Assembly (NCBI GenBank): GCA_016935315.1
Contig: JAFGRD010000095.1
Span: forward strand, 1 to 64,000
Reading direction: 5' to 3'
DNA length: 64,000 bases
Origin: Pirellulales bacterium
GTDB taxonomy: Bacteria; Planctomycetota; Planctomycetia; Pirellulales; Thermoguttaceae
Positions 1 to 64,000 of this stretch are shown here, piece after piece. Both the position numbers and the translations under genes were made by a program. The notes beneath the pieces were generated by a model. The model worked only from the letters and a program-made list of their open reading frames with translations, had not been told where the DNA came from and ran no database searches. Positions within the stretch are counted from its first letter, which is position 1. Each line of letters opens with the position of its first letter.

Positions 1-230
1 CAGTTGCCCTCGGCTAGCAGTTCCCCCTGTCAGGGTCTGCAGAGGACTTCCACCTCCAAGTTACAGGACATGCTGGGCACACAGAAATGCACTCAGCCAA
101 CCGGCCGGAGCCGGGTTGGCTGAGTTGACATGGGCCTCCAATGCCCCGTAACGCGGTCGGCAGGCCTCTTCCGTGCGATTTGCCGCGGCGCGCTGCCCCG
201 TTCCGCGGCGATTTCCCTTTCAGCGTCGCG
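1..230. other. Left-edge non-coding stretch
   Basis: No convincing coding sequence is seen. This is the 3' flank of the leftward thioredoxin gene. It contains one clear dyad (listed separately) and nothing else recognisable. Confidence 0.5.
91..125 (-). terminator. Hairpin downstream of the thioredoxin gene, terminator-like
   Basis: A 12-bp perfect inverted repeat (actcagccaacc / ggttggctgagt) surrounds an 11-nt GC-rich loop. It lies about 105 nt beyond the stop codon of the leftward thioredoxin gene. The U-tract on the minus strand is poor (gcatttctgt follows), so it may be a bidirectional or weak terminator. It could also end a rightward gene beginning outside the window. Confidence 0.4.
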
Positions 231-770
231 TTACAGGCCCAACATGTCCTTCAGTTGGCCCTTGCTGGCCAACCCCACATGCTGGCTGGTCACCTGACCG
301 CTTTGAAACACGATCAGACTCGGGATCGAGCTGACACCGTATTGGACGGCAAGCTGAGGGTTCTGATCGACGTTGACCTTCACGATCTTTGCCTGGGTCG
401 TCTCCTGCGCCAGGGCGTCCAACACGGGCGCGAGCATCTGGCAGGGACCGCACCAGTCGGCGTAGAAATCGACCAGCACGGGCACTTCCGATTGCAGCAC
501 GTGCCGAGCGAAGTCGGCCTGGTTAGCGTGTTCGACTCTTCCGAAAGTCTCGGCGTTTGCGGACATTGCTTCTTCTCCTTGACGAATGGCTTCTTCTTGG
601 GAAGCCTCTCTCTCTGGTTGGGACACGGCTACTTCTTGGGAAAACGTGTGCGTCGGCGAGATCTCGGTCGGGCAACTGCTTGAGGATCTCCCAAGCGAAA
701 ACGCCGCGACGGACGTCAACACCGCAATCACGCTGACGGTCCTCCAATGCTGACGAATCCAGGATCGCAT
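231..770 (-). CDS. Membrane-anchored thioredoxin
   Basis: A 179-aa protein whose last ~105 residues form a thioredoxin fold with the active-site CGPC at C107/C110 (in DFYADWCGPC) and the cis-Pro region SIPSL. Residues about 12-27 are a single hydrophobic segment after a basic start (RQHWR), which suggests an N-terminal anchor placing the domain outside the cytoplasmic membrane; residues 30-70 look like a charged linker. Its likely role is thiol-disulfide exchange in the envelope. The ATG has CAGGAG upstream (spacing ~10). An internal Met69 (MSANAETF) begins a segment shaped like a classical cytoplasmic thioredoxin, so a second product cannot be excluded. The gene diverges from the sugar-transferase gene across 216 bp. 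Confidence 0.9.
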   Translation of the reverse strand: MRSWIRQHWRTVSVIAVLTSVAAFSLGRSSSSCPTEISPTHTFSQEVAVSQPEREASQEEAIRQGEEAMSANAETFGRVEHANQADFARHVLQSEVPVLVDFYADWCGPCQMLAPVLDALAQETTQAKIVKVNVDQNPQLAVQYGVSSIPSLIVFQSGQVTSQHVGLASKGQLKDMLGL

Positions 771-986
771 GGCCTGAACACTCCTGTTCCGGTTTTCGGT
801 ACCACCTCGTTAATCTGCCTCGATCATTCGCAATGCAGACATCGAAAGACGCCACCGCGGCGTCCTTACAGGTTTGGATGCCCGGCCGGGGCAAAAGGTT
901 ACAAGTATTGGCCGTTTGCACGTGAATCCGCGGGATAGTCCGAAAATGGCCCGAGTGCTAGAATACACCCGAGTCGGGGCAAACCT

Positions 987-2585
987 ATGCCGGAAGCGAC
1001 GTCGAATCGTGAACCCATGAGCGTGAGAATCCCACGGGGCACGGCTTGCATTCTGCCCCCGGTCTTGCTCGGCCTGGGGCTGCTGCTGACTTCGCCCGGC
1101 CTGCCGATGGTTTGGGACGAGGGCAACGCCATTCTCCGAGCCGAGCAGATCGCGCACTGGGATTGGCAGTACACGACGCGGCGGGAAGGCCATCCGGCGT
1201 TTTACGGGATCGTCATAGCGATGGGACAATGGGTCTCGTCGCCGTGGCTGGCCCCGCTGACCGCGGCGAGGTTCGGACCGATTGTGCTGTTTAGTCTGGC
1301 TGCCGGGGCGATGTGCCATCGCATGGCCAAGGACTACTCGGCGGCGGCAGCCCTGGGCGCCGTGGCAGCGCTGGCCCTGTTGCCCCGGCTGTTTGCCCAC
1401 GCTCACTTCGCCTCATTCGACGGTCCGCTGACCAGTTGTTGGGTCCTGGCCTGGGCCGTCTTCCCGGCGACACGACACGGCCCGGCCAGGGCCGTGTTCT
1501 GGGGGATCACGCTCGGGATGACGTTCAGCTGCAAGGCCACCGGTTGGCTTGCTCCGGCTCCCTTTCTCGCGTGGGCGGCACTCTACCGCGACCGCTCAGC
1601 GGCCAGGGCGTTGTCGATCGCCTTGCCGGTGGCCGTGGCGACGTTCTTTCTGCTGAACCCGCCACTCTGGCAAGCACCATTGGGCGGCTGGGCAACGTTC
1701 TTCAACCTGAATTTGAATCGGGCGGCCAATCCCGGCTTGAATATCTCGACCTGGTTCCTGGGACACATGTACAACCTGGATCATCCCTTGCCCTGGTACA
1801 ACACGATCTTCTGGACGCTGGTGACCGTGCCGGTGGGCATCCTGCTGTTGTCCGGGGTGGGCGTCGTGACCGCCTTACGCCAGGCACGGGCCGCGCCGGC
1901 GGGAACGCTCTTGGTGGCCAACTGGCTGGTGCTGTTGATCGTTCGCGCATTGCCCGGCACACCGCCCCACGACGGCGTGCGGCTCTTCTTGCCGAGCTTT
2001 GCGTTCCTGGCGGCCTTGGCGGGCGTCGGCTGCGCCACGATCATCGCCTGGGCCAGGCGGCGGCAGCCCCGCGGGCGGAGAATGTGGGCGTGCTGCGTTG
2101 CCGCGGTGGTGTTGCTTTACGCGGGAAGCCTCAGCAGCCTCGTCTGGTATGCCCCCCAGTGGCTGTCCTACTACAATTCGCTGCTCGGCGGCCTGCGTGG
2201 GGCCACGGCGATGGGCATGGAGCCGACCTACTACTGGGACGGGCTGGACCGCTCGGTGCTCGACTGGCTGCACGCGAACACCGCGGCCGGCGAGAAGATT
2301 CGCTTCGGGGCCGGCTCGCCCGAGAATCTGCTTCTGATGCAACGCTGGAATACGCTGCGACGTGCCACGCGGCCCGACGCCCCGGGCGCCTTCCGCTGGT
2401 ACGTCCTGCAACATCGCCCCAGCGGCTGGCAGCCGCCCGACCGTTGGCTGATCGAACACGCCCAACCGGCCTATCGCAAGACGATTCGCCCGGACGGATG
2501 GGGGCCCTGGCGGCTCGACGTGCCGTTGGTGGACGTGTACGATGATGGGCAATACCTGCGGGCAACGACACTGACAGGCCCATGA
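987..2585 (+). CDS. Polytopic membrane glycosyltransferase (PMT/ArnT-like, GT-C fold)
   Basis: A 532-aa protein with roughly nine to ten hydrophobic segments and a soluble C-terminal part. The first extracytoplasmic loop carries WDEGNA soon after TM1, the acidic position typical of GT-C transferases that use lipid-linked sugars. These enzymes transfer a sugar from a polyprenyl phosphate to an acceptor on the outer face of the membrane; donor and acceptor are not predictable here. ATG 987 is the first in-frame start; Met11 (1017) is an alternative. A TAGAAT at 959-964 could be a -10 box with a short leader, but no good -35 accompanies it. The stop overlaps the ATG of the CPBP gene (ATGATG), so the two are probably co-translated. 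Confidence 0.75.
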   Translation: MPEATSNREPMSVRIPRGTACILPPVLLGLGLLLTSPGLPMVWDEGNAILRAEQIAHWDWQYTTRREGHPAFYGIVIAMGQWVSSPWLAPLTAARFGPIVLFSLAAGAMCHRMAKDYSAAAALGAVAALALLPRLFAHAHFASFDGPLTSCWVLAWAVFPATRHGPARAVFWGITLGMTFSCKATGWLAPAPFLAWAALYRDRSAARALSIALPVAVATFFLLNPPLWQAPLGGWATFFNLNLNRAANPGLNISTWFLGHMYNLDHPLPWYNTIFWTLVTVPVGILLLSGVGVVTALRQARAAPAGTLLVANWLVLLIVRALPGTPPHDGVRLFLPSFAFLAALAGVGCATIIAWARRRQPRGRRMWACCVAAVVLLYAGSLSSLVWYAPQWLSYYNSLLGGLRGATAMGMEPTYYWDGLDRSVLDWLHANTAAGEKIRFGAGSPENLLLMQRWNTLRRATRPDAPGAFRWYVLQHRPSGWQPPDRWLIEHAQPAYRKTIRPDGWGPWRLDVPLVDVYDDGQYLRATTLTGP

Positions 2586-3364
2586 TGCACGACCCGGCCA
2601 CCTCCACTTTTCGCCGCGCCGACACGGGTTCTCGCCGCGCGGACACGGGTTCTCGGCGTGCGGACACGGGTGCCGTGTTGCTGGCGTTAACATTTCCCAC
2701 GCTGGTGACGTGGCTCTACTTTGTTGTCTTGGCCGACCATGCCGCCGCGGTGCAACAGGTTGCCTACGGCGTCGGGAAAACGCTCCAGTTCGCCTTTCCC
2801 GCGGTTTGGGTCCTGGCGTGGCAGCGCCGGCGGTTGCGGCCGACATGGCCGCGCACCAGGGGCCTGGCCGAGAGCGTCGGGTTCGGCCTGTTCGTGTTGG
2901 CCGCCATGCTGGTCCTGTATCACGTCTGGCTCGAACCGGCCGGCTACCTGGCGGCGTCGCGCGAGGAGATCCGCCGGAAGGTCCTCGGCTTCGGGCTGGA
3001 CAGCCCGCTGAAGTATATCGGCCTGGGCGTGTTCTATGCCCTGGGGCACTCGCTGCTGGAGGAATACTACTGGCGCTGGTTTGTGTTCGGGCAACTGCGG
3101 GAGTTGCTGCGGCTCTGGCCCGCGATCTTGGTTTCGAGCTTCGGGTTCATGGCCCACCACGTGATCGTGCTGTCGACGTTCTTCGGCTGGCAATCGCCGG
3201 CAACCTGGCTCTTCTCGCTGGCGGTGGCCGTTGGCGGCATAGCTTGGGCATGGATCTACCAGCGAAGCCAGTCGCTGTACGGCCCTTGGCTGAGCCACCT
3301 GTTCGTCGACGCGGGCATCTTCGCCATCGGGTACGAGATGGTGAAGGACTTGCTCGCGGGTTGA
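2582..3364 (+). CDS. CPBP-family intramembrane metalloprotease
   Basis: A 260-aa protein with about six to seven membrane segments and the CPBP (CAAX/Abi) signature: EExxxR at E160-E161-R165 (LLEEYYWRW), a second motif with H192/H193 (FGFMAHH), and HxxxD at H239/D243 (SHLFVD). Members are glutamate-type intramembrane proteases or bacteriocin self-immunity factors; the substrate here is unknown. The start codon overlaps the stop of the transferase gene (ATG 2582 or 2585). Residues 11-30 are three copies of RRADTGS encoded by a 21-bp tandem repeat, an unusual basic N-terminal extension before TM1. It converges on the HAD gene with 36 bp between stops. Confidence 0.85.
   Translation: MMHDPATSTFRRADTGSRRADTGSRRADTGAVLLALTFPTLVTWLYFVVLADHAAAVQQVAYGVGKTLQFAFPAVWVLAWQRRRLRPTWPRTRGLAESVGFGLFVLAAMLVLYHVWLEPAGYLAASREEIRRKVLGFGLDSPLKYIGLGVFYALGHSLLEEYYWRWFVFGQLRELLRLWPAILVSSFGFMAHHVIVLSTFFGWQSPATWLFSLAVAVGGIAWAWIYQRSQSLYGPWLSHLFVDAGIFAIGYEMVKDLLAG
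2612..2674 (+). repeat. Three tandem copies of a 21-bp in-frame repeat
   Basis: The unit (cgccgcgccgacacgggttc plus t) occurs three times with a few substitutions, encoding RRADTGS, RRADTGS and RRADTG(A) near the N-terminus of the CPBP protease. Because the length is a multiple of three, copy-number changes keep the frame. Confidence 0.9.
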
Positions 3365-3400
3365 CGTTCGGCTACAGATTGGCCGAGAAGTCACGGGCAG

Positions 3401-4066
3401 TCAATTGCGGTTGCCGAGCACGACGTCGATCAACTCCAGCGGATGCTCGATCACAATTTCGGCCCCATGGCTGCGAAGCTCCTCGACGGAGCGGAATCCC
3501 CACGCCGCGGCGACCGGAAGCACGCCGGCAGCCACCGCGGTCTGCATGTCGATGGGCGTATCGCCCAGGTAGACGAACTGTTCGGGCGGGAGACCGATGT
3601 GGCCGATGATCTTCAGTGCGCCGGCGGGGTCGGGCTTCGGTGGCATGTCGTCGCGGTTGCCCAGGACCATCTCGAAACGGCCGTCGGGAAAGTACTCGCG
3701 TACGCAACGACGGGCCGAATCCTCCGGCTTGTTCGACAAAACGGCCATTGGGACTTGCCGGGACGCAAGGGCCGCCAGCAGTCCGGCGGCCCCTTCGTAC
3801 GGCCGCGTTTGGACGTTCCAATTCTCCGCGTACACCTCCCGGAACCGGTCGATGCACTGCCGGACGACCGCTTCGCTCCGCTTCGGCGGGGGGAGGACCC
3901 CGTTGAAGAGACGCTCCAGACCGGCACCGACCCATTGGCGATAATACTCCACGGGGAAAGCCGCCAGACCGTACGGTTGCAGCACGGCGTTCGCCGAGTT
4001 CGCAATATCGGCAAGCGTGTCAAGCAGCGTCCCGTCCAAATCGAAGATGACCGCCGAATAACGCAT
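3401..4066 (-). CDS. HAD-superfamily hydrolase, phosphoglycolate-phosphatase-like
   Basis: A 221-aa HAD phosphatase. Motif I is DLDGTLLDT at residues 9-17 (nucleophile D9, acid D11), motif II is in MAVLSNK, motif III lysine is in PPKPDP, and motif IV is YLGDTPIDM; a helical cap lies between motifs I and II. This is the pattern of Gph-like enzymes hydrolysing small phosphate esters; substrate specificity cannot be read from sequence. ATG 4066 is chosen because AAGGAG lies 6 nt upstream and the protein then begins directly with MRYSAVIFDLDG; an upstream in-frame extension is implausible. It lies 17 bp downstream of the PL8 lyase gene and is probably co-transcribed with it. Confidence 0.88.
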   Translation of the reverse strand: MRYSAVIFDLDGTLLDTLADIANSANAVLQPYGLAAFPVEYYRQWVGAGLERLFNGVLPPPKRSEAVVRQCIDRFREVYAENWNVQTRPYEGAAGLLAALASRQVPMAVLSNKPEDSARRCVREYFPDGRFEMVLGNRDDMPPKPDPAGALKIIGHIGLPPEQFVYLGDTPIDMQTAVAAGVLPVAAAWGFRSVEELRSHGAEIVIEHPLELIDVVLGNRN

Positions 4067-4083
4067 GGGCACTCCTTGTCTTG

Positions 4084-6285
4084 TCACAACCACCGCAGCA
4101 GGCGGGTTACGCTGCTGCCGGCGTTCAGACCGTCCGGCAACTCGAGCGTGATCCGCGTGCGGTCTTCCCCTGCCAACAACTGGGCCTGCTCGCCGCGAAG
4201 CTTCCGGTTGATCTCCACACAAACGCTTGCCCCTTTATTCTCCGGGTTCGCAAGAGAAATCGCCAACCCGTCGCCGGACTCGTGCAAGAGCACCAGGCAC
4301 GGTGTGTCCACTCCCACCTCCAAGTCCGGCCGGACGGTCACGCGGCCCGCCACGTAGAATGCCATGGCGGCCAGCGCGAGCTTCTCGTGGCGGACGGCCT
4401 GGACCGTCGCGTCGTTTCGCAGGATCACAACCGGCGGCCGCTCGGCACAGACAACGGCCGCCGACGGATCGACGCCCGGCAACACAAGGTACGCGTAGCC
4501 GGCGTCTTGCGGACGCCGGCCGTGGTCGATCCAGAGCGAGAAGACGTCCCTCGCAACCTCGTCCTCGGAGTACCGATGATTGATCGCCCACCAACTGCCG
4601 CGCCGCCGATCGTTGCTCAGTCCGACCCGCGACGGCTGCAACAACACGTAGGCGATTCGGTCGTGCCAAACCCATCCCGGGTCTTCCAGGTCGTGGCTTC
4701 CCTGCCCAAGCGTCTGCTGCTGCCCGCCCGATGCGACCACCACGTCGCCCTCCAGACGGCACTGATTCAACGTGGTGACGACGGGATTCCGAGAATCGCA
4801 GGCGACGGCGGCGCCGAGGCAGACGTACTCGTCGTCAAAGAAGAACCAGCTTTTTCGGGCCGAGAGGGCATCGCGGGCGAAATCGAAGGCTGCCATGCCG
4901 TAGGTGCCGTCGGACACGCCGCCCACGAAGCTCCGCTGTCCTTGCCTGCGCGGCGAGCCGTTCAACTGGCCCGATTGTTCGATGGTTGTTCCGGGGATCT
5001 TCTGCCAGTCCCAGACCGGGAAGACGTCGGCGTATTCCCGCCCGGTCCGCATGACCATACTGCACCCGTCGGCAAGGTGATGGCTCTTGAGGCCTTCGCT
5101 GTTGCAGGGCTGGTCCGTGTTGGCGATTCGCCGCGAGAACATGCGAGCCGAAGCGTAGTAGCCAGCCCGATGGTGCGTCATCATGTCCGACCGCCAGAAG
5201 TGGCGGTTGCCCTGAAGCGGCGGGGCCGGCCGGCCGGAAGCCCGGCCGACCAGCGCCCGAAACTCCGACTCCCGGCCGGTCGGCACGGCGAGCATGTTCT
5301 CGGCGGCCGTGGCCAGGTACTTGGCAGTTTGGCCGCTGCGCGTGATCTCTCGCCCCTCGGCGCCGAAATCCGACGCGCTGCCGCGGGCCATCCATTGGCT
5401 GCCGTCGAGGATCAGGCTGCTGAGGGTGGCGATCTTCTCGGCCGGGAAGGCGAGTTGCGTTCCAGCCACTTCGGCGGCAATCTGTGAGCAGTCCGCCGCG
5501 AAGGCGGCTCCATAGCCGTGGTTGTACAGGCAAGGACCGTGCTGGTGGAAGCTGAAATCGGCCTGGATGCCCTCGCCCGTGCTCACGCGGATTTCCTTGG
5601 CGATCCGGCGATAGGCGAGATCGACCAGGTCCGCATCCTCCTCCAGGATGCCGCGCAAAGCCGTGATCTCGGTGACCCAGACCAGGTTCTGACCGGTCAT
5701 GCCGATCTTCGCCCGTCGGAGGATTTCCAGGCCCCGGTTTCGCTGCGCGGGCGTCAGTTCGTCCTTCAACAGCAGGAGCGTCGGTGCGAGGCCTTTGGGC
5801 ACGCCGATCTCGTTCCACCACCAGTTCGAGTTGCGGAAGTCGTGCTTAAGCCAATAATCCAAGGCGGCCAGCACCGCACCGCGAAGCCGGGGGTCGTCGC
5901 GAAGACTCGAATCGGGCGACTTGTAGGCGCGCGTCAGGACGCCCACATTGGCCAAGTGCCGATAAGGTGGCCAGGCCGAGCGCCGCGCGCTCTGGTAATC
6001 GACGTTCGGCCAACTCCCGTCCGGCCGAAGCGTCTCGATAAGCCCCTCCGCGGTGGCGGCGGTTACCGGCTCCAACAGCGAGGCGAGAATCCTCGCCTTG
6101 ATGGTCTCCAGATCGGAAACGGTTGACGATCCGCCCTTCTCGGCGGAGTCGTGCTGCCGGCGGTCGGGCGTGTCGTCTGCCGCCGCGGCCGAAGCCGGGC
6201 CGAGGACCAGGGCAAGGCCGGCCAGCGCCAGTCCGGCCGCCGTGCCAAAGACGATTCGGGGTCTGGTAATCTCGGATCGCGACAT
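4084..6285 (-). CDS. Secreted polysaccharide lyase family 8 protein (chondroitin/hyaluronan/xanthan lyase type)
   Basis: A 733-aa protein with a Sec signal (RIVFGTAAGLALAGLAL, cleavage near ASAAAADD) and then the alpha/alpha toroid plus beta-sandwich of PL8. The catalytic set can be placed by spacing: N200 (TGQN), H249 and Y258 nine residues apart (FHQHGPCLYNHGY), and R312/R316 in GREITR; WWWNE at 155-159 is the usual aromatic patch. PL8 enzymes cleave uronic-acid polysaccharides by beta-elimination; the exact polymer is open. The start (ATG 6285, AAGGACAG upstream) removes a spurious N-terminal extension running into the divergent gene. The HAD gene follows after 17 bp. A matched -35/-10 pair lies at 6456-6484. 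Confidence 0.88.
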   Translation of the reverse strand: MSRSEITRPRIVFGTAAGLALAGLALVLGPASAAAADDTPDRRQHDSAEKGGSSTVSDLETIKARILASLLEPVTAATAEGLIETLRPDGSWPNVDYQSARRSAWPPYRHLANVGVLTRAYKSPDSSLRDDPRLRGAVLAALDYWLKHDFRNSNWWWNEIGVPKGLAPTLLLLKDELTPAQRNRGLEILRRAKIGMTGQNLVWVTEITALRGILEEDADLVDLAYRRIAKEIRVSTGEGIQADFSFHQHGPCLYNHGYGAAFAADCSQIAAEVAGTQLAFPAEKIATLSSLILDGSQWMARGSASDFGAEGREITRSGQTAKYLATAAENMLAVPTGRESEFRALVGRASGRPAPPLQGNRHFWRSDMMTHHRAGYYASARMFSRRIANTDQPCNSEGLKSHHLADGCSMVMRTGREYADVFPVWDWQKIPGTTIEQSGQLNGSPRRQGQRSFVGGVSDGTYGMAAFDFARDALSARKSWFFFDDEYVCLGAAVACDSRNPVVTTLNQCRLEGDVVVASGGQQQTLGQGSHDLEDPGWVWHDRIAYVLLQPSRVGLSNDRRRGSWWAINHRYSEDEVARDVFSLWIDHGRRPQDAGYAYLVLPGVDPSAAVVCAERPPVVILRNDATVQAVRHEKLALAAMAFYVAGRVTVRPDLEVGVDTPCLVLLHESGDGLAISLANPENKGASVCVEINRKLRGEQAQLLAGEDRTRITLELPDGLNAGSSVTRLLRWL

Positions 6286-6455
6286 GCTACTGTCCTTCTG
6301 CGCGTCGGCGCCCTGGCGTGAAATCGTCCCTTCAATCGTTCCTTGTCTGGTCCCCAACTGGCCAGGACGCCTGGTGTTTTGCCTGTCAGGCCGAATGCGC
6401 GGGGCGGAATACGGGGCTCTGCCGCGGCGGGATTCGCTGGGTGGGGCCGCGGTCC

Positions 6456-6485
6456 ATTGTACCGTTGCTGCGGGTGGTGTACAAA
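6456..6485. promoter_or_regulatory. Symmetric divergent promoter between the PL8 and 7-TM genes
   Basis: On the minus strand TTGTAC (6479-6484), 17 nt, then TACAAT (6456-6461). On the plus strand TTGTAC (6457-6462), 17 nt, then TACAAA (6480-6485). The half-sites TTGTAC/GTACAA form a perfect dyad with a 16-nt spacer, so the -35 of one promoter overlays the -10 of the other. Alternatively it is a regulator operator. Confidence 0.45.
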
Positions 6486-6530
6486 CGGGGCGCCAACCGG
6501 AAGCGAGCCACGCCTGGAGGACGCGCCGAG

Positions 6531-7364
6531 ATGAGCGAGATGGATTCGAGCCCCTTTGAACCGTCGCCGAGCCAGCGGCCATACGAGCCGACGCGGCCGA
6601 CCTCGCCGTTTGCCCAATGCGGGCCGCCGCGACTGGGAATTCTCCACCTGCTGGTATTGACCGCGTGCGTGGCGACCTACTTGGGTTGCGGCCGTGCGTT
6701 CCGTCAGGCTTTCGCAGCAGTCGCCGAAAGCGGCACGGCACAGACCGTGACGTTTTCGCCGCGACCGCTCGAGGTGGCACAGGGAACGCTGCTGGGCATC
6801 GGCTACGGCGCGGCCTTAGCAGGCGTGTTGTTGTGGATCGCGCGGCGATGGCAGGGCCGGCCGTTTCCCCTGCACCCCGGGGAGTTCCTGTTGGTGATGT
6901 CCGGCGTGGCCGTCGCCGCGCAAATCGCGATGTGGCCCGTACAATGGATGATCGTTGCGTTCCAGCCGCCGGCACGGTACGGTCTGTTGACGGCCCTGAG
7001 CCTGATGAGCCTGGCCATCCAGGCAAGTGTCTGGATCTGGGCCCTGGTGTGCCTGAAGACGCGTCGTTGGCGTGTGTTCCTGCTGCTGATACCCGCCAGT
7101 TACCTGTTATTGATCGTGGTCGCTATCATGATCTCCATGCTGGGTGCTAATGTTGCGGCGGGCAATTGGAGCCCCTTGGGCGTCGTGATAGCGCGACTGC
7201 TTGTCATGGGCGTGCTGGCCATCGTGCTGCTGAAGGACCACTTCGCCGGCGCCCGCTATCCCTGGACCCACTGGTACGGAATCGCCACGCGAATGTGGAT
7301 CGACGGCGCGTCGGCCGTTGCCATGCTCTTATGGGTGCTCTTGCCGTCGTCAGCGGACCTCTGA
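6531..7364 (+). CDS. Multi-pass membrane protein of unknown function (about 7 TM)
   Basis: A 277-aa protein that I do not recognise. The first ~37 residues are hydrophilic and Pro/Ser-rich (SPFEPSPSQRPYEPTRPTSP), followed by about seven hydrophobic segments (for example LGILHLLVLTACVATYLGCG, RVFLLLIPASYLLLIVVAIM and a C-terminal segment ending LLPSS). No catalytic motif is visible. ATG 6531 has GGAGG ten nt upstream. It diverges from the PL8 lyase gene and converges with the GT4 gene (16 bp between stops). Short proline-rich leaders followed by several TM segments are common in planctomycete hypothetical proteins, but that gives no function. Confidence 0.75.
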   Translation: MSEMDSSPFEPSPSQRPYEPTRPTSPFAQCGPPRLGILHLLVLTACVATYLGCGRAFRQAFAAVAESGTAQTVTFSPRPLEVAQGTLLGIGYGAALAGVLLWIARRWQGRPFPLHPGEFLLVMSGVAVAAQIAMWPVQWMIVAFQPPARYGLLTALSLMSLAIQASVWIWALVCLKTRRWRVFLLLIPASYLLLIVVAIMISMLGANVAAGNWSPLGVVIARLLVMGVLAIVLLKDHFAGARYPWTHWYGIATRMWIDGASAVAMLLWVLLPSSADL

Positions 7365-7380
7365 GGTAGCCGCGAGCCGT

Positions 7381-8691
7381 TCAGCGGGCGTCTTCCGTCT
7401 CGGCCTGGCAAGGCGCGGCCAGCATCGGCTTTCCCAGCATGGCGCGAAGGTTGTTTTCCACCCGGCCGTACGAGAAGAACCGATTGGCCACCTCGTAATT
7501 GTGCTCGACCATCTCCTTGCGGTATTGCCAGTCATCCAGGACGCGGCGAACCTCCTGCACCACACCTTCTGTGAGAAAACCGTCCATCAGGATGGCTCGG
7601 AAGCCGCACGGCTCGATGTCGGTGCGGTAGATGGCGTAGTGGTTGGTCAGGATCGGGATCTTGTAGTAGACCGCTTCGAGAAACGCATTGCCGAAGCCTT
7701 CGTAGGTCGAGGCGTACGTGACCAGGTCGGCGTGGTGATAGGCGTCCCAGATCGTGTATTGCTTCTCGCCGCCGGGTCCGGTGCCGCGCTGGTGGGCAAT
7801 CCACGGCGCCGCAAAGATCACACCCACGCCCAGCAGCGACGCATAGTCGCGCACCCGCTGGGCGTATCCGTCGCCCTCGTCGCCCGAGGCGTGCGTGATC
7901 ACCAGCTTGCAGCGGGGATCGTCCAGCCGGCGAATCAGCTCGATCGAGTGCTCGATTCCCTTGCGCGACACGATGCGCGTGGGCTGAAGGAACAGCAGGT
8001 CGTCCGGGGTCAGGCCGATGGTGGTGCGGAAGTCGCTGCCGTAATCGTCGGGTGGCGCCGGCGGAGAGCCGAAGTCCATCACGTTGGGAATTACCCAGCA
8101 CGGCAACCCCGTGCGGCGGCTGAATTCCCGGGCCGCCTGGGAGTTGATCACCACGTGCTGCAGTTCGGGAATCGCCGGCGGAAATGCCGCGCCGAGGTAA
8201 TCGTCGACCGCGTTGACCAGGAAGCGCTCCCGCTCCCAGACGAAGTCGTGATGGTGGGCGATGCACCCGATTCGGCGCTCCATGACCGTCTCGACCACCG
8301 CCAACCCCAGGGGAATGTTCATCGGAATCGTCACGCAATTCTCGGCGACGAGCAGGTCCAGGGCGAACGTCTCCAGGGACGAGTGGAGCTTCTCCTTGAT
8401 GACCCACGTCATTTCGTGAATCTGTTCGGTCACCTCCGGCGTACGCCGCTCGTGCCCGAAGCACCGCCGGTTGATCGCCTGGATCACCGGATGCTTGAAA
8501 TGGGCCTCCGGGATCAGCCGGGTCCGTTGGGGTGGGCGGTCCGACTCGCCGGCGATGTAAAAGCACGTATGCCCCATCGATTCCAGCACGTCTGCCCATT
8601 TACCGATTTCCAGGCTGACCCCGTCCGTGCCGCAAATCCGCGTGGCGACGAAGCCAATCCGCTTGGGCTCATCCGTTCGCTCTCCACCCAT
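7381..8691 (-). CDS. GT-B glycosyltransferase (GT4-like)
   Basis: A 436-aa protein with two Rossmann-like halves. The N-terminal half starts RIGFVATRICGTDGVSLE (acceptor-side glycine loop); the C-terminal half has LFLQPTRIVSRKGIEHSIEL and the donor-binding EGFGNAFLEA, whose paired glutamates fit the E-x7-E motif. Such enzymes transfer a nucleotide-activated sugar in the cytoplasm during glycoconjugate synthesis or free-glycoside formation. ATG 8691 is preferred over an upstream in-frame start because the domain begins there and it avoids overlap with the GH20 gene. It lies 73 bp downstream of the GH20 gene on the same strand, possibly one transcript. Confidence 0.85.
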   Translation of the reverse strand: MGGERTDEPKRIGFVATRICGTDGVSLEIGKWADVLESMGHTCFYIAGESDRPPQRTRLIPEAHFKHPVIQAINRRCFGHERRTPEVTEQIHEMTWVIKEKLHSSLETFALDLLVAENCVTIPMNIPLGLAVVETVMERRIGCIAHHHDFVWERERFLVNAVDDYLGAAFPPAIPELQHVVINSQAAREFSRRTGLPCWVIPNVMDFGSPPAPPDDYGSDFRTTIGLTPDDLLFLQPTRIVSRKGIEHSIELIRRLDDPRCKLVITHASGDEGDGYAQRVRDYASLLGVGVIFAAPWIAHQRGTGPGGEKQYTIWDAYHHADLVTYASTYEGFGNAFLEAVYYKIPILTNHYAIYRTDIEPCGFRAILMDGFLTEGVVQEVRRVLDDWQYRKEMVEHNYEVANRFFSYGRVENNLRAMLGKPMLAAPCQAETEDAR

Positions 8692-8764
8692 GGTCCTGAC
8701 CTTTACCGGTTCAGTGTGATGCGGTTCTCCGTACACGGCAATTCTACCCCAGTGCCGGAGAAAA

Positions 8765-10819
8765 TCACTGCCGATTTGCCCCATCCCGCGGTGGGGCCAA
8801 CCCGATCTCCTCCGGCGCCGGTAGCGGTTTCGCCTCGGTCGCTCGATTGCGGGCGTCGGCCAGTCGCTTCAGCAGATCGTCGTGCCGCTTGACCGTCTCG
8901 GCATAGCGCCGCATGGTCCAATCGAGCGCGTAGGGCCTGCTCTCGGCCAGCCAGAGCCGCTGAAACTCCCTACCGAGGGCTTCGTGGGCGTCGCGGTTGG
9001 CGCGGACGAGCTTCTCGGCCCGCTGCAACTGGGCCAAGGCCTCGTCCTTGGCGGCGGCTTCGTAGGCCCGCCGGTAGGCCTCCGCGATCTCGATCCCGTC
9101 GAGCATCCGCTGGCCGATCCGCTCCATGCGACGCGTCCCCAGCAAGAAGGCGTCTAACAGTTCGGCGTGGACGATCGCGTCGGTGCGGCAGGCCTCGAGA
9201 TGCTCGATGGCCGGCCGCACGATCTTCAGCAGGCGCTGGGCCGACGCCCGAGCGGCCGCCGCATCGGCAGGCGGCAAGAGGTCGTCTTGCCAGAACCGAG
9301 TGTTGTTCATCCCTTGCATGTCCGGCAGGCGGTGGCTCTGCGCCAGCAGTTCGATCGCTTGGCCAAAATGGTCGCCCGGCTCGCCGAAGAGCACCGCCCC
9401 GATGCGCCGGTTGAACTGCGCGGGCGTCGTGGCCGAGGCGTTCCAGGCACACTCAGCGCCCCAGGCGTAGCCGTGCCATTTGTAGCCCTGCAACGCCTCG
9501 CCGTCGTCTTCCCAGGCCGTGTTGAGCATGCCGATGGCGCCGTGCTTCGCCCCGTCGCGGACGAAATGGCGGATGTTCGTGGTGGCCACCCCGAAGTCGG
9601 GCAGAATGCGACTCCAGTTGCTGACGCCCGGGCAGACGAAAAACTCGTATCCGGACCGGGCGAAGGGGACAATCTGGTCCTCGAAGCTCTCGCGCGCCCC
9701 GTAGCCCCAAGTGAGCATCACGGTATCCTTCTCGATCTCCGCGAGGTGGTCCGGATGCTGCAGGATGATATCGCCCCACATCATCATACGTTTGCCGTGC
9801 TTCTGTTTCAGCAGGTCGTGGACCCGGCGGATGTGCTGCACGTAGACACCGCCGGCGCCGATCTTCTCGGCAAGCTCCTTCGACGGGCCCGTGCCCAATC
9901 CCCACGTTTCGTCGCAACAGACGTTGAACATGGCAAACGGCAACAGCGGGCAGACTTCCGAGTAGAGATCGTCGAGCAGTTGGTACGTTTCCTCCTTCAC
10001 GGGGCAGAGCAGATACGGCGTTTCGCGAAGGTGGGCGTACTGCTGATGCTGGAGAATCCGCGTGAAGTGACCGAAGGACTGCTGGTTGCCGAGGATATCC
10101 ACCTGCCGCGGTCGGGCGTATTCGACCAGGGCCTTGAGATCTTCCGGCGTCAGCGAGCCGTCCTTCGGCCCGATCTCCGGGTGCCTCTTGAACGCGAACT
10201 GATACTCCATGTAGTAGGTCAGCAGGTTCATCTTCATCGCGGCGCCCAGATCGACGTGGAGCTTCAGCGTATCGAGCGTCGAGCTGGGTCCGCGTGTCAG
10301 GTCGTCCTGAAAGCACCGCCATCGCAGGGAGGGCCAGTCGCCGACGGCCAGGCACGGCAAGCGGTTGTCGGTGCGGTTGGCCCGGATCAGTTGGCAAAGG
10401 GTCTGCATGCCATACCACAGCCCGGTGTCGCCGCCGGCATTGCAGACGACGGTGTCCTTGCGAACCGCCAGCGCATAGTCTTCCGGCGTGGCCTCCTCGC
10501 GAAGACGAGGCTGCGGTGGACCGTCGGTGGGCCCGGCCGCAAGCCGCCAAAAGGGCGAAGCGTGTTCGTGCGGGCGGACGGCGGGCGCCGGCAGCCCGGC
10601 CAGCTTCAACTCGGCGGCCAAGGCCTCTGCCAGGATCGGCGCCAGGCCGTTCGGCGCTTCCAGGACCAGTCGCTCGCCCAGTGAAAACGTGCCTTGCCGC
10701 AGGGCGACTTGCTTGGGAAACGGCACCAGGCGCAGATCGGCGGCATCCTGAGCCCGGGCGACGGACCACGGCCCCGAGAGGGCGGCCGCCGTGAAAAAAA
10801 GGGCACATCGGCTGAACAT
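8765..10819 (-). CDS. Secreted family GH20 beta-N-acetylhexosaminidase-like protein
   Basis: A 684-aa protein with a signal peptide (cleavage near VARAQD at ~23), a GH20 N-terminal alpha/beta domain starting LVPFPKQVALRQGTFSLGER, then the TIM barrel. The catalytic Asp-Glu pair is D303-E304 in NVCCDETWGLG; QDDLTRGPSS and HFTRILQH also match barrel strands. The usual GGDE is replaced by CCDE, so the pocket may be divergent. GH20 enzymes remove terminal GlcNAc/GalNAc by substrate-assisted catalysis. The C-terminal 150 residues are helical, as in planctomycete homologues. ATG 10819 has CAGGAG upstream. It is followed by the GT4 gene and diverges from the sigma-factor locus. Confidence 0.85.
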   Translation of the reverse strand: MFSRCALFFTAAALSGPWSVARAQDAADLRLVPFPKQVALRQGTFSLGERLVLEAPNGLAPILAEALAAELKLAGLPAPAVRPHEHASPFWRLAAGPTDGPPQPRLREEATPEDYALAVRKDTVVCNAGGDTGLWYGMQTLCQLIRANRTDNRLPCLAVGDWPSLRWRCFQDDLTRGPSSTLDTLKLHVDLGAAMKMNLLTYYMEYQFAFKRHPEIGPKDGSLTPEDLKALVEYARPRQVDILGNQQSFGHFTRILQHQQYAHLRETPYLLCPVKEETYQLLDDLYSEVCPLLPFAMFNVCCDETWGLGTGPSKELAEKIGAGGVYVQHIRRVHDLLKQKHGKRMMMWGDIILQHPDHLAEIEKDTVMLTWGYGARESFEDQIVPFARSGYEFFVCPGVSNWSRILPDFGVATTNIRHFVRDGAKHGAIGMLNTAWEDDGEALQGYKWHGYAWGAECAWNASATTPAQFNRRIGAVLFGEPGDHFGQAIELLAQSHRLPDMQGMNNTRFWQDDLLPPADAAAARASAQRLLKIVRPAIEHLEACRTDAIVHAELLDAFLLGTRRMERIGQRMLDGIEIAEAYRRAYEAAAKDEALAQLQRAEKLVRANRDAHEALGREFQRLWLAESRPYALDWTMRRYAETVKRHDDLLKRLADARNRATEAKPLPAPEEIGLAPPRDGANRQ

Positions 10820-11323
10820 TTGGGCAACTCCTGTCGTTTATGATCGTAGTGCGGATCAAGCGGGCATGGCGTGCGCGGTTCGGGGAGGGTTCAGACTCCG
10901 CTGTCACTGTCCGGGAAGCGGCTGCATTGCTATGGCTGGTTTCCGGAATCTGAAAGTCCCATGGGGACATGGCGGCTAGCATAGCACGGTTGCTCCCCGG
11001 CCGCAGCATACCCCCAGAAATATGTAAGGCAGTCCCCTCGTAGATACCGCTCGTGGACAAAGGCCGACCCACGTAACGAGTCTGTAACAAAAGACGTTTG
11101 GGGTTCAACAACCTCCTCCCAAATGGGAAGATGGAGTAGAAGGCATTATTGATGTCTGCATTGGTGATCATCAAGGCCGGCCACCCGAAGGCCGGAAAAA
11201 GCGGGCGCCCGTTGGCCGCCCTGGCGCTTCTAGGTGGGCAGGCGTCAAGAAAGGGCCTCCATTTCCTGTAATCGCCGCGGGAACTTTCCGTCCGGTCGGC
11301 GCATCCCTTGTTATGAGCCTGCT
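10820..11323. other. 504-bp divergent intergenic region
   Basis: It lies between the GH20 gene (leftward) and the ECF sigma gene (rightward). A 39-codon ORF (ATG 11152 to TAA 11271) has no ribosome binding site and no recognisable sequence. A short dyad (ggccggccacccgaaggccgg) and a pyrimidine/purine patch (cctcctcccaaatgggaag) are present. No convincing -35/-10 pair was found. Confidence 0.5.
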
Positions 11324-11884
11324 GTGAACGACGACGCCCAACTGATCGACGAGACCTTGGCAGGCCACTCGGCAGCGTTTGGACGGCTGGTCCAGAAGTA
11401 CCAGGACCGGTTGTACAACACGGTTGTCCATGTGGCCGGAAATGCCGAGGACGCTCGGGATGTGGTCCAGGACGCTTTTGTCCAAGCCTTCCTGAAGTTG
11501 GATACGTTCCAGCACTCCAGCGCGTTTTACACATGGTTGTACCGGATTGCCTTCAACGTGGCCTTTAGTCACCGGCGGCGCCGGCGGCCGACCCTCTCGG
11601 TCGAACATGCCCGGGAAACCAGCGGCCTGGAACCAATGGACGAGGAAGACGATCCGGCCGAGAAGCTCGAGCGTGAAGAGCGGTGTCGACAAGTCCGCGA
11701 AGCGATTGGCCGGCTCAACCACCAGCAACGCACCGTGTTGGTGTTGCGGGAGATTGACGGATGCTGCTACGAGACGATTGCCGAAATCCTCGATCTGCCG
11801 ATCGGCACCGTTCGCAGCCGGCTGCACCGGGCCCGGCTCCAGTTGCGCGAGGAGTTGAAGGAAGTCTTGGCGATGGACCAGTAG
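11324..11884 (+). CDS. RNA polymerase sigma factor, ECF (sigma-70) family
   Basis: A 186-aa protein. Region 2 (LVQKYQDRLYNTVVHVAGNAEDARDVVQDAF split over about residues 20-55) includes the core-binding and -10 recognition helices; region 4 (LNHQQRTVLVLREIDG then IAEILDLPIGTVRSRLHRAR) is a complete helix-turn-helix for -35 recognition. I chose GTG 11324 (VNDDAQLIDETLAGHSAAFG) because homologous planctomycete factors start this way and the 30 upstream in-frame codons look non-coding; the ribosome site is weak, so the start is uncertain. The putative anti-sigma gene starts 23 bp after the stop, the usual pairing. It probably directs transcription of the following envelope locus and itself. Confidence 0.9.
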   Translation: MNDDAQLIDETLAGHSAAFGRLVQKYQDRLYNTVVHVAGNAEDARDVVQDAFVQAFLKLDTFQHSSAFYTWLYRIAFNVAFSHRRRRRPTLSVEHARETSGLEPMDEEDDPAEKLEREERCRQVREAIGRLNHQQRTVLVLREIDGCCYETIAEILDLPIGTVRSRLHRARLQLREELKEVLAMDQ

Positions 11885-11907
11885 CCGCCTTGGGGTGAGT
11901 GTGTGCG

Positions 11908-14655
11908 ATGAAGGACGTGCCGGAAAACGAACTGCTTAGCGCCTATCTCGACGGTGAATTGACCGCCGCCGAACAGGCCGAAGTAGAACAGTTGCTGGTT
12001 GCCAATCCGGCCGCCAGGCAGTTGCTCGAAGAGCTGCGCACGCTGAGCACCACGTTGCAGGGCATGCCGCAGTACACGCTGCGCGAAGACCTTAGCGAGC
12101 GCGTGTTGCGCAGGGCCGAGCGGCAAATCCTCACCGGCTCGCAGCCACTGTCCTCGCCGACATCCGTCTCGCGCGACCGGCCCGCTCGCTCGGTCTTCCG
12201 CCGACTGCTCAGCCCGCGGGCGATCGCCTGGTCGGGGATTGCCGTGGCGGTGGCGCTGATGCTGATGATGGACGGAGACGGCTTCCGGCAGGGTCCGCCC
12301 GTGGACGAAATAGCCAGAGGCCCCGAGCCGGCCGAGGCGGACGTTCCCGCCCCGGCCATTCAGGCGGTGCCCGAAACAGCCGGCGAGGAGGACGACACTC
12401 CACGGGCCGAGCAGGGCGAAGGCGGTCGGGCAGTAACCTTCGGAAAGGGCATTGGCCGCCAGCCGGCTCCTCACAGGGAGATCGCCCCTCACGGAGAGGT
12501 CGTCAATGGGAGCATCGGCAATCGGAGCGACGTTCCAGCGATAGCCAAGTCCGAGATGGGATTGGCCGTGCAAGCGGGCGCAGTGCCCGGTGGTCAGACG
12601 GAGCGGTCGCCCGTCGAAGCGAAAGACTATCAGGCGATTCCCGAGAAGCCGGGTCCCGACACTTTCGCTGCGCAGCGGTCCGCTTTGGGCAGGCAAGGCG
12701 CGGCGGGCAGGGAAGGCACGGGGGGCAGGGGAGGTATGGGAGGCATGGGCACCTCGCCGTCGGGCCCCGCGTCCAGGCCACCAAAGAGCATGGGGACGGT
12801 TGACTCGCTCCAGGCCGGCACGCTGGCCGGGGTCGCACTGAACGATGTTCGCGCCTACTTGGATCAGCGGATGGGCCCGGCCGCCAACGAAGTCTTGCTG
12901 GTGCAGTGCGATATTAGCCCCATTGCGTTGCAGCAGGAAGCCTTCGTCCGACTGCTGGGTTCCAACGGCATCACTCTGGAAGAGGCGGTCTTCGACGTCG
13001 ATTCTGACGAAGCCGCCGGGATCGCGGGAGCGAACTTGTCGGACGGTGTCCGTCGCGGCCACGTGCCCTCTCTCCGCGACCGGGAGAGGGGCCGCGAAGA
13101 AGAACGCGGGTATGCTTACGGGCAAGGGGAAGCTGTCGCGGAGGACGCGGCCAAGCTGGCCGCACCCGGACGGCAGACTGCTGTCCAGCAGCGGGCAAGC
13201 GAAGAGCAGATTCAGACAACGCTGGGCGAATTGGCCCATGCGAGCAATCAGGAACTGGTGTGGGTGGAAGCGACTCCCGAACAGGTTTGGGCCACCCTCG
13301 ACGGACTTTCCGAGCAGGCGAGCGACTTTCTCTCGGTCAAGGTCGACCCGGCTCCCGCCGTGGAAGCCCAAAGGAGTCTGTCCCGGTACAACCGCGTCAA
13401 CCTTCCCTTGGACAACCTGCGCCGGGGTGGGCGATTCCAGCTTGGACAGGGGGCACAGAGTCTGAAGCCGACCGTGCGGGCAAAGCCCGACGTGGTGGGC
13501 GACGCCAAGTCGCAGGAGAAAGTCGTCGCCACCGATCGTAACGGCGAGCCATCGGTGGTCGAGGGGCTGGAAACGGCCCAATCACGCGATCAGGCCCTTC
13601 AGATGCCGCAACAAAGACGTGTCTCCGAATTACGCTCGCGAGCACTTCGCTACTTTGCGACCGATTCGCGTGGCGCGAAAACGCTTGAAGCGCAGCAGCT
13701 GGCAAGGGATGTGGCGCCGGAAGCACGGCCGCCAGAAGTCCGGGATTCGGAACTTGATCAGCCGGAGGCCGAAGCGTTGGCCGAGACCAAGGCACCGGCC
13801 CTTCCGTCGGCCGCGCCATCGGCTGCCCCGCCAGCGGATCAGCCCGTTAACGGCCCCTATCCCGGCAGCCGGCCAGCCGATTCCGCGCCCACCGCCGGCG
13901 AGAAGCTCAGATCGTTTTTCGACTCGCTGGCACAGAGCATGGGGTCGTCGCGTGTCGATCAACCAGCGCGGCCGAAATCGCCGGCCGGAGGACCCGTGCT
14001 CGCACCGGCGGCAGAGCCGGAACCGAGTTCGGCGAAGGGCGCGTCGGCACCAACCACCGGCGTCCCGACCGAGGAGTTCGCAGGCGGAGAACCCGAGGCC
14101 GCAACACCTGGAGGAGCACCTTCGCCCCCTCCGGCCGAGAAGCCGATAGCCCGGGGCGACGAAACACATCAGTCGCAGTCTCCATCGCAGCAGGTTGTCG
14201 CGGGCGCACAAGTGGGCCAATCGACTCGATTCGGAAACGGGCAGCGGGGACCGGCGAAGCTGGCGGACACCCCGGCACAGACCCTTGAGGAGGCCGACCC
14301 GGCCAGCCGCCCTGCCGCGAGCAAGGCAGGCACCGGGCAGCAACTGTCTGGACCTGTGTTCGGCGTCACGCCGTCGCTCAAGGAGCAGTCGCGGTCGCCG
14401 AGTGGATCCCAGACGGAGTTTGAAGCGGGAAAACAAAAGGCTGTGCGTTCGGAACAAGGAGACTATCGGCACGCGCTGCCGGGGTCTTCGCAGCCGGTGT
14501 ATCGAGTGCTGTTCGTGTTCCGGGTTGTCGGGCCGAACCTGGCCGACATGCACGCCGCCGACATGGTGCCGGCTGCTGCGGCGCCGGCCGCCGAGATGGC
14601 ACCGGCCCAAGCAGTCGAGCCGCCGCCGGCTGCCCCGCCGGCTGTGCACGAGTAA
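11908..14655 (+). CDS. Anti-sigma factor-like single-pass membrane protein with very large exported region
   Basis: A 915-aa protein. Residues 1-55 (ENELLSAYLDGELTAAEQAE) form the helical anti-sigma domain seen in RsiW/ChrR-type proteins, without a clear zinc HxxxCxxC. A single TM segment lies at about 105-121 (AIAWSGIAVAVALMLMM). The remaining ~790 residues would be extracytoplasmic, low complexity and rich in Pro, Ala, Gln and Glu, with two more ordered patches (about 290-350, and the C-terminal YRVLFVFRVV). Expected role: hold the upstream sigma factor at the membrane until an envelope signal releases it. ATG 11908 is preceded by GGGGTGAG. The exported part is far longer than usual for anti-sigma factors, so it may also have a structural or sensory function. 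Confidence 0.75.
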   Translation: MKDVPENELLSAYLDGELTAAEQAEVEQLLVANPAARQLLEELRTLSTTLQGMPQYTLREDLSERVLRRAERQILTGSQPLSSPTSVSRDRPARSVFRRLLSPRAIAWSGIAVAVALMLMMDGDGFRQGPPVDEIARGPEPAEADVPAPAIQAVPETAGEEDDTPRAEQGEGGRAVTFGKGIGRQPAPHREIAPHGEVVNGSIGNRSDVPAIAKSEMGLAVQAGAVPGGQTERSPVEAKDYQAIPEKPGPDTFAAQRSALGRQGAAGREGTGGRGGMGGMGTSPSGPASRPPKSMGTVDSLQAGTLAGVALNDVRAYLDQRMGPAANEVLLVQCDISPIALQQEAFVRLLGSNGITLEEAVFDVDSDEAAGIAGANLSDGVRRGHVPSLRDRERGREEERGYAYGQGEAVAEDAAKLAAPGRQTAVQQRASEEQIQTTLGELAHASNQELVWVEATPEQVWATLDGLSEQASDFLSVKVDPAPAVEAQRSLSRYNRVNLPLDNLRRGGRFQLGQGAQSLKPTVRAKPDVVGDAKSQEKVVATDRNGEPSVVEGLETAQSRDQALQMPQQRRVSELRSRALRYFATDSRGAKTLEAQQLARDVAPEARPPEVRDSELDQPEAEALAETKAPALPSAAPSAAPPADQPVNGPYPGSRPADSAPTAGEKLRSFFDSLAQSMGSSRVDQPARPKSPAGGPVLAPAAEPEPSSAKGASAPTTGVPTEEFAGGEPEAATPGGAPSPPPAEKPIARGDETHQSQSPSQQVVAGAQVGQSTRFGNGQRGPAKLADTPAQTLEEADPASRPAASKAGTGQQLSGPVFGVTPSLKEQSRSPSGSQTEFEAGKQKAVRSEQGDYRHALPGSSQPVYRVLFVFRVVGPNLADMHAADMVPAAAAPAAEMAPAQAVEPPPAAPPAVHE

Positions 14656-15109
14656 GCTGTGCGCCCTGCCGCTGCTTGTCTTCCTGCCCTGGTGCCTGTA
14701 ACGTCTGTTGGCTCCCAAAGCCGGAAGAACCAGTGGGGGCGGTCCGCCAGATTTCCCTGGCGGCGGATTTCGTGGAAATCGAATTTCTGTGCCATACAAC
14801 CGGTCCCGACGAGTTGTATCCGCCGGATTCCGTCGCCTCAGGGAAAGGGGCCTCGGTGCAACGGAACTCGGGTAGTGCGAGGAGACGCCTGGAAGGCGGG
14901 CGCGCGCGGGGAAGTCGAGCAAACTCGGGGAAGTCGAGCAAACTCGGGGAATCTCCGGCCTGCGGTGGCTAGCGATGGAAGCTATCTGCGATTATACTAG
15001 GGGGCGAGCCTCCCCAGCAGGACGGGTGGCCCTGAAACCGACCGAATGCACAGCTCTTGCTCCGGAACGGGACCATCAACCGGGCGAGACCTTCCGTGGG
15101 GGAAATCCC
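14656..15109. other. 454-bp intergenic region with hairpin, tandem repeat and possible -10 box
   Basis: A 7-bp stem with a 6-nt loop (ccgccag-atttcc-ctggcgg, 14744-14763) could attenuate or end the sigma/anti-sigma transcript but lacks a U-tract. A 19-bp tandem repeat follows (listed separately). TATACT at 14993-14998 could be a -10 box for the next gene; no consensus -35 is present. Confidence 0.45.
14908..14954 (+). repeat. 19-bp direct tandem repeat, about 2.4 copies
   Basis: The unit ggggaagtcgagcaaactc occurs at 14908-14926 and 14927-14945 without mismatch, and a third partial copy begins ggggaatct at 14946. It lies about 40-90 bp upstream of the TATACT element. Confidence 0.9.
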
Positions 15110-17236
15110 ATGAACGTATCGCTTCTTCGTTGGCTCTTGCCGGCCGTGATGGTGCTCGTGACCCTGGGGCCCGCCGAGGTTCTTGCCCAGGACCCATTCG
15201 CATCGTCCGGGAACCTTGTGCCCGCCCAGTTCGGCCGAAAAGTCCAGGACGCGCTCGGGTTCGCGTGGAACGTGAACCCGCAAGGGACGGTTCAGGCGGC
15301 GTCCAGCCAAGGCTTCCAGATGGCGGGCCTGCTGACGGTCAACGGGTCGAGCGTTTCGCCTTCCGGCGCCATGATGACGGCCGACGGCAGTGAATACCTG
15401 ATGTCGTGGTCGCGATCCGGCGTGCAGATCACGCGGCGGGTGCGGATCGACGTGAAGACGTCCACCGTGCGATTCGTCGAGTCTTTCCACAATCCACAAA
15501 CGGCGCCGGTCCATCTGGACGTCAAGATCATGAGCACGGTGCAGAGTTCGGTCAGGGACGTGCTGACGGACACCGGCAAGATCGTCTCCAGCGGGGGCAG
15601 CAGTCGGATCGTGACGCCCAATCCGTTCGGCTCCGCCCCTTCGACTTCGAACACGGGCATACCCGTGCTGGGAGAGAAGGACAGCGGGTTGCTGGTTACC
15701 CGGTCGTCGTCGAACCATCCGGCCGCGCTGATCTACCTGGCCGGGCCGCGAAGCAAGCTGAAGCCGACGCTACAAAGGCAGGGCAGCTACCAGTTCATGT
15801 TCAGCTATCCGGTCTCGGTGCCGGCAAAGGAGACGGTTTCGATCGTCCACGGCCTGGCCCACCGCAACATCGGCGGCACGCCCGACGCGAAGGGCCTGGC
15901 TGCGTTGTTCAAGCCGTTTCAAGCCCGCGACTGGACCCGCGATTTGCCTGCCGAGGTCCGCCGTTCGCTGTTGAACGCCGGGGGCTCGTATGTCCAGGAA
16001 GAGACGCCCCGCGGCCCCGTGTTGCAGGCCGTGATGAAGCTGGCCGGCTACTGGGACGTGGAGCGCGGCGACGACGATGTGCTGGTACAGGACGACCAGA
16101 CGCGGCTGACCGGCTCGGTGCTGGCCGGCGACTTGACCGTCGACACGGCGTTCGGCAAGGCGGCGGTCCCCTTGGAGCAGGTGGCCCTGCTGATCGGCGG
16201 TGGCAGCGTGGGACGAACGATGCAACTGCACCTCCGCAACGGAGAGATCCTGGTCGGTCCGGTGGCGGCGGACGAAATTGTGCTCGCCTCGGAGTCGGGG
16301 CTGAAGGTCAAGCTGACTCCTCGGCACATCAACGCGCTGTTCATGCACACCGACCCGGCCGACGGCCAGCCTCCGTCCGGAACGCTGGCGCTGCTGAAGA
16401 CCCGCCATGGCGACCAGTTGGCGTTGGGCGCCGAATCGCCGTCGAGCCTCCGTGCCGCCACTGCGTGGGGGCCGATCGAAGTGCCGTTGGAGAAGATCGA
16501 TTACCTGTACCCCGTTCGCCAGCCGCAACCGATCCACCGGCTGGTCCTCAACGACAAGAGCCGCCTGTCGTTGATCCTCAGTGGAAGCGAGCTCGACCTG
16601 ACCACGCTGCGGTTCGGGCAGATCAAGATCGCCCCCGGGGCTATCGCCCGATTGGCCAGCGTCCAGGCAGCCGCCGAGGCCGAGGAGAAGGAAGAGGCGA
16701 ACGGCGGCGACGGCGAGGGCCTCAAAGTGCCTCACTGCCGGTTGGCCGGAGGAAACGTCCTGGTAGGCAGCATCGACCCGACGCCGGTGGAGCTGACGAC
16801 CGCGGCGGGTATCACGCCCTTGGACGGCCGACGGGTGCGGCTGATGCAACGCGAGGATGAAGACGAGCCGGGGGCCAACCCGGAGTTCACGTTTGAATTG
16901 ACCAACGGCACTACACTGACGGGCCGCTTCCGCGACGGTGTGTTTCCCCTGCGCGCCTTGGACAAGGCATGGAAGGTGCCCGCGTATCACGTGCTGGCAT
17001 TTGAGCAGCCCGATCACGCGGCGGCCGAGCAGAGCGCGACTTCGACCGCTGAACAGCCGAGCCCCGACACGGAAGAGGCTGCCCCTGCAAGCGTTGACGG
17101 CAGCGCCCCGCCCGGTCCGAAAGCGACTCCCGGGGAACTGCCGCAGGTCTCTCCGTCCGTATCGCCGTCCGCACCGACGTCTACACGGCCTGCCCCGGCG
17201 CCGCCCGCCCCGGCGGGCCAAGACCCCTTCGGTTAG
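15110..17236 (+). CDS. Secreted beta-repeat protein of unknown function, paralogue of the next gene
   Basis: A 708-aa protein with a signal peptide (LLRWLLPAVMVLVTLGPAEVLAQ). An N-terminal beta-rich domain of ~270 residues contains GAMMTADGSEYLMSWSRSG and ends in a conserved KPFQARDWTRDLP. After it come several ~45-residue segments of the type T-x-FG-x-x-x-VPLEQV / NGEILVGPV, which look like small beta-barrel repeats. The C-terminal 60 residues are Pro/Ala/Ser-rich. Start: ATG 15110 behind GTGGGGGAAA. The next gene has the same layout (MMTADGNEYVLTRQESG, KPFHARNWTRDLP), so the pair arose by duplication. I cannot name a family; it is probably a periplasmic or surface component under the upstream ECF sigma factor. 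Confidence 0.75.
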   Translation: MNVSLLRWLLPAVMVLVTLGPAEVLAQDPFASSGNLVPAQFGRKVQDALGFAWNVNPQGTVQAASSQGFQMAGLLTVNGSSVSPSGAMMTADGSEYLMSWSRSGVQITRRVRIDVKTSTVRFVESFHNPQTAPVHLDVKIMSTVQSSVRDVLTDTGKIVSSGGSSRIVTPNPFGSAPSTSNTGIPVLGEKDSGLLVTRSSSNHPAALIYLAGPRSKLKPTLQRQGSYQFMFSYPVSVPAKETVSIVHGLAHRNIGGTPDAKGLAALFKPFQARDWTRDLPAEVRRSLLNAGGSYVQEETPRGPVLQAVMKLAGYWDVERGDDDVLVQDDQTRLTGSVLAGDLTVDTAFGKAAVPLEQVALLIGGGSVGRTMQLHLRNGEILVGPVAADEIVLASESGLKVKLTPRHINALFMHTDPADGQPPSGTLALLKTRHGDQLALGAESPSSLRAATAWGPIEVPLEKIDYLYPVRQPQPIHRLVLNDKSRLSLILSGSELDLTTLRFGQIKIAPGAIARLASVQAAAEAEEKEEANGGDGEGLKVPHCRLAGGNVLVGSIDPTPVELTTAAGITPLDGRRVRLMQREDEDEPGANPEFTFELTNGTTLTGRFRDGVFPLRALDKAWKVPAYHVLAFEQPDHAAAEQSATSTAEQPSPDTEEAAPASVDGSAPPGPKATPGELPQVSPSVSPSAPTSTRPAPAPPAPAGQDPFG

Positions 17237-17314
17237 CAGGCAGTAAAGTACCCGGACAAGCCGTCGATCCCAGGATCGAGCCATTTCGTTTTGGAACCAG
17301 CGAGGTTGCCTCTG

Positions 17315-19369
17315 ATGCACTACACGACGCAAGGCGCAGATTCCGGCGGTTCTTGGCGACCGCTGCCGCTGCGGCAACGATGGTTCCGGACGCTGCTGTG
17401 GCTGGCGACGATCAGCCTGGTTTGTGCGCCCGCGGCCGCCCAGCGCCGGCAGCAGTTCGTTTCGGCCAACTTCGCCGACAAGGTCGATTCCAAGGGGTTC
17501 CGTTGGGATGTCGGTCGCTACGGCTACATCGGCAACGGGACGAACAACTGTTTCAGCAACGCCTGTCAACTGAGCATCAACAACAATTCGTTCAGCGCGC
17601 CGCAGTCGTCGATGATGACCGCCGACGGCAACGAGTACGTGCTCACGCGTCAGGAGTCGGGTCTGCAGGTCACCCGGCGAGTCAAGGTCGATCTGAAGGC
17701 CGCCGCCGTCCGCTACGTGGAGATGTTTCACAACCCCGCGGCGGGCGCCGTCACCGCCCAAGTCCGGTTGAGAACCAGCCTGGGGCGCACGCAGGGCCAG
17801 GCGATGGTGAGCAGTTCCGGCCAGCCCGCCGGGGCCGTCCTGGGCGAGAAGGACACCGGCGTCATCTTGATCGGCCAGCCGAACGTGCAGCAGCTCTCGG
17901 TCGTGTTTTTCTTGGCCGGCCCGCGGAGCAAGGTCAAGCCCACGATCCAGAACCAATCGAACTACCAGGTCTCGTTCAACTACGTGCTGAACATTCCGGC
18001 GGGCAAGACGGTTTCGATTCTGCACGGCATTGCCCAGCGGCAAGTGCTCACGCTGCCCACCGCCAAGGTCGCCGAGGATCTGTTCAAGCCGTTTCACGCT
18101 CGCAACTGGACCCGCGACCTGCCTCGCGATCTGCGCGACACGATCGCCAATTTGGGCACGGCCGGCTTTGGCGGCTTCGACGACGCGGGCTCATTGCTGA
18201 CCCTGGAATCGCTGGAGGTCGATCGCCAGGCGGCCGACGTGCTGGCGGTCGGCGAGCAGACCCGCCTGAACGGCACGGCCACCTGCAAGCAGTTTGCCGT
18301 GGAGACGGCCTACGGGCCGCTGACACTGCCCTTCGACAAAGTGGCGGCGATTGCCGGCGAGCGATGCACGGGGAGACAGCCACGGGTTTTCCTTGCCGAC
18401 GGCCAGGTGCTCAACGGCCCGATTACGGCCGACGGACTGCAATTCACCATGAACAGCGGATTGCCGCTGGAGTTGGATCTCCAGAGCCTCGATCGGCTGG
18501 TGATGCGGGCCGGGCCCGAAGACGGCCAGGCGGCCGACGGCGTGGTGGCGATGCTGGAGACCACCGACGGCGATCGGCTGGCACTACTGCCGGCCGACGA
18601 GCAGTCGGTGGCCGCCTCGACGCCTTGGGGCGATCGCCAGGTGCCGCTGGAGGAGATCGACCGGATATTCCTCTCCGAGCAGAAAGTGGGCCATCATCTG
18701 GTGCTGCGCGACGGCAGCCGCCTGTTCGGTTTCGTGAGCACTCCGGTCTTGGCGTTGAAGACGCTTTACTTCGGCGAGCAGGAGTTCGCCCCGGCGAAGA
18801 TCCGCCGGCTGACGGCGGCCCACCTGCAATCGGCCGAAGACGATCCCGACCTGGAGATTGCGGCGCCGCACCTGCTGCTGGCGGGCGAAAACGTGCTGGT
18901 CGGCCAGGTGGATCTGGCGGCGCTGCATTTCGTTACCGCGGGCCAGACGATTCCCGTGCCCCCCAACCAGATCCGGGTGCTGCGCAACGTCAGTAGCGAG
19001 GCCGACGACACGGCTTCCGGAAGGCCGCTGTTCGAGGCCGAGCTGTGGGACGGCGGCACGGTCCGCGGCGAGTTGGCCGAGTTGGTGTTGCCGCTGCGCT
19101 GCGCCGATCTGCTCGCCCACGTGCCGGTGCTCGACGTGGTGGAAGCTCGTGTGCCCACGCCGGTCGTCACCGATACCATGCGCGGCAAGATCGCCCGCCT
19201 GATCCGGGACCTGGGCCATCCCGAATACCCGCTGCGCAAAGCAGCGAAAGAGGCGTTGGCCGAACTGGGCCATCTGCCGAAGCTTCAATTGGACGAGGCG
19301 CTGAGACAGACCTCCGATCCGGAAGTCCGCCGGAGTGTGGAGGCATTGCTGGAGGATCTCCGCAAATGA
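17315..19369 (+). CDS. Secreted beta-repeat protein with C-terminal HEAT-like helices, paralogue of the previous gene
   Basis: A 684-aa protein with a signal peptide (FRTLLWLATISLVCAPAAAQ) and the same N-terminal domain as its neighbour, followed by repeats such as VETAYGPLTLPFDKV and ASTPWGDRQVPLEEI. Unlike the paralogue it ends in about 60 residues of alternating helices (KIARLIRDLGHPEYPLRKAA, then DPEVRRSVEALLEDL), which resemble one or two HEAT units, a protein-protein interaction fold. ATG 17315 is used; an earlier in-frame TTG at 17291 has no better ribosome site. The stop overlaps the next start (ATGA), so expression is coupled to the coiled-coil membrane gene. Confidence 0.75.
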   Translation: MHYTTQGADSGGSWRPLPLRQRWFRTLLWLATISLVCAPAAAQRRQQFVSANFADKVDSKGFRWDVGRYGYIGNGTNNCFSNACQLSINNNSFSAPQSSMMTADGNEYVLTRQESGLQVTRRVKVDLKAAAVRYVEMFHNPAAGAVTAQVRLRTSLGRTQGQAMVSSSGQPAGAVLGEKDTGVILIGQPNVQQLSVVFFLAGPRSKVKPTIQNQSNYQVSFNYVLNIPAGKTVSILHGIAQRQVLTLPTAKVAEDLFKPFHARNWTRDLPRDLRDTIANLGTAGFGGFDDAGSLLTLESLEVDRQAADVLAVGEQTRLNGTATCKQFAVETAYGPLTLPFDKVAAIAGERCTGRQPRVFLADGQVLNGPITADGLQFTMNSGLPLELDLQSLDRLVMRAGPEDGQAADGVVAMLETTDGDRLALLPADEQSVAASTPWGDRQVPLEEIDRIFLSEQKVGHHLVLRDGSRLFGFVSTPVLALKTLYFGEQEFAPAKIRRLTAAHLQSAEDDPDLEIAAPHLLLAGENVLVGQVDLAALHFVTAGQTIPVPPNQIRVLRNVSSEADDTASGRPLFEAELWDGGTVRGELAELVLPLRCADLLAHVPVLDVVEARVPTPVVTDTMRGKIARLIRDLGHPEYPLRKAAKEALAELGHLPKLQLDEALRQTSDPEVRRSVEALLEDLRK

Positions 19370-21273
19370 ATGGGCAATCGCACGAGGACCTCACGTTTCG
19401 GGCCGTATCGCGCCGCGCGGTGACCCGGCTGTTCGTGGCCAGATGGTTCCGGCTGCTGGGCCACAGTGCGGTGGTGGTCTATCCGGCGGCGGCCGCTGCG
19501 GCCCTGGCGGCGTGGCGTTTCGATGCCGGCTGGTTGAACCTGACCCTGGCGGTCGTCCTGGTGCCGGCCTGGTTGGCGTTGACGGCCGGCTGGGCATGGC
19601 TGCGGCGGCCGTCGCCCGAAGCGGCGTTGGCTTACTGGGATGAAGGGGCTGCCCGCGGCGAGATGTTCCTCTCGGCCTACTGCTTCGAGTCGCAGCCGGC
19701 CGGCGATCCGGCCGAGCAATTGCACCTTCGCCGGGCGGCGCGGCGGCTGCAGAAGGACATGGGCGCATTGCGGCGTGACTTGCCGGCGCCGTTGGCCCGG
19801 CGGGCGTGGCTGTTTCCAGCGGCGTTCGTTGGGATGATCGCCCTGCTGCTGGTTCCCCGCACACCGGCCGACGAACCGCGCATGGACGAGGCGACCCGGG
19901 CGAAGGCCCAGGAGGTGGCAAACGCGTTGGCCGGGCAACTGAAGCTGGCCGACAAGCAGCAAGGGCTTACGCCCGAGGAGGAAGAGCAGCTCAAACAGCT
20001 CGAAAAATCGCTGGAAGAGACCGCCGAGAGGCTCCGCAAGCTCGACGAGCAGACACACCGCGACGTGCTGGGCGAACTGGAGGAAAAGGCCCACGAGGCC
20101 GAGGCGCTGGCCGAAGCAATGGACCAGGCCGCCGACGAAGAGCTGTCGTCGAAGATGCTCGAGGAGCTCGCCCGGCACGCCGACACAACCGAGTTCGCTT
20201 CGGCCTTACAGGCCGCCGATCTGGAGAAGGGCTCCGACGAAGCCTTGAAGCTGTCGAAGCGATTGGATCACGAGGACCTCTCGCTGCAAGAACACAAGCG
20301 GATCGAACACGCCCTGAACAAGTCGCTGGAAGTGGCTACCGAAGTCGACAAGCGAGGACTGGTTGGCAAGCACCTGAACCAGGCGCATCAGGAGCTTCGC
20401 AAGAACCAGCCCAAGGACGCCGCCGACCAGTTCCAGCGACTCGCCAAGCAGCTTGCCCAGGCCGAACAGCGGCAGTTGACCAAACAGCGGCTCGAACAGC
20501 TTGCTCAGCAGTTGCGCAACTCGGGCCAGAAAATCTTCGGACGCAACCCGTCGCAGATCCAGCGCCTTACTCGGAACAACCAGGCGGGCCTGCAACAATT
20601 GGGCGTTCAGCAGCTCCAGGCCCTGGGCAACGTCCCCTTGCACCAACGACTGGGCGCCATGCCGCAAGGCCAGCTCGGCCGCCCCACGGCCGGGGCGCCA
20701 CTGGCCGCCAATCCGAACCTGCCACAGGCCATGGGGCAGATTCCGGGCACCAACCCGGCTGCGATGCCGGGCAATCCCTCGATGCTGCTTCCCGGCAACG
20801 GCCAAACGCCCATTCCCGGAACCGGCCAATGCCCAAACTGCGGCGGGGCCTGCCAGGGGCAGTGTCAAGGGCTCGGACAAGGGCAAGGGCAAGGTCAGGG
20901 CGCCGGCTTCTCGCCGGTCCCCGGCACCGCCATGGGCCAAGGGGCGGGCGACGGCGGACATTTCGCCGGCCACGGCTCGGCGCCCTACGGCAACACGCCC
21001 ACCAATCCGCTGACCCCCGCCGGCACCGGCGTGGTCAACGCCGCCGTTTCGGGGGAAGGCCCCTCCCAGGTCCACAGTGTGGAACCGGGGAGCCACCGCG
21101 AACAGACCGGGCGAGACTCCCGAGAGCTGGCCGTTGCGTTCCTCAAAACCGAAGAAGAAGCCCTCGCCGATGAGCCGCTGCCGCTGTCGCGACGCGAGCA
21201 GGTCTTACGATACTTCACCGCGCTTAGGAGACGACTCGTTGAACAAGAATCCCCCGAAGGACCCGAACCGTAG
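19366..21273 (+). CDS. Membrane protein with long coiled coil and Gln/Gly/Pro-rich tail
   Basis: A 635-aa protein. Two TM segments lie at about 33-50 and 57-75, and a third at about 148-163 (RRAWLFPAAFVGMIALLLV). Residues ~180-400 are strongly heptad-like and charged (LTPEEEEQLKQLEKSLEETA), indicating a coiled coil; residues ~400-560 are Gln/Asn/Gly/Pro-rich with CPNCGGACQGQCQG. The overall layout resembles DUF4175-type proteins found beside MoxR genes, but I cannot confirm membership. The start overlaps the previous stop (ATGA), and the 3' end overlaps the moxR start by 35 bp. A scaffold role in a membrane complex with the vWA proteins downstream is inference. Confidence 0.78.
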   Translation: MNGQSHEDLTFRAVSRRAVTRLFVARWFRLLGHSAVVVYPAAAAAALAAWRFDAGWLNLTLAVVLVPAWLALTAGWAWLRRPSPEAALAYWDEGAARGEMFLSAYCFESQPAGDPAEQLHLRRAARRLQKDMGALRRDLPAPLARRAWLFPAAFVGMIALLLVPRTPADEPRMDEATRAKAQEVANALAGQLKLADKQQGLTPEEEEQLKQLEKSLEETAERLRKLDEQTHRDVLGELEEKAHEAEALAEAMDQAADEELSSKMLEELARHADTTEFASALQAADLEKGSDEALKLSKRLDHEDLSLQEHKRIEHALNKSLEVATEVDKRGLVGKHLNQAHQELRKNQPKDAADQFQRLAKQLAQAEQRQLTKQRLEQLAQQLRNSGQKIFGRNPSQIQRLTRNNQAGLQQLGVQQLQALGNVPLHQRLGAMPQGQLGRPTAGAPLAANPNLPQAMGQIPGTNPAAMPGNPSMLLPGNGQTPIPGTGQCPNCGGACQGQCQGLGQGQGQGQGAGFSPVPGTAMGQGAGDGGHFAGHGSAPYGNTPTNPLTPAGTGVVNAAVSGEGPSQVHSVEPGSHREQTGRDSRELAVAFLKTEEEALADEPLPLSRREQVLRYFTALRRRLVEQESPEGPEP

Positions 21274-22285
21274 CGATGATTCCGCCGGGCTGCTCCAGCG
21301 ACGAATCGACGAGTTTCAGACCCGGTTTCAAGGTCTGATCGACGAGATCCAGCGGGCGATCGTCGGCTACGATCAGTTGATCGGCGACGTGCTGGTGGCC
21401 ATCTTTTCCCAGGGGCACGTTCTGTTGGAGGGCGTGCCGGGACTGGGCAAGACCTACCTGGTCAATGTCCTGTCGCGGGTGCTGGGGCTGACCTTTGGCC
21501 GCGTGCAATGCACGCCCGACCTGATGCCCGCCGACGTGCTGGGAACCCACATCGTCGGCGACGACGAAGCCGGGCGGCGCGTGTTCCGCTTCGAGAAGGG
21601 TCCCGTGTTCCATCACTTGCTGCTGGTCGATGAGATCAACCGCGCCACGCCCAAGACCCAGGCCGCCCTGCTGGAAACGATGCAGGAGCGGGCGGTCACG
21701 GCGGGCGGCGAGCGATTCGAGCTGCCCGCGCCCTTCTTCGTGCTGGCAACCCAGAACCCCCTGGAAATGGAAGGGACTTATCCCTTGCCCGAGGCCCAAC
21801 TCGACCGGTTCTTCTTCAAACTGCACGTTCCCTTTCCCAACGCGGACGAGATGGTCGAGATCACCCGCCGCACCACGAAATTCACCGAGCCGAAGCTCGA
21901 CGTGGTGATGACCGCCGAAGAGTTCATCGGCCTTCAGGAACTGCTGACGCACGTGCCCGTGGCAGAACCGCTGATGCAATACGCCGCCAGGCTCGTCCTG
22001 GCAACCCACCCTCAAGGCGGCAAGGGGGATCTGCCGGTCGATCGGTTCGTCTCCTACGGCGCCAGCCCCCGCGGCATGCAGGCCCTGATCCGCGGCGCCC
22101 GGGCATACTGTCTGCTGGCCGGGCGCACGGCGGTGTCGATCAACGACGTCCAGCGGGTGGCCCTACCGTCGCTGCGGCACCGGCTGATCCTGAACTTCGA
22201 GGGCGAGGCCGAACAGGTGAACGTGGACGACGTGATTCGACAAGTCCTCGAAACCGTCCCCACGCCGGCAAGGGGAGCCGCATGA
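21239..22285 (+). CDS. MoxR-family AAA+ ATPase
   Basis: A 348-aa protein with Walker A GVPGLGKT, Walker B LLVDEINRA, sensor-1 ATQNPLE and the MoxR signature EGTYPLPEAQLDRF, followed by the helical lid domain. MoxR ATPases act as chaperones that load or mature partner proteins, typically vWA proteins encoded alongside. The start is TTG 21239: TTAGGAG stands 8 nt upstream, whereas earlier in-frame codons lie deep in the previous gene. The gene overlaps its upstream neighbour by 35 bp and the TPR/PQQ gene by 4 bp (ATGA). The locus contains four MIDAS motifs downstream, consistent with the MoxR-vWA partnership. Confidence 0.93.
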   Translation: MNKNPPKDPNRSDDSAGLLQRRIDEFQTRFQGLIDEIQRAIVGYDQLIGDVLVAIFSQGHVLLEGVPGLGKTYLVNVLSRVLGLTFGRVQCTPDLMPADVLGTHIVGDDEAGRRVFRFEKGPVFHHLLLVDEINRATPKTQAALLETMQERAVTAGGERFELPAPFFVLATQNPLEMEGTYPLPEAQLDRFFFKLHVPFPNADEMVEITRRTTKFTEPKLDVVMTAEEFIGLQELLTHVPVAEPLMQYAARLVLATHPQGGKGDLPVDRFVSYGASPRGMQALIRGARAYCLLAGRTAVSINDVQRVALPSLRHRLILNFEGEAEQVNVDDVIRQVLETVPTPARGAA

Positions 22286-25200
22286 AGACCTCGCCACACG
22301 CCGCGCCGCTTCGGGCGCGTGTTCGCCGCTGTGCCGGCGCGCTCGTCTCCCGCGTTGCTGTGTTTGCGCTGTCGGCGGCGTGCGCGTGGTCGTCGGCCGG
22401 GCGACCGGCGGCTGCCCAGGATTCCCCGGCCGAGGAACTCAACGCCAAATCGCTGCCGCTGCGCACCGCCTTGCACCACGATCCGACGTTGGGTTCGCCG
22501 CTGGAGCAGTTGCTGTCGATGTACCGCGGCGCGGGCCGGGCCGAGGAGCTGATCGGAATGTATCGGGCCCACGTGGCCCAGTATCCGGCCGACGTTTCCG
22601 CCCGCACCGTCCTGGTGCGCCTGCTGGTGGCCGTTGGCGATCCGGAAGCCGTTCAGGCCGCCCGGGCGGCCGTGGGGCAGTTCCCGCAGGACGCCTACCT
22701 ACATCACGTGCTGTACGAAATCCTGCACGCCAGGCAGGATGCCCAGGCCCTGGACGAGCTGGATCGCGCGATTGAGCTGGAGGCGCGCTCCAGCCGCAAG
22801 GTGGCCTGGATCGATGCCCTGTTGCCGGTGGCCGCGGTGCAAGGCCGCCGGGACCTGGTCGAGAAACACCTTCGTGCCCTGGCTGCGCTGGTCGAGGCCC
22901 CGGAAGAGCGTTTGGAGGTGGCCAGGCGGATGGTCGAGCACGAACTGTTCGAGCCGGCGCTGGAGCTGATCGAGAACCCCGGTGCCCAGTCGCCGGCGCC
23001 GGAGACGATGGTCAGCCTCGAGTTGGAAGCGGCGGCGGCGGAAGTCGGCCTGAAGAAGACCCAGGCCGCTGCCGCCCGACTCGACCGCCTGCTCGGCAAG
23101 CTGACGGCCGACTATTGGCGCCGCAGCGAGATCGTCGGCCGGCGATTGAGCCTGGTCGCGTCGCAAGCCGAGCGGGACGCCATGATCGCCGAGGCCAAGA
23201 GGCAGGTGGAACAGAACCCGCGCGACGAGGCGGCCGTGCTCGATCTGGCCCAAGTGCTCTCCGGACTGCAATTGCGGCGTGAAGCGTTGGAGGTCCTGTT
23301 CGAGGCCGGTCGCCGGCTGCCGAAATCGGTGCCGATCGAAACGCAAACGCTCGATCTGCTCGACCGGCTCCGCGACTCCCACGGCCGCGAGAAATACCTC
23401 GCCGAACGGATGCAGCAACAGCCGGATCGCTCCGACCTGGTGTTGCTGCACGTCAAGACGCTCTACCTGCTGGGGCGGCGAAGCGAAGCACTGGCCGAAT
23501 TGACCGGGGCGGTCGATGCGATGAAGGCCGCCGACCGGCCCCCGCTGCTACTGGAAACCGCTCGCTTTCTCCGCCGGTCCATGCTGTTGGAGGAGGCCGC
23601 CGAGTTGTTTCGCCGGGTGGTAGAGTTGGAGCCCGCCCGGCTGGACGTCCGTCGCGAATTGGCCGAAACCTACCTGGCTTTCGGCGATCGGCGGCGCATT
23701 CAAGAACTGTTCGCGGCCATGCCCACCAAGGAGGCCGACCTGGAAAACCTGCTCGATCTGGTCCAATTCATGATTGAGCAGGAGTTGCTTACCGAAGCCG
23801 CGACCACGCTGCGTGAGCGACTCGAGCAGGCCAAGGAGAGCCTCGATCTGCGCGTCTTGCTGCTCGACGTCGAGCGACGGCTGGGCCATTTTGCCGCCGG
23901 CGAGGTGCTGATCACCGAGGGCCGCGCCCTGGCCGACACGGGCGCCCGCTATCGCCTCTGGCTGGAGTCGGCCGTCACGTTTCACGAGGACTTTGATTCG
24001 CTTGGGGGGTTTCTCGACGCGGAACAACTCCGGCTGGGCGAAGAGCCCGCCGCGTGGACTGCGCGACGGCTTGAGCGCCGGTTGGCCTTCGCCGAAGTGG
24101 CCGCCCGCAGCGATCGCCGGCAGCAGGCCGCGGCCATGCTGCAAAGCGACTTGAACGAGTCGCCCCCGCAGGACTGTCGGATCAAGATCCGGCGCCAATT
24201 GGTCGCGATCCTCGAGAAGGACCCCGGGCAAAGCGGGGTGGTCCGCCAGGAGCTGGAGGAGCTGGCCGCCGAGGACCAACCGTTTGCCGACGAGCACCGT
24301 GCCCGGCTGGCCCTGTTACTTGCGAACGATCAACGGCAAGATCTGGCCGCTCCGCTGCTGGATCAGATTGACCTGTCGAAGATCCGCGACCCGGCGATTC
24401 TCGGCGCCCTGCGCCCGCTGTACGATTCCCATCCCGACGGGCCGCGGCGGAAACTGGCCATTCTCCGGCGGCTGACCGTGCTTAGCCCCACCGATCGCGG
24501 CAACTGGCAGCAGTGGCTGACGGCCTTGGCCACCACGGGAAACGAAGCGGGTTTGCGCAATGCGCTGCGGGAACTGCTGGCCGGCGTCGAGAAGTTGCCG
24601 CTGGCCGACGACACCCGCACGCTGCTGCAAGCCCACGTGGCCGACTCTTACTGGCGCGAGATCGGCCGCCGGCTGGCCGACGGGCAGGAACCGGCGCTGG
24701 CCGAGGCGCTGCTTCATCTCGATACGGCCGAGCGCATGGCGGAAAACGACCAACAGTGGCTGTGGATCGCGTGGATTCGGGCCTACGTGCTCAGCCGGTT
24801 GAAGCGTGACCAGGCCCGCGATGAGGCCATCGCGGAATTGCAGCGGGTGGCCACGCGGATCGTCGAGCCGCCGGCGGATCCGTCGGCCGAGGAGGAACCC
24901 GCCGAGAGCGACTCGCCCGAAGAAGTCGGCACCTCGATCTTGCGGATCGCCTTCCCCGACGGTTTGTCGATCTCCTTCGACCATGCCCGAAATCTGCTCT
25001 CGGCGCCGGCGCCGCCCCCCCAAGCAACTCCTGCCCGGGCGCGGCAGGGCCCGGTGCCGGACCTGCAAGTGCAATGGGCCCATCAGCTCGAACTACACCG
25101 CACGCTCACCGGCATCGTGCCGCTGGGAGGCAAACGCATCCTGATTTGCGACGGCCAGGGCGACGGCCACTGCCTAGACGTCGCCAGCGGCAAGCTGCTT

Positions 25201-26727
25201 TGGAGCCGGGGCGTGTTGCCGCCCATGCTGCTGCCGCCGGGAACCTCAACAGGTTATTCCAGTTCGGCCCTGGTGCAGCAGATGCAACAGATCCAGATGG
25301 CCCAGCAGATGCTCTCGCAGATGTCCCCGGCGCAACAGGCCCAAATGGCGCAGCAGATCCAATATCAGTTGCAGACGCTGCTGGCCCGCATGGGAACCGC
25401 TCCCTTGCCCGTGGCCGACGGCCAGGAGCGGTTCTACGTGCCGGGCACCGGCGATGTCTCCTGCCACGCGGCCGCCGACGGCCGACTCCTCTGGCAGGCC
25501 GAGGTGGGGACCGTGGATGGGTCGCCGCCAGCCGCCACCCCGGCGGCCGCGCCGGCCTACGTGTCGATCTTCTTCCACGACCAGAAGCTCTTGACCTACG
25601 AACCGGTCTCCGGCACGGTCACGCAGATCGATCCGGCCACGGGCAAGATCGTCTGGGACCGCAGTTACGCGGGCGAGAAGCCCGTGCCGGTCAGTTGGCA
25701 CAATTCTGGAGCGAGCCTCTGTGGCGACCGCCTGCTGGTCTACGGCGCGCGAACCGCGGTGGTCGACCTGACCAACGGCGAGATCCAGTGGTCGTTCGAG
25801 CCCTGGAGGGTGCGGACGTTCCCGGTGAGACTCCGCGACCCGTCCATCGAGGAATCCGCGTCTGGCGGCGTGGCTGCGGGCGGATACTCGCCTCAAGCCC
25901 GATACGCGTATCCGTTTGCTCAACCAGCCTATCACACGCCGTCCTATCGGCCGACGACGTCCCCCTCGCGACCGGTCAATCAGCCGGTGCAATACGTCAG
26001 CTATCTGCAAAGCGGCTCGCTGTTCGGTGCGTCGCCGCCGGGTGGTGTAAGCCTGACGACGCCGGCCGTGGCCTGGGCGTCGAACGTGCAACAGGGCATG
26101 CCCCGGCGGGCCGTGCTGTTGGAAGACCGGCTGCTGTTGTTCGACCAGTCGGGAGCGATGCAGATCGTGCCAACCGACCTGCCCTTAGCGGGCAAGCGTG
26201 TGGCGTCCGGCGGCCAGTTTCTGGGCTTGGCCGGCCGCACCGTCTGCATGCTTACCGGCCATCAGCTCACGTTTGTCGACGTGACTGATGGCAGGAGCAA
26301 GTCGTTCGATCTGAACGAAATCGTCGGCGGCGGGGCCTTGACGCCGGTTCAAGCCACGCTGGACGGCCCTTGGGTCTACGCCATCGGGCCCGGGGGGATC
26401 CTGTGCGTCAACGCGATCACGGCCCGTCGAGCTTTCAAGGCCGACTGGCCGGCGGAAGTCGCCGCGGCGACCTCGCCGCCGGTCGGCACGCCCTTGACGG
26501 GGACGTCCCTGGGAACGCCTGCGACGCGGTACTACGCGTCGAGCTCCTATGCGGTTGCCAGCCCTTACGCGGGTGTCGTCCCGGTGCCGACCATAGCGCC
26601 GAGTAGCTCGGGCATCGCCGGGCTGTGCACTCCGGTGATCAGCCGCGTTGCCGGCGGCGTACTCTACACGAACGTGACCCCAAACTGCGTCGTCGCTTTG
26701 ACGACGCGTAGCACCGATGGGAAATAG
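22282..26727 (+). CDS. Large exported TPR plus PQQ-type beta-propeller protein
   Basis: A 1481-aa protein with a signal peptide (cleavage near PAAAQD at ~47). Residues ~50-900 are helical repeats with TPR character (EELIGMYRAHVAQYPADV; AELFRRVVELEPARLDVRRE). From ~920 the sequence changes to beta-propeller repeats of the PQQ/outer-membrane-assembly type (CLDVASGKLLWSRG; SCHAAADGRLLWQAEVG; QIDPATGKIVWDRSYAG). Gln/Met-rich and Pro/Tyr-rich insertions (about 990-1040 and 1190-1250) interrupt the propeller. Known families with these parts act as protein-interaction platforms; no enzymatic residues are seen. Its position between moxR and the DUF58 gene, with overlaps on both sides (4 bp and 11 bp), argues that it belongs to the same complex. 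Confidence 0.8.
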   Translation: MKTSPHAAPLRARVRRCAGALVSRVAVFALSAACAWSSAGRPAAAQDSPAEELNAKSLPLRTALHHDPTLGSPLEQLLSMYRGAGRAEELIGMYRAHVAQYPADVSARTVLVRLLVAVGDPEAVQAARAAVGQFPQDAYLHHVLYEILHARQDAQALDELDRAIELEARSSRKVAWIDALLPVAAVQGRRDLVEKHLRALAALVEAPEERLEVARRMVEHELFEPALELIENPGAQSPAPETMVSLELEAAAAEVGLKKTQAAAARLDRLLGKLTADYWRRSEIVGRRLSLVASQAERDAMIAEAKRQVEQNPRDEAAVLDLAQVLSGLQLRREALEVLFEAGRRLPKSVPIETQTLDLLDRLRDSHGREKYLAERMQQQPDRSDLVLLHVKTLYLLGRRSEALAELTGAVDAMKAADRPPLLLETARFLRRSMLLEEAAELFRRVVELEPARLDVRRELAETYLAFGDRRRIQELFAAMPTKEADLENLLDLVQFMIEQELLTEAATTLRERLEQAKESLDLRVLLLDVERRLGHFAAGEVLITEGRALADTGARYRLWLESAVTFHEDFDSLGGFLDAEQLRLGEEPAAWTARRLERRLAFAEVAARSDRRQQAAAMLQSDLNESPPQDCRIKIRRQLVAILEKDPGQSGVVRQELEELAAEDQPFADEHRARLALLLANDQRQDLAAPLLDQIDLSKIRDPAILGALRPLYDSHPDGPRRKLAILRRLTVLSPTDRGNWQQWLTALATTGNEAGLRNALRELLAGVEKLPLADDTRTLLQAHVADSYWREIGRRLADGQEPALAEALLHLDTAERMAENDQQWLWIAWIRAYVLSRLKRDQARDEAIAELQRVATRIVEPPADPSAEEEPAESDSPEEVGTSILRIAFPDGLSISFDHARNLLSAPAPPPQATPARARQGPVPDLQVQWAHQLELHRTLTGIVPLGGKRILICDGQGDGHCLDVASGKLLWSRGVLPPMLLPPGTSTGYSSSALVQQMQQIQMAQQMLSQMSPAQQAQMAQQIQYQLQTLLARMGTAPLPVADGQERFYVPGTGDVSCHAAADGRLLWQAEVGTVDGSPPAATPAAAPAYVSIFFHDQKLLTYEPVSGTVTQIDPATGKIVWDRSYAGEKPVPVSWHNSGASLCGDRLLVYGARTAVVDLTNGEIQWSFEPWRVRTFPVRLRDPSIEESASGGVAAGGYSPQARYAYPFAQPAYHTPSYRPTTSPSRPVNQPVQYVSYLQSGSLFGASPPGGVSLTTPAVAWASNVQQGMPRRAVLLEDRLLLFDQSGAMQIVPTDLPLAGKRVASGGQFLGLAGRTVCMLTGHQLTFVDVTDGRSKSFDLNEIVGGGALTPVQATLDGPWVYAIGPGGILCVNAITARRAFKADWPAEVAAATSPPVGTPLTGTSLGTPATRYYASSSYAVASPYAGVVPVPTIAPSSSGIAGLCTPVISRVAGGVLYTNVTPNCVVALTTRSTDGK

Positions 26728-27631
26728 CCACAACCAGACGGAAGAGCTGTTCGACGCGAAGTTCCTCGGCCGCCTCAGGTCGTTGTTCTTCAAGCTCCGC
26801 AAGCGTCGACAACTGCAGCGGCGGGGACAGCACTCCACGCCGGCGGCGGGGTTCACGCGGGAGTTCAAGGACCATCGCAGCTATACGCCCGGCGACGACT
26901 TCCGCACGATCGACTGGCGGCTGTTTGCCCGGCTGGAGAAGCCGTTTATCCGGATCTTCGAGGAAGTGCAGGAGTTCCACGTCCACATTCTCATCGATCG
27001 CAGCGGCTCGATGGTCGATCCGTATCCCCAGAAGCGGACGATGGCGTTGCGGGTCACCGTGGCCTTGGCCTACCTGGCACTATTGAGTCAGCATCGCGTC
27101 TCGATCCTCAGCCTGGCCGACGAGCTGCGCCGCGAGACCCAGCCGATGAAAGGGCAAGGGCACGTCCATTTCCTGCTGAAGCAGATGGCCGAGTTGGAGT
27201 TCGGGGGGACCACCGATCTGATCGGTTCGCTCAGGCAGTTTCGTCCCGGCCGCGATCGTCGGGGCATGGTGTTTCTGATTTCCGACCTGTTCGGCCGGTC
27301 GCCGGAAACGTCGACCGAGGCCTTGCTGCAGGCCACCGGTTGGCCGGCCGAGACCCACGTGATCCACGTGCTGCACCCGCGCGAGAAGGAGCCCGACCTT
27401 CAGGGAGAGATTCGGCTGCTGGACGTGGAGACGGCCGAAATCCGCCGCATCTGGATGACCAAGCGAGAGCTTGCCCGCTACGCCAAGGCCTTCCAGCAGT
27501 TCATGGACGACCTGCACCGGTTCTGCATGCGGCGGCAGATCGACTACTTTCCCTGGACCACCGATCAACTGTTCGAAGACACCTTCCTGGATCTGCTGTC
27601 TCGAGGCAGCGCGTTGGCGGGGACGGGCTGA
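26717..27631 (+). CDS. DUF58 protein with vWA-type MIDAS motif
   Basis: A 304-aa protein of the DUF58 family that usually accompanies MoxR. The characteristic FKDHRSYTPGDDFRTIDWRL lies at about 50-69, followed by the vWA fold with MIDAS DRSGS (HILIDRSGSM) and the second motif FGGTTDLIGSL. Unlike BatA/B it has no TM segment. A role as cytoplasmic client or adaptor of MoxR is known for the family, not shown here. The gene begins inside the end of the TPR/PQQ gene (11-bp overlap) and is followed after 22 bp by the BatA-like gene. Confidence 0.92.
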   Translation: MGNSHNQTEELFDAKFLGRLRSLFFKLRKRRQLQRRGQHSTPAAGFTREFKDHRSYTPGDDFRTIDWRLFARLEKPFIRIFEEVQEFHVHILIDRSGSMVDPYPQKRTMALRVTVALAYLALLSQHRVSILSLADELRRETQPMKGQGHVHFLLKQMAELEFGGTTDLIGSLRQFRPGRDRRGMVFLISDLFGRSPETSTEALLQATGWPAETHVIHVLHPREKEPDLQGEIRLLDVETAEIRRIWMTKRELARYAKAFQQFMDDLHRFCMRRQIDYFPWTTDQLFEDTFLDLLSRGSALAGTG

Positions 27632-27653
27632 AGACTCGTAAGAGAACAAGTGC

Positions 27654-29579
27654 ATGCGTTTTCTCTACCCTTCGCTGTTTCTGGTTTGGGCGCCGCTGGT
27701 GCTGGTCCCCATCGTGCTCTATCTGTTTCGGCCGCGGCCGAGAACGGTCCGCACCAGCACCTTGCCGTTCTTCAAGTGGCTCGCCCGAGAGCATCAGGAT
27801 TCGGCCTGGCTGCGATGGCTGAAGCACCTGCTCTCGCTGCTGCTGAGCATTCTGGTCGTGCTGGGTGCGGCGGCCGCGCTGGCGCGACTGGTGGTCGCCC
27901 CGTCGGCCGAATCGCTGCGGACGGTCGTTGTCCTCGTCGATCGTTCGGCCTCGATGGCCGCCGGCCCGGAGGAGGGGCGCACCCGACTCCAGGAGGCCGT
28001 CTCGCTCGTCGAGCACCGATTGGCCGGATTGTCGGCGGGGGTGGGCGTGATCGTGATGGCCTACGACCGCCGCCCGGAGGTCCTGCTGTCGCGCTCGCTG
28101 GACCGGCGGCAGGTGCGTCGCGCGCTTGCCTCGATCCGGGTCCGTCCGATCGAGGGCAAGCCGGCGGAGGCCATCGAGCTTGCCCGGCGATTGGCGGCGC
28201 TGGAAACGCCCGCAAGCATCTGGCACGCCACGGACGCCACGGACGAGGCACGCACGAGCAACAGCCAATCGTCGACGGACGGCGACGAAGGAGCGGCGAT
28301 CGGCGGCGAGGAATCGCATGTCCGTGATTCCAGCGCGGCCGTCGTGGTCGAACATCTTGGCGTGGCGATGCCCCGGCCGCGGAACGTCGGCATTACGGCG
28401 TTTCGGCTGCGCCGCCGGCCCATGGAGCGGGGTACGTTCGAGGCCTTCGTACAGGTCCATTGTGTTGCCGACGAGCCGGTGCCCGCCACGTTGGATATCG
28501 CAGTAGACGGGACGCTGGTAGCGCCTCGCAAGCTGACGCTACGGCCCGGCGGCCGGGAGCGGCTGCTGATTCCGGTCGAGGCGGCGGCGGACGCCGACAG
28601 AGTGCTCTCGCTGCAACTGTCGGTCGAGGGCGACGTGCTGCCTCTGGACGACGTGGTCCATGCAAGGGTCCCCCGCCTGCGTCCGGTGCAGGTTCTCTGG
28701 ATCAGCGAGTCGCCCGATCCGTTCACCGAGCTGGCGCTTTCCTCGCTGGGAATCGAAGGCGATCTGGAGGTGTTGCAGGGTCCGCCCTCGGCCTGGCCGC
28801 CCAAGGACGCCGTGGACGTGGTTGTCTTCGACCATTGGGCGCCGCCCGAGTGGCCCACCGACGTGCCCGTGATCGGCGTCGATCCCCCGGGGCCGCTGGG
28901 GCCGGTTCGGGCGGTGCGAATCGGCAGCGGCGGATTGCCGTTGGAGAACCTCCGGGCACCCAGCCGCGACCACCCCGTGCTCTACGGCGTGGCCACCGGC
29001 CGCGTCGCCGTGACCCAGACCGCCGTGGTCGAGGCCGGCGGACCGCTGGAGTCGCTGTGGATCGGGCCGCAAGGTCCCCTGTTGCTGGCCGGCGAAATCC
29101 GCGGCCAGCGCATCGTTGTGATGGCCTTTAGCCCACAGCACTCCGAGCAACTCCCGCTGATGGCCTCCTATCCGCTGCTGATCGGCAACGCGATCTATTG
29201 GGCCGCGGCGCACGAGCTGGAGTCGGCTCAAGGGATGAACCGCCGAACGGGCGAGTTGGTCAAGTTGGAGGGGAAACACCTCATCTGGCAGGATTCCCGT
29301 GGCCGGGATGCGGCGGAGGGGACCGTCGCGCTGCAGGGCGGCGCGGCGGAGCTGGATCGGATCGGGCCGTGGCGGACCGACGCGGGCCAGAGTGGCTCGG
29401 CGTCGCTGCTGTCGGTTCGCGACACGCTGATTCCGGCCCGGCCGCAAGACGCCTCCGCCGGCGACGACGAGCAGGCCGAGTCGCCGTTGCAGGGCGACCT
29501 CGCGCCGCTGCTGCTGTGGGGCGTGTTGGCCCTGTTGGTTGTGGAGAGTTGGCTTTATCACCGTTACGTGGCTTACTGA
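27654..29579 (+). CDS. BatA-like membrane protein with vWA domain
   Basis: A 641-aa protein. The N-terminus (FLYPSLFLVWAPLVLVPIVL, then RTSTLPFFKWL) is the aerotolerance/BatA N-terminal membrane domain with two TM helices; a vWA domain with MIDAS DRSAS (VVLVDRSASM, ~100) lies outside the membrane. The middle is beta-rich, and a last TM helix (LLLWGVLALLVVESWLYH) sits near the C-terminus. Bat proteins support envelope stress tolerance in Bacteroides and Leptospira and are associated with MoxR; the function in planctomycetes is inferred. Its stop and the next start share one base (TGATG), so translation is coupled. Confidence 0.9.
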   Translation: MRFLYPSLFLVWAPLVLVPIVLYLFRPRPRTVRTSTLPFFKWLAREHQDSAWLRWLKHLLSLLLSILVVLGAAAALARLVVAPSAESLRTVVVLVDRSASMAAGPEEGRTRLQEAVSLVEHRLAGLSAGVGVIVMAYDRRPEVLLSRSLDRRQVRRALASIRVRPIEGKPAEAIELARRLAALETPASIWHATDATDEARTSNSQSSTDGDEGAAIGGEESHVRDSSAAVVVEHLGVAMPRPRNVGITAFRLRRRPMERGTFEAFVQVHCVADEPVPATLDIAVDGTLVAPRKLTLRPGGRERLLIPVEAAADADRVLSLQLSVEGDVLPLDDVVHARVPRLRPVQVLWISESPDPFTELALSSLGIEGDLEVLQGPPSAWPPKDAVDVVVFDHWAPPEWPTDVPVIGVDPPGPLGPVRAVRIGSGGLPLENLRAPSRDHPVLYGVATGRVAVTQTAVVEAGGPLESLWIGPQGPLLLAGEIRGQRIVVMAFSPQHSEQLPLMASYPLLIGNAIYWAAAHELESAQGMNRRTGELVKLEGKHLIWQDSRGRDAAEGTVALQGGAAELDRIGPWRTDAGQSGSASLLSVRDTLIPARPQDASAGDDEQAESPLQGDLAPLLLWGVLALLVVESWLYHRYVAY

Positions 29580-32182
29580 TGGATTGGGTCCAGCCTTACT
29601 ACCCGGCGATCGCCGTGCCCGTGATCCTCCTGCTATGGTGGTTCCACCGCGGCTCGTTGCGGCCCATGTCGCGTCTGCGGCGGCGGGTGCTGCTGGCGGT
29701 TCGCGCAGCGCTGGTGGTGATTACCCTGCTCGCCCTGGCCGCGCCCGCTTGGGAGGAGATGACGGATCGGCAAACGGTTCTCTTTATTCTCGACCATTCG
29801 CAGAGCCAGGGTCCCACGGGCATACGGGCAGCCCACGCGCGTGCCGGCCGGCTGGCGGCGGGACTTCCCGCCTCGGCCTACGTGGGATTCCTTTCGGCCG
29901 GTGATTCGACGGTCGTCCGCCAGGTGCCCGCCCAAGGCGTCGATGTCCCCGAGCCCGATGAGTCATTGCTGGAAACTGACGGTGCACAGAGCGACCTGGC
30001 GTCGGCGGTAGCGTTGGCTTCCGGGCTGTTTCCGCCGGGCACGTCGCGGCGGTTGGTGCTGGTGGGCGACGGCCAACAAACCCGCGGCGATCTGGAGGCG
30101 GCCGCCCGCGACGCGGCCCTGTTGGACGTCGTGATCGACGCCGCGCCGATCGCCGGACAACGCCGCCCGGACGTCCGCGTCGCACGGCTGGTCAGCAGCA
30201 AGTCGCGCTCGCACGAAGGGGCCAGCGTGGAGTTGCGGGCCGACTTGGAGAGCTCGCTGGACGGCGAGGGAGTCGTCCGCTTGTTTGAAAACGGCGTGGA
30301 AGTCGAATCGCGACCGCTACAGCTCTCGGTCGGCCAGCAGACCTCCGAGGTCTTTCGCGTGGTGCCGGAAAGCCGCGACCTGTACACCTATCGGGTTCGC
30401 GTCGAAGGCTTCCCGGACGATACGATCCACGAGAATGATGAGGCGATGACCCTGGTCGACGTCCGGGGACGGCCACTGCTGCTGTACGTCGAGGGGGAGG
30501 CCGAGGAGTCGCAATACCTGGCCGAGGCGATGGCCAAAGAGGGCATCCGGCTGCAAACCCGCCCGGCCGAGACGTTTCCCCAAACGCTGCAGGAGTTGGC
30601 CGGCTACGATGGCGTGGTCCTTTCCGACGTGCCCGCCCACAAGCTGACCGAACAATCCATGACGATCGTCCGCGACTACGTGGAGAAGCTCGGCGGCGGC
30701 TTCGTGATGATCGGCGGCAAGAGCTCCTTTGGGGTGGGGGGCTACTACCGCACGCCGATCGAGGACATCTTGCCGGTGAAAATGAAGGCCCCCGACAAGG
30801 AAGAGCGGTTTGCCACGGCCTTGGCGCTGGTGATTGATCGCTCGGGATCAATGAGCGGGCAGAAGATCGAGATCTGCAAATCGGCGGCCGTCGCCACGGT
30901 CGACCTGCTCAGCAGCAAGGACTACGTATGTGTGGTGTCGTTCGATTCCGCGGCCCGGGTGGTCGTGCCGATGAGCCGGGTGACGTCGAAGAGCACGATC
31001 AACGGCCAGATCGCCACGCTCAACTCGGGCGGCGGCACCAACATGTTGCCGGGAATGACGACCGGCCGCGAGGCCCTGGCCGGCGTGACGGCCAAGGTCA
31101 GACACATGATCGTGCTCTCCGACGGCCAGACGCGAGGCGGCGGCTACCAAGCCCTGGCGGCGCAGATGCAGGCCGAGGGCATGACGATCTCGACCGTCGC
31201 CGTGGGGGCCGGCTCGCACGTTGCCCTGCTGCAAAGCGTGGCCACCGCCGGGGGCGGCCAGTTCTACCAGACGATCGATCCGACCAACCTGCCGCGGATC
31301 TTCACCCAAGACGCCATGGTCCATATGGGGCGTCTGATCCGCGAGGAGTCATTTGCGCCCAAGCAGGTCGAACGGCATCTGATGCTCGAAGGCTGTCCGT
31401 TGGCCGAGGCCCCCGCGCTGCTGGGCTACGTCAAAACGAATCGCAAAGCGACCGCCCAGGTGCCGCTGGTGACCGATTTGGCCGATCCGCTGCTGGCCCA
31501 TTGGCAGTTCGGGCTGGGCAAGGTCACCGCGTTTACGTCCGACTGCAAGTCGCGCTGGGCCGCGCTGTGGATTACGGGCTGGCCAAGCTACAACCAGTTC
31601 TGGGCCCAGGTGCTGCGGGAAACGGCCCGCAAGCCGCAAAGCCAGACCATGGACATCCGCCTGCAGCACAACTCCCCCAGCGCGAGCATTCTCGTCGACG
31701 TGCTCGAGGATCCGGCCCACTTCAAGAACGACGCTTCCGTGGTGGCCGACGTCTATTTCGTGGCCGCCGGCTCGCTCGGTTCGAGCATGGAGCAACTCGA
31801 ACAGCTTACACTGCAACAGACCGGGCCGGGACGCTATCGGGCCGACTTCCTGCCGGACGAGGCCGGCGTGTATCTGGTTCGCGCGCGTGCCGGGGCGGAG
31901 GTCGTTTCCGCCGGATTGGTCCACAACCGGTCCGGCGAAACGGCCACCGGACGCGTCGATCGCCCCTTGCTGGAGAACGTCTGTCGCCTGACCGGCGGAC
32001 GCGTGCTGCCAGATTCCGAAGACACGCTGCCGCCGATTCGCGCCGGGCACGCGCACTTTGTCGAACTGACACCGTTGCTGCTGAAGCTGCTGCTGTTGCT
32101 GTTCATGGTCGACGTGGCCGTCCGCCGCTGGGAGAACGTGCAGGGGATCCTGTCCCTGTTTTCCAGAGAGAAACGGGGCTGA
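29579..32182 (+). CDS. Membrane protein with two vWA domains and a glutamine-amidotransferase-like middle domain
   Basis: An 867-aa protein. Two N-terminal TM helices (about 10-22 and 37-56) are followed by vWA-1 with an intact MIDAS (FILDHSQSQG; D72, S74, S76). About 290-400 is a class-I-amidotransferase-like fold typical of these proteins (LLLYVEGEAEESQYLAEA ... FVMIGGKSSFG). vWA-2 has DRSGS near residue 420 (LALVIDRSGSMSG) and TNMLPGM. A Sec-like C-terminal TM segment follows (LLKLLLLLFMVDVAVRRW). ATG 29579 overlaps the BatA stop by one base; a longer upstream extension is a frame artefact. It is the last gene of the locus and converges with the deacetylase gene. Confidence 0.9.
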   Translation: MDWVQPYYPAIAVPVILLLWWFHRGSLRPMSRLRRRVLLAVRAALVVITLLALAAPAWEEMTDRQTVLFILDHSQSQGPTGIRAAHARAGRLAAGLPASAYVGFLSAGDSTVVRQVPAQGVDVPEPDESLLETDGAQSDLASAVALASGLFPPGTSRRLVLVGDGQQTRGDLEAAARDAALLDVVIDAAPIAGQRRPDVRVARLVSSKSRSHEGASVELRADLESSLDGEGVVRLFENGVEVESRPLQLSVGQQTSEVFRVVPESRDLYTYRVRVEGFPDDTIHENDEAMTLVDVRGRPLLLYVEGEAEESQYLAEAMAKEGIRLQTRPAETFPQTLQELAGYDGVVLSDVPAHKLTEQSMTIVRDYVEKLGGGFVMIGGKSSFGVGGYYRTPIEDILPVKMKAPDKEERFATALALVIDRSGSMSGQKIEICKSAAVATVDLLSSKDYVCVVSFDSAARVVVPMSRVTSKSTINGQIATLNSGGGTNMLPGMTTGREALAGVTAKVRHMIVLSDGQTRGGGYQALAAQMQAEGMTISTVAVGAGSHVALLQSVATAGGGQFYQTIDPTNLPRIFTQDAMVHMGRLIREESFAPKQVERHLMLEGCPLAEAPALLGYVKTNRKATAQVPLVTDLADPLLAHWQFGLGKVTAFTSDCKSRWAALWITGWPSYNQFWAQVLRETARKPQSQTMDIRLQHNSPSASILVDVLEDPAHFKNDASVVADVYFVAAGSLGSSMEQLEQLTLQQTGPGRYRADFLPDEAGVYLVRARAGAEVVSAGLVHNRSGETATGRVDRPLLENVCRLTGGRVLPDSEDTLPPIRAGHAHFVELTPLLLKLLLLLFMVDVAVRRWENVQGILSLFSREKRG

Positions 32183-32197
32183 GTGTCCGGGCCCGAG

Positions 32198-33583
32198 TCA
32201 TGCCCCCACTTCCAGCCGCGACTCGCCCTTTTCCAAGTCGAAACAGACGATCAGGCCGTTCTCGTCGCGGGTCCACGTGCCCGGCTTCAGCTCCAGCGGC
32301 TTGGACACTTCCCGGAGCGTTTGCGGCTTGCCGGAGTGCGACAGTTTCGGGATAGCGCGGTCGCGGGCTCCCATCGCCAGCGTGTATCGGGGACAGGCGA
32401 ACGGCGCCCGCAGCACAACGCCTTCGGCGCGGGTTTCGATCTGCGTGAGTTCCTTGGCCGCCCAATAGCGGGCGATCTCGCTGTTCTTCATCCAGATCAG
32501 GTTGTCGTAGCGGGCGTGCAACCGGCGGACGACCTCCTGGAGAATCCTGAATCCAATCTCCTCGCCCTGGTAGTAGATGCCCGGCCAATGGCAGACCATA
32601 ATCGCCGGCTCGCCGCGTTCGATCACCTCGACCATCCGTCCGGTCTGGAGATCTTCGGTGATGAATTGGTCGGGCGAGCCGGGGTTCATGCCGTCCCAAC
32701 CGCCGAACCAGTCACCGGTACAGCCGATGATCGACACCACGCACTTCGGATCGCCCCCCTCTAACCCCGAGGCATATTCGACTCGGGGCGCCACGCTCTG
32801 CCGGTCGGTGAACAGGTGTCGGAAGTAATGCGGAATCTCGGCCCGGAAGACATCACGGCACGACTGGAGCGTCGCCTGGGCCAGTTCGGGCAGCACGCGC
32901 GAGCCGAAGCCGCCCGGCGTCGTGATCCCCTCGCACGGCAGGTCCACGTTCTTGAGAATCTTCAAGGCGTAGCTCAGGTAGTCGGCCAACTGGTCGACCG
33001 ACTTGCCGTCGGTCCACTGCCAGTTCTCCATGGTCCGCGGGCTGCACTCAGCCAGCGGCTTGCCGGTCTTCGTGTCGATCACCCGCGTGTGCGTGACCAT
33101 TTCGGGGTGAATGTCCCAGTCGGGCAACATCAACGTGCGGACCAGATCGAGGCTGTCGCGCAGCTCGCCTGCCGACCAGCCGGGCAAGGTGCGATCGAGC
33201 CATCCCACACAGGACGGATAGGGCACAATGCTGTACTTGCCCTTGACCCCGTGTTCCCGGCACCACTGGCCAAACTTGCGGACAAACGCGTCGGGAATCT
33301 CCCGCGGCATCTTCCGCCAGTCCTTTTTGTATTCGGCCCGGTCGGGCCAGGTCTCGGCGAACTGCGGCATGGCGAAGTGGGCCATGTTTACCAGGCAGGT
33401 CGAATCGTCGATGATCAGCGAAACGGGCACCCGCGCCTGCGGATTGAGGACTCGAACGTCCTTGGCCTGGGGTAACCGCTGGCCCGGAATCTGTGCCAGC
33501 ACCTCGGCCGTCAGGCCGAATTCGACCGCCGCAGCCCCGGCCGCGGCGGCCTTCAGGAAATAGCGTCGCGTAACCTTCTGCAT
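32198..33583 (-). CDS. Tat-exported polysaccharide-deacetylase-like (NodB-fold) protein
   Basis: A 461-aa protein beginning with a Tat signal (TRRYFLKAAAAGAAA). The mature part starts VPVSLIIDDSTCLVN, the strand and double Asp seen at the start of NodB-type metal-dependent carbohydrate esterases, followed by TPGGFGSRVLPE and IMVCHWPGIYYQGEEIGF. The second metal-ligand motif (HxxxH) is not obvious, so activity is not assured. Expected role: removal of acyl groups from an extracellular glycan, or a related amidohydrolase. It lies 47 bp after the large FG-GAP gene on the same strand and converges with the vWA gene. Confidence 0.65.
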   Translation of the reverse strand: MQKVTRRYFLKAAAAGAAAVEFGLTAEVLAQIPGQRLPQAKDVRVLNPQARVPVSLIIDDSTCLVNMAHFAMPQFAETWPDRAEYKKDWRKMPREIPDAFVRKFGQWCREHGVKGKYSIVPYPSCVGWLDRTLPGWSAGELRDSLDLVRTLMLPDWDIHPEMVTHTRVIDTKTGKPLAECSPRTMENWQWTDGKSVDQLADYLSYALKILKNVDLPCEGITTPGGFGSRVLPELAQATLQSCRDVFRAEIPHYFRHLFTDRQSVAPRVEYASGLEGGDPKCVVSIIGCTGDWFGGWDGMNPGSPDQFITEDLQTGRMVEVIERGEPAIMVCHWPGIYYQGEEIGFRILQEVVRRLHARYDNLIWMKNSEIARYWAAKELTQIETRAEGVVLRAPFACPRYTLAMGARDRAIPKLSHSGKPQTLREVSKPLELKPGTWTRDENGLIVCFDLEKGESRLEVGA

Positions 33584-33630
33584 GATTGCGGGTCCTTTCG
33601 CGGGACTGCCAGCCGCGTCGCCCGGCGACT

Positions 33631-36600
33631 CTACGGCGGGTCGGTTGTCAACAATCTGTCCGCGGCCGCTCGAGCCGGGTCGTCCTCCCGGGCCGGTCGC
33701 CGCTTAGTGCCGGCCCGCTCGATTTCGTACGCCCAATCCGTCTTGCACACTCTCGACTCTTCCGCGGTGGATGCCTCGGACGACGCGGCCTGCGGTGGCG
33801 GCGCCTCGATCAGTCTCAAAGCGTTGAGGAAATGCGTTTGGTTATTGCGGGCGAGCAACATATCGGTGGCGTTGACCCGCGCATCGCGGTTGTAGTCGTA
33901 GAGGAAATCGATCGGCGCGGGGTTCAGGAAGGCCCGCGGGTTGTTCCGGGCCAGAAGCATGTCGGTGGCGTTGACCTTGGCGTCGGCCGTCGAATTGCCG
34001 GCCTCGGCTACGGCGTTGCCGAAATAGAACACGTCGGCGGCATCCAAGCCCGTGCGAACCGTTGCCAGCACGGTGACCTGCAGCCACTGCTTCTGGATTG
34101 CGTAGTCGTTCCAGAGGAGCGTCACGCGATCGGAGCCGCCGAAGCCGGCGCCGGGCCGCACCGAGATGCTCTGCGGCTGCGGAGCGTCTTGCCAGGCAAG
34201 CGGGTCGCTGCTGTTGCCCACCTTCAGCAGGAAGTCGGACGCCGTAGGCGTGTCGGTCAGGCCGGCGATGTCCACCATCAGGCCGTTAATCCCCCGGCTG
34301 TAGCTGGTATAGTTGGCAAAGCCGGCGGTCTGGCCGGGCATCAACGCCAGCTTGTCGAAGGCGATCGCCTGATCGTCCTCCGGACCGGCCGCCGAGTCGT
34401 TTCCGTCGAAGCGGCAGTTGTTGTAGAAGACGTGGCGTCCGAAAACGCCGGCGATCTGCATCGTCGACTCGACGTCCGACCAGTCGCTCTCGACGTAGGC
34501 GGCGTCGGAAATCGCTTCTCGGGCTTTCACGCGGTAATAGTAGGTCTCGCCGGAAATCAGCCCGGAGAAAGTGTGCGCACAGCCCGAAATCCATCCGCTT
34601 TGATCTTCGGGCAAACCAAAGTCGGGATCATCGTCCATTTCGATGTAGTAGGCCTCGGCGCCGGGCACCTCTGACCAGGAGAGCGTGTTGCTGTGGCCGA
34701 GGGTTTCGGGAGGCTCGGCGTCGAGTACGGGATGCGTCAGCTTGTTCAGCCATACCTTACAGGGATCCATGTCGGAGAATGTTACCGCGACGGCATCGAG
34801 GTCTCCGTCGTCGTCGAGATCGCCCAGGGCGACGTCCTCGGTATCCGCCTCGCCCAACCGTTGGCCGCTATCGAGGAAAATGCCCTGCCCGTCGTTGAGC
34901 CAGACCTGATCGGGGCCGTACGACCAGTTGCCGACGAACGCATCCAGGTCGCCGTCGGCGTCCAAGTCGCCCAAGGCCACCGCGTAGCTCGACACCTGCC
35001 CTCCCAGCCGCTGGCCGCTGTCGAGGAACTGTCCCTGACCGTTGTTCAACCAGACCGTATTGGGATCGTCGCTGTTGGCGATGAAGGCGTCCAGATCGCC
35101 GTCGCCGTCCAGATCGCCCAGCGCGACGTCCATGCTCAGGAAGCGCCCCAGGCTCTGGCCGGTGTCGACGAAATACCCTTGCCCGCCGTTGAGCCAGACC
35201 TCGTTGGGCTCTCGCATGCCGAAATCGTTGGCAACAAATGCGTCCAGGTCGCCGTCGCCGTCCAGATCGCCCAAGGCCACGCCCTCGCTGTGGTAGTTCC
35301 CCAGGCTCTGGCCGCTGTCGAGGAAGAGTCCCTGGCCATTGTTGAGCCAGACCGTATTCGGCATGGCGCCTTCCCGGGAGCTGTTGCCTACGAAGGCATC
35401 CAGGTCGCCGTCGCCGTCCAGGTCGCCCAGTGCCACGGCGGCACTTGCCAGATTCCCCAGGCGCTGGCCGCTGTCGAGAAAACGGCCCTGCCCGTCGTTC
35501 AGCCAAACCTGATTGGGCTGTCCCTGCCCCCAGCCGTTGGCCGCGAACGCGTCTAAATCACCGTCGCCGTCGAGATCGCCCAGTGCCACGGCGGTGGTCT
35601 CCGAGTTGCCCAGACGCTGGCCGCTGTCGTTGAACCGCCCGTTACCGTTGTTCAGCCAGACCGAACTGCCCCCGAAGAGGTTCCCCACGAAGGCGTCGAG
35701 ATCGCCATCGCCGTCCAGGTCGCCCAGGGCCACGCCAAAACTCATGGTCCGGTCGAGCTCTTGGCCGCTATCGACGAAGACGCCGCTGCCGGCGACCGCG
35801 GAGAGGATTAGCGTATCCGTGTCGCTATCCGTGTTGTTCTCGGGCGCCGCGTCGATCACACCTGCCGCAGTGGCCACCGTAGCTCGATTGGTAAGCGTGC
35901 CCGTGGCTGCCGGATCGACCGTCCCCGTGGCCGTGTAGGTGATCGTCCCGCCGGCCAGCAGGTCGATCGTGTCGTGGATGTCGCCCGTGCCGCTGGGGGT
36001 GCAACGGGAGCCAGGCGATGCGACGCCGGTCCAGGTGACGCCGGTCAGTTGCGGCGGAAGGAGGTCCGTGACGCTCGCCCCGGTGGCGTTTTCCGAACCG
36101 CAGTTGGTGACGGCGATAGTGTACGCAAGCGGTCCGCCCGGCATGGCCACCACTTGCCCATCGGTCTTGCTGATTGCCAGATCAACCTGGGCATCCTCAT
36201 TCCTCCAGACTCGGGAGGCGAAGAACCCTGCAGCGACCGCGTCGAGATCGCCGTCGCCGTCCAGATCGCCCAGTGCCGCAGCCGGACTCTGCATACTCAT
36301 CCAAGGTCCGCTCTGTACGAAGGCGCCCTGCCCGTCGTTGAGCCAAATGTCTTCGAGGAAGGCGTCCAGGTCGCCGTCGCCGTCGAGATCGCCTAAGGCG
36401 AGGCAGAAATAGGTCGCCTGGCCTCCCAACTGCTGGCCACTGTCGCTGAAGCCTCCCCGGCCGTCGTTGAGCCACACCACGTTCGGGTCGTCGCTGACGG
36501 CGATGAACGCGTCCAGATCGCCGTCCGCGTCGACGTCACCCAACTCCACGTCGGAACTGTGCTCATCGCCCAGGCTCTGGCCGGTGTCGGTGAAATGGCC

Positions 36601-37644
36601 TTGTCCATCGTTGAGCCACACCTCGTCGCGCATCACATGCAGATAATGGAAGCCGCTGTTGGCGACGTAGGCGTCGAGATCGCCGTCGCCGTCCAGGTCT
36701 CCCAGGGCCACGTCATGAGTGCGGAGGCTGCCCAGACTCTGTCCGCTGTCGCTGAAGACACCGTATCCGTCGTTGAGCCAGACGCGATTGGGAACGCCAA
36801 CGTCCCCGCCCATGTTCCCCACGAAGGCGTCCAGGTCGCCGTCGCCGTCGAGATCGCCGAGCGCCACCGCGTGACTGGGGGCATTGCCCAGGCTCTGTCC
36901 GCTGTCGCTGAAGACACCGTATCCGTCGTTGACCCAAATCTTGTTCGGTAGCGGCGACTCGCCGTAGCCGTTGGCGACAAAGCCGTCCAGGTCACCATCG
37001 CCGTCGATGTCTCCCAGCGCGACGCGCACCGGCTCGGGATTGTCCAGCCACTGCCCGCTGTCGATGAACGCTCCCTGTCCCCCGTTCCACCATACGCCCA
37101 TGCCCGTGAAGGCGTCCAGATCGCCGTCGCCGTCGAGGTCGCCCAGGGCTATTGCCGGCAACATCCCGAGGTCCTGACCGGTGTCGGCGAGATCCGCGCT
37201 GCCGCCGGCGACTGCGGCGCGAAACTGCCACACGTGCGGAGCGAGAGCGTCTTCTCCGCTGAAGTTCCGGATGCCCGTGGTCGCGGTGGCCTGGACCAAC
37301 TCGCCGGGCCGAAGGTCAACGGCCGGATTCAGCCGGACCGTGCCCCCGTCGACGCTCAGCACGTTCTCCGGCTCGAGCAACTGGCCCGACTGCATCGCGT
37401 GCACGGCGAACGTTCCGTTGGAGACACTGGCCGGGTCGATGTCCCGGTCGTAGGTCGCCGAGACGTCGGTTTCCACCGCAGCCGCGTGGCTGTTGGCCAA
37501 GGGAGCGACGTGATCGACGGCCGGCCCTACCAGCAGCCGACGTTGCTCCAGGAACTCCAGGCTCGGTCGGCGGCAGTGCGGCCGCCTGACATACGCGCGG
37601 GAGTGGGGCGGACGAGGCCTCCAAAGGGGAACGCGTAATTTCAC
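33631..37644 (-). CDS. Giant exoprotein: LEPR-XLL signal, two FG-GAP repeat arrays, DUF11, Fn3, dockerin-like C-terminus
   Basis: A 1337-aa protein. Order: LEPR-XLL-type export motif (LEFLEQRRLL, ~30); a beta domain; FG-GAP/VCBS array 1 (7 copies of ALGDLDGDGDLDA); one DUF11 domain (~490-610); array 2 (7 copies); an Fn3-like domain (~970-1055); a 220-residue module with FYNNCRFDGND; two dockerin-like segments (DAKVNATDMLLARNN and DARVNATDMLLARNN); and the tail TDWAYEIERAGTKRRPA. DGDGDLD loops are calcium-binding in integrin-type propellers. The start is GTG 37644 with AGAGGAG upstream; a farther GTG is less likely. A promoter lies at 37998-38025. Probably surface-attached or secreted; ligand unknown. 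The deacetylase gene follows after 47 bp. Confidence 0.85.
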   Translation of the reverse strand: MKLRVPLWRPRPPHSRAYVRRPHCRRPSLEFLEQRRLLVGPAVDHVAPLANSHAAAVETDVSATYDRDIDPASVSNGTFAVHAMQSGQLLEPENVLSVDGGTVRLNPAVDLRPGELVQATATTGIRNFSGEDALAPHVWQFRAAVAGGSADLADTGQDLGMLPAIALGDLDGDGDLDAFTGMGVWWNGGQGAFIDSGQWLDNPEPVRVALGDIDGDGDLDGFVANGYGESPLPNKIWVNDGYGVFSDSGQSLGNAPSHAVALGDLDGDGDLDAFVGNMGGDVGVPNRVWLNDGYGVFSDSGQSLGSLRTHDVALGDLDGDGDLDAYVANSGFHYLHVMRDEVWLNDGQGHFTDTGQSLGDEHSSDVELGDVDADGDLDAFIAVSDDPNVVWLNDGRGGFSDSGQQLGGQATYFCLALGDLDGDGDLDAFLEDIWLNDGQGAFVQSGPWMSMQSPAAALGDLDGDGDLDAVAAGFFASRVWRNEDAQVDLAISKTDGQVVAMPGGPLAYTIAVTNCGSENATGASVTDLLPPQLTGVTWTGVASPGSRCTPSGTGDIHDTIDLLAGGTITYTATGTVDPAATGTLTNRATVATAAGVIDAAPENNTDSDTDTLILSAVAGSGVFVDSGQELDRTMSFGVALGDLDGDGDLDAFVGNLFGGSSVWLNNGNGRFNDSGQRLGNSETTAVALGDLDGDGDLDAFAANGWGQGQPNQVWLNDGQGRFLDSGQRLGNLASAAVALGDLDGDGDLDAFVGNSSREGAMPNTVWLNNGQGLFLDSGQSLGNYHSEGVALGDLDGDGDLDAFVANDFGMREPNEVWLNGGQGYFVDTGQSLGRFLSMDVALGDLDGDGDLDAFIANSDDPNTVWLNNGQGQFLDSGQRLGGQVSSYAVALGDLDADGDLDAFVGNWSYGPDQVWLNDGQGIFLDSGQRLGEADTEDVALGDLDDDGDLDAVAVTFSDMDPCKVWLNKLTHPVLDAEPPETLGHSNTLSWSEVPGAEAYYIEMDDDPDFGLPEDQSGWISGCAHTFSGLISGETYYYRVKAREAISDAAYVESDWSDVESTMQIAGVFGRHVFYNNCRFDGNDSAAGPEDDQAIAFDKLALMPGQTAGFANYTSYSRGINGLMVDIAGLTDTPTASDFLLKVGNSSDPLAWQDAPQPQSISVRPGAGFGGSDRVTLLWNDYAIQKQWLQVTVLATVRTGLDAADVFYFGNAVAEAGNSTADAKVNATDMLLARNNPRAFLNPAPIDFLYDYNRDARVNATDMLLARNNQTHFLNALRLIEAPPPQAASSEASTAEESRVCKTDWAYEIERAGTKRRPAREDDPARAAADRLLTTDPP
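34735..35800 (-). repeat. FG-GAP/VCBS array 2: seven repeats
   Basis: Seven units of about 150 nt encode (A/V)ALGDLDGDGDLDAF...VWLN(D/N)GQG-F-DSGQ-LG. The array starts with an isolated last strand (GSGVFVDSGQELD) and its last unit lacks that strand, as expected for a ring closed by its two ends. Confidence 0.88.
36190..37203 (-). repeat. FG-GAP/VCBS array 1: seven repeats
   Basis: Seven units of the same type as array 2. The array starts with SADLADTGQDLG and ends with a shortened unit (ASRVWRNEDAQ). DNA of neighbouring units is nearly identical over the segment encoding DLDGDGDLDA. Confidence 0.88.
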
Positions 37645-38189
37645 GGCTGATCTCCTCTCGCACCTTGGGCACCGAAAGGCACCTGCCCGGTGGAGACAGC
37701 CCACCACGCTTCAAGCGAGCGTCCCCGTGCCGTTCCGTTGCGACTGTGTTGTTCCGCTGATTGTGCTCCGGGCAATCTCAGACGGACTCGCCATGGCAGC
37801 GGGGAAACGCAGCACGATGATAGACGAATTCCCTTCCGCCAGCGTTTCCCCCTTCAGGCAACCCAGGTGATCCGTTGCCGGTCGTCCGCTGAAGCACGAG
37901 TCACCCACGGGAAGGAACCCATGCTTTCACACCACAGGGGGGCCGACGTTCGGATCGGCCGTTGGAGCACGGCTCCCTCTTCCGTGGACAACCCCCTACT
38001 ATACCAGAACGACCCTGGTTGTCAATAGCCGGAGCAGCCGTCGCCGGGGGCAAGTTCATTTCGGCCGAGATTGTCTCAGCCCATTCCAACGTGGCCGATA
38101 CACGACTCCCCTGCGCGCAAAAACGCCGTCCAGACCGGCAACCGGCTCGTCGGCCGAACCGCCGGAGTTGAACGGCGTCGCGGAGTGTT
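37645..38189 (-). other. Non-coding region and long 5' leader of the 1337-aa gene
   Basis: No gene is seen. From the promoter at 37998-38025 the leader would be about 345 nt. Just upstream of the ribosome site a bulged hairpin (37661-37692; arms cacc..gggca / tgccc..ggtg) could influence initiation. Two further short pairings (cttcag/ctgaag; ggtga/tcacc) occur mid-leader. No known riboswitch motif was recognised. Confidence 0.45.
37998..38025 (-). promoter_or_regulatory. Sigma-70-type promoter for the 1337-aa exoprotein gene
   Basis: On the minus strand TTGACA (38020-38025), a 16-nt spacer, then TATAGT (37998-38003): six and five of six consensus bases. Confidence 0.65.
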
Positions 38190-38630
38190 CTATTGGGCGG
38201 GTTGCGGTTGTGGCTGCGGTTGGGGCCGCGATTGAGCCATCACCCCCGGCATGACCCGACGCTGCACGTCCACCTCCAACACGCCGAACGTCGCCTCGTG
38301 ACGCTGGATGGTCAATTGCAGCGCGTGCAGCATCCGCTTGGCCGTGTAGAAGTTCGTGATCAGCCGCTGCTTCACCGGAATCGGCTGCGTGGGCACGCCG
38401 AACGGTTGCGGGTTGAGCCCGAAGTCGATGATCAACTCTTCCGGGGTCCCGGTCACGCGGCAGAAATTGGCGTACAGCGCCGTGGCGTCGGAATCGTCGA
38501 TTTCGATTTGCGCCCGCGGCGGTTGCTGGGGCGGCCGCTGTGATTGCGGTTGGGGCGTTTGTGCTTGCGGTTCGCTCGCCGCTGCGGCGGCCTCGGTGTC
38601 GTTCTGGGGCTTGTCGTCGGATTGGGCCAT
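38190..38630 (-). CDS. DUF3467-family protein
   Basis: A 146-aa protein. Residues 1-45 are Gln/Pro/Ala-rich and probably disordered, and the C-terminus is a Gln/Pro tail (RPQPQPQPQPAQ). The core (IEIDDSDATALYANFCRVTG ... LIIDFGLNPQP ... KQRLITNFYTAKRML) matches DUF3467, a small conserved protein of unknown role found in many bacteria. ATG 38630 is set by GAGGAGG upstream; a longer in-frame extension upstream looks non-coding. It is flanked by long non-coding stretches on both sides, so it is likely a single-gene transcript. Confidence 0.85.
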   Translation of the reverse strand: MAQSDDKPQNDTEAAAAASEPQAQTPQPQSQRPPQQPPRAQIEIDDSDATALYANFCRVTGTPEELIIDFGLNPQPFGVPTQPIPVKQRLITNFYTAKRMLHALQLTIQRHEATFGVLEVDVQRRVMPGVMAQSRPQPQPQPQPAQ

Positions 38631-38921
38631 CGAATGCTCCTCCTCTGAAAAGGTTCTACCGTCCGGCGCCGGAACGCGACGCGCCGGGCAAAGGCTTACG
38701 TGCCTACGCAGCTTCCCGCCTGCAACAGCGTCCCCGAAAGCATCTCTGCAGGAAGCCACGCGTTTTTCAACAATAGCACGAAAACGCGCCGAGGAAGGCC
38801 CGTCTTGGTACTGTCTGAGCGGCGCGTAGGGGTATTGCCGGTATCCGGACGCGGCGGCCGAGCGCGTCGGATGCTCGCCTCAGCCGCCAAGCTTGCCGCC
38901 AAACTGGCCGTCGGGGCGTCT

Positions 38922-39389
38922 TCAGTACTCGATGCGGTTCTCCTTCGCGGCCCATGCGCGAAACGCTGCCAAGGCCTCGTCGCGAAGGGCTTGCACCGTC
39001 GGGAGCGAGCGCGTTTCAGGAGGCCGCGGAATCTCGTCGTAGATTCGGGCATCGTCGAACCCGGCCGCCGCCGCGTCGGCCCGTGTGGCAGCGTAGACCA
39101 GCCGGTCGAGCCGGGCCCAATAAATGGCCGCCAGACACATCGGACACGGCTCGCAGCTCGCATAGAGCTCACAGCCGGCCAACGAGAATTGCTCGATCCG
39201 GGCACACGCGTCCCGGATGGCTACGATCTCGGCGTGGGCGGTCGGGTCGTGCGCCGAGGTGACGCGGTTGCAGCCGGTCCCCAGGATCCGCCCGTCTCGG
39301 ACCACCACGGCCCCGAAAGGCCCCCCGACCCCAGCCTGCATTTCCTCGATCGAAAGGCGAATCGCTTCGCGGAGAAAACGCTTGTCCAT
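38922..39389 (-). CDS. guaD: Guanine deaminase (cytidine-deaminase fold)
   Basis: A 155-aa enzyme closely resembling Bacillus subtilis GuaD in length and sequence: GGPFGAVVV, the zinc motif HAE (PTAHAEI, proton-shuttle Glu), CEPCPMC (two zinc Cys) and AAAAGFDDARIYDEI. It converts guanine to xanthine and ammonia in purine salvage. The start is ATG 39389 with GGGGAG 7 nt upstream; the codon before it is TTG and less likely. It is the last of three co-directional genes (dehydrogenase, DUF4838, this one; 32-bp gap), an odd companion for carbohydrate genes. Confidence 0.88.
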   Translation of the reverse strand: MDKRFLREAIRLSIEEMQAGVGGPFGAVVVRDGRILGTGCNRVTSAHDPTAHAEIVAIRDACARIEQFSLAGCELYASCEPCPMCLAAIYWARLDRLVYAATRADAAAAGFDDARIYDEIPRPPETRSLPTVQALRDEALAAFRAWAAKENRIEY

Positions 39390-39421
39390 CAAGATCTCCC
39401 CTCTTCACGTCGCCGGGGCGA

Positions 39422-41962
39422 TCACTCCAGCAGTTCCCGCGGAACCAGCAGGTCTTCCGCGTGCGCCGCGACATAGTTTGGACAGTTGTAGAACCAAAGA
39501 TGCGTGCGGCTGAGACCGCCAAGGCGCCAGACACAGCCGTCTTGCCCGGCCGGCACGGAAATGAGGATCACGTCCCCGGGCTGCTTTTCGATCTTCGCGA
39601 CTTCACGGCCGCTGCCGTCGGCAAGGTGGTGGGCGCTTCCCTCGATGTGATAGGCGATCTGCCCGGTGCCCTTGGGAACGTAGAAGTAGAGTGAACCGGT
39701 GCTGCCGAGGCTGTAGGCCCGCCTGCCCCGCTCCAACGCCCAGACGTACGGTCTTCCCGGCTCGTAGTCGATCTGCCAGCCGGCACTGAAATCGTCGACC
39801 TCCAGGCGGTAGGTCCCCGGTCGCGGGACCGGCTGACGCAGGGGATGCCATTGGCCGTCCAGAGGTAGCGTGCCGTTGGCGATCTGTTGGCCATCGCCGT
39901 CGGTGAGCTTCCACCGCGTGGGACGGCGGTCGCGGTAATGCGCGATGTAGCCGGTCAACAACCGGAACTCCAGCGGCTCGCCCTTGCGGCTGTGCATCAG
40001 CAGCGGCTCGCTGCCCTGGAAGCAAAGCCGGCCCACGCCACCGCCCGGCGCCGGATCGAAACCGCCGGGTACCAGATCGTCGGAGAACTCCCGCTGGGAG
40101 AAATCCTGAGCCGCAAACCTGCCGAGCCCCTGCTCGAAGAGCCGCGCGATCTCGTCGCGCGTGTAGTCCTCGCCGCTACACCACGCCGGCTTGCCGTGCA
40201 TCTTGCCGTAGTCCCATGGCTCGGGCTGTTCGATGCCTTGGAGGTAATAGGTGGCATATCGGCCACGGATTGCGGGGCTGTTGACGATGTACCGATGACG
40301 GGTCCGATAGGCGAAGTTCAACAGCGGATACAAGGCCGCCAGCCGAGAGTCCTTCCCCCGGCTGATCTCCAGATCGCGCATCAACCGCACATAGTAGAGA
40401 TACAGCTTAACGTCGTCCAGTCGCGCGAGCACGTCCGGGTGTCCGGCCGCCAAATTGGACGCCTCGGCCACGTCCCGGTGCGCAAGGGCCAGCAGATGGT
40501 CGCTCAGCAGCGGTTTGTTCCCGGTGTCGAAACGTTCATAGTACCGCTTCATCACGGCGCCGCCGGGGCCAAACGCTTGCTGGTAGAAGTCTTCGCAAAC
40601 CGCCCGCACGTCGGTTGCCGGATCCCACATCAATCGCGACGCAACCAGGTACCCCAATCCGTTGATCCCGTAGTTGGAGCCGGATTCGCAGCTCATCGTC
40701 GTGGCGCCTCGGGCGACGTAGTACGGGATGCGCTCTTGCAGATAGGCCAGGTCCGCGCCCCGCGGCCGGCCGGGCATGTCGCGCCCCCAAGCCCACACGT
40801 TCAGGTACTCGTAGATGCCGAGCTGCTCGACGTGCTCGGCCCATTGGTCGATCAGCTCGATGAACGTGTATCGCCCGCGCGTGAAGCCCGCCGTGATCTG
40901 CACGTAGACGTTCGGCTCCATCCGAAAACTCGGCGGCTCGGAATGCAGGTGGTAGGCATACGTGCCCACGAATTTGCCGGGGTGGCTCGCTCGGACCGCC
41001 TTGGCCACCTCGTTGGTCAGGTAGTGGACCCGCTCGGGCACGGAACCCATCGCAAGACATTGGTCGCAATGGCAGTGCCCTCCGCCGTCGGAAGGCTCCA
41101 GCGAAACCATGTCGGCCTCCGGATGTTTCCGGAAGTAGTCGCGGGCGTATTGCCGGCACAGCTCGACCAGTCCCGGATTGGAGATGCAGAACTTCTCCCC
41201 GCCGCGATGGCCTTCGGCCGCGGCGCTGGTCGGCCCGTCCCGAAGCGGTTGCCCGGCGAGGTACTCGGGATGCTGCTCGAACGTCTCTTTGTGCTCCGAG
41301 ATGATCTGCTGCCAGGCATGGCTGCAACGGACCTGAAGGCTCTCGCCCATCCAGTTCCGGCGCATCCACTCTGCGTGGTCGTCGCGCGCTTGCCCGTCCC
41401 AATGACCCCAGCCCCACCAAATCACCCGCGACAGCAGCGCGGGCCGATCGGTCATGTCCAGATCCAGGCTCACACGCTGGTGCCGCGGCACGATGTGCCA
41501 GGCCTTGTTCGGAAAGAACCAACGACATCCCAGCCTCTCCAGCAGCCGGGTGATCCCTCGGTCCAAGCCCAGATCCGTAGCCCCCAGCACCAACAACCGC
41601 CGGGCATCCGATCGAATCGCATAGGCCTCCGCGCCGTCGTGCCCGCGGACCCTTAATGCTTCTTCCCACTCAGCCAACGGGAACTCCCGCAGCGTGCCCA
41701 GCACGATACCCCGGCGGCCGTCGCCTGTGGCGACCTCGAACTCCGCTCCGCTGATTTGCCGGAGGTAGTCGGCAAGCTCCGCGGCCAGTTCCTTCTGGCG
41801 GTCGGTCGCTCGCTCGGAAAGGACAATCGGTGTGCGGGCCGTGCCGCCTTCGGCAAGCAGGAACGATTCTCCCGACGCGGCCGGCGGCGATACGGACAGG
41901 GTCGACGCGAGCACCAGGGCAATCCACCAGTTCAACATCGGTCGCCTTGCGGAGCTGCGCAT
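39422..41962 (-). CDS. Secreted DUF4838 glycosidase-like protein
   Basis: An 846-aa protein with a signal peptide (WWIALVLASTLSVSPPAASG). Residues ~30-140 form a GH67/GH20-type N-terminal alpha/beta domain (VLSERATDRQKELAAELADY); ~190-560 is the DUF4838 TIM-barrel region (SLEPSDGGGHCHCDQC, VHYLTNEVAKAV); and the C-terminal ~200 residues are a beta-sandwich that could bind carbohydrate. DUF4838 proteins are common in planctomycetes and presumed glycan-active; no activity is assigned. ATG 41962 has a purine stretch directly adjacent; Met9 (41938) is an alternative. It lies 43 bp after the dehydrogenase gene and 32 bp before guaD. Confidence 0.8.
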   Translation of the reverse strand: MRSSARRPMLNWWIALVLASTLSVSPPAASGESFLLAEGGTARTPIVLSERATDRQKELAAELADYLRQISGAEFEVATGDGRRGIVLGTLREFPLAEWEEALRVRGHDGAEAYAIRSDARRLLVLGATDLGLDRGITRLLERLGCRWFFPNKAWHIVPRHQRVSLDLDMTDRPALLSRVIWWGWGHWDGQARDDHAEWMRRNWMGESLQVRCSHAWQQIISEHKETFEQHPEYLAGQPLRDGPTSAAAEGHRGGEKFCISNPGLVELCRQYARDYFRKHPEADMVSLEPSDGGGHCHCDQCLAMGSVPERVHYLTNEVAKAVRASHPGKFVGTYAYHLHSEPPSFRMEPNVYVQITAGFTRGRYTFIELIDQWAEHVEQLGIYEYLNVWAWGRDMPGRPRGADLAYLQERIPYYVARGATTMSCESGSNYGINGLGYLVASRLMWDPATDVRAVCEDFYQQAFGPGGAVMKRYYERFDTGNKPLLSDHLLALAHRDVAEASNLAAGHPDVLARLDDVKLYLYYVRLMRDLEISRGKDSRLAALYPLLNFAYRTRHRYIVNSPAIRGRYATYYLQGIEQPEPWDYGKMHGKPAWCSGEDYTRDEIARLFEQGLGRFAAQDFSQREFSDDLVPGGFDPAPGGGVGRLCFQGSEPLLMHSRKGEPLEFRLLTGYIAHYRDRRPTRWKLTDGDGQQIANGTLPLDGQWHPLRQPVPRPGTYRLEVDDFSAGWQIDYEPGRPYVWALERGRRAYSLGSTGSLYFYVPKGTGQIAYHIEGSAHHLADGSGREVAKIEKQPGDVILISVPAGQDGCVWRLGGLSRTHLWFYNCPNYVAAHAEDLLVPRELLE

Positions 41963-42005
41963 CCTTCCTCTTTCGTGTATGTCCAGCCTGTCCTTCGGCG
42001 AGTCC

Positions 42006-43232
42006 TCACGTTCGACCGCTTCCGCGGTCGAGCGGAAATCGCACCGGCCCGCCGACGCGCTGCGACTGGAAGACGGCCAGAATCATCTCGGTGGCGGTGC
42101 GGGCTTCGTAGATGTTCGACACCGGCCGGCGGTCGCCTTCGACGGCCGCAATCAGGTCCTTGATCGCTCGAACGTTGCCGCCGTGAAGCCCGTCGTCGGG
42201 CAACACCTCCGGCTTGCCGACACCGGCCGACGTGACCGGAATCCAGGACTTCCCGCTGCGGCCGGGCGACCAGGAGGAATCAGGCAGGAACTGGATGTCG
42301 GGCAGGTGGCCCGTGTTGTGCAGTTGCAGGACGCCTTCGGAGCCGAAGATCCGCAGGCCGAAACGCGTCGGGTTGCCGCGGCCGCCGCGAACCGAGTCGA
42401 AGAAACCCGTCACGCCGTCGGCAAGGCGATACACCGCGTGGATTTCGTCGCCGGCCAACGGGCCGATTCCCTCGTTGCCCGGTGCGAAGTCGGTCTCGCG
42501 AATCGGCCGGCCTTCTTGCAGCACGGTGGCGAAACACCACTGCGGGTCGCCGCCGAAATGACTCATCAGGTTGAGCATGTGGGTCCCCAACACCCAAAGG
42601 TCTTCGCCACCGCCGCGTGCGTCCTCCTTGCCCCGGGCGCGGTACTCCAGCACGCGGCCGAGCCTGCCCGAGGTGATCATCTCGCGAACCATCGGCAGCT
42701 TCTGGCTGTATCGCGTCTGATGGGCAATCGCCAGCTGGACTCCATGCTTTTCACAGGCGGCAACCATGTCGTCGGCTTCGGCCAGCGACCGACACATCGG
42801 CTTTTCCAGGTAAATACCCCGCACGCCCCGCTCGGCCGCCGCCACGACCATATCGCGATGCTGATCGAGCCACCGCGGCGCGACCGTAACCAGCTCGGGT
42901 TTCATTTCGTCCAGCATCCGCCGATAGTCGGCGAACCCCTTGGGCTCGCCCAGCCGTTTGAGCGTCGCCGCCAGCCCTTGCGCATTGGCGTCGGCCACCG
43001 CCACGATCTCGGTCCCCGGCACGTCCAGCCAGACGTGGTCCAGCCCGTGCCCGTAGTTTCCCCGGCCGGTATGTCCGATCACGGCGACGCGATACGCCGG
43101 ACGCGTCGTTTGCCGCCCCTGCAATTTCGGCGAACCGGCTACGGCCAACGCCGTGGCGGCCGCGCCGGTAACGAACTTCCGGCGACTGAGCACCGGGCCC
43201 GCACTCCGCCTCGGAGTCTGTCTATCGTGCAT
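42006..43232 (-). CDS. Tat-exported Gfo/Idh/MocA-family oxidoreductase
   Basis: A 408-aa protein with a twin-arginine signal (LSRRKFVTGAAATALAVAG) and an N-terminal Rossmann fold (YRVAVIGHTGRGNYGHG). The family EKP motif appears as YLEKPMCRS, and the C-terminal domain holds GGGEDLWVLGTHMLNLMSHF with a putative catalytic His. Such enzymes oxidise or epimerise sugars with NAD(P); exported members carry a tightly bound cofactor. ATG 43232 has CAGGAGAG upstream, and a promoter TTGCTA-N17-TATATT lies at 43301-43329. First gene of a likely operon with the DUF4838 and guaD genes; it diverges from the deacetylase-fold gene. Confidence 0.9.
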   Translation of the reverse strand: MHDRQTPRRSAGPVLSRRKFVTGAAATALAVAGSPKLQGRQTTRPAYRVAVIGHTGRGNYGHGLDHVWLDVPGTEIVAVADANAQGLAATLKRLGEPKGFADYRRMLDEMKPELVTVAPRWLDQHRDMVVAAAERGVRGIYLEKPMCRSLAEADDMVAACEKHGVQLAIAHQTRYSQKLPMVREMITSGRLGRVLEYRARGKEDARGGGEDLWVLGTHMLNLMSHFGGDPQWCFATVLQEGRPIRETDFAPGNEGIGPLAGDEIHAVYRLADGVTGFFDSVRGGRGNPTRFGLRIFGSEGVLQLHNTGHLPDIQFLPDSSWSPGRSGKSWIPVTSAGVGKPEVLPDDGLHGGNVRAIKDLIAAVEGDRRPVSNIYEARTATEMILAVFQSQRVGGPVRFPLDRGSGRT

Positions 43233-43300
43233 GGCTTGACTCTCCTGTTCATCTAACGCGACGACTGGGTCCCATGAAGCAGACGAACAATTCTTCCGGC

Positions 43301-43329
43301 AATATAGCTGGAGCCCATGGGCATAGCAA
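43301..43329 (-). promoter_or_regulatory. Promoter for the dehydrogenase/DUF4838/guaD genes
   Basis: Minus strand TTGCTA (43324-43329), 17-nt spacer, TATATT (43301-43306); the leader would be about 60 nt. Confidence 0.55.
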
Positions 43330-43433
43330 GCATTCCTCGTGGCCGGGCTTTCGTCCGGAGTCGAATCTGGTATCATCGGACATTGTGCGTGAACCTCGAC
43401 GACCAACGGGCTCCAGACAAAGGGTAGCCAAGG

Positions 43434-44495
43434 GTGTTCAGGCGACGCGATTTCCTGAAATGGAGCGGGGCAACGCTCGGCGCCTCGTTCGCCTCCGGAC
43501 CGGCGAAGGCGGCCCACTCGGCCCCGCCGGCCAAGGCGCGTCGCGACCGCCGCCCGACCGGTCTGGTCTTTTCGGCCGAGTATAAACAGCACCTTACCGG
43601 GCGCGGGCATCCCGAGTCGCCCAAACGGCTGGACGCCATCATCAAGGCCCTGACGCCCCAGCGTCTGGGTTTCGAGCTGCTCCGGCTGGAGCCTCGCCGC
43701 GCGACCCGAGAAGAAATCCTCTTCTGCCACACGGGCCACTATTTCGATCTGGCCAAACACGACATCGAGTCGGGGGCGGGACATCTATCCACGGGCGACA
43801 CGGCGGTCTCGCGCAAGTCGTTCGATTGTGCCCTGTTGGCCGCGGGCGGCGCATTGACGGCGATCGACGCCGTTATGGCGGGCCGCGCCAACGGCGTGTT
43901 CTGCGCCGTGCGCCCGCCCGGCCATCACGCCAGGCCCGCCCAAGGTATGGGGTTCTGCGTGTTCAACAATGCCGCGATTGCCGCGCGCTACGCCCAGCGA
44001 AGACACCAGATCGGCAAGGTGCTGATTGCCGATTGGGACGTTCACCACGGCAATGGCACGCAGGACGTTTTCTACGAGGACGGCTCGGTCTTCTATTTCA
44101 GCACGCACCAATGGCCGCTTTACCCCGGCACGGGCCGCCCCAGCGACACCGGGCGAGGCGCAGGAGCCGGAACCACGCTGAATTGCCCGTTTCCGGCTGG
44201 CTCGGGCCGCAAAGAAATCGTCGGCGCCTTCCACGACAGGCTCGCGCCCGCAGCCGATCGATTCCGGCCCGAGCTGGTGATCGTCTCGGCCGGCTTTGAT
44301 TCGCGGATCGGCGACCCGCTGGGACGATTCCAACTGACGGATGACGATTTCGCCGAGTTGACCGAAATCGTCAAGCAGATTGCCCGGCGTCACGCGCAGG
44401 GTCGGCTCATCTCCGTGTTGGAGGGCGGCTATGGACTCGAAGGCCTGGCCACAGCCACTGCCGCGCACCTAGAGGCGATGTCGTCTTCGCCTTAG
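43434..44495 (+). CDS. Exported histone-deacetylase-fold amidohydrolase
   Basis: A 353-aa protein. The N-terminus carries a twin-arginine motif (RRRDFLKWSGATLGASFASG), so the enzyme is probably exported by Tat. The mature domain is the arginase/HDAC fold with the full catalytic set: RPPGHHARP (two active-site His near 163-164), zinc ligands in DWDVHHGNGT, a third zinc Asp in SAGFDSRIGDP, and the substrate loop EGGYGLEGL. Family members remove acetyl groups from polyamines, lysine or other amines; the substrate of an exported form is unknown. The start is GTG 43434 after AAGGG. The 3' end overlaps the PEP-CTERM gene on the other strand by 27 bp. Confidence 0.88.
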   Translation: MFRRRDFLKWSGATLGASFASGPAKAAHSAPPAKARRDRRPTGLVFSAEYKQHLTGRGHPESPKRLDAIIKALTPQRLGFELLRLEPRRATREEILFCHTGHYFDLAKHDIESGAGHLSTGDTAVSRKSFDCALLAAGGALTAIDAVMAGRANGVFCAVRPPGHHARPAQGMGFCVFNNAAIAARYAQRRHQIGKVLIADWDVHHGNGTQDVFYEDGSVFYFSTHQWPLYPGTGRPSDTGRGAGAGTTLNCPFPAGSGRKEIVGAFHDRLAPAADRFRPELVIVSAGFDSRIGDPLGRFQLTDDDFAELTEIVKQIARRHAQGRLISVLEGGYGLEGLATATAAHLEAMSSSP

Positions 44496-45158
44496 CAGGA
44501 TCGGCACGCCTGCCAGCAACCCCAGGAGCATCGTGGCGGTGGCGGGCTCGGGGACCCCGATCAACAACTCGCCCTCGATGATGGTCAATGGAATCGGCGG
44601 CGCCTGCTGGGGGAGATCTTCGAGCAACTCGGTCGTATCGGCAATCGTATTGCCCAGGCACAGCGACCAGGGACCGTCGCCTTGGAAGAAGCCCGTCGTG
44701 TCGAAGGTGATCGTGCCCAACAGGCCGTCGGGCATGACGTTCCCTGCGTCTTCGTCGGCGATGGTGCTCACCTCCGCGATCTGCGACAAGATCGGTCCTC
44801 CGACATTGCCCAAGTTGTCGATCTGGCCGAAGAGTCTTACCGGCCCGCCGACTCCCCCAACGGGCTCGGACGAAGAGATGTCGACTGCGGTGATGGCCGG
44901 ACCGTCGATTCCTTCGCCGACGGCGGGAGCGCCGGGAAATGGCAAGCCCTCGGCCTCCGGCCCCCCATTGGCCACTTGCACGCGAAAATTCAGACCTGCC
45001 ACCGGCGGGTCTCCCGGCTCGGCGGTCACCCAGATCTCAACGAGTTGTCCGGCCGTATCCGGCAGAAGATGGTGAGATCCTACCTCAATTGTGGCCGCCA
45101 GACTCGGAGTTGCGGCCAAGAGAAGCACCAGCAAAACGCCCAGAACCGCCTTGTTCAT
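44469..45158 (-). CDS. PEP-CTERM protein A
   Basis: A 229-aa exported protein with a Sec signal (GVLLVLLLAATPSLA) and a C-terminal PEP-CTERM anchor: VPEPATATMLLGLLAGVPIL followed by RRRRHRL, which directs exosortase/archaeosortase-type processing. The mature part begins ATIEVGSHHLLPDTAGQ and is beta-rich, faintly like cohesin/Ig folds. ATG 45158 follows GGGGTGGCGAC. Promoter TTGACA-N17-TAGTTT at 45214-45242. A close paralogue lies just upstream (45528-46202). No exosortase gene is in the window. Confidence 0.85.
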   Translation of the reverse strand: MNKAVLGVLLVLLLAATPSLAATIEVGSHHLLPDTAGQLVEIWVTAEPGDPPVAGLNFRVQVANGGPEAEGLPFPGAPAVGEGIDGPAITAVDISSSEPVGGVGGPVRLFGQIDNLGNVGGPILSQIAEVSTIADEDAGNVMPDGLLGTITFDTTGFFQGDGPWSLCLGNTIADTTELLEDLPQQAPPIPLTIIEGELLIGVPEPATATMLLGLLAGVPILLRRRRHRL

Positions 45159-45213
45159 GTCGCCACCCCTATGCAATCAAGCAGGGAAGAACCCTATACC
45201 CACTACGTTCTGC

Positions 45214-45242
45214 AAACTAAGAAAAAGCGGAATTTCTGTCAA
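45214..45242 (-). promoter_or_regulatory. Promoter of PEP-CTERM gene A
   Basis: Minus strand TTGACA (45237-45242), 17-nt spacer, TAGTTT (45214-45219). Confidence 0.5.
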
Positions 45243-45441
45243 CGTCAATCTCGCCTTCCCAGCTTCAAGAGTCCCGGTTGTTCGACAGGGGGCTGCGGGC
45301 TGGCCGCGACAAACTGCAAGATATGTGGTCGGCGCCCCTTGCGGCAATAGCTACAGGGCTACATCATGCCCGTCATGGCGGCCAGCGGCGCGCGAGGAGC
45401 CGGCAGATGCACGCCGAACAGGTTGCTCGGACGGCGCGCAC

Positions 45442-45482
45442 AAAAAAACAGGTCGGTGCCGACTGTCATCGGCACCGACCTG
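45442..45482 (-). terminator. Rho-independent terminator of PEP-CTERM gene B
   Basis: A 14-bp perfect stem (caggtcggtgccga / tcggcaccgacctg) with a 6-nt loop is followed on the minus strand by seven U (aaaaaaa at 45442-45448 on the plus strand). It stands 46 nt beyond the stop of the 45528-46202 gene and insulates it from gene A. Confidence 0.92.
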
Positions 45483-45527
45483 TCTATTTCTCAGTCTGAT
45501 GCGAGGGAAGCGACGAACTGTACTCGA

Positions 45528-46202
45528 CTACTTCCGCTTCCTCCACGCGAAGGGAACCGCAGCCAGCAGACCCAACAGCATCACGATCGTTGCCGGCTCG
45601 GGAACGATCACGATCGATCCGTCGGCGACGGTCAGCGGAATGGGCAGGGCCTCGGGGGTGTCCTCATTGAGAACGGTGGCGCCGTTGAGGGTTTGGCTGA
45701 GGATCAGGTCCCAGGGGCCATCGTCCACGGTGAAGCCAGTCGTGTCGAGGGTGATCGTGCACAACAGGCCGTTCGCCACGAAGCCGGGCGCCGGAACACC
45801 CGGCGACGACTCGCCTAAGGTAGTTCCAACCGATGCAACTTGCGGGACAATAGCGCCGGGACCGACATTGCCCGTGTTCGGGTGCTGCGAGAAGACTCTT
45901 TCCGGATTGCCGGGCAGGTCGGAGACTCCACCAGACGAGACGACATCGACGGCGACAATCCTCGGTCCCGCCGTTGTTCCACCCGCCGCCGGTCCGCCGT
46001 CTCCCACTTGGATCTCGATGACCGCTCCAGCAATTGGGGGATCGCCGTCTTCGGCCTCGACCCAAATGCCGATCACCTGGCTGTCGGCTCCAACCGCAGT
46101 GCCGGGGAGAAGTTCGTGCGTGCCTACGGAGATCGTCGCCGCCAGCGCCGGGGACACGGCCAACAACAGAACCATCAGACCGCCAATTGCTACCCTATTC
46201 AT
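45528..46202 (-). CDS. PEP-CTERM protein B
   Basis: A 224-aa paralogue of protein A with the same parts: signal peptide (GGLMVLLLAVSPALA), mature start ATISVGTHELLPGTAVG, and anchor VPEPATIVMLLGLLAAVPFA plus WRKRK. Conserved internal blocks include GLLCTITLDTTGF versus GLLGTITFDTTGF. ATG 46202 follows GAGGTGGCGAC, the same ribosome site as gene A. Two promoters of the type TTGAC(A/G)-N17-TAGNNT lie upstream (46257-46285 and 46343-46371), and a strong terminator follows. The gene is a self-contained transcription unit. Confidence 0.85.
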   Translation of the reverse strand: MNRVAIGGLMVLLLAVSPALAATISVGTHELLPGTAVGADSQVIGIWVEAEDGDPPIAGAVIEIQVGDGGPAAGGTTAGPRIVAVDVVSSGGVSDLPGNPERVFSQHPNTGNVGPGAIVPQVASVGTTLGESSPGVPAPGFVANGLLCTITLDTTGFTVDDGPWDLILSQTLNGATVLNEDTPEALPIPLTVADGSIVIVPEPATIVMLLGLLAAVPFAWRKRK

Positions 46203-46256
46203 GTCGCCACCTCGTATGAGTTGAAAACGGAATGCAGTCTCACAACTACAAAATCT

Positions 46257-46285
46257 AGACTAATCGAGCGAATCCCTTCCGTCAA
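46257..46285 (-). promoter_or_regulatory. Proximal promoter of PEP-CTERM gene B
   Basis: Minus strand TTGACG (46280-46285), 17-nt spacer, TAGTCT (46257-46262). Confidence 0.5.
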
Positions 46286-46342
46286 CACCCCTGCATGCTT
46301 CCTACCCTTTCCCCTAGCAGGGAAACTCTAACCGATACGACT

Positions 46343-46371
46343 AATCTAAACCATATAACCCATTCTGTCAA
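46343..46371 (-). promoter_or_regulatory. Distal promoter of PEP-CTERM gene B
   Basis: Minus strand TTGACA (46366-46371), 17-nt spacer, TAGATT (46343-46348). Confidence 0.5.
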
Positions 46372-46607
46372 CAACCTGGGGCCGGCAATTCGCAAATTTT
46401 TTCGGGATGACCCAGATCAGTTGCCCCATGCTGCCCCGAAAGGCATACAAACGAGGCAAATCACACGCCACGTTCCGGCCAGGTGCTGCAAATAAGTCCA
46501 CAACGTAAGTTCTTGCACTGCAATCAGAAACGTCGATGCTAGCTGGTCGCAGACACCGGCCTAGACGGCACGCGGCACCATCGTTCCGGGCCGCTTCTCC
46601 GGGCGGC

Positions 46608-49600
46608 TCAGCCCGGCCGATCGTCGTCGGAAAGAAATCCACAAATTGCCGCGTCGACCCCGCTCTGCGCCCTGATTCTGGCCCCCGCAGGGCGGCCGCC
46701 GGGAAGATCCCGGTCCCAAACGTAGATCCAAGCCCCCGAAGCCACCCCCGCCTGCGAGCCCACAAGCCCCTCTGACGTGCCGTTTTGCCGACTGCCTTCT
46801 TGCCCTTTATCGCCCCGGTCCTGGCCGGGCGTGTCCAAACGGAGCGCCACAGCGCCCGGCTCGGTCTCAGCCGCCGACGGCGACGACCTTGAAAGGTCGA
46901 TCAGTTGCAGGGCCGTCAAGAAGTTCGTCTGGCTGTTTCGGGCAAGGAGCATGTCGGAGGCATTGACGCGGGCGTCCCGATTGAAGTCGTAGGGCATGTC
47001 GATCCGTGCCGGATCCAGAAACGTCCGCGGATTGTTGCGGGCCAACAGCATGTCGACGGCGTTGACCTTCGCATCCGAGGTCGAGTTGCCCGCCTCGCCG
47101 ATGGCATTGCCGAAATAGAAAACGTCGTCTTGGGCCAGGCGTGTGTTTTCGGTGGCAAACACGGTGACCTCGAGCCACTGTCCGGCAATGGCGTGATCGT
47201 TCCAGAGAATCGTCACCCGGTCGGAGCCGCCTTCGCCCGCACCCGGTCGGACGGTGATGCTCTGCGGCGTCTCCGCCGCGTTCCAGCCGTCGGGGTCGGC
47301 GTCGTTGCCCACGCGAAAGCGGAAGTCGTCGACCGAGAGCGAGGCCACGGGACCACCGATATCGACCATGATCCCGTTGATGCCGCGTTGGAAGCTGGTG
47401 TAGTTGGCAAACGTGGCCGTCTGGCCCGGCAGCAGCGCCTGCTTATCCGAGGCGATCGCGTCGTCGTCCCGGGCGTTGGGCGCCGGATCGTTGCCGTCGA
47501 AGGCCGAGTGGTTGTAGAAGACGTGGTGGCCGACCACGTTGAGGTCGACCGGGGCGCGGACATCGAACGTGTCGCTCCGGCAGACGTGGCCACTGCCGTC
47601 GTCCACGCGGAGGTAGACGTCGGTGGCTTCGCGGAAGACCGTGACGGGGCCGCTCCAGACGCCGCCCACGAACGCGGGCGTCATGAAGGGCATGGCCTCG
47701 ACCGCCACGGCGTCGCCGAGGAACGGGACCGTCAGGCCGGCGTTGACGATTCCCAGGCTGGGATTGTCGCAGACCCAGTCGCCGGCGCCGTCGGTATCGG
47801 AGTCGCCGATCCGCTGATACGAGTACGAGTAGCTCGGTTGCCGGGGCACCTGGCTGCCCTGCCAGTGCTGGGGAACCACCGGGACCGGATCGGTCACGAT
47901 GGCCGGGTCCAATCCCGAGGCGGCCATGAAATCGACCACTTGCCCGTCGGCGTCCAGCAGCAGCACTCCCGTGGCCGAGGTGGTGGTCCAGACGATGTTG
48001 GCACCCGAGTAAAAGCTCGGATAGGAGCCCGGCGGCAGCCCCCGTTCGTTGATCGTGAACACGTCGCCGGCCGAGCAGATCGTCGTCTCGGGGACCGTGA
48101 AGACGTGAATCACCTCCATGGCCGCATGGTGATAGATCAGGACTTGCCAGCCGGAGATATCCAGGTTGGTTCCGGAGACGTTGGTGAACTCGACGGCGTC
48201 GGACAGGGTGTTGACCTCGGAGACGACGACCGTCGAGCCGGTGCCCGTGCCGATCCAGCCGGTGAGGTTCACGCGGTCGATGAAATCGGTCACCACGTAG
48301 CCATGGGCGTCTTGCGCGGTCAACGTCAGAGCAAACGGAAGGCCGACGTACTGCGGCGAGTCGAACGGGCTGATGGCAAAGCAGTCCAGCGGGCCGGCAA
48401 CCAGGTCGAACGGGTCGCTGATGCCGACGTGGCCCCAGCCGTCGCCCGCGGTCAGCTCGACGTCGGCGCCGGTCGCGTGGACGGTCACCTCGCCGGTCCA
48501 GACGCCGGCGGCGAACGCGCCCGTGGTCGCCGGCTCGACGGGCAGCCCGCCGTGGGAATTCGCGCCAAGGTCGACCGTGCCGACGTAGACGAGAATCTCC
48601 TCGCCGCCCACGTCGCGTGCCCGGATCGTCACGGGAAACGGCTCGCTGGCCAATTGCCGTGTGCCGACCGGATCGAACGTGAAGTGGTGGACGTCGTCGT
48701 CGGCGACGCGCATCGTATCGTCGCCGTTTAGAAAACCGTCCGCGGCGGCCGTTATCGTCACCGTCCGGGCGCCGTCGCACGCGGCGTCGTCCACCACGGT
48801 GACGTCGAAGGTTGCCGACATGGCGCCCGCCGGAATCGTCACCGTTTCCGGCACGTTTACCTCCGCGACGTTGTCCGAAACAAGTGACACGACCAGGTCC
48901 GCCGGCAGGGTCCCGGAGATGTGCAGTGTGGCGGCGTCGGTCAACCGGCCGTCGCCTTCCCACGCGAGTGCGGGCAGCGTGACCAGAAGATCGCGGCTCT
49001 CGTTGTCCCCGACGACGATGGAACCGGCCCCGTCGGTCCAGTTCTCCACGCGGGCCACGATTGCGACGCCTTGCGGGCCGTCGATCCGCGTGTCGTCGAG
49101 CACCGTAATGTCGAACGACGCCGAGGTCCGGCCGGCGAGAATGGTGACGCTCGGCGGCACGATCGCCTCGGTCGGATCGGCGGAAGACATTGCGACGACC
49201 ACGCTGCAGGTGGGCGCTCGATCCACGGTTACGGTGCCGCAGCCGGCCAGCAGCCCGTCGCCTTCTGCGGCTTCGGCCGGCAGAGCGACCGTAAGCGTTG
49301 CCGTCTCGTTGTCGTGCACGGCGATGACACCGGGCCGGCCGCCGTATCCCGGCGCGGACGCCGAGATGGCGACCGGTCGTATCCAGTCCAGCTCGGCGTC
49401 GTCGACAATCGTGAGCTCGAAGGGGACCTCGGTCTGGCCCGCGAGGATGACGGTCGTGGCCGGCACGGTCGCCTCGGTGGAGTCGTCGCTGCGGAGGCTT
49501 ATCGTCAGGTCGGTCGCCAGGGCAAAGGGAATCGTCACCGAGCCGTAGACGGCGCCGTCGCCCTCGGTGGCGTCGCCCGGCACGGTCACCGTCAACGGGA

Positions 49601-52600
49601 TCACCGACTCGACGTCGAACACCGTGCTGGCGCCCGGATGACCGGCATGATCGTCGGCCTGGAGGTGCATCGCGGTGGTCGCCTCGAAGATCGCGACTTC
49701 GCCGACCCAGATGCCCTGGTCGAAGGCCGCCGTGACCGCGGGAGAGACGCCTACGGGCACGCCCGGTTCCGCGCCGGCCCATCCGCTCAGCCAGACGGTT
49801 CCGCCGAAATCGCCGACCGCATGGCCGTGGGCGTCCAGGGCGGTCAGCGTGATTGCGAAGGGAAGACCGACGTACTGCGGCGACGCGATCGGGCCAAAAC
49901 CGAAATGGTCCAGCGGCCCGGCCAGGACGTCGAAGGTGTTGCTGGTGCCCACGTGGCCCGAGCCGTCGTCGACCACCAGCACCACGTCGTCGTGTACGGC
50001 GTCCACGGAAACCGGGCCGAACCATGCGCCCTGGACAAACGCCGTGGTAGTCGCGGGACTGACGGGCAACGGCGTTGCCCCGTCGACAAACGGCAGCGTC
50101 AGTCCTGGATTGACGATTCCCAACGTCGGATTGCGGGCGGTCCAGTCGTCGGCCGTGTCGTGGTCTTCGATGCCGATCCGCTGATACGAAACGGCATCGC
50201 TGGCCAGCGCCGGCACCTGTCCGCCTTGCCAGTGGTCGGGCACAATGTTCAGCGGATCGGAAATCTGTGCCGGATTCAGCGCCGCGGCGGCCATGAAATC
50301 GACCACACGACCAGCCGCGTCCAGCAGCAAGACGCCCGCCGACTCATCCTCCCGCCAACTGATCTCATCGCCCGTATAAAAGCTCGGATACGTGCCCGGG
50401 GCAACGCCCTTCTGGCACACCAGGAAGACATCGCCCGCCGGGCACATCGTGTCGGCGGGGATCGCAAAGACCGACAGCGGCGAAGTCTGTGAGGCGCGGT
50501 CGTAGAGGACCACCTGCCACTGGGACAGATCGATCGCGACGCCGGAGACGTTGGTGAACTCGACCCTGTCGGGCGAGCTCACGCTGACCTCGGAGATCAC
50601 GATGGTCGAGGTCGTATTGCCGCCGCCGCGGGCAAGCAGATTGACCGTCTCGCCGAACACGCGGATCGTCTCCTCGTCGACGTCCTTGGCCTCGATGGCC
50701 ACGCCGAAGGGCATACTCGCCGTTTGAGGCGTACTGACCGGGAGAATCGAGAAGTGGTGGACGTCGTTGTCACCCACGGTGATCGTGTCGTCGCCGTCAC
50801 GGAAACCCGCGGCGTGGGCGGTCACGGCGGCAGTTTGCCGGCCGTCGTAATCCACATCGTCGACGACGTACAGATCAAACGCGGCCCAGGTCTGGCCGGC
50901 GGGAATGGTCGCCGACGCCGGCACGTCCAATTGGGCCGGGGCGTCGCTACCGAGCGACACCACAAGATCGGTCGGCAGCGTGCCGGAGATCCGGACCATG
51001 CCGGCACCCGAGAGGACCCCGTCGCCCTCCCAGGCGGCGGCCGGAAGCGTGACGAACAGATCGTTGTCATCGTCGATCACGTCGATGGAATCGGAGCCGT
51101 CGGTCCAGTTCTCCACGCGAGCCGTGACCGTCGCCGTTTGCGCGCCGTCGATCTCGGCGTCGTCCAGCACGGTCACGTCGAAGGTGGCGGAGTTCCGGCC
51201 GGCGAGAATCGTCACCGTTGCCGGAACGGTCGCCTCGGTCAGATCGTCGCAGGAGAGCTCGACCACCACGTCGCAGGTCGGGGCGTCGTGTGCCGTCACT
51301 CTGCCCTGGCCGACCAGCACGCCGGCGCCTTCCGCCGCCGAGGACGGCAAATCCACGGTCAACGAGGTCGTTTCGTTGTCGTGGACCGACAGCGGCAGAT
51401 ACCGGCTGGCATAATCGGCGGCCGACGCGGAGATTACGACCTGCCGGATCCAGTCCAACTCTCCATCGTCGATCACGGTGATCTCGAAATCGGCCGTGGT
51501 CCGACCGGCCGGGATCGTTACCGTGTCTGGAACCGTCAATTCGCTGGGATCGTCGCTCTGGAAACTCACCGACAGATCGCTCGCCAAGGCCTCGGGAATG
51601 CTCACGCTTGCCGGCACCGCACCGCCGCCTTCGGCCACGTCGGTCGGCAGGTTTACCGTCAGCGGTGGCAGCACGACCACCTCGAGGCAAAACTCCTTGG
51701 TGACCGCGTGGGCCGGCGATGCCGAATCCATCGCCCGAACGGCGAAGTCGAAGCTTCCGATCTCGGTCGGCGAGCCGGTGACGATGCCCGTGGAACGGTC
51801 GATCGAGAGCCCCTCGGGCATGGCCCCGCCGCCGACAAAGGGCACGACGAGGCCCGTGTTTTGCCCGCCTTTGCTGGGCGGATCGACCCAAGTGAAATCG
51901 GCGGCCGTGTTGCGGTCGGCGCTGCCTTGGCGCTGGATCGTGCCGAGGCCGCGCGAGACGACGCCGTCGCCGGAAAACGCATCGCCGACGAGGATCTGTT
52001 GGCCGTTGATCTCAAGGTCCATCGCGGCGAGGTTCGTCTGCATCCAGTGCCAGGCCAGGAAATCGACGAGATTACCGTTGTTGTCGATCAGGGCGGCCCA
52101 GCCGGCGTTGCCCGCGTTCCAGAGGATGTTGCCGCCGAAGGGGTTGTCGTCGCTGCGATCGGTCCGATAGAGCACCTGCCCCCCTTCGATGGACGTGGGC
52201 AATTGCCAGAGCGCGGCGTTGACGGCGTTGATGTCGGTGTAGTCGTCGCTGACGGCCAGGACCCAGCCTTCCGTGTCGACGCTCTGTCCGGAGGTGTTCT
52301 GGATCTCGACGTAGTCGGGACCGCCGAGACCGCACTCGGTGATCACCACCGGAAGCGCGGGCGACCATTCGTAGGGCGGCACACCGCCTTGGGCGTGCAG
52401 TGTGAACCGATAAGGCTCCTGAAACGCCGCCTGGGGCAGTACGGTCAACGACGTGATCGTCAGCGGTGCAAACGTGAACGTTTCGGTGTGACCGGGGTTC
52501 GGGTTGCCGGCGCGGTCCCAGACGGCCCCGGCGACGAACTCGACCGTCACCTGGCCCGGCGCCAGGGCGCCCGTGTAGTAATAGCGCCACACGCCGCCGC

Positions 52601-55490
52601 CATGGTCGACCGGTGGCTCGTTGAACGTCAGACCGGCCACGGCCAAGTCGCCGGCGTCGAGCGTTGCGACGTCCACGCCCGCCTGGCCGACGTCCGTGAA
52701 GAGAATGTCCAGATATCCCAGGTCGTCGTGAATCTCGCTGTCGGCGGCCGGCACATGAAGCCGGCCACCGGGACCTTCGACGTCGTAGGTGAACCGCAGG
52801 GTCTGTCCGGCGTTCCAGTCGCCCAGATCATCGCGGACCTGGTCGGCATGGACGACGACCTCGATGACTCCCGGCGTCAGAGTCCCGCTGTAGGGATACC
52901 TCCAGACGTTGCCACCCTGGTGTGTTGGGGTTTGGACCGTTACCCCGGCGATGGAAACGTCGCCGGCATCGATCGTGGACGTATCGAGCCCGGCGGCAAA
53001 GAAATCGAGCCACTCGACGTCGAGGTAGCCCGGGTCGGCGTCGATCGCACTGCCGGCAGCCGGCCACACCAACTCGCCGAACGGTCCTCGGGTAACGCCG
53101 TTGATCGTGCCCTCGTACGGCGCCGCGTTGCAGGCCGTCACCACGATCCGATAGAGGCCGATGGATCCCGGCGCCATCGCGGCGAAGGTGGCGCGGCCCA
53201 CGGCGTCGGTCGTGCCGACCCAGTAATCGTCGGTGCCGGGCAGGGAGATGCAGACGCGCGCCCCGGCCACGGCGGTACCCGCCGTGGTTACCGTGACGGT
53301 CAGGTCGGTGGGCGCGTCGAGCTGGATCGCGCGCGGATGATCGACCGAGAGCACGGCGGGCGTTTCGGTCCGCAGCATCATCTCGGGGTCGCCGAACCAG
53401 AGGTATTCGTTGAATTCCAGTTGGGAATAGGGATTGGCTCCCCCATGGACAAGCATGTAGTACTTGGCGAAGCTGAGGGCTTCGGCCGGCCGCATCGACC
53501 GCGGATAGGCCGCGTCGGTACACGTCGGGTCGTAGTCCGGCCAGAAGGACGTATACAGGCCGTGGACCAGCAGGTCGTTGAAGCCGGAGTAGCTGGTGTT
53601 GGTGGCCGCCAGCACGCCCACGGCGCCGCCGTTGGGGTGCTTGAGCAGGGCCTCGGCGAAGCTGTCTCCGCCGTAGTAGTCGAAGGTTCCGGTCGAGCAG
53701 TTGATGCTGAGGACCACCGGAGTCTTTACCCCATTAGAAAGGTCGTTCACGTCGGCATTGCGGAAGGGTGGATCACCCCATCCCGTCTCGCTACCGTGGT
53801 CCCGGTGCTGCACGAGGCCTACCCCGGCGTTGATCGCCGCGCTCACGTCGCCCCGGGCCTGTTCGGCGCTCGTCCAGAGGGCCACCACTTCCGGCGGAAC
53901 GGGGTAGGGCGGTGCGCCGGAGACCGAGAGGCGATGCGGGTAGTCGGCGGTTCGGTAGTAGTAGGGCGGCCCGCCGCCTTCGTCCGCGCAAAGGGCCGTG
54001 TGCACGGTCATGCCCCGCTCGTCGCGGAGATAGTCGCCGACGTGCATCGACGTCTCCATGAACCAGCGATCGGCGTAGCCGTCGGGCCCCGGGTCGTCCT
54101 GGTCCTGGAAAAAGCCGGCCACCAGCACATCGTCGTACCAATCGCCCATGTCGGGCGTGCGGTCGTAGGTCAGGATCTTGTCGATGACGTCGGCGGCCTG
54201 GGCCTCGGTGTTGACCGGCAACCGGCCCAAGGTCAGGTCGGGCAGGTAGTCGCCGCCCTCGATGCACGCATAGGGGTGGTCCGAGATGTAATAGCCGGAG
54301 ACGTAGTTGCTCGGCACGTCGTCGTAATCGCCCACCAGCAGCACGTACGATGTCTTCGTGCCGGTTTCGTAGACGTCGCGAATGAAGCTGCGCACCGAAC
54401 TCGTGCTGCTGCCGATGTCCGATAGCTGCGCCACATGCGTGCGAATACCCTTAAGCTGCTTCCACTCCGCCAGGCGCAGCACGTCATCGTAGAACTCGTC
54501 GGCCGTGATGATCAGGTAGTCGGCCTCGGCCGCTTCGTCGGATACGACGGGTCCCGACTTGCCGCCGTCGTCCGAGGCCGGCGGCGACGACTCGACCCCA
54601 TCGACGGAACGCGGTGTCGGCCCAACGCCAACATACGCGACGGAGAACTCCAGCTCCACGGCCACCGCAATCTCGCCCGTTCCGGGATCGTATTGGAAGG
54701 GGGAGACTTCGAGCAGAACCACTCCGTTGTCTCGGGCGATGGCCGGCTCGCCGACCTTCAGCAATTCCCGCGGCGACGCCGTGGTCCCCGCGTAGTAGTC
54801 CTCGTTGTAGGCGAATTCCGCAGTCCCGGTGGTTGCGGCAGCGCTGGCACCGATTGTGGCACTCGCGCCGAGGTCCGACGTGTCGGCATCCGTGGCATAG
54901 GGGTACGCCGTGTCGGGCAGCGGCGGCTGTGCCGGATAGATAAGGCGCGTTGTGCCGAGCCTCGCCGCGTTCTCGATCGCACACTCGGCGGTGACCTCCA
55001 TGCCGGCGGGGACAATCAGCGAGGTGCGAAACACGGGCAGCTCGGGCTCGCCGGGACGACCGCCTGAACTCCAGCCGGGGACCGACAAACGGGCGAACTG
55101 CGTGCCTGCGGCCGAAACGGCATGAAACTCGACGCCCGGCAGCCAGACACGGCCGCGGATGCCCTGATCCGTGTACTCGAGCGAGAACGTGGGCGGCGTC
55201 AAGGCGGCCGGAGGCGCCGCAGGAGCAGCGCCCGGCAAGAACTCGACCCACAGCCTGGACGACTCGTCGTTGAACCACGCCACGGGATCGTCGGCAAGCC
55301 ACTGCGGCCACGGTGGATCGAGGGCGCAGGAACCGAGACTCAAGAGCGTCCGCAGCTCCAATGGCTCGCAGCGCAACGATCTTCGGCCGTGCGGCCCGGC
55401 GGCAAAACGCGAGGATGGAGACGCCCACCTGCGGTGGGAACAGCCCAGGATCGAGGCAAGCTTGCCTACGGCCTCGAAAAACCTCCCCAT
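46608..55490 (-). CDS. Giant exoprotein with gingipain-type C25 protease, Calx-beta, Ig and lamin-tail modules
   Basis: A 2960-aa protein. Order: LEPR-XLL-type motif (CEPLELRTLL, ~40); C25 protease about 315-645 with catalytic H565 (QHRDHGSE) and C598 (SINCSTG), 33 residues apart as in RgpB; a carboxypeptidase-regulatory-like domain; two bacterial Ig-like domains; a He_PIG-type domain split by a lamin-tail-like module (~1047-1220); two blocks each of three Calx-beta units and two Ig-like units, each block with one further lamin-tail-like insertion (~1625-1807, ~2417-2595); then a dockerin-like module (~2653-2873) and a tail with AWIYVWDRDLPGGRPAG. ATG 55490 has GGAGG 8 nt upstream. Promoter at 55763-55791; the leader may be structured. 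Likely a secreted or surface cysteine protease. Confidence 0.87.
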   Translation of the reverse strand: MGRFFEAVGKLASILGCSHRRWASPSSRFAAGPHGRRSLRCEPLELRTLLSLGSCALDPPWPQWLADDPVAWFNDESSRLWVEFLPGAAPAAPPAALTPPTFSLEYTDQGIRGRVWLPGVEFHAVSAAGTQFARLSVPGWSSGGRPGEPELPVFRTSLIVPAGMEVTAECAIENAARLGTTRLIYPAQPPLPDTAYPYATDADTSDLGASATIGASAAATTGTAEFAYNEDYYAGTTASPRELLKVGEPAIARDNGVVLLEVSPFQYDPGTGEIAVAVELEFSVAYVGVGPTPRSVDGVESSPPASDDGGKSGPVVSDEAAEADYLIITADEFYDDVLRLAEWKQLKGIRTHVAQLSDIGSSTSSVRSFIRDVYETGTKTSYVLLVGDYDDVPSNYVSGYYISDHPYACIEGGDYLPDLTLGRLPVNTEAQAADVIDKILTYDRTPDMGDWYDDVLVAGFFQDQDDPGPDGYADRWFMETSMHVGDYLRDERGMTVHTALCADEGGGPPYYYRTADYPHRLSVSGAPPYPVPPEVVALWTSAEQARGDVSAAINAGVGLVQHRDHGSETGWGDPPFRNADVNDLSNGVKTPVVLSINCSTGTFDYYGGDSFAEALLKHPNGGAVGVLAATNTSYSGFNDLLVHGLYTSFWPDYDPTCTDAAYPRSMRPAEALSFAKYYMLVHGGANPYSQLEFNEYLWFGDPEMMLRTETPAVLSVDHPRAIQLDAPTDLTVTVTTAGTAVAGARVCISLPGTDDYWVGTTDAVGRATFAAMAPGSIGLYRIVVTACNAAPYEGTINGVTRGPFGELVWPAAGSAIDADPGYLDVEWLDFFAAGLDTSTIDAGDVSIAGVTVQTPTHQGGNVWRYPYSGTLTPGVIEVVVHADQVRDDLGDWNAGQTLRFTYDVEGPGGRLHVPAADSEIHDDLGYLDILFTDVGQAGVDVATLDAGDLAVAGLTFNEPPVDHGGGVWRYYYTGALAPGQVTVEFVAGAVWDRAGNPNPGHTETFTFAPLTITSLTVLPQAAFQEPYRFTLHAQGGVPPYEWSPALPVVITECGLGGPDYVEIQNTSGQSVDTEGWVLAVSDDYTDINAVNAALWQLPTSIEGGQVLYRTDRSDDNPFGGNILWNAGNAGWAALIDNNGNLVDFLAWHWMQTNLAAMDLEINGQQILVGDAFSGDGVVSRGLGTIQRQGSADRNTAADFTWVDPPSKGGQNTGLVVPFVGGGAMPEGLSIDRSTGIVTGSPTEIGSFDFAVRAMDSASPAHAVTKEFCLEVVVLPPLTVNLPTDVAEGGGAVPASVSIPEALASDLSVSFQSDDPSELTVPDTVTIPAGRTTADFEITVIDDGELDWIRQVVISASAADYASRYLPLSVHDNETTSLTVDLPSSAAEGAGVLVGQGRVTAHDAPTCDVVVELSCDDLTEATVPATVTILAGRNSATFDVTVLDDAEIDGAQTATVTARVENWTDGSDSIDVIDDDNDLFVTLPAAAWEGDGVLSGAGMVRISGTLPTDLVVSLGSDAPAQLDVPASATIPAGQTWAAFDLYVVDDVDYDGRQTAAVTAHAAGFRDGDDTITVGDNDVHHFSILPVSTPQTASMPFGVAIEAKDVDEETIRVFGETVNLLARGGGNTTSTIVISEVSVSSPDRVEFTNVSGVAIDLSQWQVVLYDRASQTSPLSVFAIPADTMCPAGDVFLVCQKGVAPGTYPSFYTGDEISWREDESAGVLLLDAAGRVVDFMAAAALNPAQISDPLNIVPDHWQGGQVPALASDAVSYQRIGIEDHDTADDWTARNPTLGIVNPGLTLPFVDGATPLPVSPATTTAFVQGAWFGPVSVDAVHDDVVLVVDDGSGHVGTSNTFDVLAGPLDHFGFGPIASPQYVGLPFAITLTALDAHGHAVGDFGGTVWLSGWAGAEPGVPVGVSPAVTAAFDQGIWVGEVAIFEATTAMHLQADDHAGHPGASTVFDVESVIPLTVTVPGDATEGDGAVYGSVTIPFALATDLTISLRSDDSTEATVPATTVILAGQTEVPFELTIVDDAELDWIRPVAISASAPGYGGRPGVIAVHDNETATLTVALPAEAAEGDGLLAGCGTVTVDRAPTCSVVVAMSSADPTEAIVPPSVTILAGRTSASFDITVLDDTRIDGPQGVAIVARVENWTDGAGSIVVGDNESRDLLVTLPALAWEGDGRLTDAATLHISGTLPADLVVSLVSDNVAEVNVPETVTIPAGAMSATFDVTVVDDAACDGARTVTITAAADGFLNGDDTMRVADDDVHHFTFDPVGTRQLASEPFPVTIRARDVGGEEILVYVGTVDLGANSHGGLPVEPATTGAFAAGVWTGEVTVHATGADVELTAGDGWGHVGISDPFDLVAGPLDCFAISPFDSPQYVGLPFALTLTAQDAHGYVVTDFIDRVNLTGWIGTGTGSTVVVSEVNTLSDAVEFTNVSGTNLDISGWQVLIYHHAAMEVIHVFTVPETTICSAGDVFTINERGLPPGSYPSFYSGANIVWTTTSATGVLLLDADGQVVDFMAASGLDPAIVTDPVPVVPQHWQGSQVPRQPSYSYSYQRIGDSDTDGAGDWVCDNPSLGIVNAGLTVPFLGDAVAVEAMPFMTPAFVGGVWSGPVTVFREATDVYLRVDDGSGHVCRSDTFDVRAPVDLNVVGHHVFYNHSAFDGNDPAPNARDDDAIASDKQALLPGQTATFANYTSFQRGINGIMVDIGGPVASLSVDDFRFRVGNDADPDGWNAAETPQSITVRPGAGEGGSDRVTILWNDHAIAGQWLEVTVFATENTRLAQDDVFYFGNAIGEAGNSTSDAKVNAVDMLLARNNPRTFLDPARIDMPYDFNRDARVNASDMLLARNSQTNFLTALQLIDLSRSSPSAAETEPGAVALRLDTPGQDRGDKGQEGSRQNGTSEGLVGSQAGVASGAWIYVWDRDLPGGRPAGARIRAQSGVDAAICGFLSDDDRPG
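47560..49603 (-). repeat. Duplicated module block 2 in the C25 protein
   Basis: It encodes three Calx-beta-like units (starting LTVTVPGDATEGDG) and two Ig-like units (DPVGTRQLASEPF and SPFDSPQYVGLPF); the second Ig unit carries a lamin-tail-like insertion (47705-48240). It matches block 1 unit by unit. Confidence 0.8.
49604..51672 (-). repeat. Duplicated module block 1 in the C25 protein
   Basis: It encodes three Calx-beta-like units (starting LTVNLPTDVAEGGG) and two Ig-like units (LPVSTPQTASMPF and GPIASPQYVGLPF); here the first Ig unit carries the lamin-tail-like insertion (50070-50615). Confidence 0.8.
51830..52350 (-). repeat. First copy of the lamin-tail-like module, inside a He_PIG-type domain
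   Basis: The module runs from VITECGLGGPDYVEIQNTSG to NTGLVVPFVGGG. The host domain reads GGVPPYEWSPALP before it and MPEGLSIDRSTGIVTGSPT after it, which join into a normal He_PIG sequence if the module is removed. Confidence 0.75.
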
Positions 55491-55562
55491 CGTTGCGCCT
55501 CCGTACTGCGCTGGCCGTCGCACAGAAGTTGTGGCAAGAAGCAAGAAGGCTGCGTGCGTCTC

Positions 55563-55631
55563 AAAAAAGAACCGCGGACCTTTGGGACGAGAGGAGCCGG
55601 CCAAAACCGGTGTTGGCGTCCGCGGCCAACA
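55563..55631 (-). promoter_or_regulatory. Candidate attenuator-like structured leader of the giant C25 gene
   Basis: On the minus strand a 7-bp hairpin (tgttggc-cgcggac-gccaaca, 55611-55631) has its loop complementary to a downstream arm. The competing 8-bp helix ccgcggac/gtccgcgg (55618-55625 with 55572-55579) encloses a second pairing (tttgg/ccaaa) and is followed at once by uucuuuuuu (55571-55563), like a terminator. The two folds exclude each other, or form a pseudoknot. No known RNA family was recognised. Confidence 0.5.
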
Positions 55632-55762
55632 GCCACTCACCTCCGAAACCTGTTCCACGGCAACCCGAAGTCCCGAGCTGCACGCCTGAGGCCGCCGCGG
55701 CGAATTCCCGACCGCCGGACGGAGAAACGGGACCTCGCGACGGGCTCAAGCACCTGGGCGTG

Positions 55763-55791
55763 ATTATAACCGATTCGCCGACGGTGTCCAA
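55763..55791 (-). promoter_or_regulatory. Sigma-70-type promoter of the giant C25 gene
   Basis: Minus strand TTGGAC (55786-55791), 17-nt spacer, perfect TATAAT (55763-55768). The predicted leader is about 265 nt. Confidence 0.65.
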
Positions 55792-55846
55792 TACCCCGGC
55801 CGGACTATTGCCCAACATCCTCCGCCGCCTCCGATGGCGTGGAACA

Positions 55847-56194
55847 TCAGTCGCGGAGATTCTCCATGAATGTGCGCAAGTCCACGGCCCGCTGCCCCAG
55901 TTTTCTTTGCGCCTTGGCCTGAAGCTGGCGAATCCGCTCCCGGGTCAACCTGAAGACGTAGCCGACCTCGGCCAGCGTGTAGACGCAGCCGTCCCCGAAG
56001 CCGAAGCGCATTTCCAGGATGCTCCGCTCACGATATGACAGCGTATCCAGGGCGCCGTCGATCTGTTCCCGCAACCCCTCGAGAATCTCACCCGCTCCCG
56101 AGGCGAAGGGAATCGCCAGGTCCTGCTCCGTGAACACGCCGGGAAAAACGGCGCGGAGAAACCGCTTTTCGGAAAACATCGCCTTTTGTGCCAC
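55847..56194 (-). CDS. Stand-alone sigma-70 region 4 protein
   Basis: A 115-aa protein. Residues ~50-110 are a RpoD-type region 4: LSYRERSILEMRFGFGDG, then YTLAEVGYVFRLTRERIRQ with the recognition helix, then KAQRKLGQR. The first ~45 residues do not match region 2 or 3, so core binding and promoter opening by itself seem unlikely; it could modulate RNA polymerase at -35 elements or be a degenerate sigma. The start is GTG 56194, with GGAGGAG 5 nt upstream; ATG 56179 is an alternative. It lies upstream of, and on the same strand as, the giant exoprotein gene, and diverges from galU. Confidence 0.82.
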   Translation of the reverse strand: MAQKAMFSEKRFLRAVFPGVFTEQDLAIPFASGAGEILEGLREQIDGALDTLSYRERSILEMRFGFGDGCVYTLAEVGYVFRLTRERIRQLQAKAQRKLGQRAVDLRTFMENLRD

Positions 56195-56518
56195 GATCGC
56201 TCCTCCAGAAACGTCATTCCATGACTCGGGTAGAATAGCGAAACCGCAGCCACTTGACTAGTGCCCGCCGCAAAGTACAGATTCAATCTATCCATAATAT
56301 GTACTACTTCGGTTGTATCCTACCGTTGCGGCAAGCCGCAGGAGGTCTTTCCGCACGAATCACCCGGCAAGAGGCCCCGCAAACACAGGCGGCGGATTCC
56401 GATCCTCCCCGAATCGTGCAGGGCAGTTTAGAATAACAGACTGGGTGGTATTGGGACGGGCCGCCGGAAGGCTCCCCTGCCCAACCGGTTCTCAGGCGAG
56501 TGTGAAGAGGAGACGGTT
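56195..56518. other. Divergent intergenic region between the sigma-4 gene and galU
   Basis: 324 bp including a relatively AT-rich patch (attcaatctatccataatat). A TTGACT-N16-TACAGA pair toward galU is only a weak promoter candidate. No gene or RNA is recognised. Confidence 0.4.
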
Positions 56519-57400
56519 TTGAAAATCAGAAAAGCAGTCATCGCGGTGGCGGGCTACGGAACGCGATTCCTGCCGGCAACCAAAGTCCAGCCCAAGGAAA
56601 TGTTGCCGGTCGTCGATAAGCCCATCGTGCAATACCTGGTGGAAGAAGCCGTCCAGTCGGGCATCGAGGACATCATCCTGGTCACCCGCTCCGGCTCGCA
56701 GGCGATCACCGATCACTTCGACAGTAGCCGGGAGCTGGAGATCCATCTTGCGGAACAGCAGAAGCAGGCCTATCTGGAGATCGTCCAGGCCATCCCCAGG
56801 CTGGCCAACTTCGCCTTCATTCGCCAAGGCCGGCATCTGCCCTACGGCAACGGCACGCCGCTTCTGGCCGCCAAGGACTTCATCGACGAGGGTGAGCCGT
56901 TCGTTTACATGTTCGGCGACGACTTGGTGCTCTCGGAAACCCCTTGCGTGAAGCAACTGATCGACGTCTACATGCAACATCGGCCGGCGGCCGTGGTGGC
57001 CTTCCAGGAATTGCCGCTTGAGGAGGCGATTCGCTACGGCCTGGCCCGAGTCAAGGAGGGCACCAATCCCAAGGAGCTCGAATCGATCGTGGAAAAGCCC
57101 TCCCTGGAAGAGGCTCCTTCCACCTTGGCCCAGTTCGGCCGGTTCGTCTTGCCGTGGCGGACCATCGAGATCCTCGAGACGATGGAGCCGGGCCTGGACA
57201 ACGAGCTGTACCTAACCGACGCCAATCATATCCTCTGCCGCGAGGCCCGCGTGTTGGCACACACCATCGAAGGCGTCTGGTACACCACCGGCGACCCGCT
57301 GCGGTTCCTGCAAACCAATGTGCAGTATGCGCTGCGCCATCCGGAGATTGGCAGGGCGTTTGCCGAATACCTCCGCAGCCTCGATCTTTCTCAGTATTGA
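56519..57400 (+). CDS. galU: UTP--glucose-1-phosphate uridylyltransferase
   Basis: A 293-aa nucleotidyltransferase of normal GalU length. The N-terminal signature AVIAVAGYGTRFLPATK holds the nucleotide-binding loop; KPIVQYLVEEA, YMFGDD (metal-binding Asp) and VEKP follow in canonical order. It makes UDP-glucose from UTP and glucose-1-phosphate for glycan and exopolysaccharide synthesis, fitting the glycan genes elsewhere in the window. The start is TTG 56519 with AAGAGGAG 7 nt upstream; no ATG precedes the conserved N-terminus. It converges with the pentapeptide gene (4 bp between the stops). Confidence 0.95.
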   Translation: MKIRKAVIAVAGYGTRFLPATKVQPKEMLPVVDKPIVQYLVEEAVQSGIEDIILVTRSGSQAITDHFDSSRELEIHLAEQQKQAYLEIVQAIPRLANFAFIRQGRHLPYGNGTPLLAAKDFIDEGEPFVYMFGDDLVLSETPCVKQLIDVYMQHRPAAVVAFQELPLEEAIRYGLARVKEGTNPKELESIVEKPSLEEAPSTLAQFGRFVLPWRTIEILETMEPGLDNELYLTDANHILCREARVLAHTIEGVWYTTGDPLRFLQTNVQYALRHPEIGRAFAEYLRSLDLSQY

Positions 57401-57404
57401 GTGC

Positions 57405-58778
57405 CTAACCGAGCGGCGAGATGTTGCCGTACTTCCAGACGTTCACGAAGGCCATCACCAGCTTATAGCCGATGATGGGCACGAACCCCAGGCCGCCGAC
57501 CAGATACAGCGTGCCGCAAACCAGTCGCCATCCGCGGCCCCGCCAGGCCAGGCTCCAGTAGTGCACCAAACTGCGGCCGAGCTGGTAGCGCCATTGCGGC
57601 TCGGTGAAGTCCTTGATTTCGGCCGGGCAGCCAAACGTGTAGATGATCGAGGCGATCACCAGCACGATCGTCGCCCCGAACAGCAGCACGGTATCCCAAG
57701 AGAACAGGAAAGGGTGCACGTGCTGGAGGATCTCGCCGGCCAGCAGCCGCGTCGGCCTGCCGTCCGGGACCTCGACGCCCCGGGCCCATCGCCGGGCAAC
57801 CATCACCTTCTCGTTGTACAGCCCGACCACGTAGAACGTGGTCAACAAGAAGGCCAGAAGGGAGTAGGAAACGGCAAACAGTTTCAGGTTGCCGATGGTG
57901 CGAATCACCTCCCAGCTCAGCCACCGCTCGGTCCACCCGCGTTCGCAGGTTTCGAAGTATCGGGCGTCGTGCCTAAGCTTCGTGGTGTCGAGGTGCTTGG
58001 CGCTGCCGGCCCCCTTGAGTCGAACCAAAGTGGCTTCAGAGAAATCGGCCTCGAGAAAGTCGGCACCGGCGATGGTGGCCTCGTTCAAATGTGCCCGTTG
58101 GAAATTGGCCCGCGCGCAATTCGAATCGGCGAGAGTGGCACGAGTCAGGGTTGCGTCGGCAAACGATGTCCCTTGGAGGTCGGCTCGCTGGAGTCGAATG
58201 GACTCGGCTTTGGCGCCGTTGAAGTGCGCGGAGGCGACGGACGCGTCGGTGAAGTTGGCCGAAATCAGCGTACCGGAGCTGAAGTGGGCCCCGGAGGCAT
58301 TGGCCCCGGTCAGATCGGCGTTGGAGAGATTCGCGTTGGCAAGCACGGCATCCCGAAGGTTGGTCCTGCGCAACAGGGCGCCCTCCAGGCGTGCCGTGCT
58401 CAGTTTGGCCTTTTCGAGATTCGCTCCGTCGAGCGTCGCGTTTTCCAGGGCTGCCCCTTCAAAGTCCGCGCCGGCAGCGTCGGCCTCGACTAAGGAGGCA
58501 TTCAGCAGAATGGCCAGCCGGAGCTGCGCCCGGCCGAGATTCGCCTTGCGCAACGTGGCCAACTGCAAGTTGGCTTGTCGCAACAAGACGTCCTGGAGAT
58601 CGGCCCCGTCGAGGTTTGCGCCCGCCAGGTTGACCTCCGTCAGGTTGAACCCGCGCAAGTCCCGGCCGCTGAAGTCGACGTCGGAGAGATCGCACGGTTC
58701 GCTCGGGCGGCGATCCCGCCAGCGGTTGAACGCCTCGGCGCCGCGGTCAAGAAACTGCAGATGCTGCGGGTTTGCCAT
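57405..58778 (-). CDS. Pentapeptide-repeat protein with C-terminal membrane domain
   Basis: A 457-aa protein. Residues ~25-245 are tandem pentapeptides A(D/N)LXX (for example FNLTEVNLAGANLDGADLQ), which fold as a right-handed quadrilateral beta-helix. The C-terminal ~180 residues hold three to four TM helices (LFAVSYSLLAFLLTTFYVVG; WDTVLLFGATIVLVIASIIY; GTLYLVGGLGFVPIIGYKLV). Some pentapeptide proteins with a similar tail are called ion-channel-like, but no selectivity filter is visible. ATG 58778 follows TAGGAGG. A promoter TTGCAG-N17-TAGGCT lies at 58828-58856. Confidence 0.85.
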   Translation of the reverse strand: MANPQHLQFLDRGAEAFNRWRDRRPSEPCDLSDVDFSGRDLRGFNLTEVNLAGANLDGADLQDVLLRQANLQLATLRKANLGRAQLRLAILLNASLVEADAAGADFEGAALENATLDGANLEKAKLSTARLEGALLRRTNLRDAVLANANLSNADLTGANASGAHFSSGTLISANFTDASVASAHFNGAKAESIRLQRADLQGTSFADATLTRATLADSNCARANFQRAHLNEATIAGADFLEADFSEATLVRLKGAGSAKHLDTTKLRHDARYFETCERGWTERWLSWEVIRTIGNLKLFAVSYSLLAFLLTTFYVVGLYNEKVMVARRWARGVEVPDGRPTRLLAGEILQHVHPFLFSWDTVLLFGATIVLVIASIIYTFGCPAEIKDFTEPQWRYQLGRSLVHYWSLAWRGRGWRLVCGTLYLVGGLGFVPIIGYKLVMAFVNVWKYGNISPLG

Positions 58779-58827
58779 CGCATCGGCCTCCTACCGAAAG
58801 ACCGCTTCATCGTGCGGCTGCGAAGCA

Positions 58828-58856
58828 AGCCTAGCGAAAACGCGACGCGGCTGCAA
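58828..58856 (-). promoter_or_regulatory. Promoter of the pentapeptide-repeat gene
   Basis: Minus strand TTGCAG (58851-58856), 17-nt spacer, TAGGCT (58828-58833). Confidence 0.4.
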
Positions 58857-58922
58857 GATTGAAGAGCAGTACATGTTCATGTTTCTCTACAAGCTTGCCC
58901 CCTGAAACCGGCCGGCCGCGGC

Positions 58923-58950
58923 TTGACAAGCTGAGAGGGTCCGCCAGAAT
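58923..58950 (+). promoter_or_regulatory. Possible promoter of the chromate transporter gene
   Basis: TTGACA (58923-58928), 16-nt spacer, CAGAAT (58945-58950); perfect -35, 4/6 match at -10. Confidence 0.4.
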
Positions 58951-59007
58951 GACCCTTGGTGCCTTGGGTATGACAGTCCCGCCCGCGAAATCCGCTTGTG
59001 TCCCTGG

Positions 59008-60195
59008 ATGCTCCCTCCGATGCTGCGTCGGTTGCTCGAACTGGCCGGATTCTTCCTGAAGCTGGGAACCATCAGCTTCGGCGGCCCGGCTGCGCACCTG
59101 GCATTCATGGAAGACGAAGTGGTCCGTCGGCGCAGGTGGATTTCCGCGGGGCGGTTCCTCGACCTGGTCGGGGCCAGCAATCTGATTCCGGGGCCCAACG
59201 CAGTCGAAATCGCCGGACACGTCGGCTACTGCCGGGCGGGCCTGCCCGGGTCGATCGTCGCCGGCCTGGGTTTCACGATCCCGGCCGTGGCCATGACGCT
59301 CGTGCTGGCCTGGAGCTACGGCCGCTATGGGGCCATTCCCCAAGTCGAAGCGTTTCTGCACGGGGTCAAGCCGGCCGTGCTGGCCGTCGTCTTCACGGCT
59401 GTGTGGAGATTGGGGCGAAAGGCACTGGCGCTGTGGCAGTTGGCGCTGGTCGGGGCGGGTGTCGCCGCGACCGTGCTCTGCGGCGCCGACGAAGTCGTTG
59501 CACTGCTGGCCGGCAGCCTCCTGGGCGTGCTCCTGCTCCGACTGACGCGCCCGGACAGCGGGCTGAACGTCGGCAAGCCGGCCGCCGTCGTGCTCGGAGT
59601 GTCGGCCGGCGGCAGTGCCCGAGTGGCCCATGCCACCACGCTTGCCGCCGTGGGAGCCGGCGCCGCGACCCCGGGCGCTGCGAGCCTCTGGTCCCTCGGT
59701 TTGTTTTTCCTTAAGGTCGGCGCCGTGTGGTACGGCGGGGGCTACGTCCTGCTGGCTTATCTGGAAGGCGGCCTGGTCGGTCATTACGCCGGCTTCGGCC
59801 AGAAGGAACTGCTCGACGCGGTGGCCATCGGACAGCTTACGCCCGGGCCGATGCTCACCTGCGCCACGTTTGCGGGCTACCTGATTGCCGGCCTGCCCGG
59901 GGCGCTGGTGGCCACGGCCGCAATCGTCCTTCCATCGTTCGTCTTCGTCGCGTTGACCAACCCCTTGATCTCCCGGCTGAGGAGTTCGCGCTGGGCGTCC
60001 CGCTTCCTCGACGCCGTCAGCGCCGCCTCGGTGGGACTGATGATCGCCGTCTCGATCACGCTGACGCTCGCGACGCTCGTCGACTGGCGGGCTTGGACCG
60101 TTGCGATCGTGGCCGGGGCCGTTGCCGTGCGATGGCGGCCTTCGCCTGCCTGGCTCGTGCTCGGCGGAGCGGTGGCCGGAAGGCTCCTGTGGTGA
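59008..60195 (+). CDS. chrA: Chromate transporter (ChrA, two CHR domains)
   Basis: A 395-aa membrane protein with the two-domain CHR layout. Domain 1 starts FFLKLGTISFGGPAAHLAFM with IPGPNAVEIAGHVGY; domain 2 starts FFLKVGAVWYGGGYVLLAYL with LTPGPMLTCATFAGY. Each has about six TM helices, and the repeated FGGP/YGGG and PGP motifs are conserved. ChrA exports chromate, probably by proton exchange; homologues may carry other oxyanions. ATG 59008 is the most conservative start (59020 is possible); an upstream in-frame TTG is not supported. It converges with the MoaD-like gene. Confidence 0.9.
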   Translation: MLPPMLRRLLELAGFFLKLGTISFGGPAAHLAFMEDEVVRRRRWISAGRFLDLVGASNLIPGPNAVEIAGHVGYCRAGLPGSIVAGLGFTIPAVAMTLVLAWSYGRYGAIPQVEAFLHGVKPAVLAVVFTAVWRLGRKALALWQLALVGAGVAATVLCGADEVVALLAGSLLGVLLLRLTRPDSGLNVGKPAAVVLGVSAGGSARVAHATTLAAVGAGAATPGAASLWSLGLFFLKVGAVWYGGGYVLLAYLEGGLVGHYAGFGQKELLDAVAIGQLTPGPMLTCATFAGYLIAGLPGALVATAAIVLPSFVFVALTNPLISRLRSSRWASRFLDAVSAASVGLMIAVSITLTLATLVDWRAWTVAIVAGAVAVRWRPSPAWLVLGGAVAGRLLW

Positions 60196-60252
60196 GGCGG
60201 CGCCTTTCGATCCACAGGGACGCCCAACTTGTCTTCTCTTGTGCGGAAGGCC

Positions 60253-60513
60253 CTACCCTCCGGCCACGGGAGCGATCAAGACCAGTTCGTCGCCATCCCG
60301 CAAGACGTGCGCTCGGTGACTTCCCACCGTCCCGAGATGGGCGCCGCAGACCGCTACCAGGCAACTCTTCGGCAGACTTCTCCCCTCGGGCATCAACTCG
60401 GCCAGCACGCGAAGGGCTTCGTCGACGGCCGCCCCGTCGGGCAGCGCAAGGCTTCCGGGCAGCGACTTGGCAGCGTCGTAGCTGCGACCGGAAAAGACGA
60501 CACGAACTTGCAT
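60253..60513 (-). CDS. MoaD/ThiS-family ubiquitin-like sulfur carrier
   Basis: An 86-aa beta-grasp protein ending in the diagnostic Gly-Gly (LIAPVAGG), with QVRVVFSGRS at the start and LRDGDELVLI before the tail. After adenylation and sulfur transfer, the thiocarboxylate at such a tail donates sulfur, for example to molybdopterin; similar pairs occur near tungsten-dependent aldehyde oxidoreductases. It lies 27 bp downstream of the ThiF/MoeB-like gene, so the two are almost certainly co-transcribed, carrier and activating enzyme. The cofactor or product served is not visible in the window. Confidence 0.87.
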   Translation of the reverse strand: MQVRVVFSGRSYDAAKSLPGSLALPDGAAVDEALRVLAELMPEGRSLPKSCLVAVCGAHLGTVGSHRAHVLRDGDELVLIAPVAGG

Positions 60514-60540
60514 GGTCGCAGGACTCCTCGGTGGTTTGCC

Positions 60541-61308
60541 TCACGAAGTCGTCGTGGCCGCTCGGGCCGCCCCGCAGCACGGGCAATCCGCCCTCCGCTG
60601 CAACTCCACGATCGAACTGATCCCCTGATACGCGTCGATCATCCATAACCGCCCGAACATCGGTCGCCCTGTCCCGGAGAGGATCTTGATCGCCTCCAGC
60701 GCGGCCAGCGCCCCGATGGCCGAGGAAATCGCTCCCACCACCGGAAAGTCTTTCTCGAACTCGGGCTCCTCGGGGTAGACACACTCCAGGCAGGCCGTCC
60801 TGCCGGGGTCGACGGCCACCAGCGTGCCGCTGATGCCCCACTGGGCCGCGTCTATCAGGGGAACGCCGGCAGCCACCGCCGCGCGATTCAAACGGTATCG
60901 CTCGTCGAACGTCGGCGCGCACGAAAGGACCACGTCGACCCGCCGGACCAGCTCCAGCGCCTCCTGGTCGTCCGGCTCATGGTCGATTCCCTCGACGGCC
61001 ACGAAGCGGTTCATGGTGCGCAGGTACTCGGCAAAAGCCGGCATCCGTGGCCCGCCCACGAGTTGCTCGCAGCCGAGGATCTGGCGGTTCAAATCGGGAG
61101 AGATCATCGGACCGCCGTGGGCAACGATCACGCGGCCCACTCCGGCGGTCACCAGCGACAGCGCGGCCGGCCCGCCCATTCCGCCGGTTCGCGTGACCAG
61201 CGCGGCCGAGTTCTTCAGCCGCAACTGCCCTTTCGGCGAAAGCACTCCGGGACCGAGCTGCCGCGCATAACGTGCGAGCTCATCGGGCGACAACTCATTG
61301 ACTGCCAT
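60541..61308 (-). CDS. HesA/MoeB/ThiF-family E1-like adenylyltransferase
   Basis: A 255-aa protein with the E1-like fold: nucleotide loop TGGMGGPAAL, SPDLNRQILG (the Arg/Gln pair), and two CxxC zinc motifs, CLEC (in TACLECVYPEE) and CPCC near the C-terminus. The segment that usually contains the catalytic cysteine before the crossover helix reads KDFPVVGAISSAIGALAALE, without Cys, so a thioester or persulfide step on this enzyme is doubtful, while adenylation looks possible. ATG 61308 is supported by domain start and by promoter TTGACG-N16-TAAAAT at 61368-61395. The MoaD-like partner follows after 27 bp. Confidence 0.87.
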   Translation of the reverse strand: MAVNELSPDELARYARQLGPGVLSPKGQLRLKNSAALVTRTGGMGGPAALSLVTAGVGRVIVAHGGPMISPDLNRQILGCEQLVGGPRMPAFAEYLRTMNRFVAVEGIDHEPDDQEALELVRRVDVVLSCAPTFDERYRLNRAAVAAGVPLIDAAQWGISGTLVAVDPGRTACLECVYPEEPEFEKDFPVVGAISSAIGALAALEAIKILSGTGRPMFGRLWMIDAYQGISSIVELQRRADCPCCGAARAATTTS

Positions 61309-61367
61309 ACTTCGGCCAACCGCTGCAGTTGATGGAAAGTGATGCGTTGCGGGCAAGCAACCGCTTG

Positions 61368-61395
61368 ATTTTACGCGCGGCCGATGGCCCGTCAA
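61368..61395 (-). promoter_or_regulatory. Promoter of the ThiF/MoaD pair
   Basis: Minus strand TTGACG (61390-61395), 16-nt spacer, TAAAAT (61368-61373); leader about 50 nt. Confidence 0.6.
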
Positions 61396-61565
61396 GACGC
61401 GTCAGCCGTGCGTCGCAGCTCGTGACTCTCCCTGCCCGATCTCCTCCCTTTCTCACCCCCGCCTGGCTTGAAGGCGGGTGCGTCGTGGGCATTCAGGTGA
61501 ACTTGACAGAGGTGCCCCTCGGCCGACAGACCGCCCGATTGGGCGGAGGGGGCGTCGGGGCGGGG

Positions 61566-61594
61566 TTGAGCGGCAATCCACCGGCTGCTAGACT
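61566..61594 (+). promoter_or_regulatory. Promoter of the DoxX-fusion gene
   Basis: TTGAGC (61566-61571), 17-nt spacer, TAGACT (61589-61594); leader about 100 nt. Confidence 0.45.
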
Positions 61595-61700
61595 GAACGC
61601 TGTGGAGTGGAAGTCCCGAGGGTGATCGCGGGGCGCGCGGCTGTCGATGGGGGCACGCCGGCCGGCACTCGCTCGACTTGTCTTTCACGGAGAAATGCTG

Positions 61701-63296
61701 ATGGCAAAGCAGGCTGACCAGACCGCCGGATGCAAGACGGCGGTGCCCACCATTCGAGCCTTTCCGATGGCCCTGATGCGCATGGCCATCGGATGGCACT
61801 TCTTATACGAAGGGATCGTGAAGCTGCTGGATGCAGACTGGACGGCGGCCGGATACCTTCAGGGAAGCACCGGCCCGCTGGCGGGCTTGTTCCAGCGGCT
61901 GGCGGCCGATGCGACCACGTTGAAGGTAGTCGACCAACTGAACATCTGGGGGCTGATACTGATCGGCGTCTGCTTGATGGTCGGCCTGTTCGCCCGATTC
62001 GCCGCCGTCTGTGGCGTGGTTCTGCTTGGCCTGTACTACGCCGCCTATCCTCCGTTGTTCGGGTCGCCTGCGGTGGGCATGGCGGAAGGACATTATCTGC
62101 TGGTCGACAAGAATCTCGTGGAGCTGTTGGCCCTTTGCGTCGTGGCGGCTCTTCCGGCCAAGGCCTTCGGGCTGGACGGTCTGGTTGCCGCGTGCTGTAG
62201 GAGGAGGGCGAAGAAACCGTCCTCCGGTGCGTCGGCGGCCGGCGAGATCGCCCAGGCGGCCTCCACCGGAGGGGCCAACGGTGTTTCCCGCCGACAGGTG
62301 CTGGCGGGGTTGACCGGCGTGCCCTTTCTCGGCGCCCTTGCCCTGGCCGTGTTGAAGAAGCACGGCTGGCCAAGCCACGAAGAGGAGCAACTCCGCACGC
62401 AGCTCGCTGCGATGAAATCGGGCGACGCCCCGAACGTGGACGCGACGACCGGCCCCAGCATGACGTTCGAGTGGGCGAAGCTCGACGATCTGAAGGGCCA
62501 GGTGCCCACGGGCACGATCGGCGACGTGCAGTTGAGCCGGCTGATTCTCGGCGGCAATCTGATCGGCGGCTGGGCCCACGCCCGGGACCTGATCTACGTC
62601 TCGAAGCTGGTCAAGGCCTATCACCATCGCGAGAAGGTTTTCGGGACGTTCCAGCTCGCGGAGGCGTGCGGAGTGAACACGATCATCACCAACCCGCTGC
62701 TGTGCGACATCATCGGCGACTACTGGAAAAGCACCGGTGGCAAGATCCAGTTCATCTCCGATTGCGGTGGTCAAAACCTGCTGGAGATGATTCAGAAATC
62801 GATCGACAACGGGGCGTGCGCCTGCTACATCCAAGGCGGCGTGGCCGACGACCTCGTGGCCAAGGAACAGTTCGACCTGATCGAGCAGGCCCTGGAGCTG
62901 ATCCGCCGCAACGGTCTGCCGGCAGGCATCGGCGGCCACAAGCTGCGGACGATTGCGGCTTGCGTCGAGAAGGGCTTCGAGCCCGATTTCTGGATGAAGA
63001 CGCTCCACCACACGGACTACTGGTCGGCCACTCCGCAAGAACAGCAGGACAACATCTGGTGTGAAGAGCCGGAGCAGACGATCGCCTTCATGAAGGAGCG
63101 CAAGCAGCCTTGGATCGCGTTCAAGGTGCTGGCGGCCGGAGCGATCCATCCCAACGTCGGGTTCCAATACGCGCTGGAAAACGGCGCCGACTTCATCTGC
63201 GTGGGGATGTACGACTTCCAGATCGTCGAGGACGTGAACATCGCCCTGGACACGCTCGGCAAGAAACTCAAGCGGCAGCGCGAATGGTATGCGTAG
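61701..63296 (+). CDS. DoxX-like membrane domain fused to a TIM-barrel (aldo/keto-reductase-like) domain
   Basis: A 531-aa protein. Residues ~20-165 are a four-helix DoxX-type domain (MRMAIGWHFLYEGIVKLLD ... LIGVCLMVGLFARF). After a Ser/Ala-rich linker, a twin-arginine segment begins near 195 (SRRQVLAGL, then a hydrophobic GVPFLGALALAVL), followed from ~255 by a soluble domain that starts like an aldo/keto reductase (QLSRLILGGNLIGGWAH) and looks like a TIM barrel (TFQLAEACGVNTIIT; NGLPAGIGGHKLRTIAACV). The AKR catalytic tetrad is not recognisable. ATG 61701 has GGAG 8 nt upstream. With the RR segment as a fifth helix, the barrel would lie outside the membrane. The function is unknown; DoxX proteins are linked to quinone or thiol redox chemistry. 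Confidence 0.82.
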   Translation: MAKQADQTAGCKTAVPTIRAFPMALMRMAIGWHFLYEGIVKLLDADWTAAGYLQGSTGPLAGLFQRLAADATTLKVVDQLNIWGLILIGVCLMVGLFARFAAVCGVVLLGLYYAAYPPLFGSPAVGMAEGHYLLVDKNLVELLALCVVAALPAKAFGLDGLVAACCRRRAKKPSSGASAAGEIAQAASTGGANGVSRRQVLAGLTGVPFLGALALAVLKKHGWPSHEEEQLRTQLAAMKSGDAPNVDATTGPSMTFEWAKLDDLKGQVPTGTIGDVQLSRLILGGNLIGGWAHARDLIYVSKLVKAYHHREKVFGTFQLAEACGVNTIITNPLLCDIIGDYWKSTGGKIQFISDCGGQNLLEMIQKSIDNGACACYIQGGVADDLVAKEQFDLIEQALELIRRNGLPAGIGGHKLRTIAACVEKGFEPDFWMKTLHHTDYWSATPQEQQDNIWCEEPEQTIAFMKERKQPWIAFKVLAAGAIHPNVGFQYALENGADFICVGMYDFQIVEDVNIALDTLGKKLKRQREWYA

Positions 63297-63319
63297 GCCG
63301 CCGGCCGCTTCTTCGGGCA

Positions 63320-64000
63320 TCAAGATTCGAACGACCAGCCGTTATGATACGGCGGGTTCAGTTGTCCGTTGGCATCGCCGTCATTCGTGAAACGCATGTT
63401 CTCGCTGTCCCACTGGAGCTGCTTGCCGGTGCGAATGGCGATGTTGCCCAACAGGACGAACTCGGTCAGCAGCCCGGCCCAATCGAAGCTGCACCCGGCC
63501 GGTTCGCCGCCTCGGCAGGCTTCCATCCACTCGCCCCAGGTTCCGGGGCGTCGCGGCAGTGTCCGGGGAACGTTCTCGAACTGCTTCGCCCGCGACGAGG
63601 GAATGATCTCCGAGCGAAGCATTTTTCCCTGGTCGCCGACGTAGAGGATGCCTTCGGCCGGCAGCGGCTTGCCCTCCATTCCCAGCGGCGCCGGCGGCTT
63701 CAAGCCGCCATCGTACCAGATGACTCGGACCGGCGGCATCTCTTCGCGCGCGGGGAAGTCGTAGCTGACGATCGACGCCAGCGGCGCGGTCTCTTCGAGG
63801 ACCCTGGTCGCGGTGGCCTGGATGCCGGTCGCGTGCTCCAGCTTCAAGGCCCGAAACGGTGTGTTCAGGTGGTGGCATCCCATGTCGCCCAGGGCACCGG
63901 TGCCGAAGTCCCACCAGCCGCGGAAATTCCAGGGGTGATAGACGGCCTTGGGCGGGCGGCCCGAGGGGACCTGCGCCAGCGCCAGATGGCCGTCGGGCCA
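63320..64000 (-). CDS. Gfo/Idh/MocA-family oxidoreductase, C-terminal part (5' end beyond window)
   Basis: 227 codons are visible; the reading frame stays open to the window end, so the N-terminal Rossmann domain is missing. The visible part has PWNFRGWWDFGTGALGDMGC then HHLN, the hallmark catalytic-domain segment of the large planctomycete Gfo/Idh/MocA group, and a C-terminal beta-sheet domain with GEWMEACRGGEPAGCSFDWA. Function: NAD(P)-dependent oxidation of a sugar or derivative, probably exported. The internal ATG at 63883 is not the start. It converges with the DoxX-fusion gene (23 bp between stops). Confidence 0.9.
   Translation of the reverse strand, partial: WPDGHLALAQVPSGRPPKAVYHPWNFRGWWDFGTGALGDMGCHHLNTPFRALKLEHATGIQATATRVLEETAPLASIVSYDFPAREEMPPVRVIWYDGGLKPPAPLGMEGKPLPAEGILYVGDQGKMLRSEIIPSSRAKQFENVPRTLPRRPGTWGEWMEACRGGEPAGCSFDWAGLLTEFVLLGNIAIRTGKQLQWDSENMRFTNDGDANGQLNPPYHNGWSFES

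Follow-up and report, generated by a model that had tools for sequence, protein, structure and literature searches.

Split-domain display has been described for the RTX adhesins AhLap of Aeromonas hydrophila and FrhA of Vibrio cholerae, in which a complete domain with side-by-side ends interrupts an Ig-like host that resumes afterwards; the guest may itself be split, as is the vWFA domain of AhLap (PMC12077191; PMC10865825). Nested A1-B-A2 and A1-B1-C-B2-A2 architectures have been catalogued in ECOD, with six levels in cyanobacterial RNA polymerase (PMC13114784). The main text of that catalogue does not contain the words lamin, Ig-like, immunoglobulin or mobile, and its passages on such architectures do not treat the movement of one guest between hosts within one genome (PMC13114784). 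In Planctomycetes, a giant gene has been reported whose product combines lamin tail domains (LTDs) and Ig-like domains (PMC5177795), and LTD, M14 and dockerin parts have been proposed to form a single peptidase complex, the planctosome (PMC6461901); the sections of these two papers concerned with such proteins describe no nesting or split host.

Here, we analyzed a stretch of 64,000 nucleotides (hereafter, the window) encoding a giant protein in which three LTDs lie inside other domains. The locus and its relatives share nested A1-B-A2 and A1-B1-C-B2-A2 architectures with the ECOD cases (the latter in three-level nests of CotH proteins), the interrupted and resumed host with the RTX adhesins, the combination of lamin tail and Ig-like domains with the planctomycete giant-gene product and LTD, M14 and dockerin parts with the planctosome. 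Unlike the RTX adhesins, however, the proteins studied here bear Peptidase_C25 or CotH (Pfam) or peptidases judged by eye to be of M36 or S8 type; moreover, one and the same host loop occurs empty or with many kinds of guest, and unrelated hosts can share a guest subfamily.

Results

The minus strand of the window holds a single open frame of 3016 codons, with a likely start at the ATG of codon 57 (55490), whose product is a giant multidomain protein (Table 1); an N-terminal motif may point to a planctomycete source. PF00932 (LTD) matches three stretches of this protein with 99.6 bits in total (cut-off 34.3); scored singly, the copies reach 40.7, 39.1 and 38.2 bits, and all three share the end motif N(T/P/A)GLxxPF(V/L). 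No RTX repeat family is among the 10 Pfam matches of the protein (E up to 10), and the same scan gave no Calx-beta match for the repeats of Block A, which, like those of Block B, we take to be Calx-beta-like. At the protein level, identity is 56% between copies 2 and 3 but only 31% between copies 1 and 2; in the guest tree, copy 1 belongs to a different subfamily (LTD-1) from copies 2 and 3 (LTD-2), and the LTD-2 guests form one clade (support 100/100). In a global DNA alignment, the guests of A1 and B2 are 68% identical, but this measure proved uninformative as to kinship, because values of 60% and 64% are attained by pairs of unrelated guests; the kinship of the two guests therefore rests on protein identity and the tree.

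Table 1. Features of the giant protein gene, in positions of the window
Feature	Position	Strand	Evidence
Open frame, giant multidomain protein	46608..55658	-	sequence
Propeptide_C25	54633..55130	-	Pfam PF08126, 35.7 bits
Peptidase_C25 (gingipain-like peptidase)	53373..54518	-	Pfam PF01364, 228.5 bits
He_PIG host, half 1	52350..52457	-	halves joined, 43.0 bits to PF05345
Guest 1 (copy 1), LTD, subfamily LTD-1	51828..52349	-	Pfam, alignment, tree
He_PIG host, half 2	51669..51821	-	Pfam; joined-flank profile score
Block A, presumed Calx-beta-like repeats (no matching Pfam family)	50760..51668	-	sequence
Ig-like unit A1, host type u1, half 1	50622..50759	-	unit alignment; host-half tree
Guest 2 (copy 2), LTD, subfamily LTD-2, inside A1	50076..50609	-	alignment, tree
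Unit A1, half 2	49917..50069	-	alignment; joined-half profile score
Unit A2, host type u2, empty	49605..49910	-	alignment; host-half tree
Block B, second set of presumed Calx-beta-like repeats	48693..49601	-	sequence
Unit B1, host type u1, empty	48393..48689	-	alignment; host-half tree
Unit B2, host type u2, half 1	48249..48386	-	alignment; structure model
Guest 3 (copy 3), LTD, subfamily LTD-2, inside B2	47715..48236	-	lamin A/C tail 1ifr matched by residues 53-160 of the model, Z 15.1
Unit B2, half 2	47553..47702	-	both model ends align together to single Ig-like domains
Weak dockerin-like segment near C-terminus	46944..47078	-	PF00404, 15.3 bits, below cut-off 22.9

The initial annotation held that the three copies interrupt other domains, and the Pfam match, the unit alignment, the profile scores and the model of copy 3 together confirm it. 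The Ig-like units A1, A2, B1 and B2 can be aligned with one another, two with an insert (A1 and B2) and two without (A2 and B1), and copies 2 and 3 occupy the same place in the unit, as had been proposed. When the halves were joined and scored against a profile built on empty units, nine in all, found in other proteins, A1 reached 101.9 bits (positions 1-100) and B2 68.7 bits (positions 2-98), and the naturally empty B1 and A2 reached 101.1 and 81.9 bits. B1, previously singled out as the insert-free sister, is indeed empty but is not the sole one, since A2 is a second. For copy 1, removal of which had been predicted to rejoin a He_PIG domain, the joined flanks score 43.0 bits against PF05345 (cut-off 24; positions 4-84 of 96), as compared with 32.8 bits for the whole protein with the insert present, where the best stretch begins with the LTD tail; this is the single case of LTD-1 inside He_PIG.

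In an AlphaFold2 model of B2 with copy 3 (mean pLDDT 65.7; below 50 for residues 175-228, the LTD tail), the LTD forms a fold of its own, which matches 1ifr (rmsd 2.0, 104 residues aligned) and hence the lamin-tail Ig fold. The two host halves align jointly to single Ig/filamin-like domains (C5 chain 122-224, Z 10.0; filamin 647-752, Z 8.8), in matches that run from residue 1-4 to 282-284 of the model with about 100 residues aligned. The match of the copy 1 model is weaker (3jt0; Z 8.7, rmsd 3.0, 97 aligned), and the model of its He_PIG unit (mean pLDDT 53.9; about 28-46 per block at the host ends) is too weak to judge the host: the search with it listed only lamin-like and other Ig-like matches, all of the guest. 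Thus, the evidence favors nested over tandem order: the model for copy 3 in B2, homology for copy 2 in A1 and, for the splitting of He_PIG by copy 1, the profile score. Neither the Ig-like unit (searched with two empty copies) nor the CotH-protein host (with one) received a Pfam name at E up to 0.1; a search for solved sequence relatives of the Ig-like unit gave four rows, the best with an E of 0.025, and a viral structure library gave no match at E ≤ 0.001.

In 15 of 37 host units the halves are 0-14 residues apart and the unit is thus empty; the other 22 are filled, with 147-410 residues between the halves. The same bimodal gap lengths were found among the 35 units counted after setting aside incomplete ones in L094, L170, L147 and L148 (truncated at a contig end or with a single half visible) and matches that were weak or distant (L145, L146, L150, L151 and L171-L173). 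The insertion point is roughly constant, with M14 guests and a few others deviating at the right edge. The first 20 guests split into eight BLASTP components, and an LTD as an essential feature of the arrangement was accordingly rejected. Non-LTD guests above the Pfam cut-off are M14 carboxypeptidase with CarboxypepD_reg, and DUF4082; a NIDO guest falls below the cut-off of 25 in its unit copy (20.5 bits) and above it in a He_PIG copy (31.5 bits). Two guests named by eye as 'flav' have no BLASTP link between them. As judged from the aligned units, one site exists in an empty and a filled state, with interchangeable guests. The earlier suggestion of a loop position that tolerates insertion is therefore well supported but too narrow, since in relatives this loop accommodates many guests of unrelated kinds.

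The host-half tree separates two host types, u1 and u2 (support 100/99). In the 35-unit set, u1 is mostly empty (13/16, with 3/16 filled), whereas 17 of the 19 u2 units are filled; A1, the host of copy 2, is of the usually empty type, and the kin of its guest sit in u2. The LTD-2 label requires six changes for six rows on this tree, and at least three by starred branches alone, in a tree in which four of 32 inner branches are starred, most lack resolution and the bootstrap had not settled. The corresponding Ig-like unit also holds a nested LTD in one record from Verrucomicrobiaceae and one from Lentisphaerae, showing that the LTD-in-unit arrangement is old or has been widely transferred.

LTD-1, when sought in other hosts as the initial annotation had advised, turned up in five host kinds. 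With a search model built from 10 copies, all of them nested, and leaving out copies that scored below 80 bits or lacked their start, 40 of 41 copies are nested and the remaining one is seen on one side only; one guest subfamily thus appears in several unrelated hosts. The genome of the window, which like those of its relatives mostly consists of many contigs, has 22 matches to copy 1. The other copies are 30-48% identical to copy 1, which argues against a recent burst of it. Within one genome, we compared the guest of L176, in an LTD host, with those of L194 and L196, in CotH-protein hosts: DNA identity in 45-base windows is mostly 62-89% inside the guest and mostly 24-47% outside, and similarity ends at both guest edges, whereas the pair L194 and L196 is 57-89% identical throughout. 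In the tree, the L176 guest is placed inside a clade of guests that come from the same genome and sit in CotH-protein hosts (98/96). The grouping of LTD hosts from two genomes as orthologues has a support of 38/90, at which new insertion and gene conversion are not separable, and the CotH-host tree is mostly unresolved; the guests may have been homogenized by gene conversion at long-filled sites rather than newly inserted.

At the three window guests, terminal or target-site repeats (words of 7-9 bases in 24-codon stretches per edge) were about as frequent as in shuffled sequences, an inverted 8-mer at the edges of copy 3 (0.18 expected) being the one oddity; transposon signals at these edges were thus discarded. 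Nor is their base composition foreign (GC 0.642-0.655 and GC3 0.81-0.88; gene, 0.668 and 0.844). The proposed insertion by a mobile coding module is half supported: within one genome, an LTD guest keeps sharp DNA edges in each of two hosts that are unrelated, but nothing marks it as an autonomous element.

Discussion

We consider it probable that the protein is a split-domain display scaffold whose guests are copied between hosts by recombination. The protein is a long chain of beta-sandwich domains headed by the C25 peptidase; in some of these domains, a loop between two strands holds a complete guest domain, the host folding from two halves around the guest's neck. By analogy with the RTX adhesins, a split host may push the guest sideways off the chain, where it could bind or cut something. 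Recombination between hosts would copy or exchange guest coding cassettes in frame, and small-residue-rich loop ends, together with guests whose ends lie close, would make such swaps survivable. A wider version, which we find somewhat doubtful, is that cassettes circulate in frame among acceptor loops of unrelated beta-sandwich hosts, with three-deep nests, within-genome homogenization and exchangeable slots that diversify surface proteins.

That stable beta-sandwich loops merely accept insertions, with nested states persisting or vanishing at random and nesting being functionless, seems unlikely to us. Insertions of one domain into another are frequent overall, affecting about 20% of multidomain proteins (PMC13114784), and the hosts here are small folds; yet the uneven filling of u1 and u2, and the filled site in the Verrucomicrobiaceae and Lentisphaerae records, suggest an arrangement that was kept, although shared descent could yield both patterns. 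Still less probable is an autonomous mobile element, i.e., an LTD cassette with its own signals, whose in-frame insertion into loops depends on a transposase-like enzyme supplied in trans. It would fit the sharp edges of the L176 guest, the host range of LTD-1 and the number of matches to copy 1, but repeats near expectation at the window edges and the divergence of the other copies speak against it, and a signal internal to the LTD leaves unexplained that unrelated guests occupy the identical loop. A misreading of tandem domains, or an assembly artefact caused by repeats, is hardly credible even for so repetitive a protein in a genome of 172 contigs, given that the B2 halves align as one fold and that like nesting recurs in several other genomes.

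In relatives, one loop carries domains of very different kinds, an enzyme among them, and one guest recurs in unrelated host domains, which offers a route to studying how nested proteins are built. The origin of domain nesting is usually inferred from old, fixed cases; a site that is empty, filled or occupied by unrelated guests, together with a sharp-edged guest in two unrelated hosts of a single genome, makes the steps of nesting testable. The loops are also natural insertion sites for protein engineering, and they give a rule by which binding or catalytic modules that may be exposed can be recognized in poorly annotated giant bacterial proteins.

Lamin-tail domains nested in host domains of the giant C25 protein

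The giant frame encodes 3016 residues (numbered here as P0001 residue + 55) and gives Pfam matches to Propeptide_C25, Peptidase_C25, He_PIG, the lamin-tail domain (LTD, PF00932; three stretches) and, below threshold, a dockerin. C-terminal to the He_PIG region lie two similar blocks, A and B, each formed by repeats, which we take to be Calx-beta-like, and by two Ig-like units (A1 and A2; B1 and B2). The LTD copies interrupt the He_PIG domain (copy 1), A1 (copy 2) and B2 (copy 3). Two adjoining, similar small proteins are encoded downstream, and a long open frame antisense to the giant gene is probably a by-product of the high GC3 of the latter.

Coordinates of the giant gene and associated frames
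Feature	Window position	Strand	Remarks
Giant C25 peptidase gene	46608-55658	-	
Small protein	44469-45176	-	VPEPAT... C-terminal tail, presumably PEP-CTERM-like
Small protein	45528-46202	-	VPEPAT... C-terminal tail, presumably PEP-CTERM-like
Antisense open frame	50724-54425	+	1233 codons

Once the inserts are set aside, A1, A2, B1 and B2 can be mutually aligned. Against a model built from nine empty units of other proteins, the joined halves scored 101.9 bits (A1) and 68.7 bits (B2); left unjoined, each yields separate N-side and C-side matches, with a third match in B2 at -0.8 bits. The AlphaFold2 model of B2 has a mean pLDDT of 65.7 (six aligned rows), with values by ten-residue block of 87-93 for the first four blocks and 72-96 for the last six. 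Over residues 53-160 the model resembles lamin A/C (1ifr; Z 15.1, rmsd 2.0, 104 aligned, 18% identity). When the middle is passed over, its two ends together correspond to single domains some 100 residues long, such as those of complement C5 (122-224; Z 10.0, rmsd 3.4, 98 aligned) and of filamin from Dictyostelium (647-752; Z 8.8). For copy 1, the host scores 43.0 bits as He_PIG when rejoined versus 32.8 bits with the insert in place; its structure model is weak.

The loop of the Ig-like unit accepts many guests

The loop of the Ig-like unit is a general acceptor of guests. Across 35 units, the gap measures 0-14 residues in the 15 empty ones and 147-410 residues in the 20 filled ones, and BLASTP (E 1e-3) sorts the 20 guests into eight components: LTD (9), a domain labelled TGT (4), M14 (2) and five singletons. 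A second C25 protein of the same genome has six units, whose guests are, from first to last, a zinc carboxypeptidase of family M14 together with CarboxypepD_reg, an LTD, none, a Rossmann-looking domain (named by eye), none and a nidogen-like domain. A nidogen-like domain (31.5 bits) is also nested in the He_PIG of this protein, which scores 46.5 bits rejoined; by eye, one protein of genome G015 has seemingly the same arrangement. The three unit guests of genome G035 all differ, one being DUF4082. LTDs occupy the same unit in one Verrucomicrobiaceae and one Lentisphaerae record, and these genomes each have one extra filled unit with a guest that is TGT-like by eye, bringing filled units to 22 of 37. 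Two sister units within one protein (97/94; L095, G014:C26), of which one is empty and has a shorter loop and the other holds an LTD of the subfamily of copy 1 (LTD-1), are a candidate for guest loss.

Counting the window's genome, the empty-unit profile matched 4 of 392 genomes in the phylum sample (E <= 1e-6), 22 of 396 in the order (E <= 1e-4; many of them weak) and 10 of 119 in the family (E <= 1e-4). Long arrays of units distantly related to the Ig-like one, matching the first-half model only, occur at L171 (G040:C167) and L172 (G058:C274); their spacing of about 100 residues suggests that they are mostly without guests. By eye, a related giant protein (L091, G035:C235) is headed by an M36-type metallopeptidase, and a stretch resembling a beta-propeller separates its blocks of units.

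Hosts and guests differ in history

Judged from sequence, hosts and guests differ in history. The tree of host halves splits the units into types u1 and u2 (support 100/99), most other branches being without resolution and the bootstrap not settled. Type u1 has 16 units (13 empty, two with M14 and one with an LTD) and u2 has 19, 17 of them filled. The sole LTD-bearing u1 unit is A1, and the two u2 units that are empty include A2. The A1 guest falls in the clade LTD-2 (100/100), whose other five members all reside in u2 units; in its host halves, A1 shares 54% identity with empty B1 and 44% with filled B2, and the A1 and B2 guests are 56% identical. On the simplest reading, a guest of the LTD-2 clade moved from a u2 host into a u1 host. 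The DNA identity of the A1 and B2 guests (68%) is uninformative as to kinship, because unrelated guests score 60-64% in the same measure.

LTD-1 in several hosts and at several levels

The census of LTD-1 (at least 80 bits, start present) comprised 41 distinct copies in the loci examined. Thirty-one lie between both halves of one domain in CotH-carrying proteins (a label based on two scanned proteins, both with CotH), and for one more such host the profile found only the second half. Three copies are in Ig-like units, three inside another LTD (one seen on one side only, at a contig end), one in the window's He_PIG and one in a domain like SdrD_B that, once joined, reaches 29.1 bits, slightly below the cut-off of 29.7; the last is C-terminal and not nested. 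In one case the rejoined LTD host scored 47.6 bits as LTD, over positions 7-108 of 109.

The CotH-protein host domain also exists in an empty form, and in a second loop it can carry either a PA14-like domain (31.6 bits, the single one tried) or a domain without a Pfam match. In 8 of the 19 CotH-type hosts carrying LTD-1 in the window's own genome, a further domain interrupts LTD-1 itself, giving three nesting levels; by eye, the six interrupters read fully fall into three kinds, one of which matches DUF1349. This 7.1-Mb genome has 170 LTD matches, 22 to LTD-1 and four close ones to LTD-2, so most of its LTDs belong to neither nested subfamily.

Possible guest movement within genomes

An LTD-hosted LTD-1 (L176, C112) was compared at the DNA level, in 45-base windows, with CotH-hosted copies of the same genome (L194 and L196). 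Identity was mostly 62-89% within the guest and mostly 24-47% beyond it; a stretch of 49-66% some distance downstream may be a chance alignment. L194 versus L196 gave 57-89% throughout and L194 versus L188 54-87%. Among the paralogous LTDs listed for this genome, 23 have the corresponding hairpin intact. In the guest tree, the L176 guest groups within copies of its own genome that have CotH-protein hosts (98/96); the two LTD-hosted copies of G015 likewise group with the CotH-hosted copies of G015 (97/92). As read from these sequences, either two insertions at one site or homogenisation of guests within each genome would account for the LTD-hosted copies; grouping of the two LTD hosts, which bears on their orthology, has support of 38/90.

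A possible role for nested guests

We know of no settled role for the LTD in bacteria. Passages of one paper place an LTD alongside nuclease and nucleic-acid-binding domains (PMC8289736), and passages of another propose a role in peptidase anchoring (PMC6461901). There is precedent for domain insertion, for multi-level nesting and for split-domain display; in searches of an open-access library, judged by titles, abstract starts and the passages cited here, we came across no account of LTD nesting or of such guest exchange, an absence that is weak evidence. In RTX adhesins such as AhLap and FrhA, ligand-binding guests with adjacent ends protrude from split domains of Ig-like type, according to passages of two reports (PMC12077191, PMC10865825), and it is on analogy with these that a display function of the nested guests would rest. 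Most likely, these are split-domain scaffolds that make guests project sideways from a beta-sandwich chain, and guest cassettes would spread through recombination.
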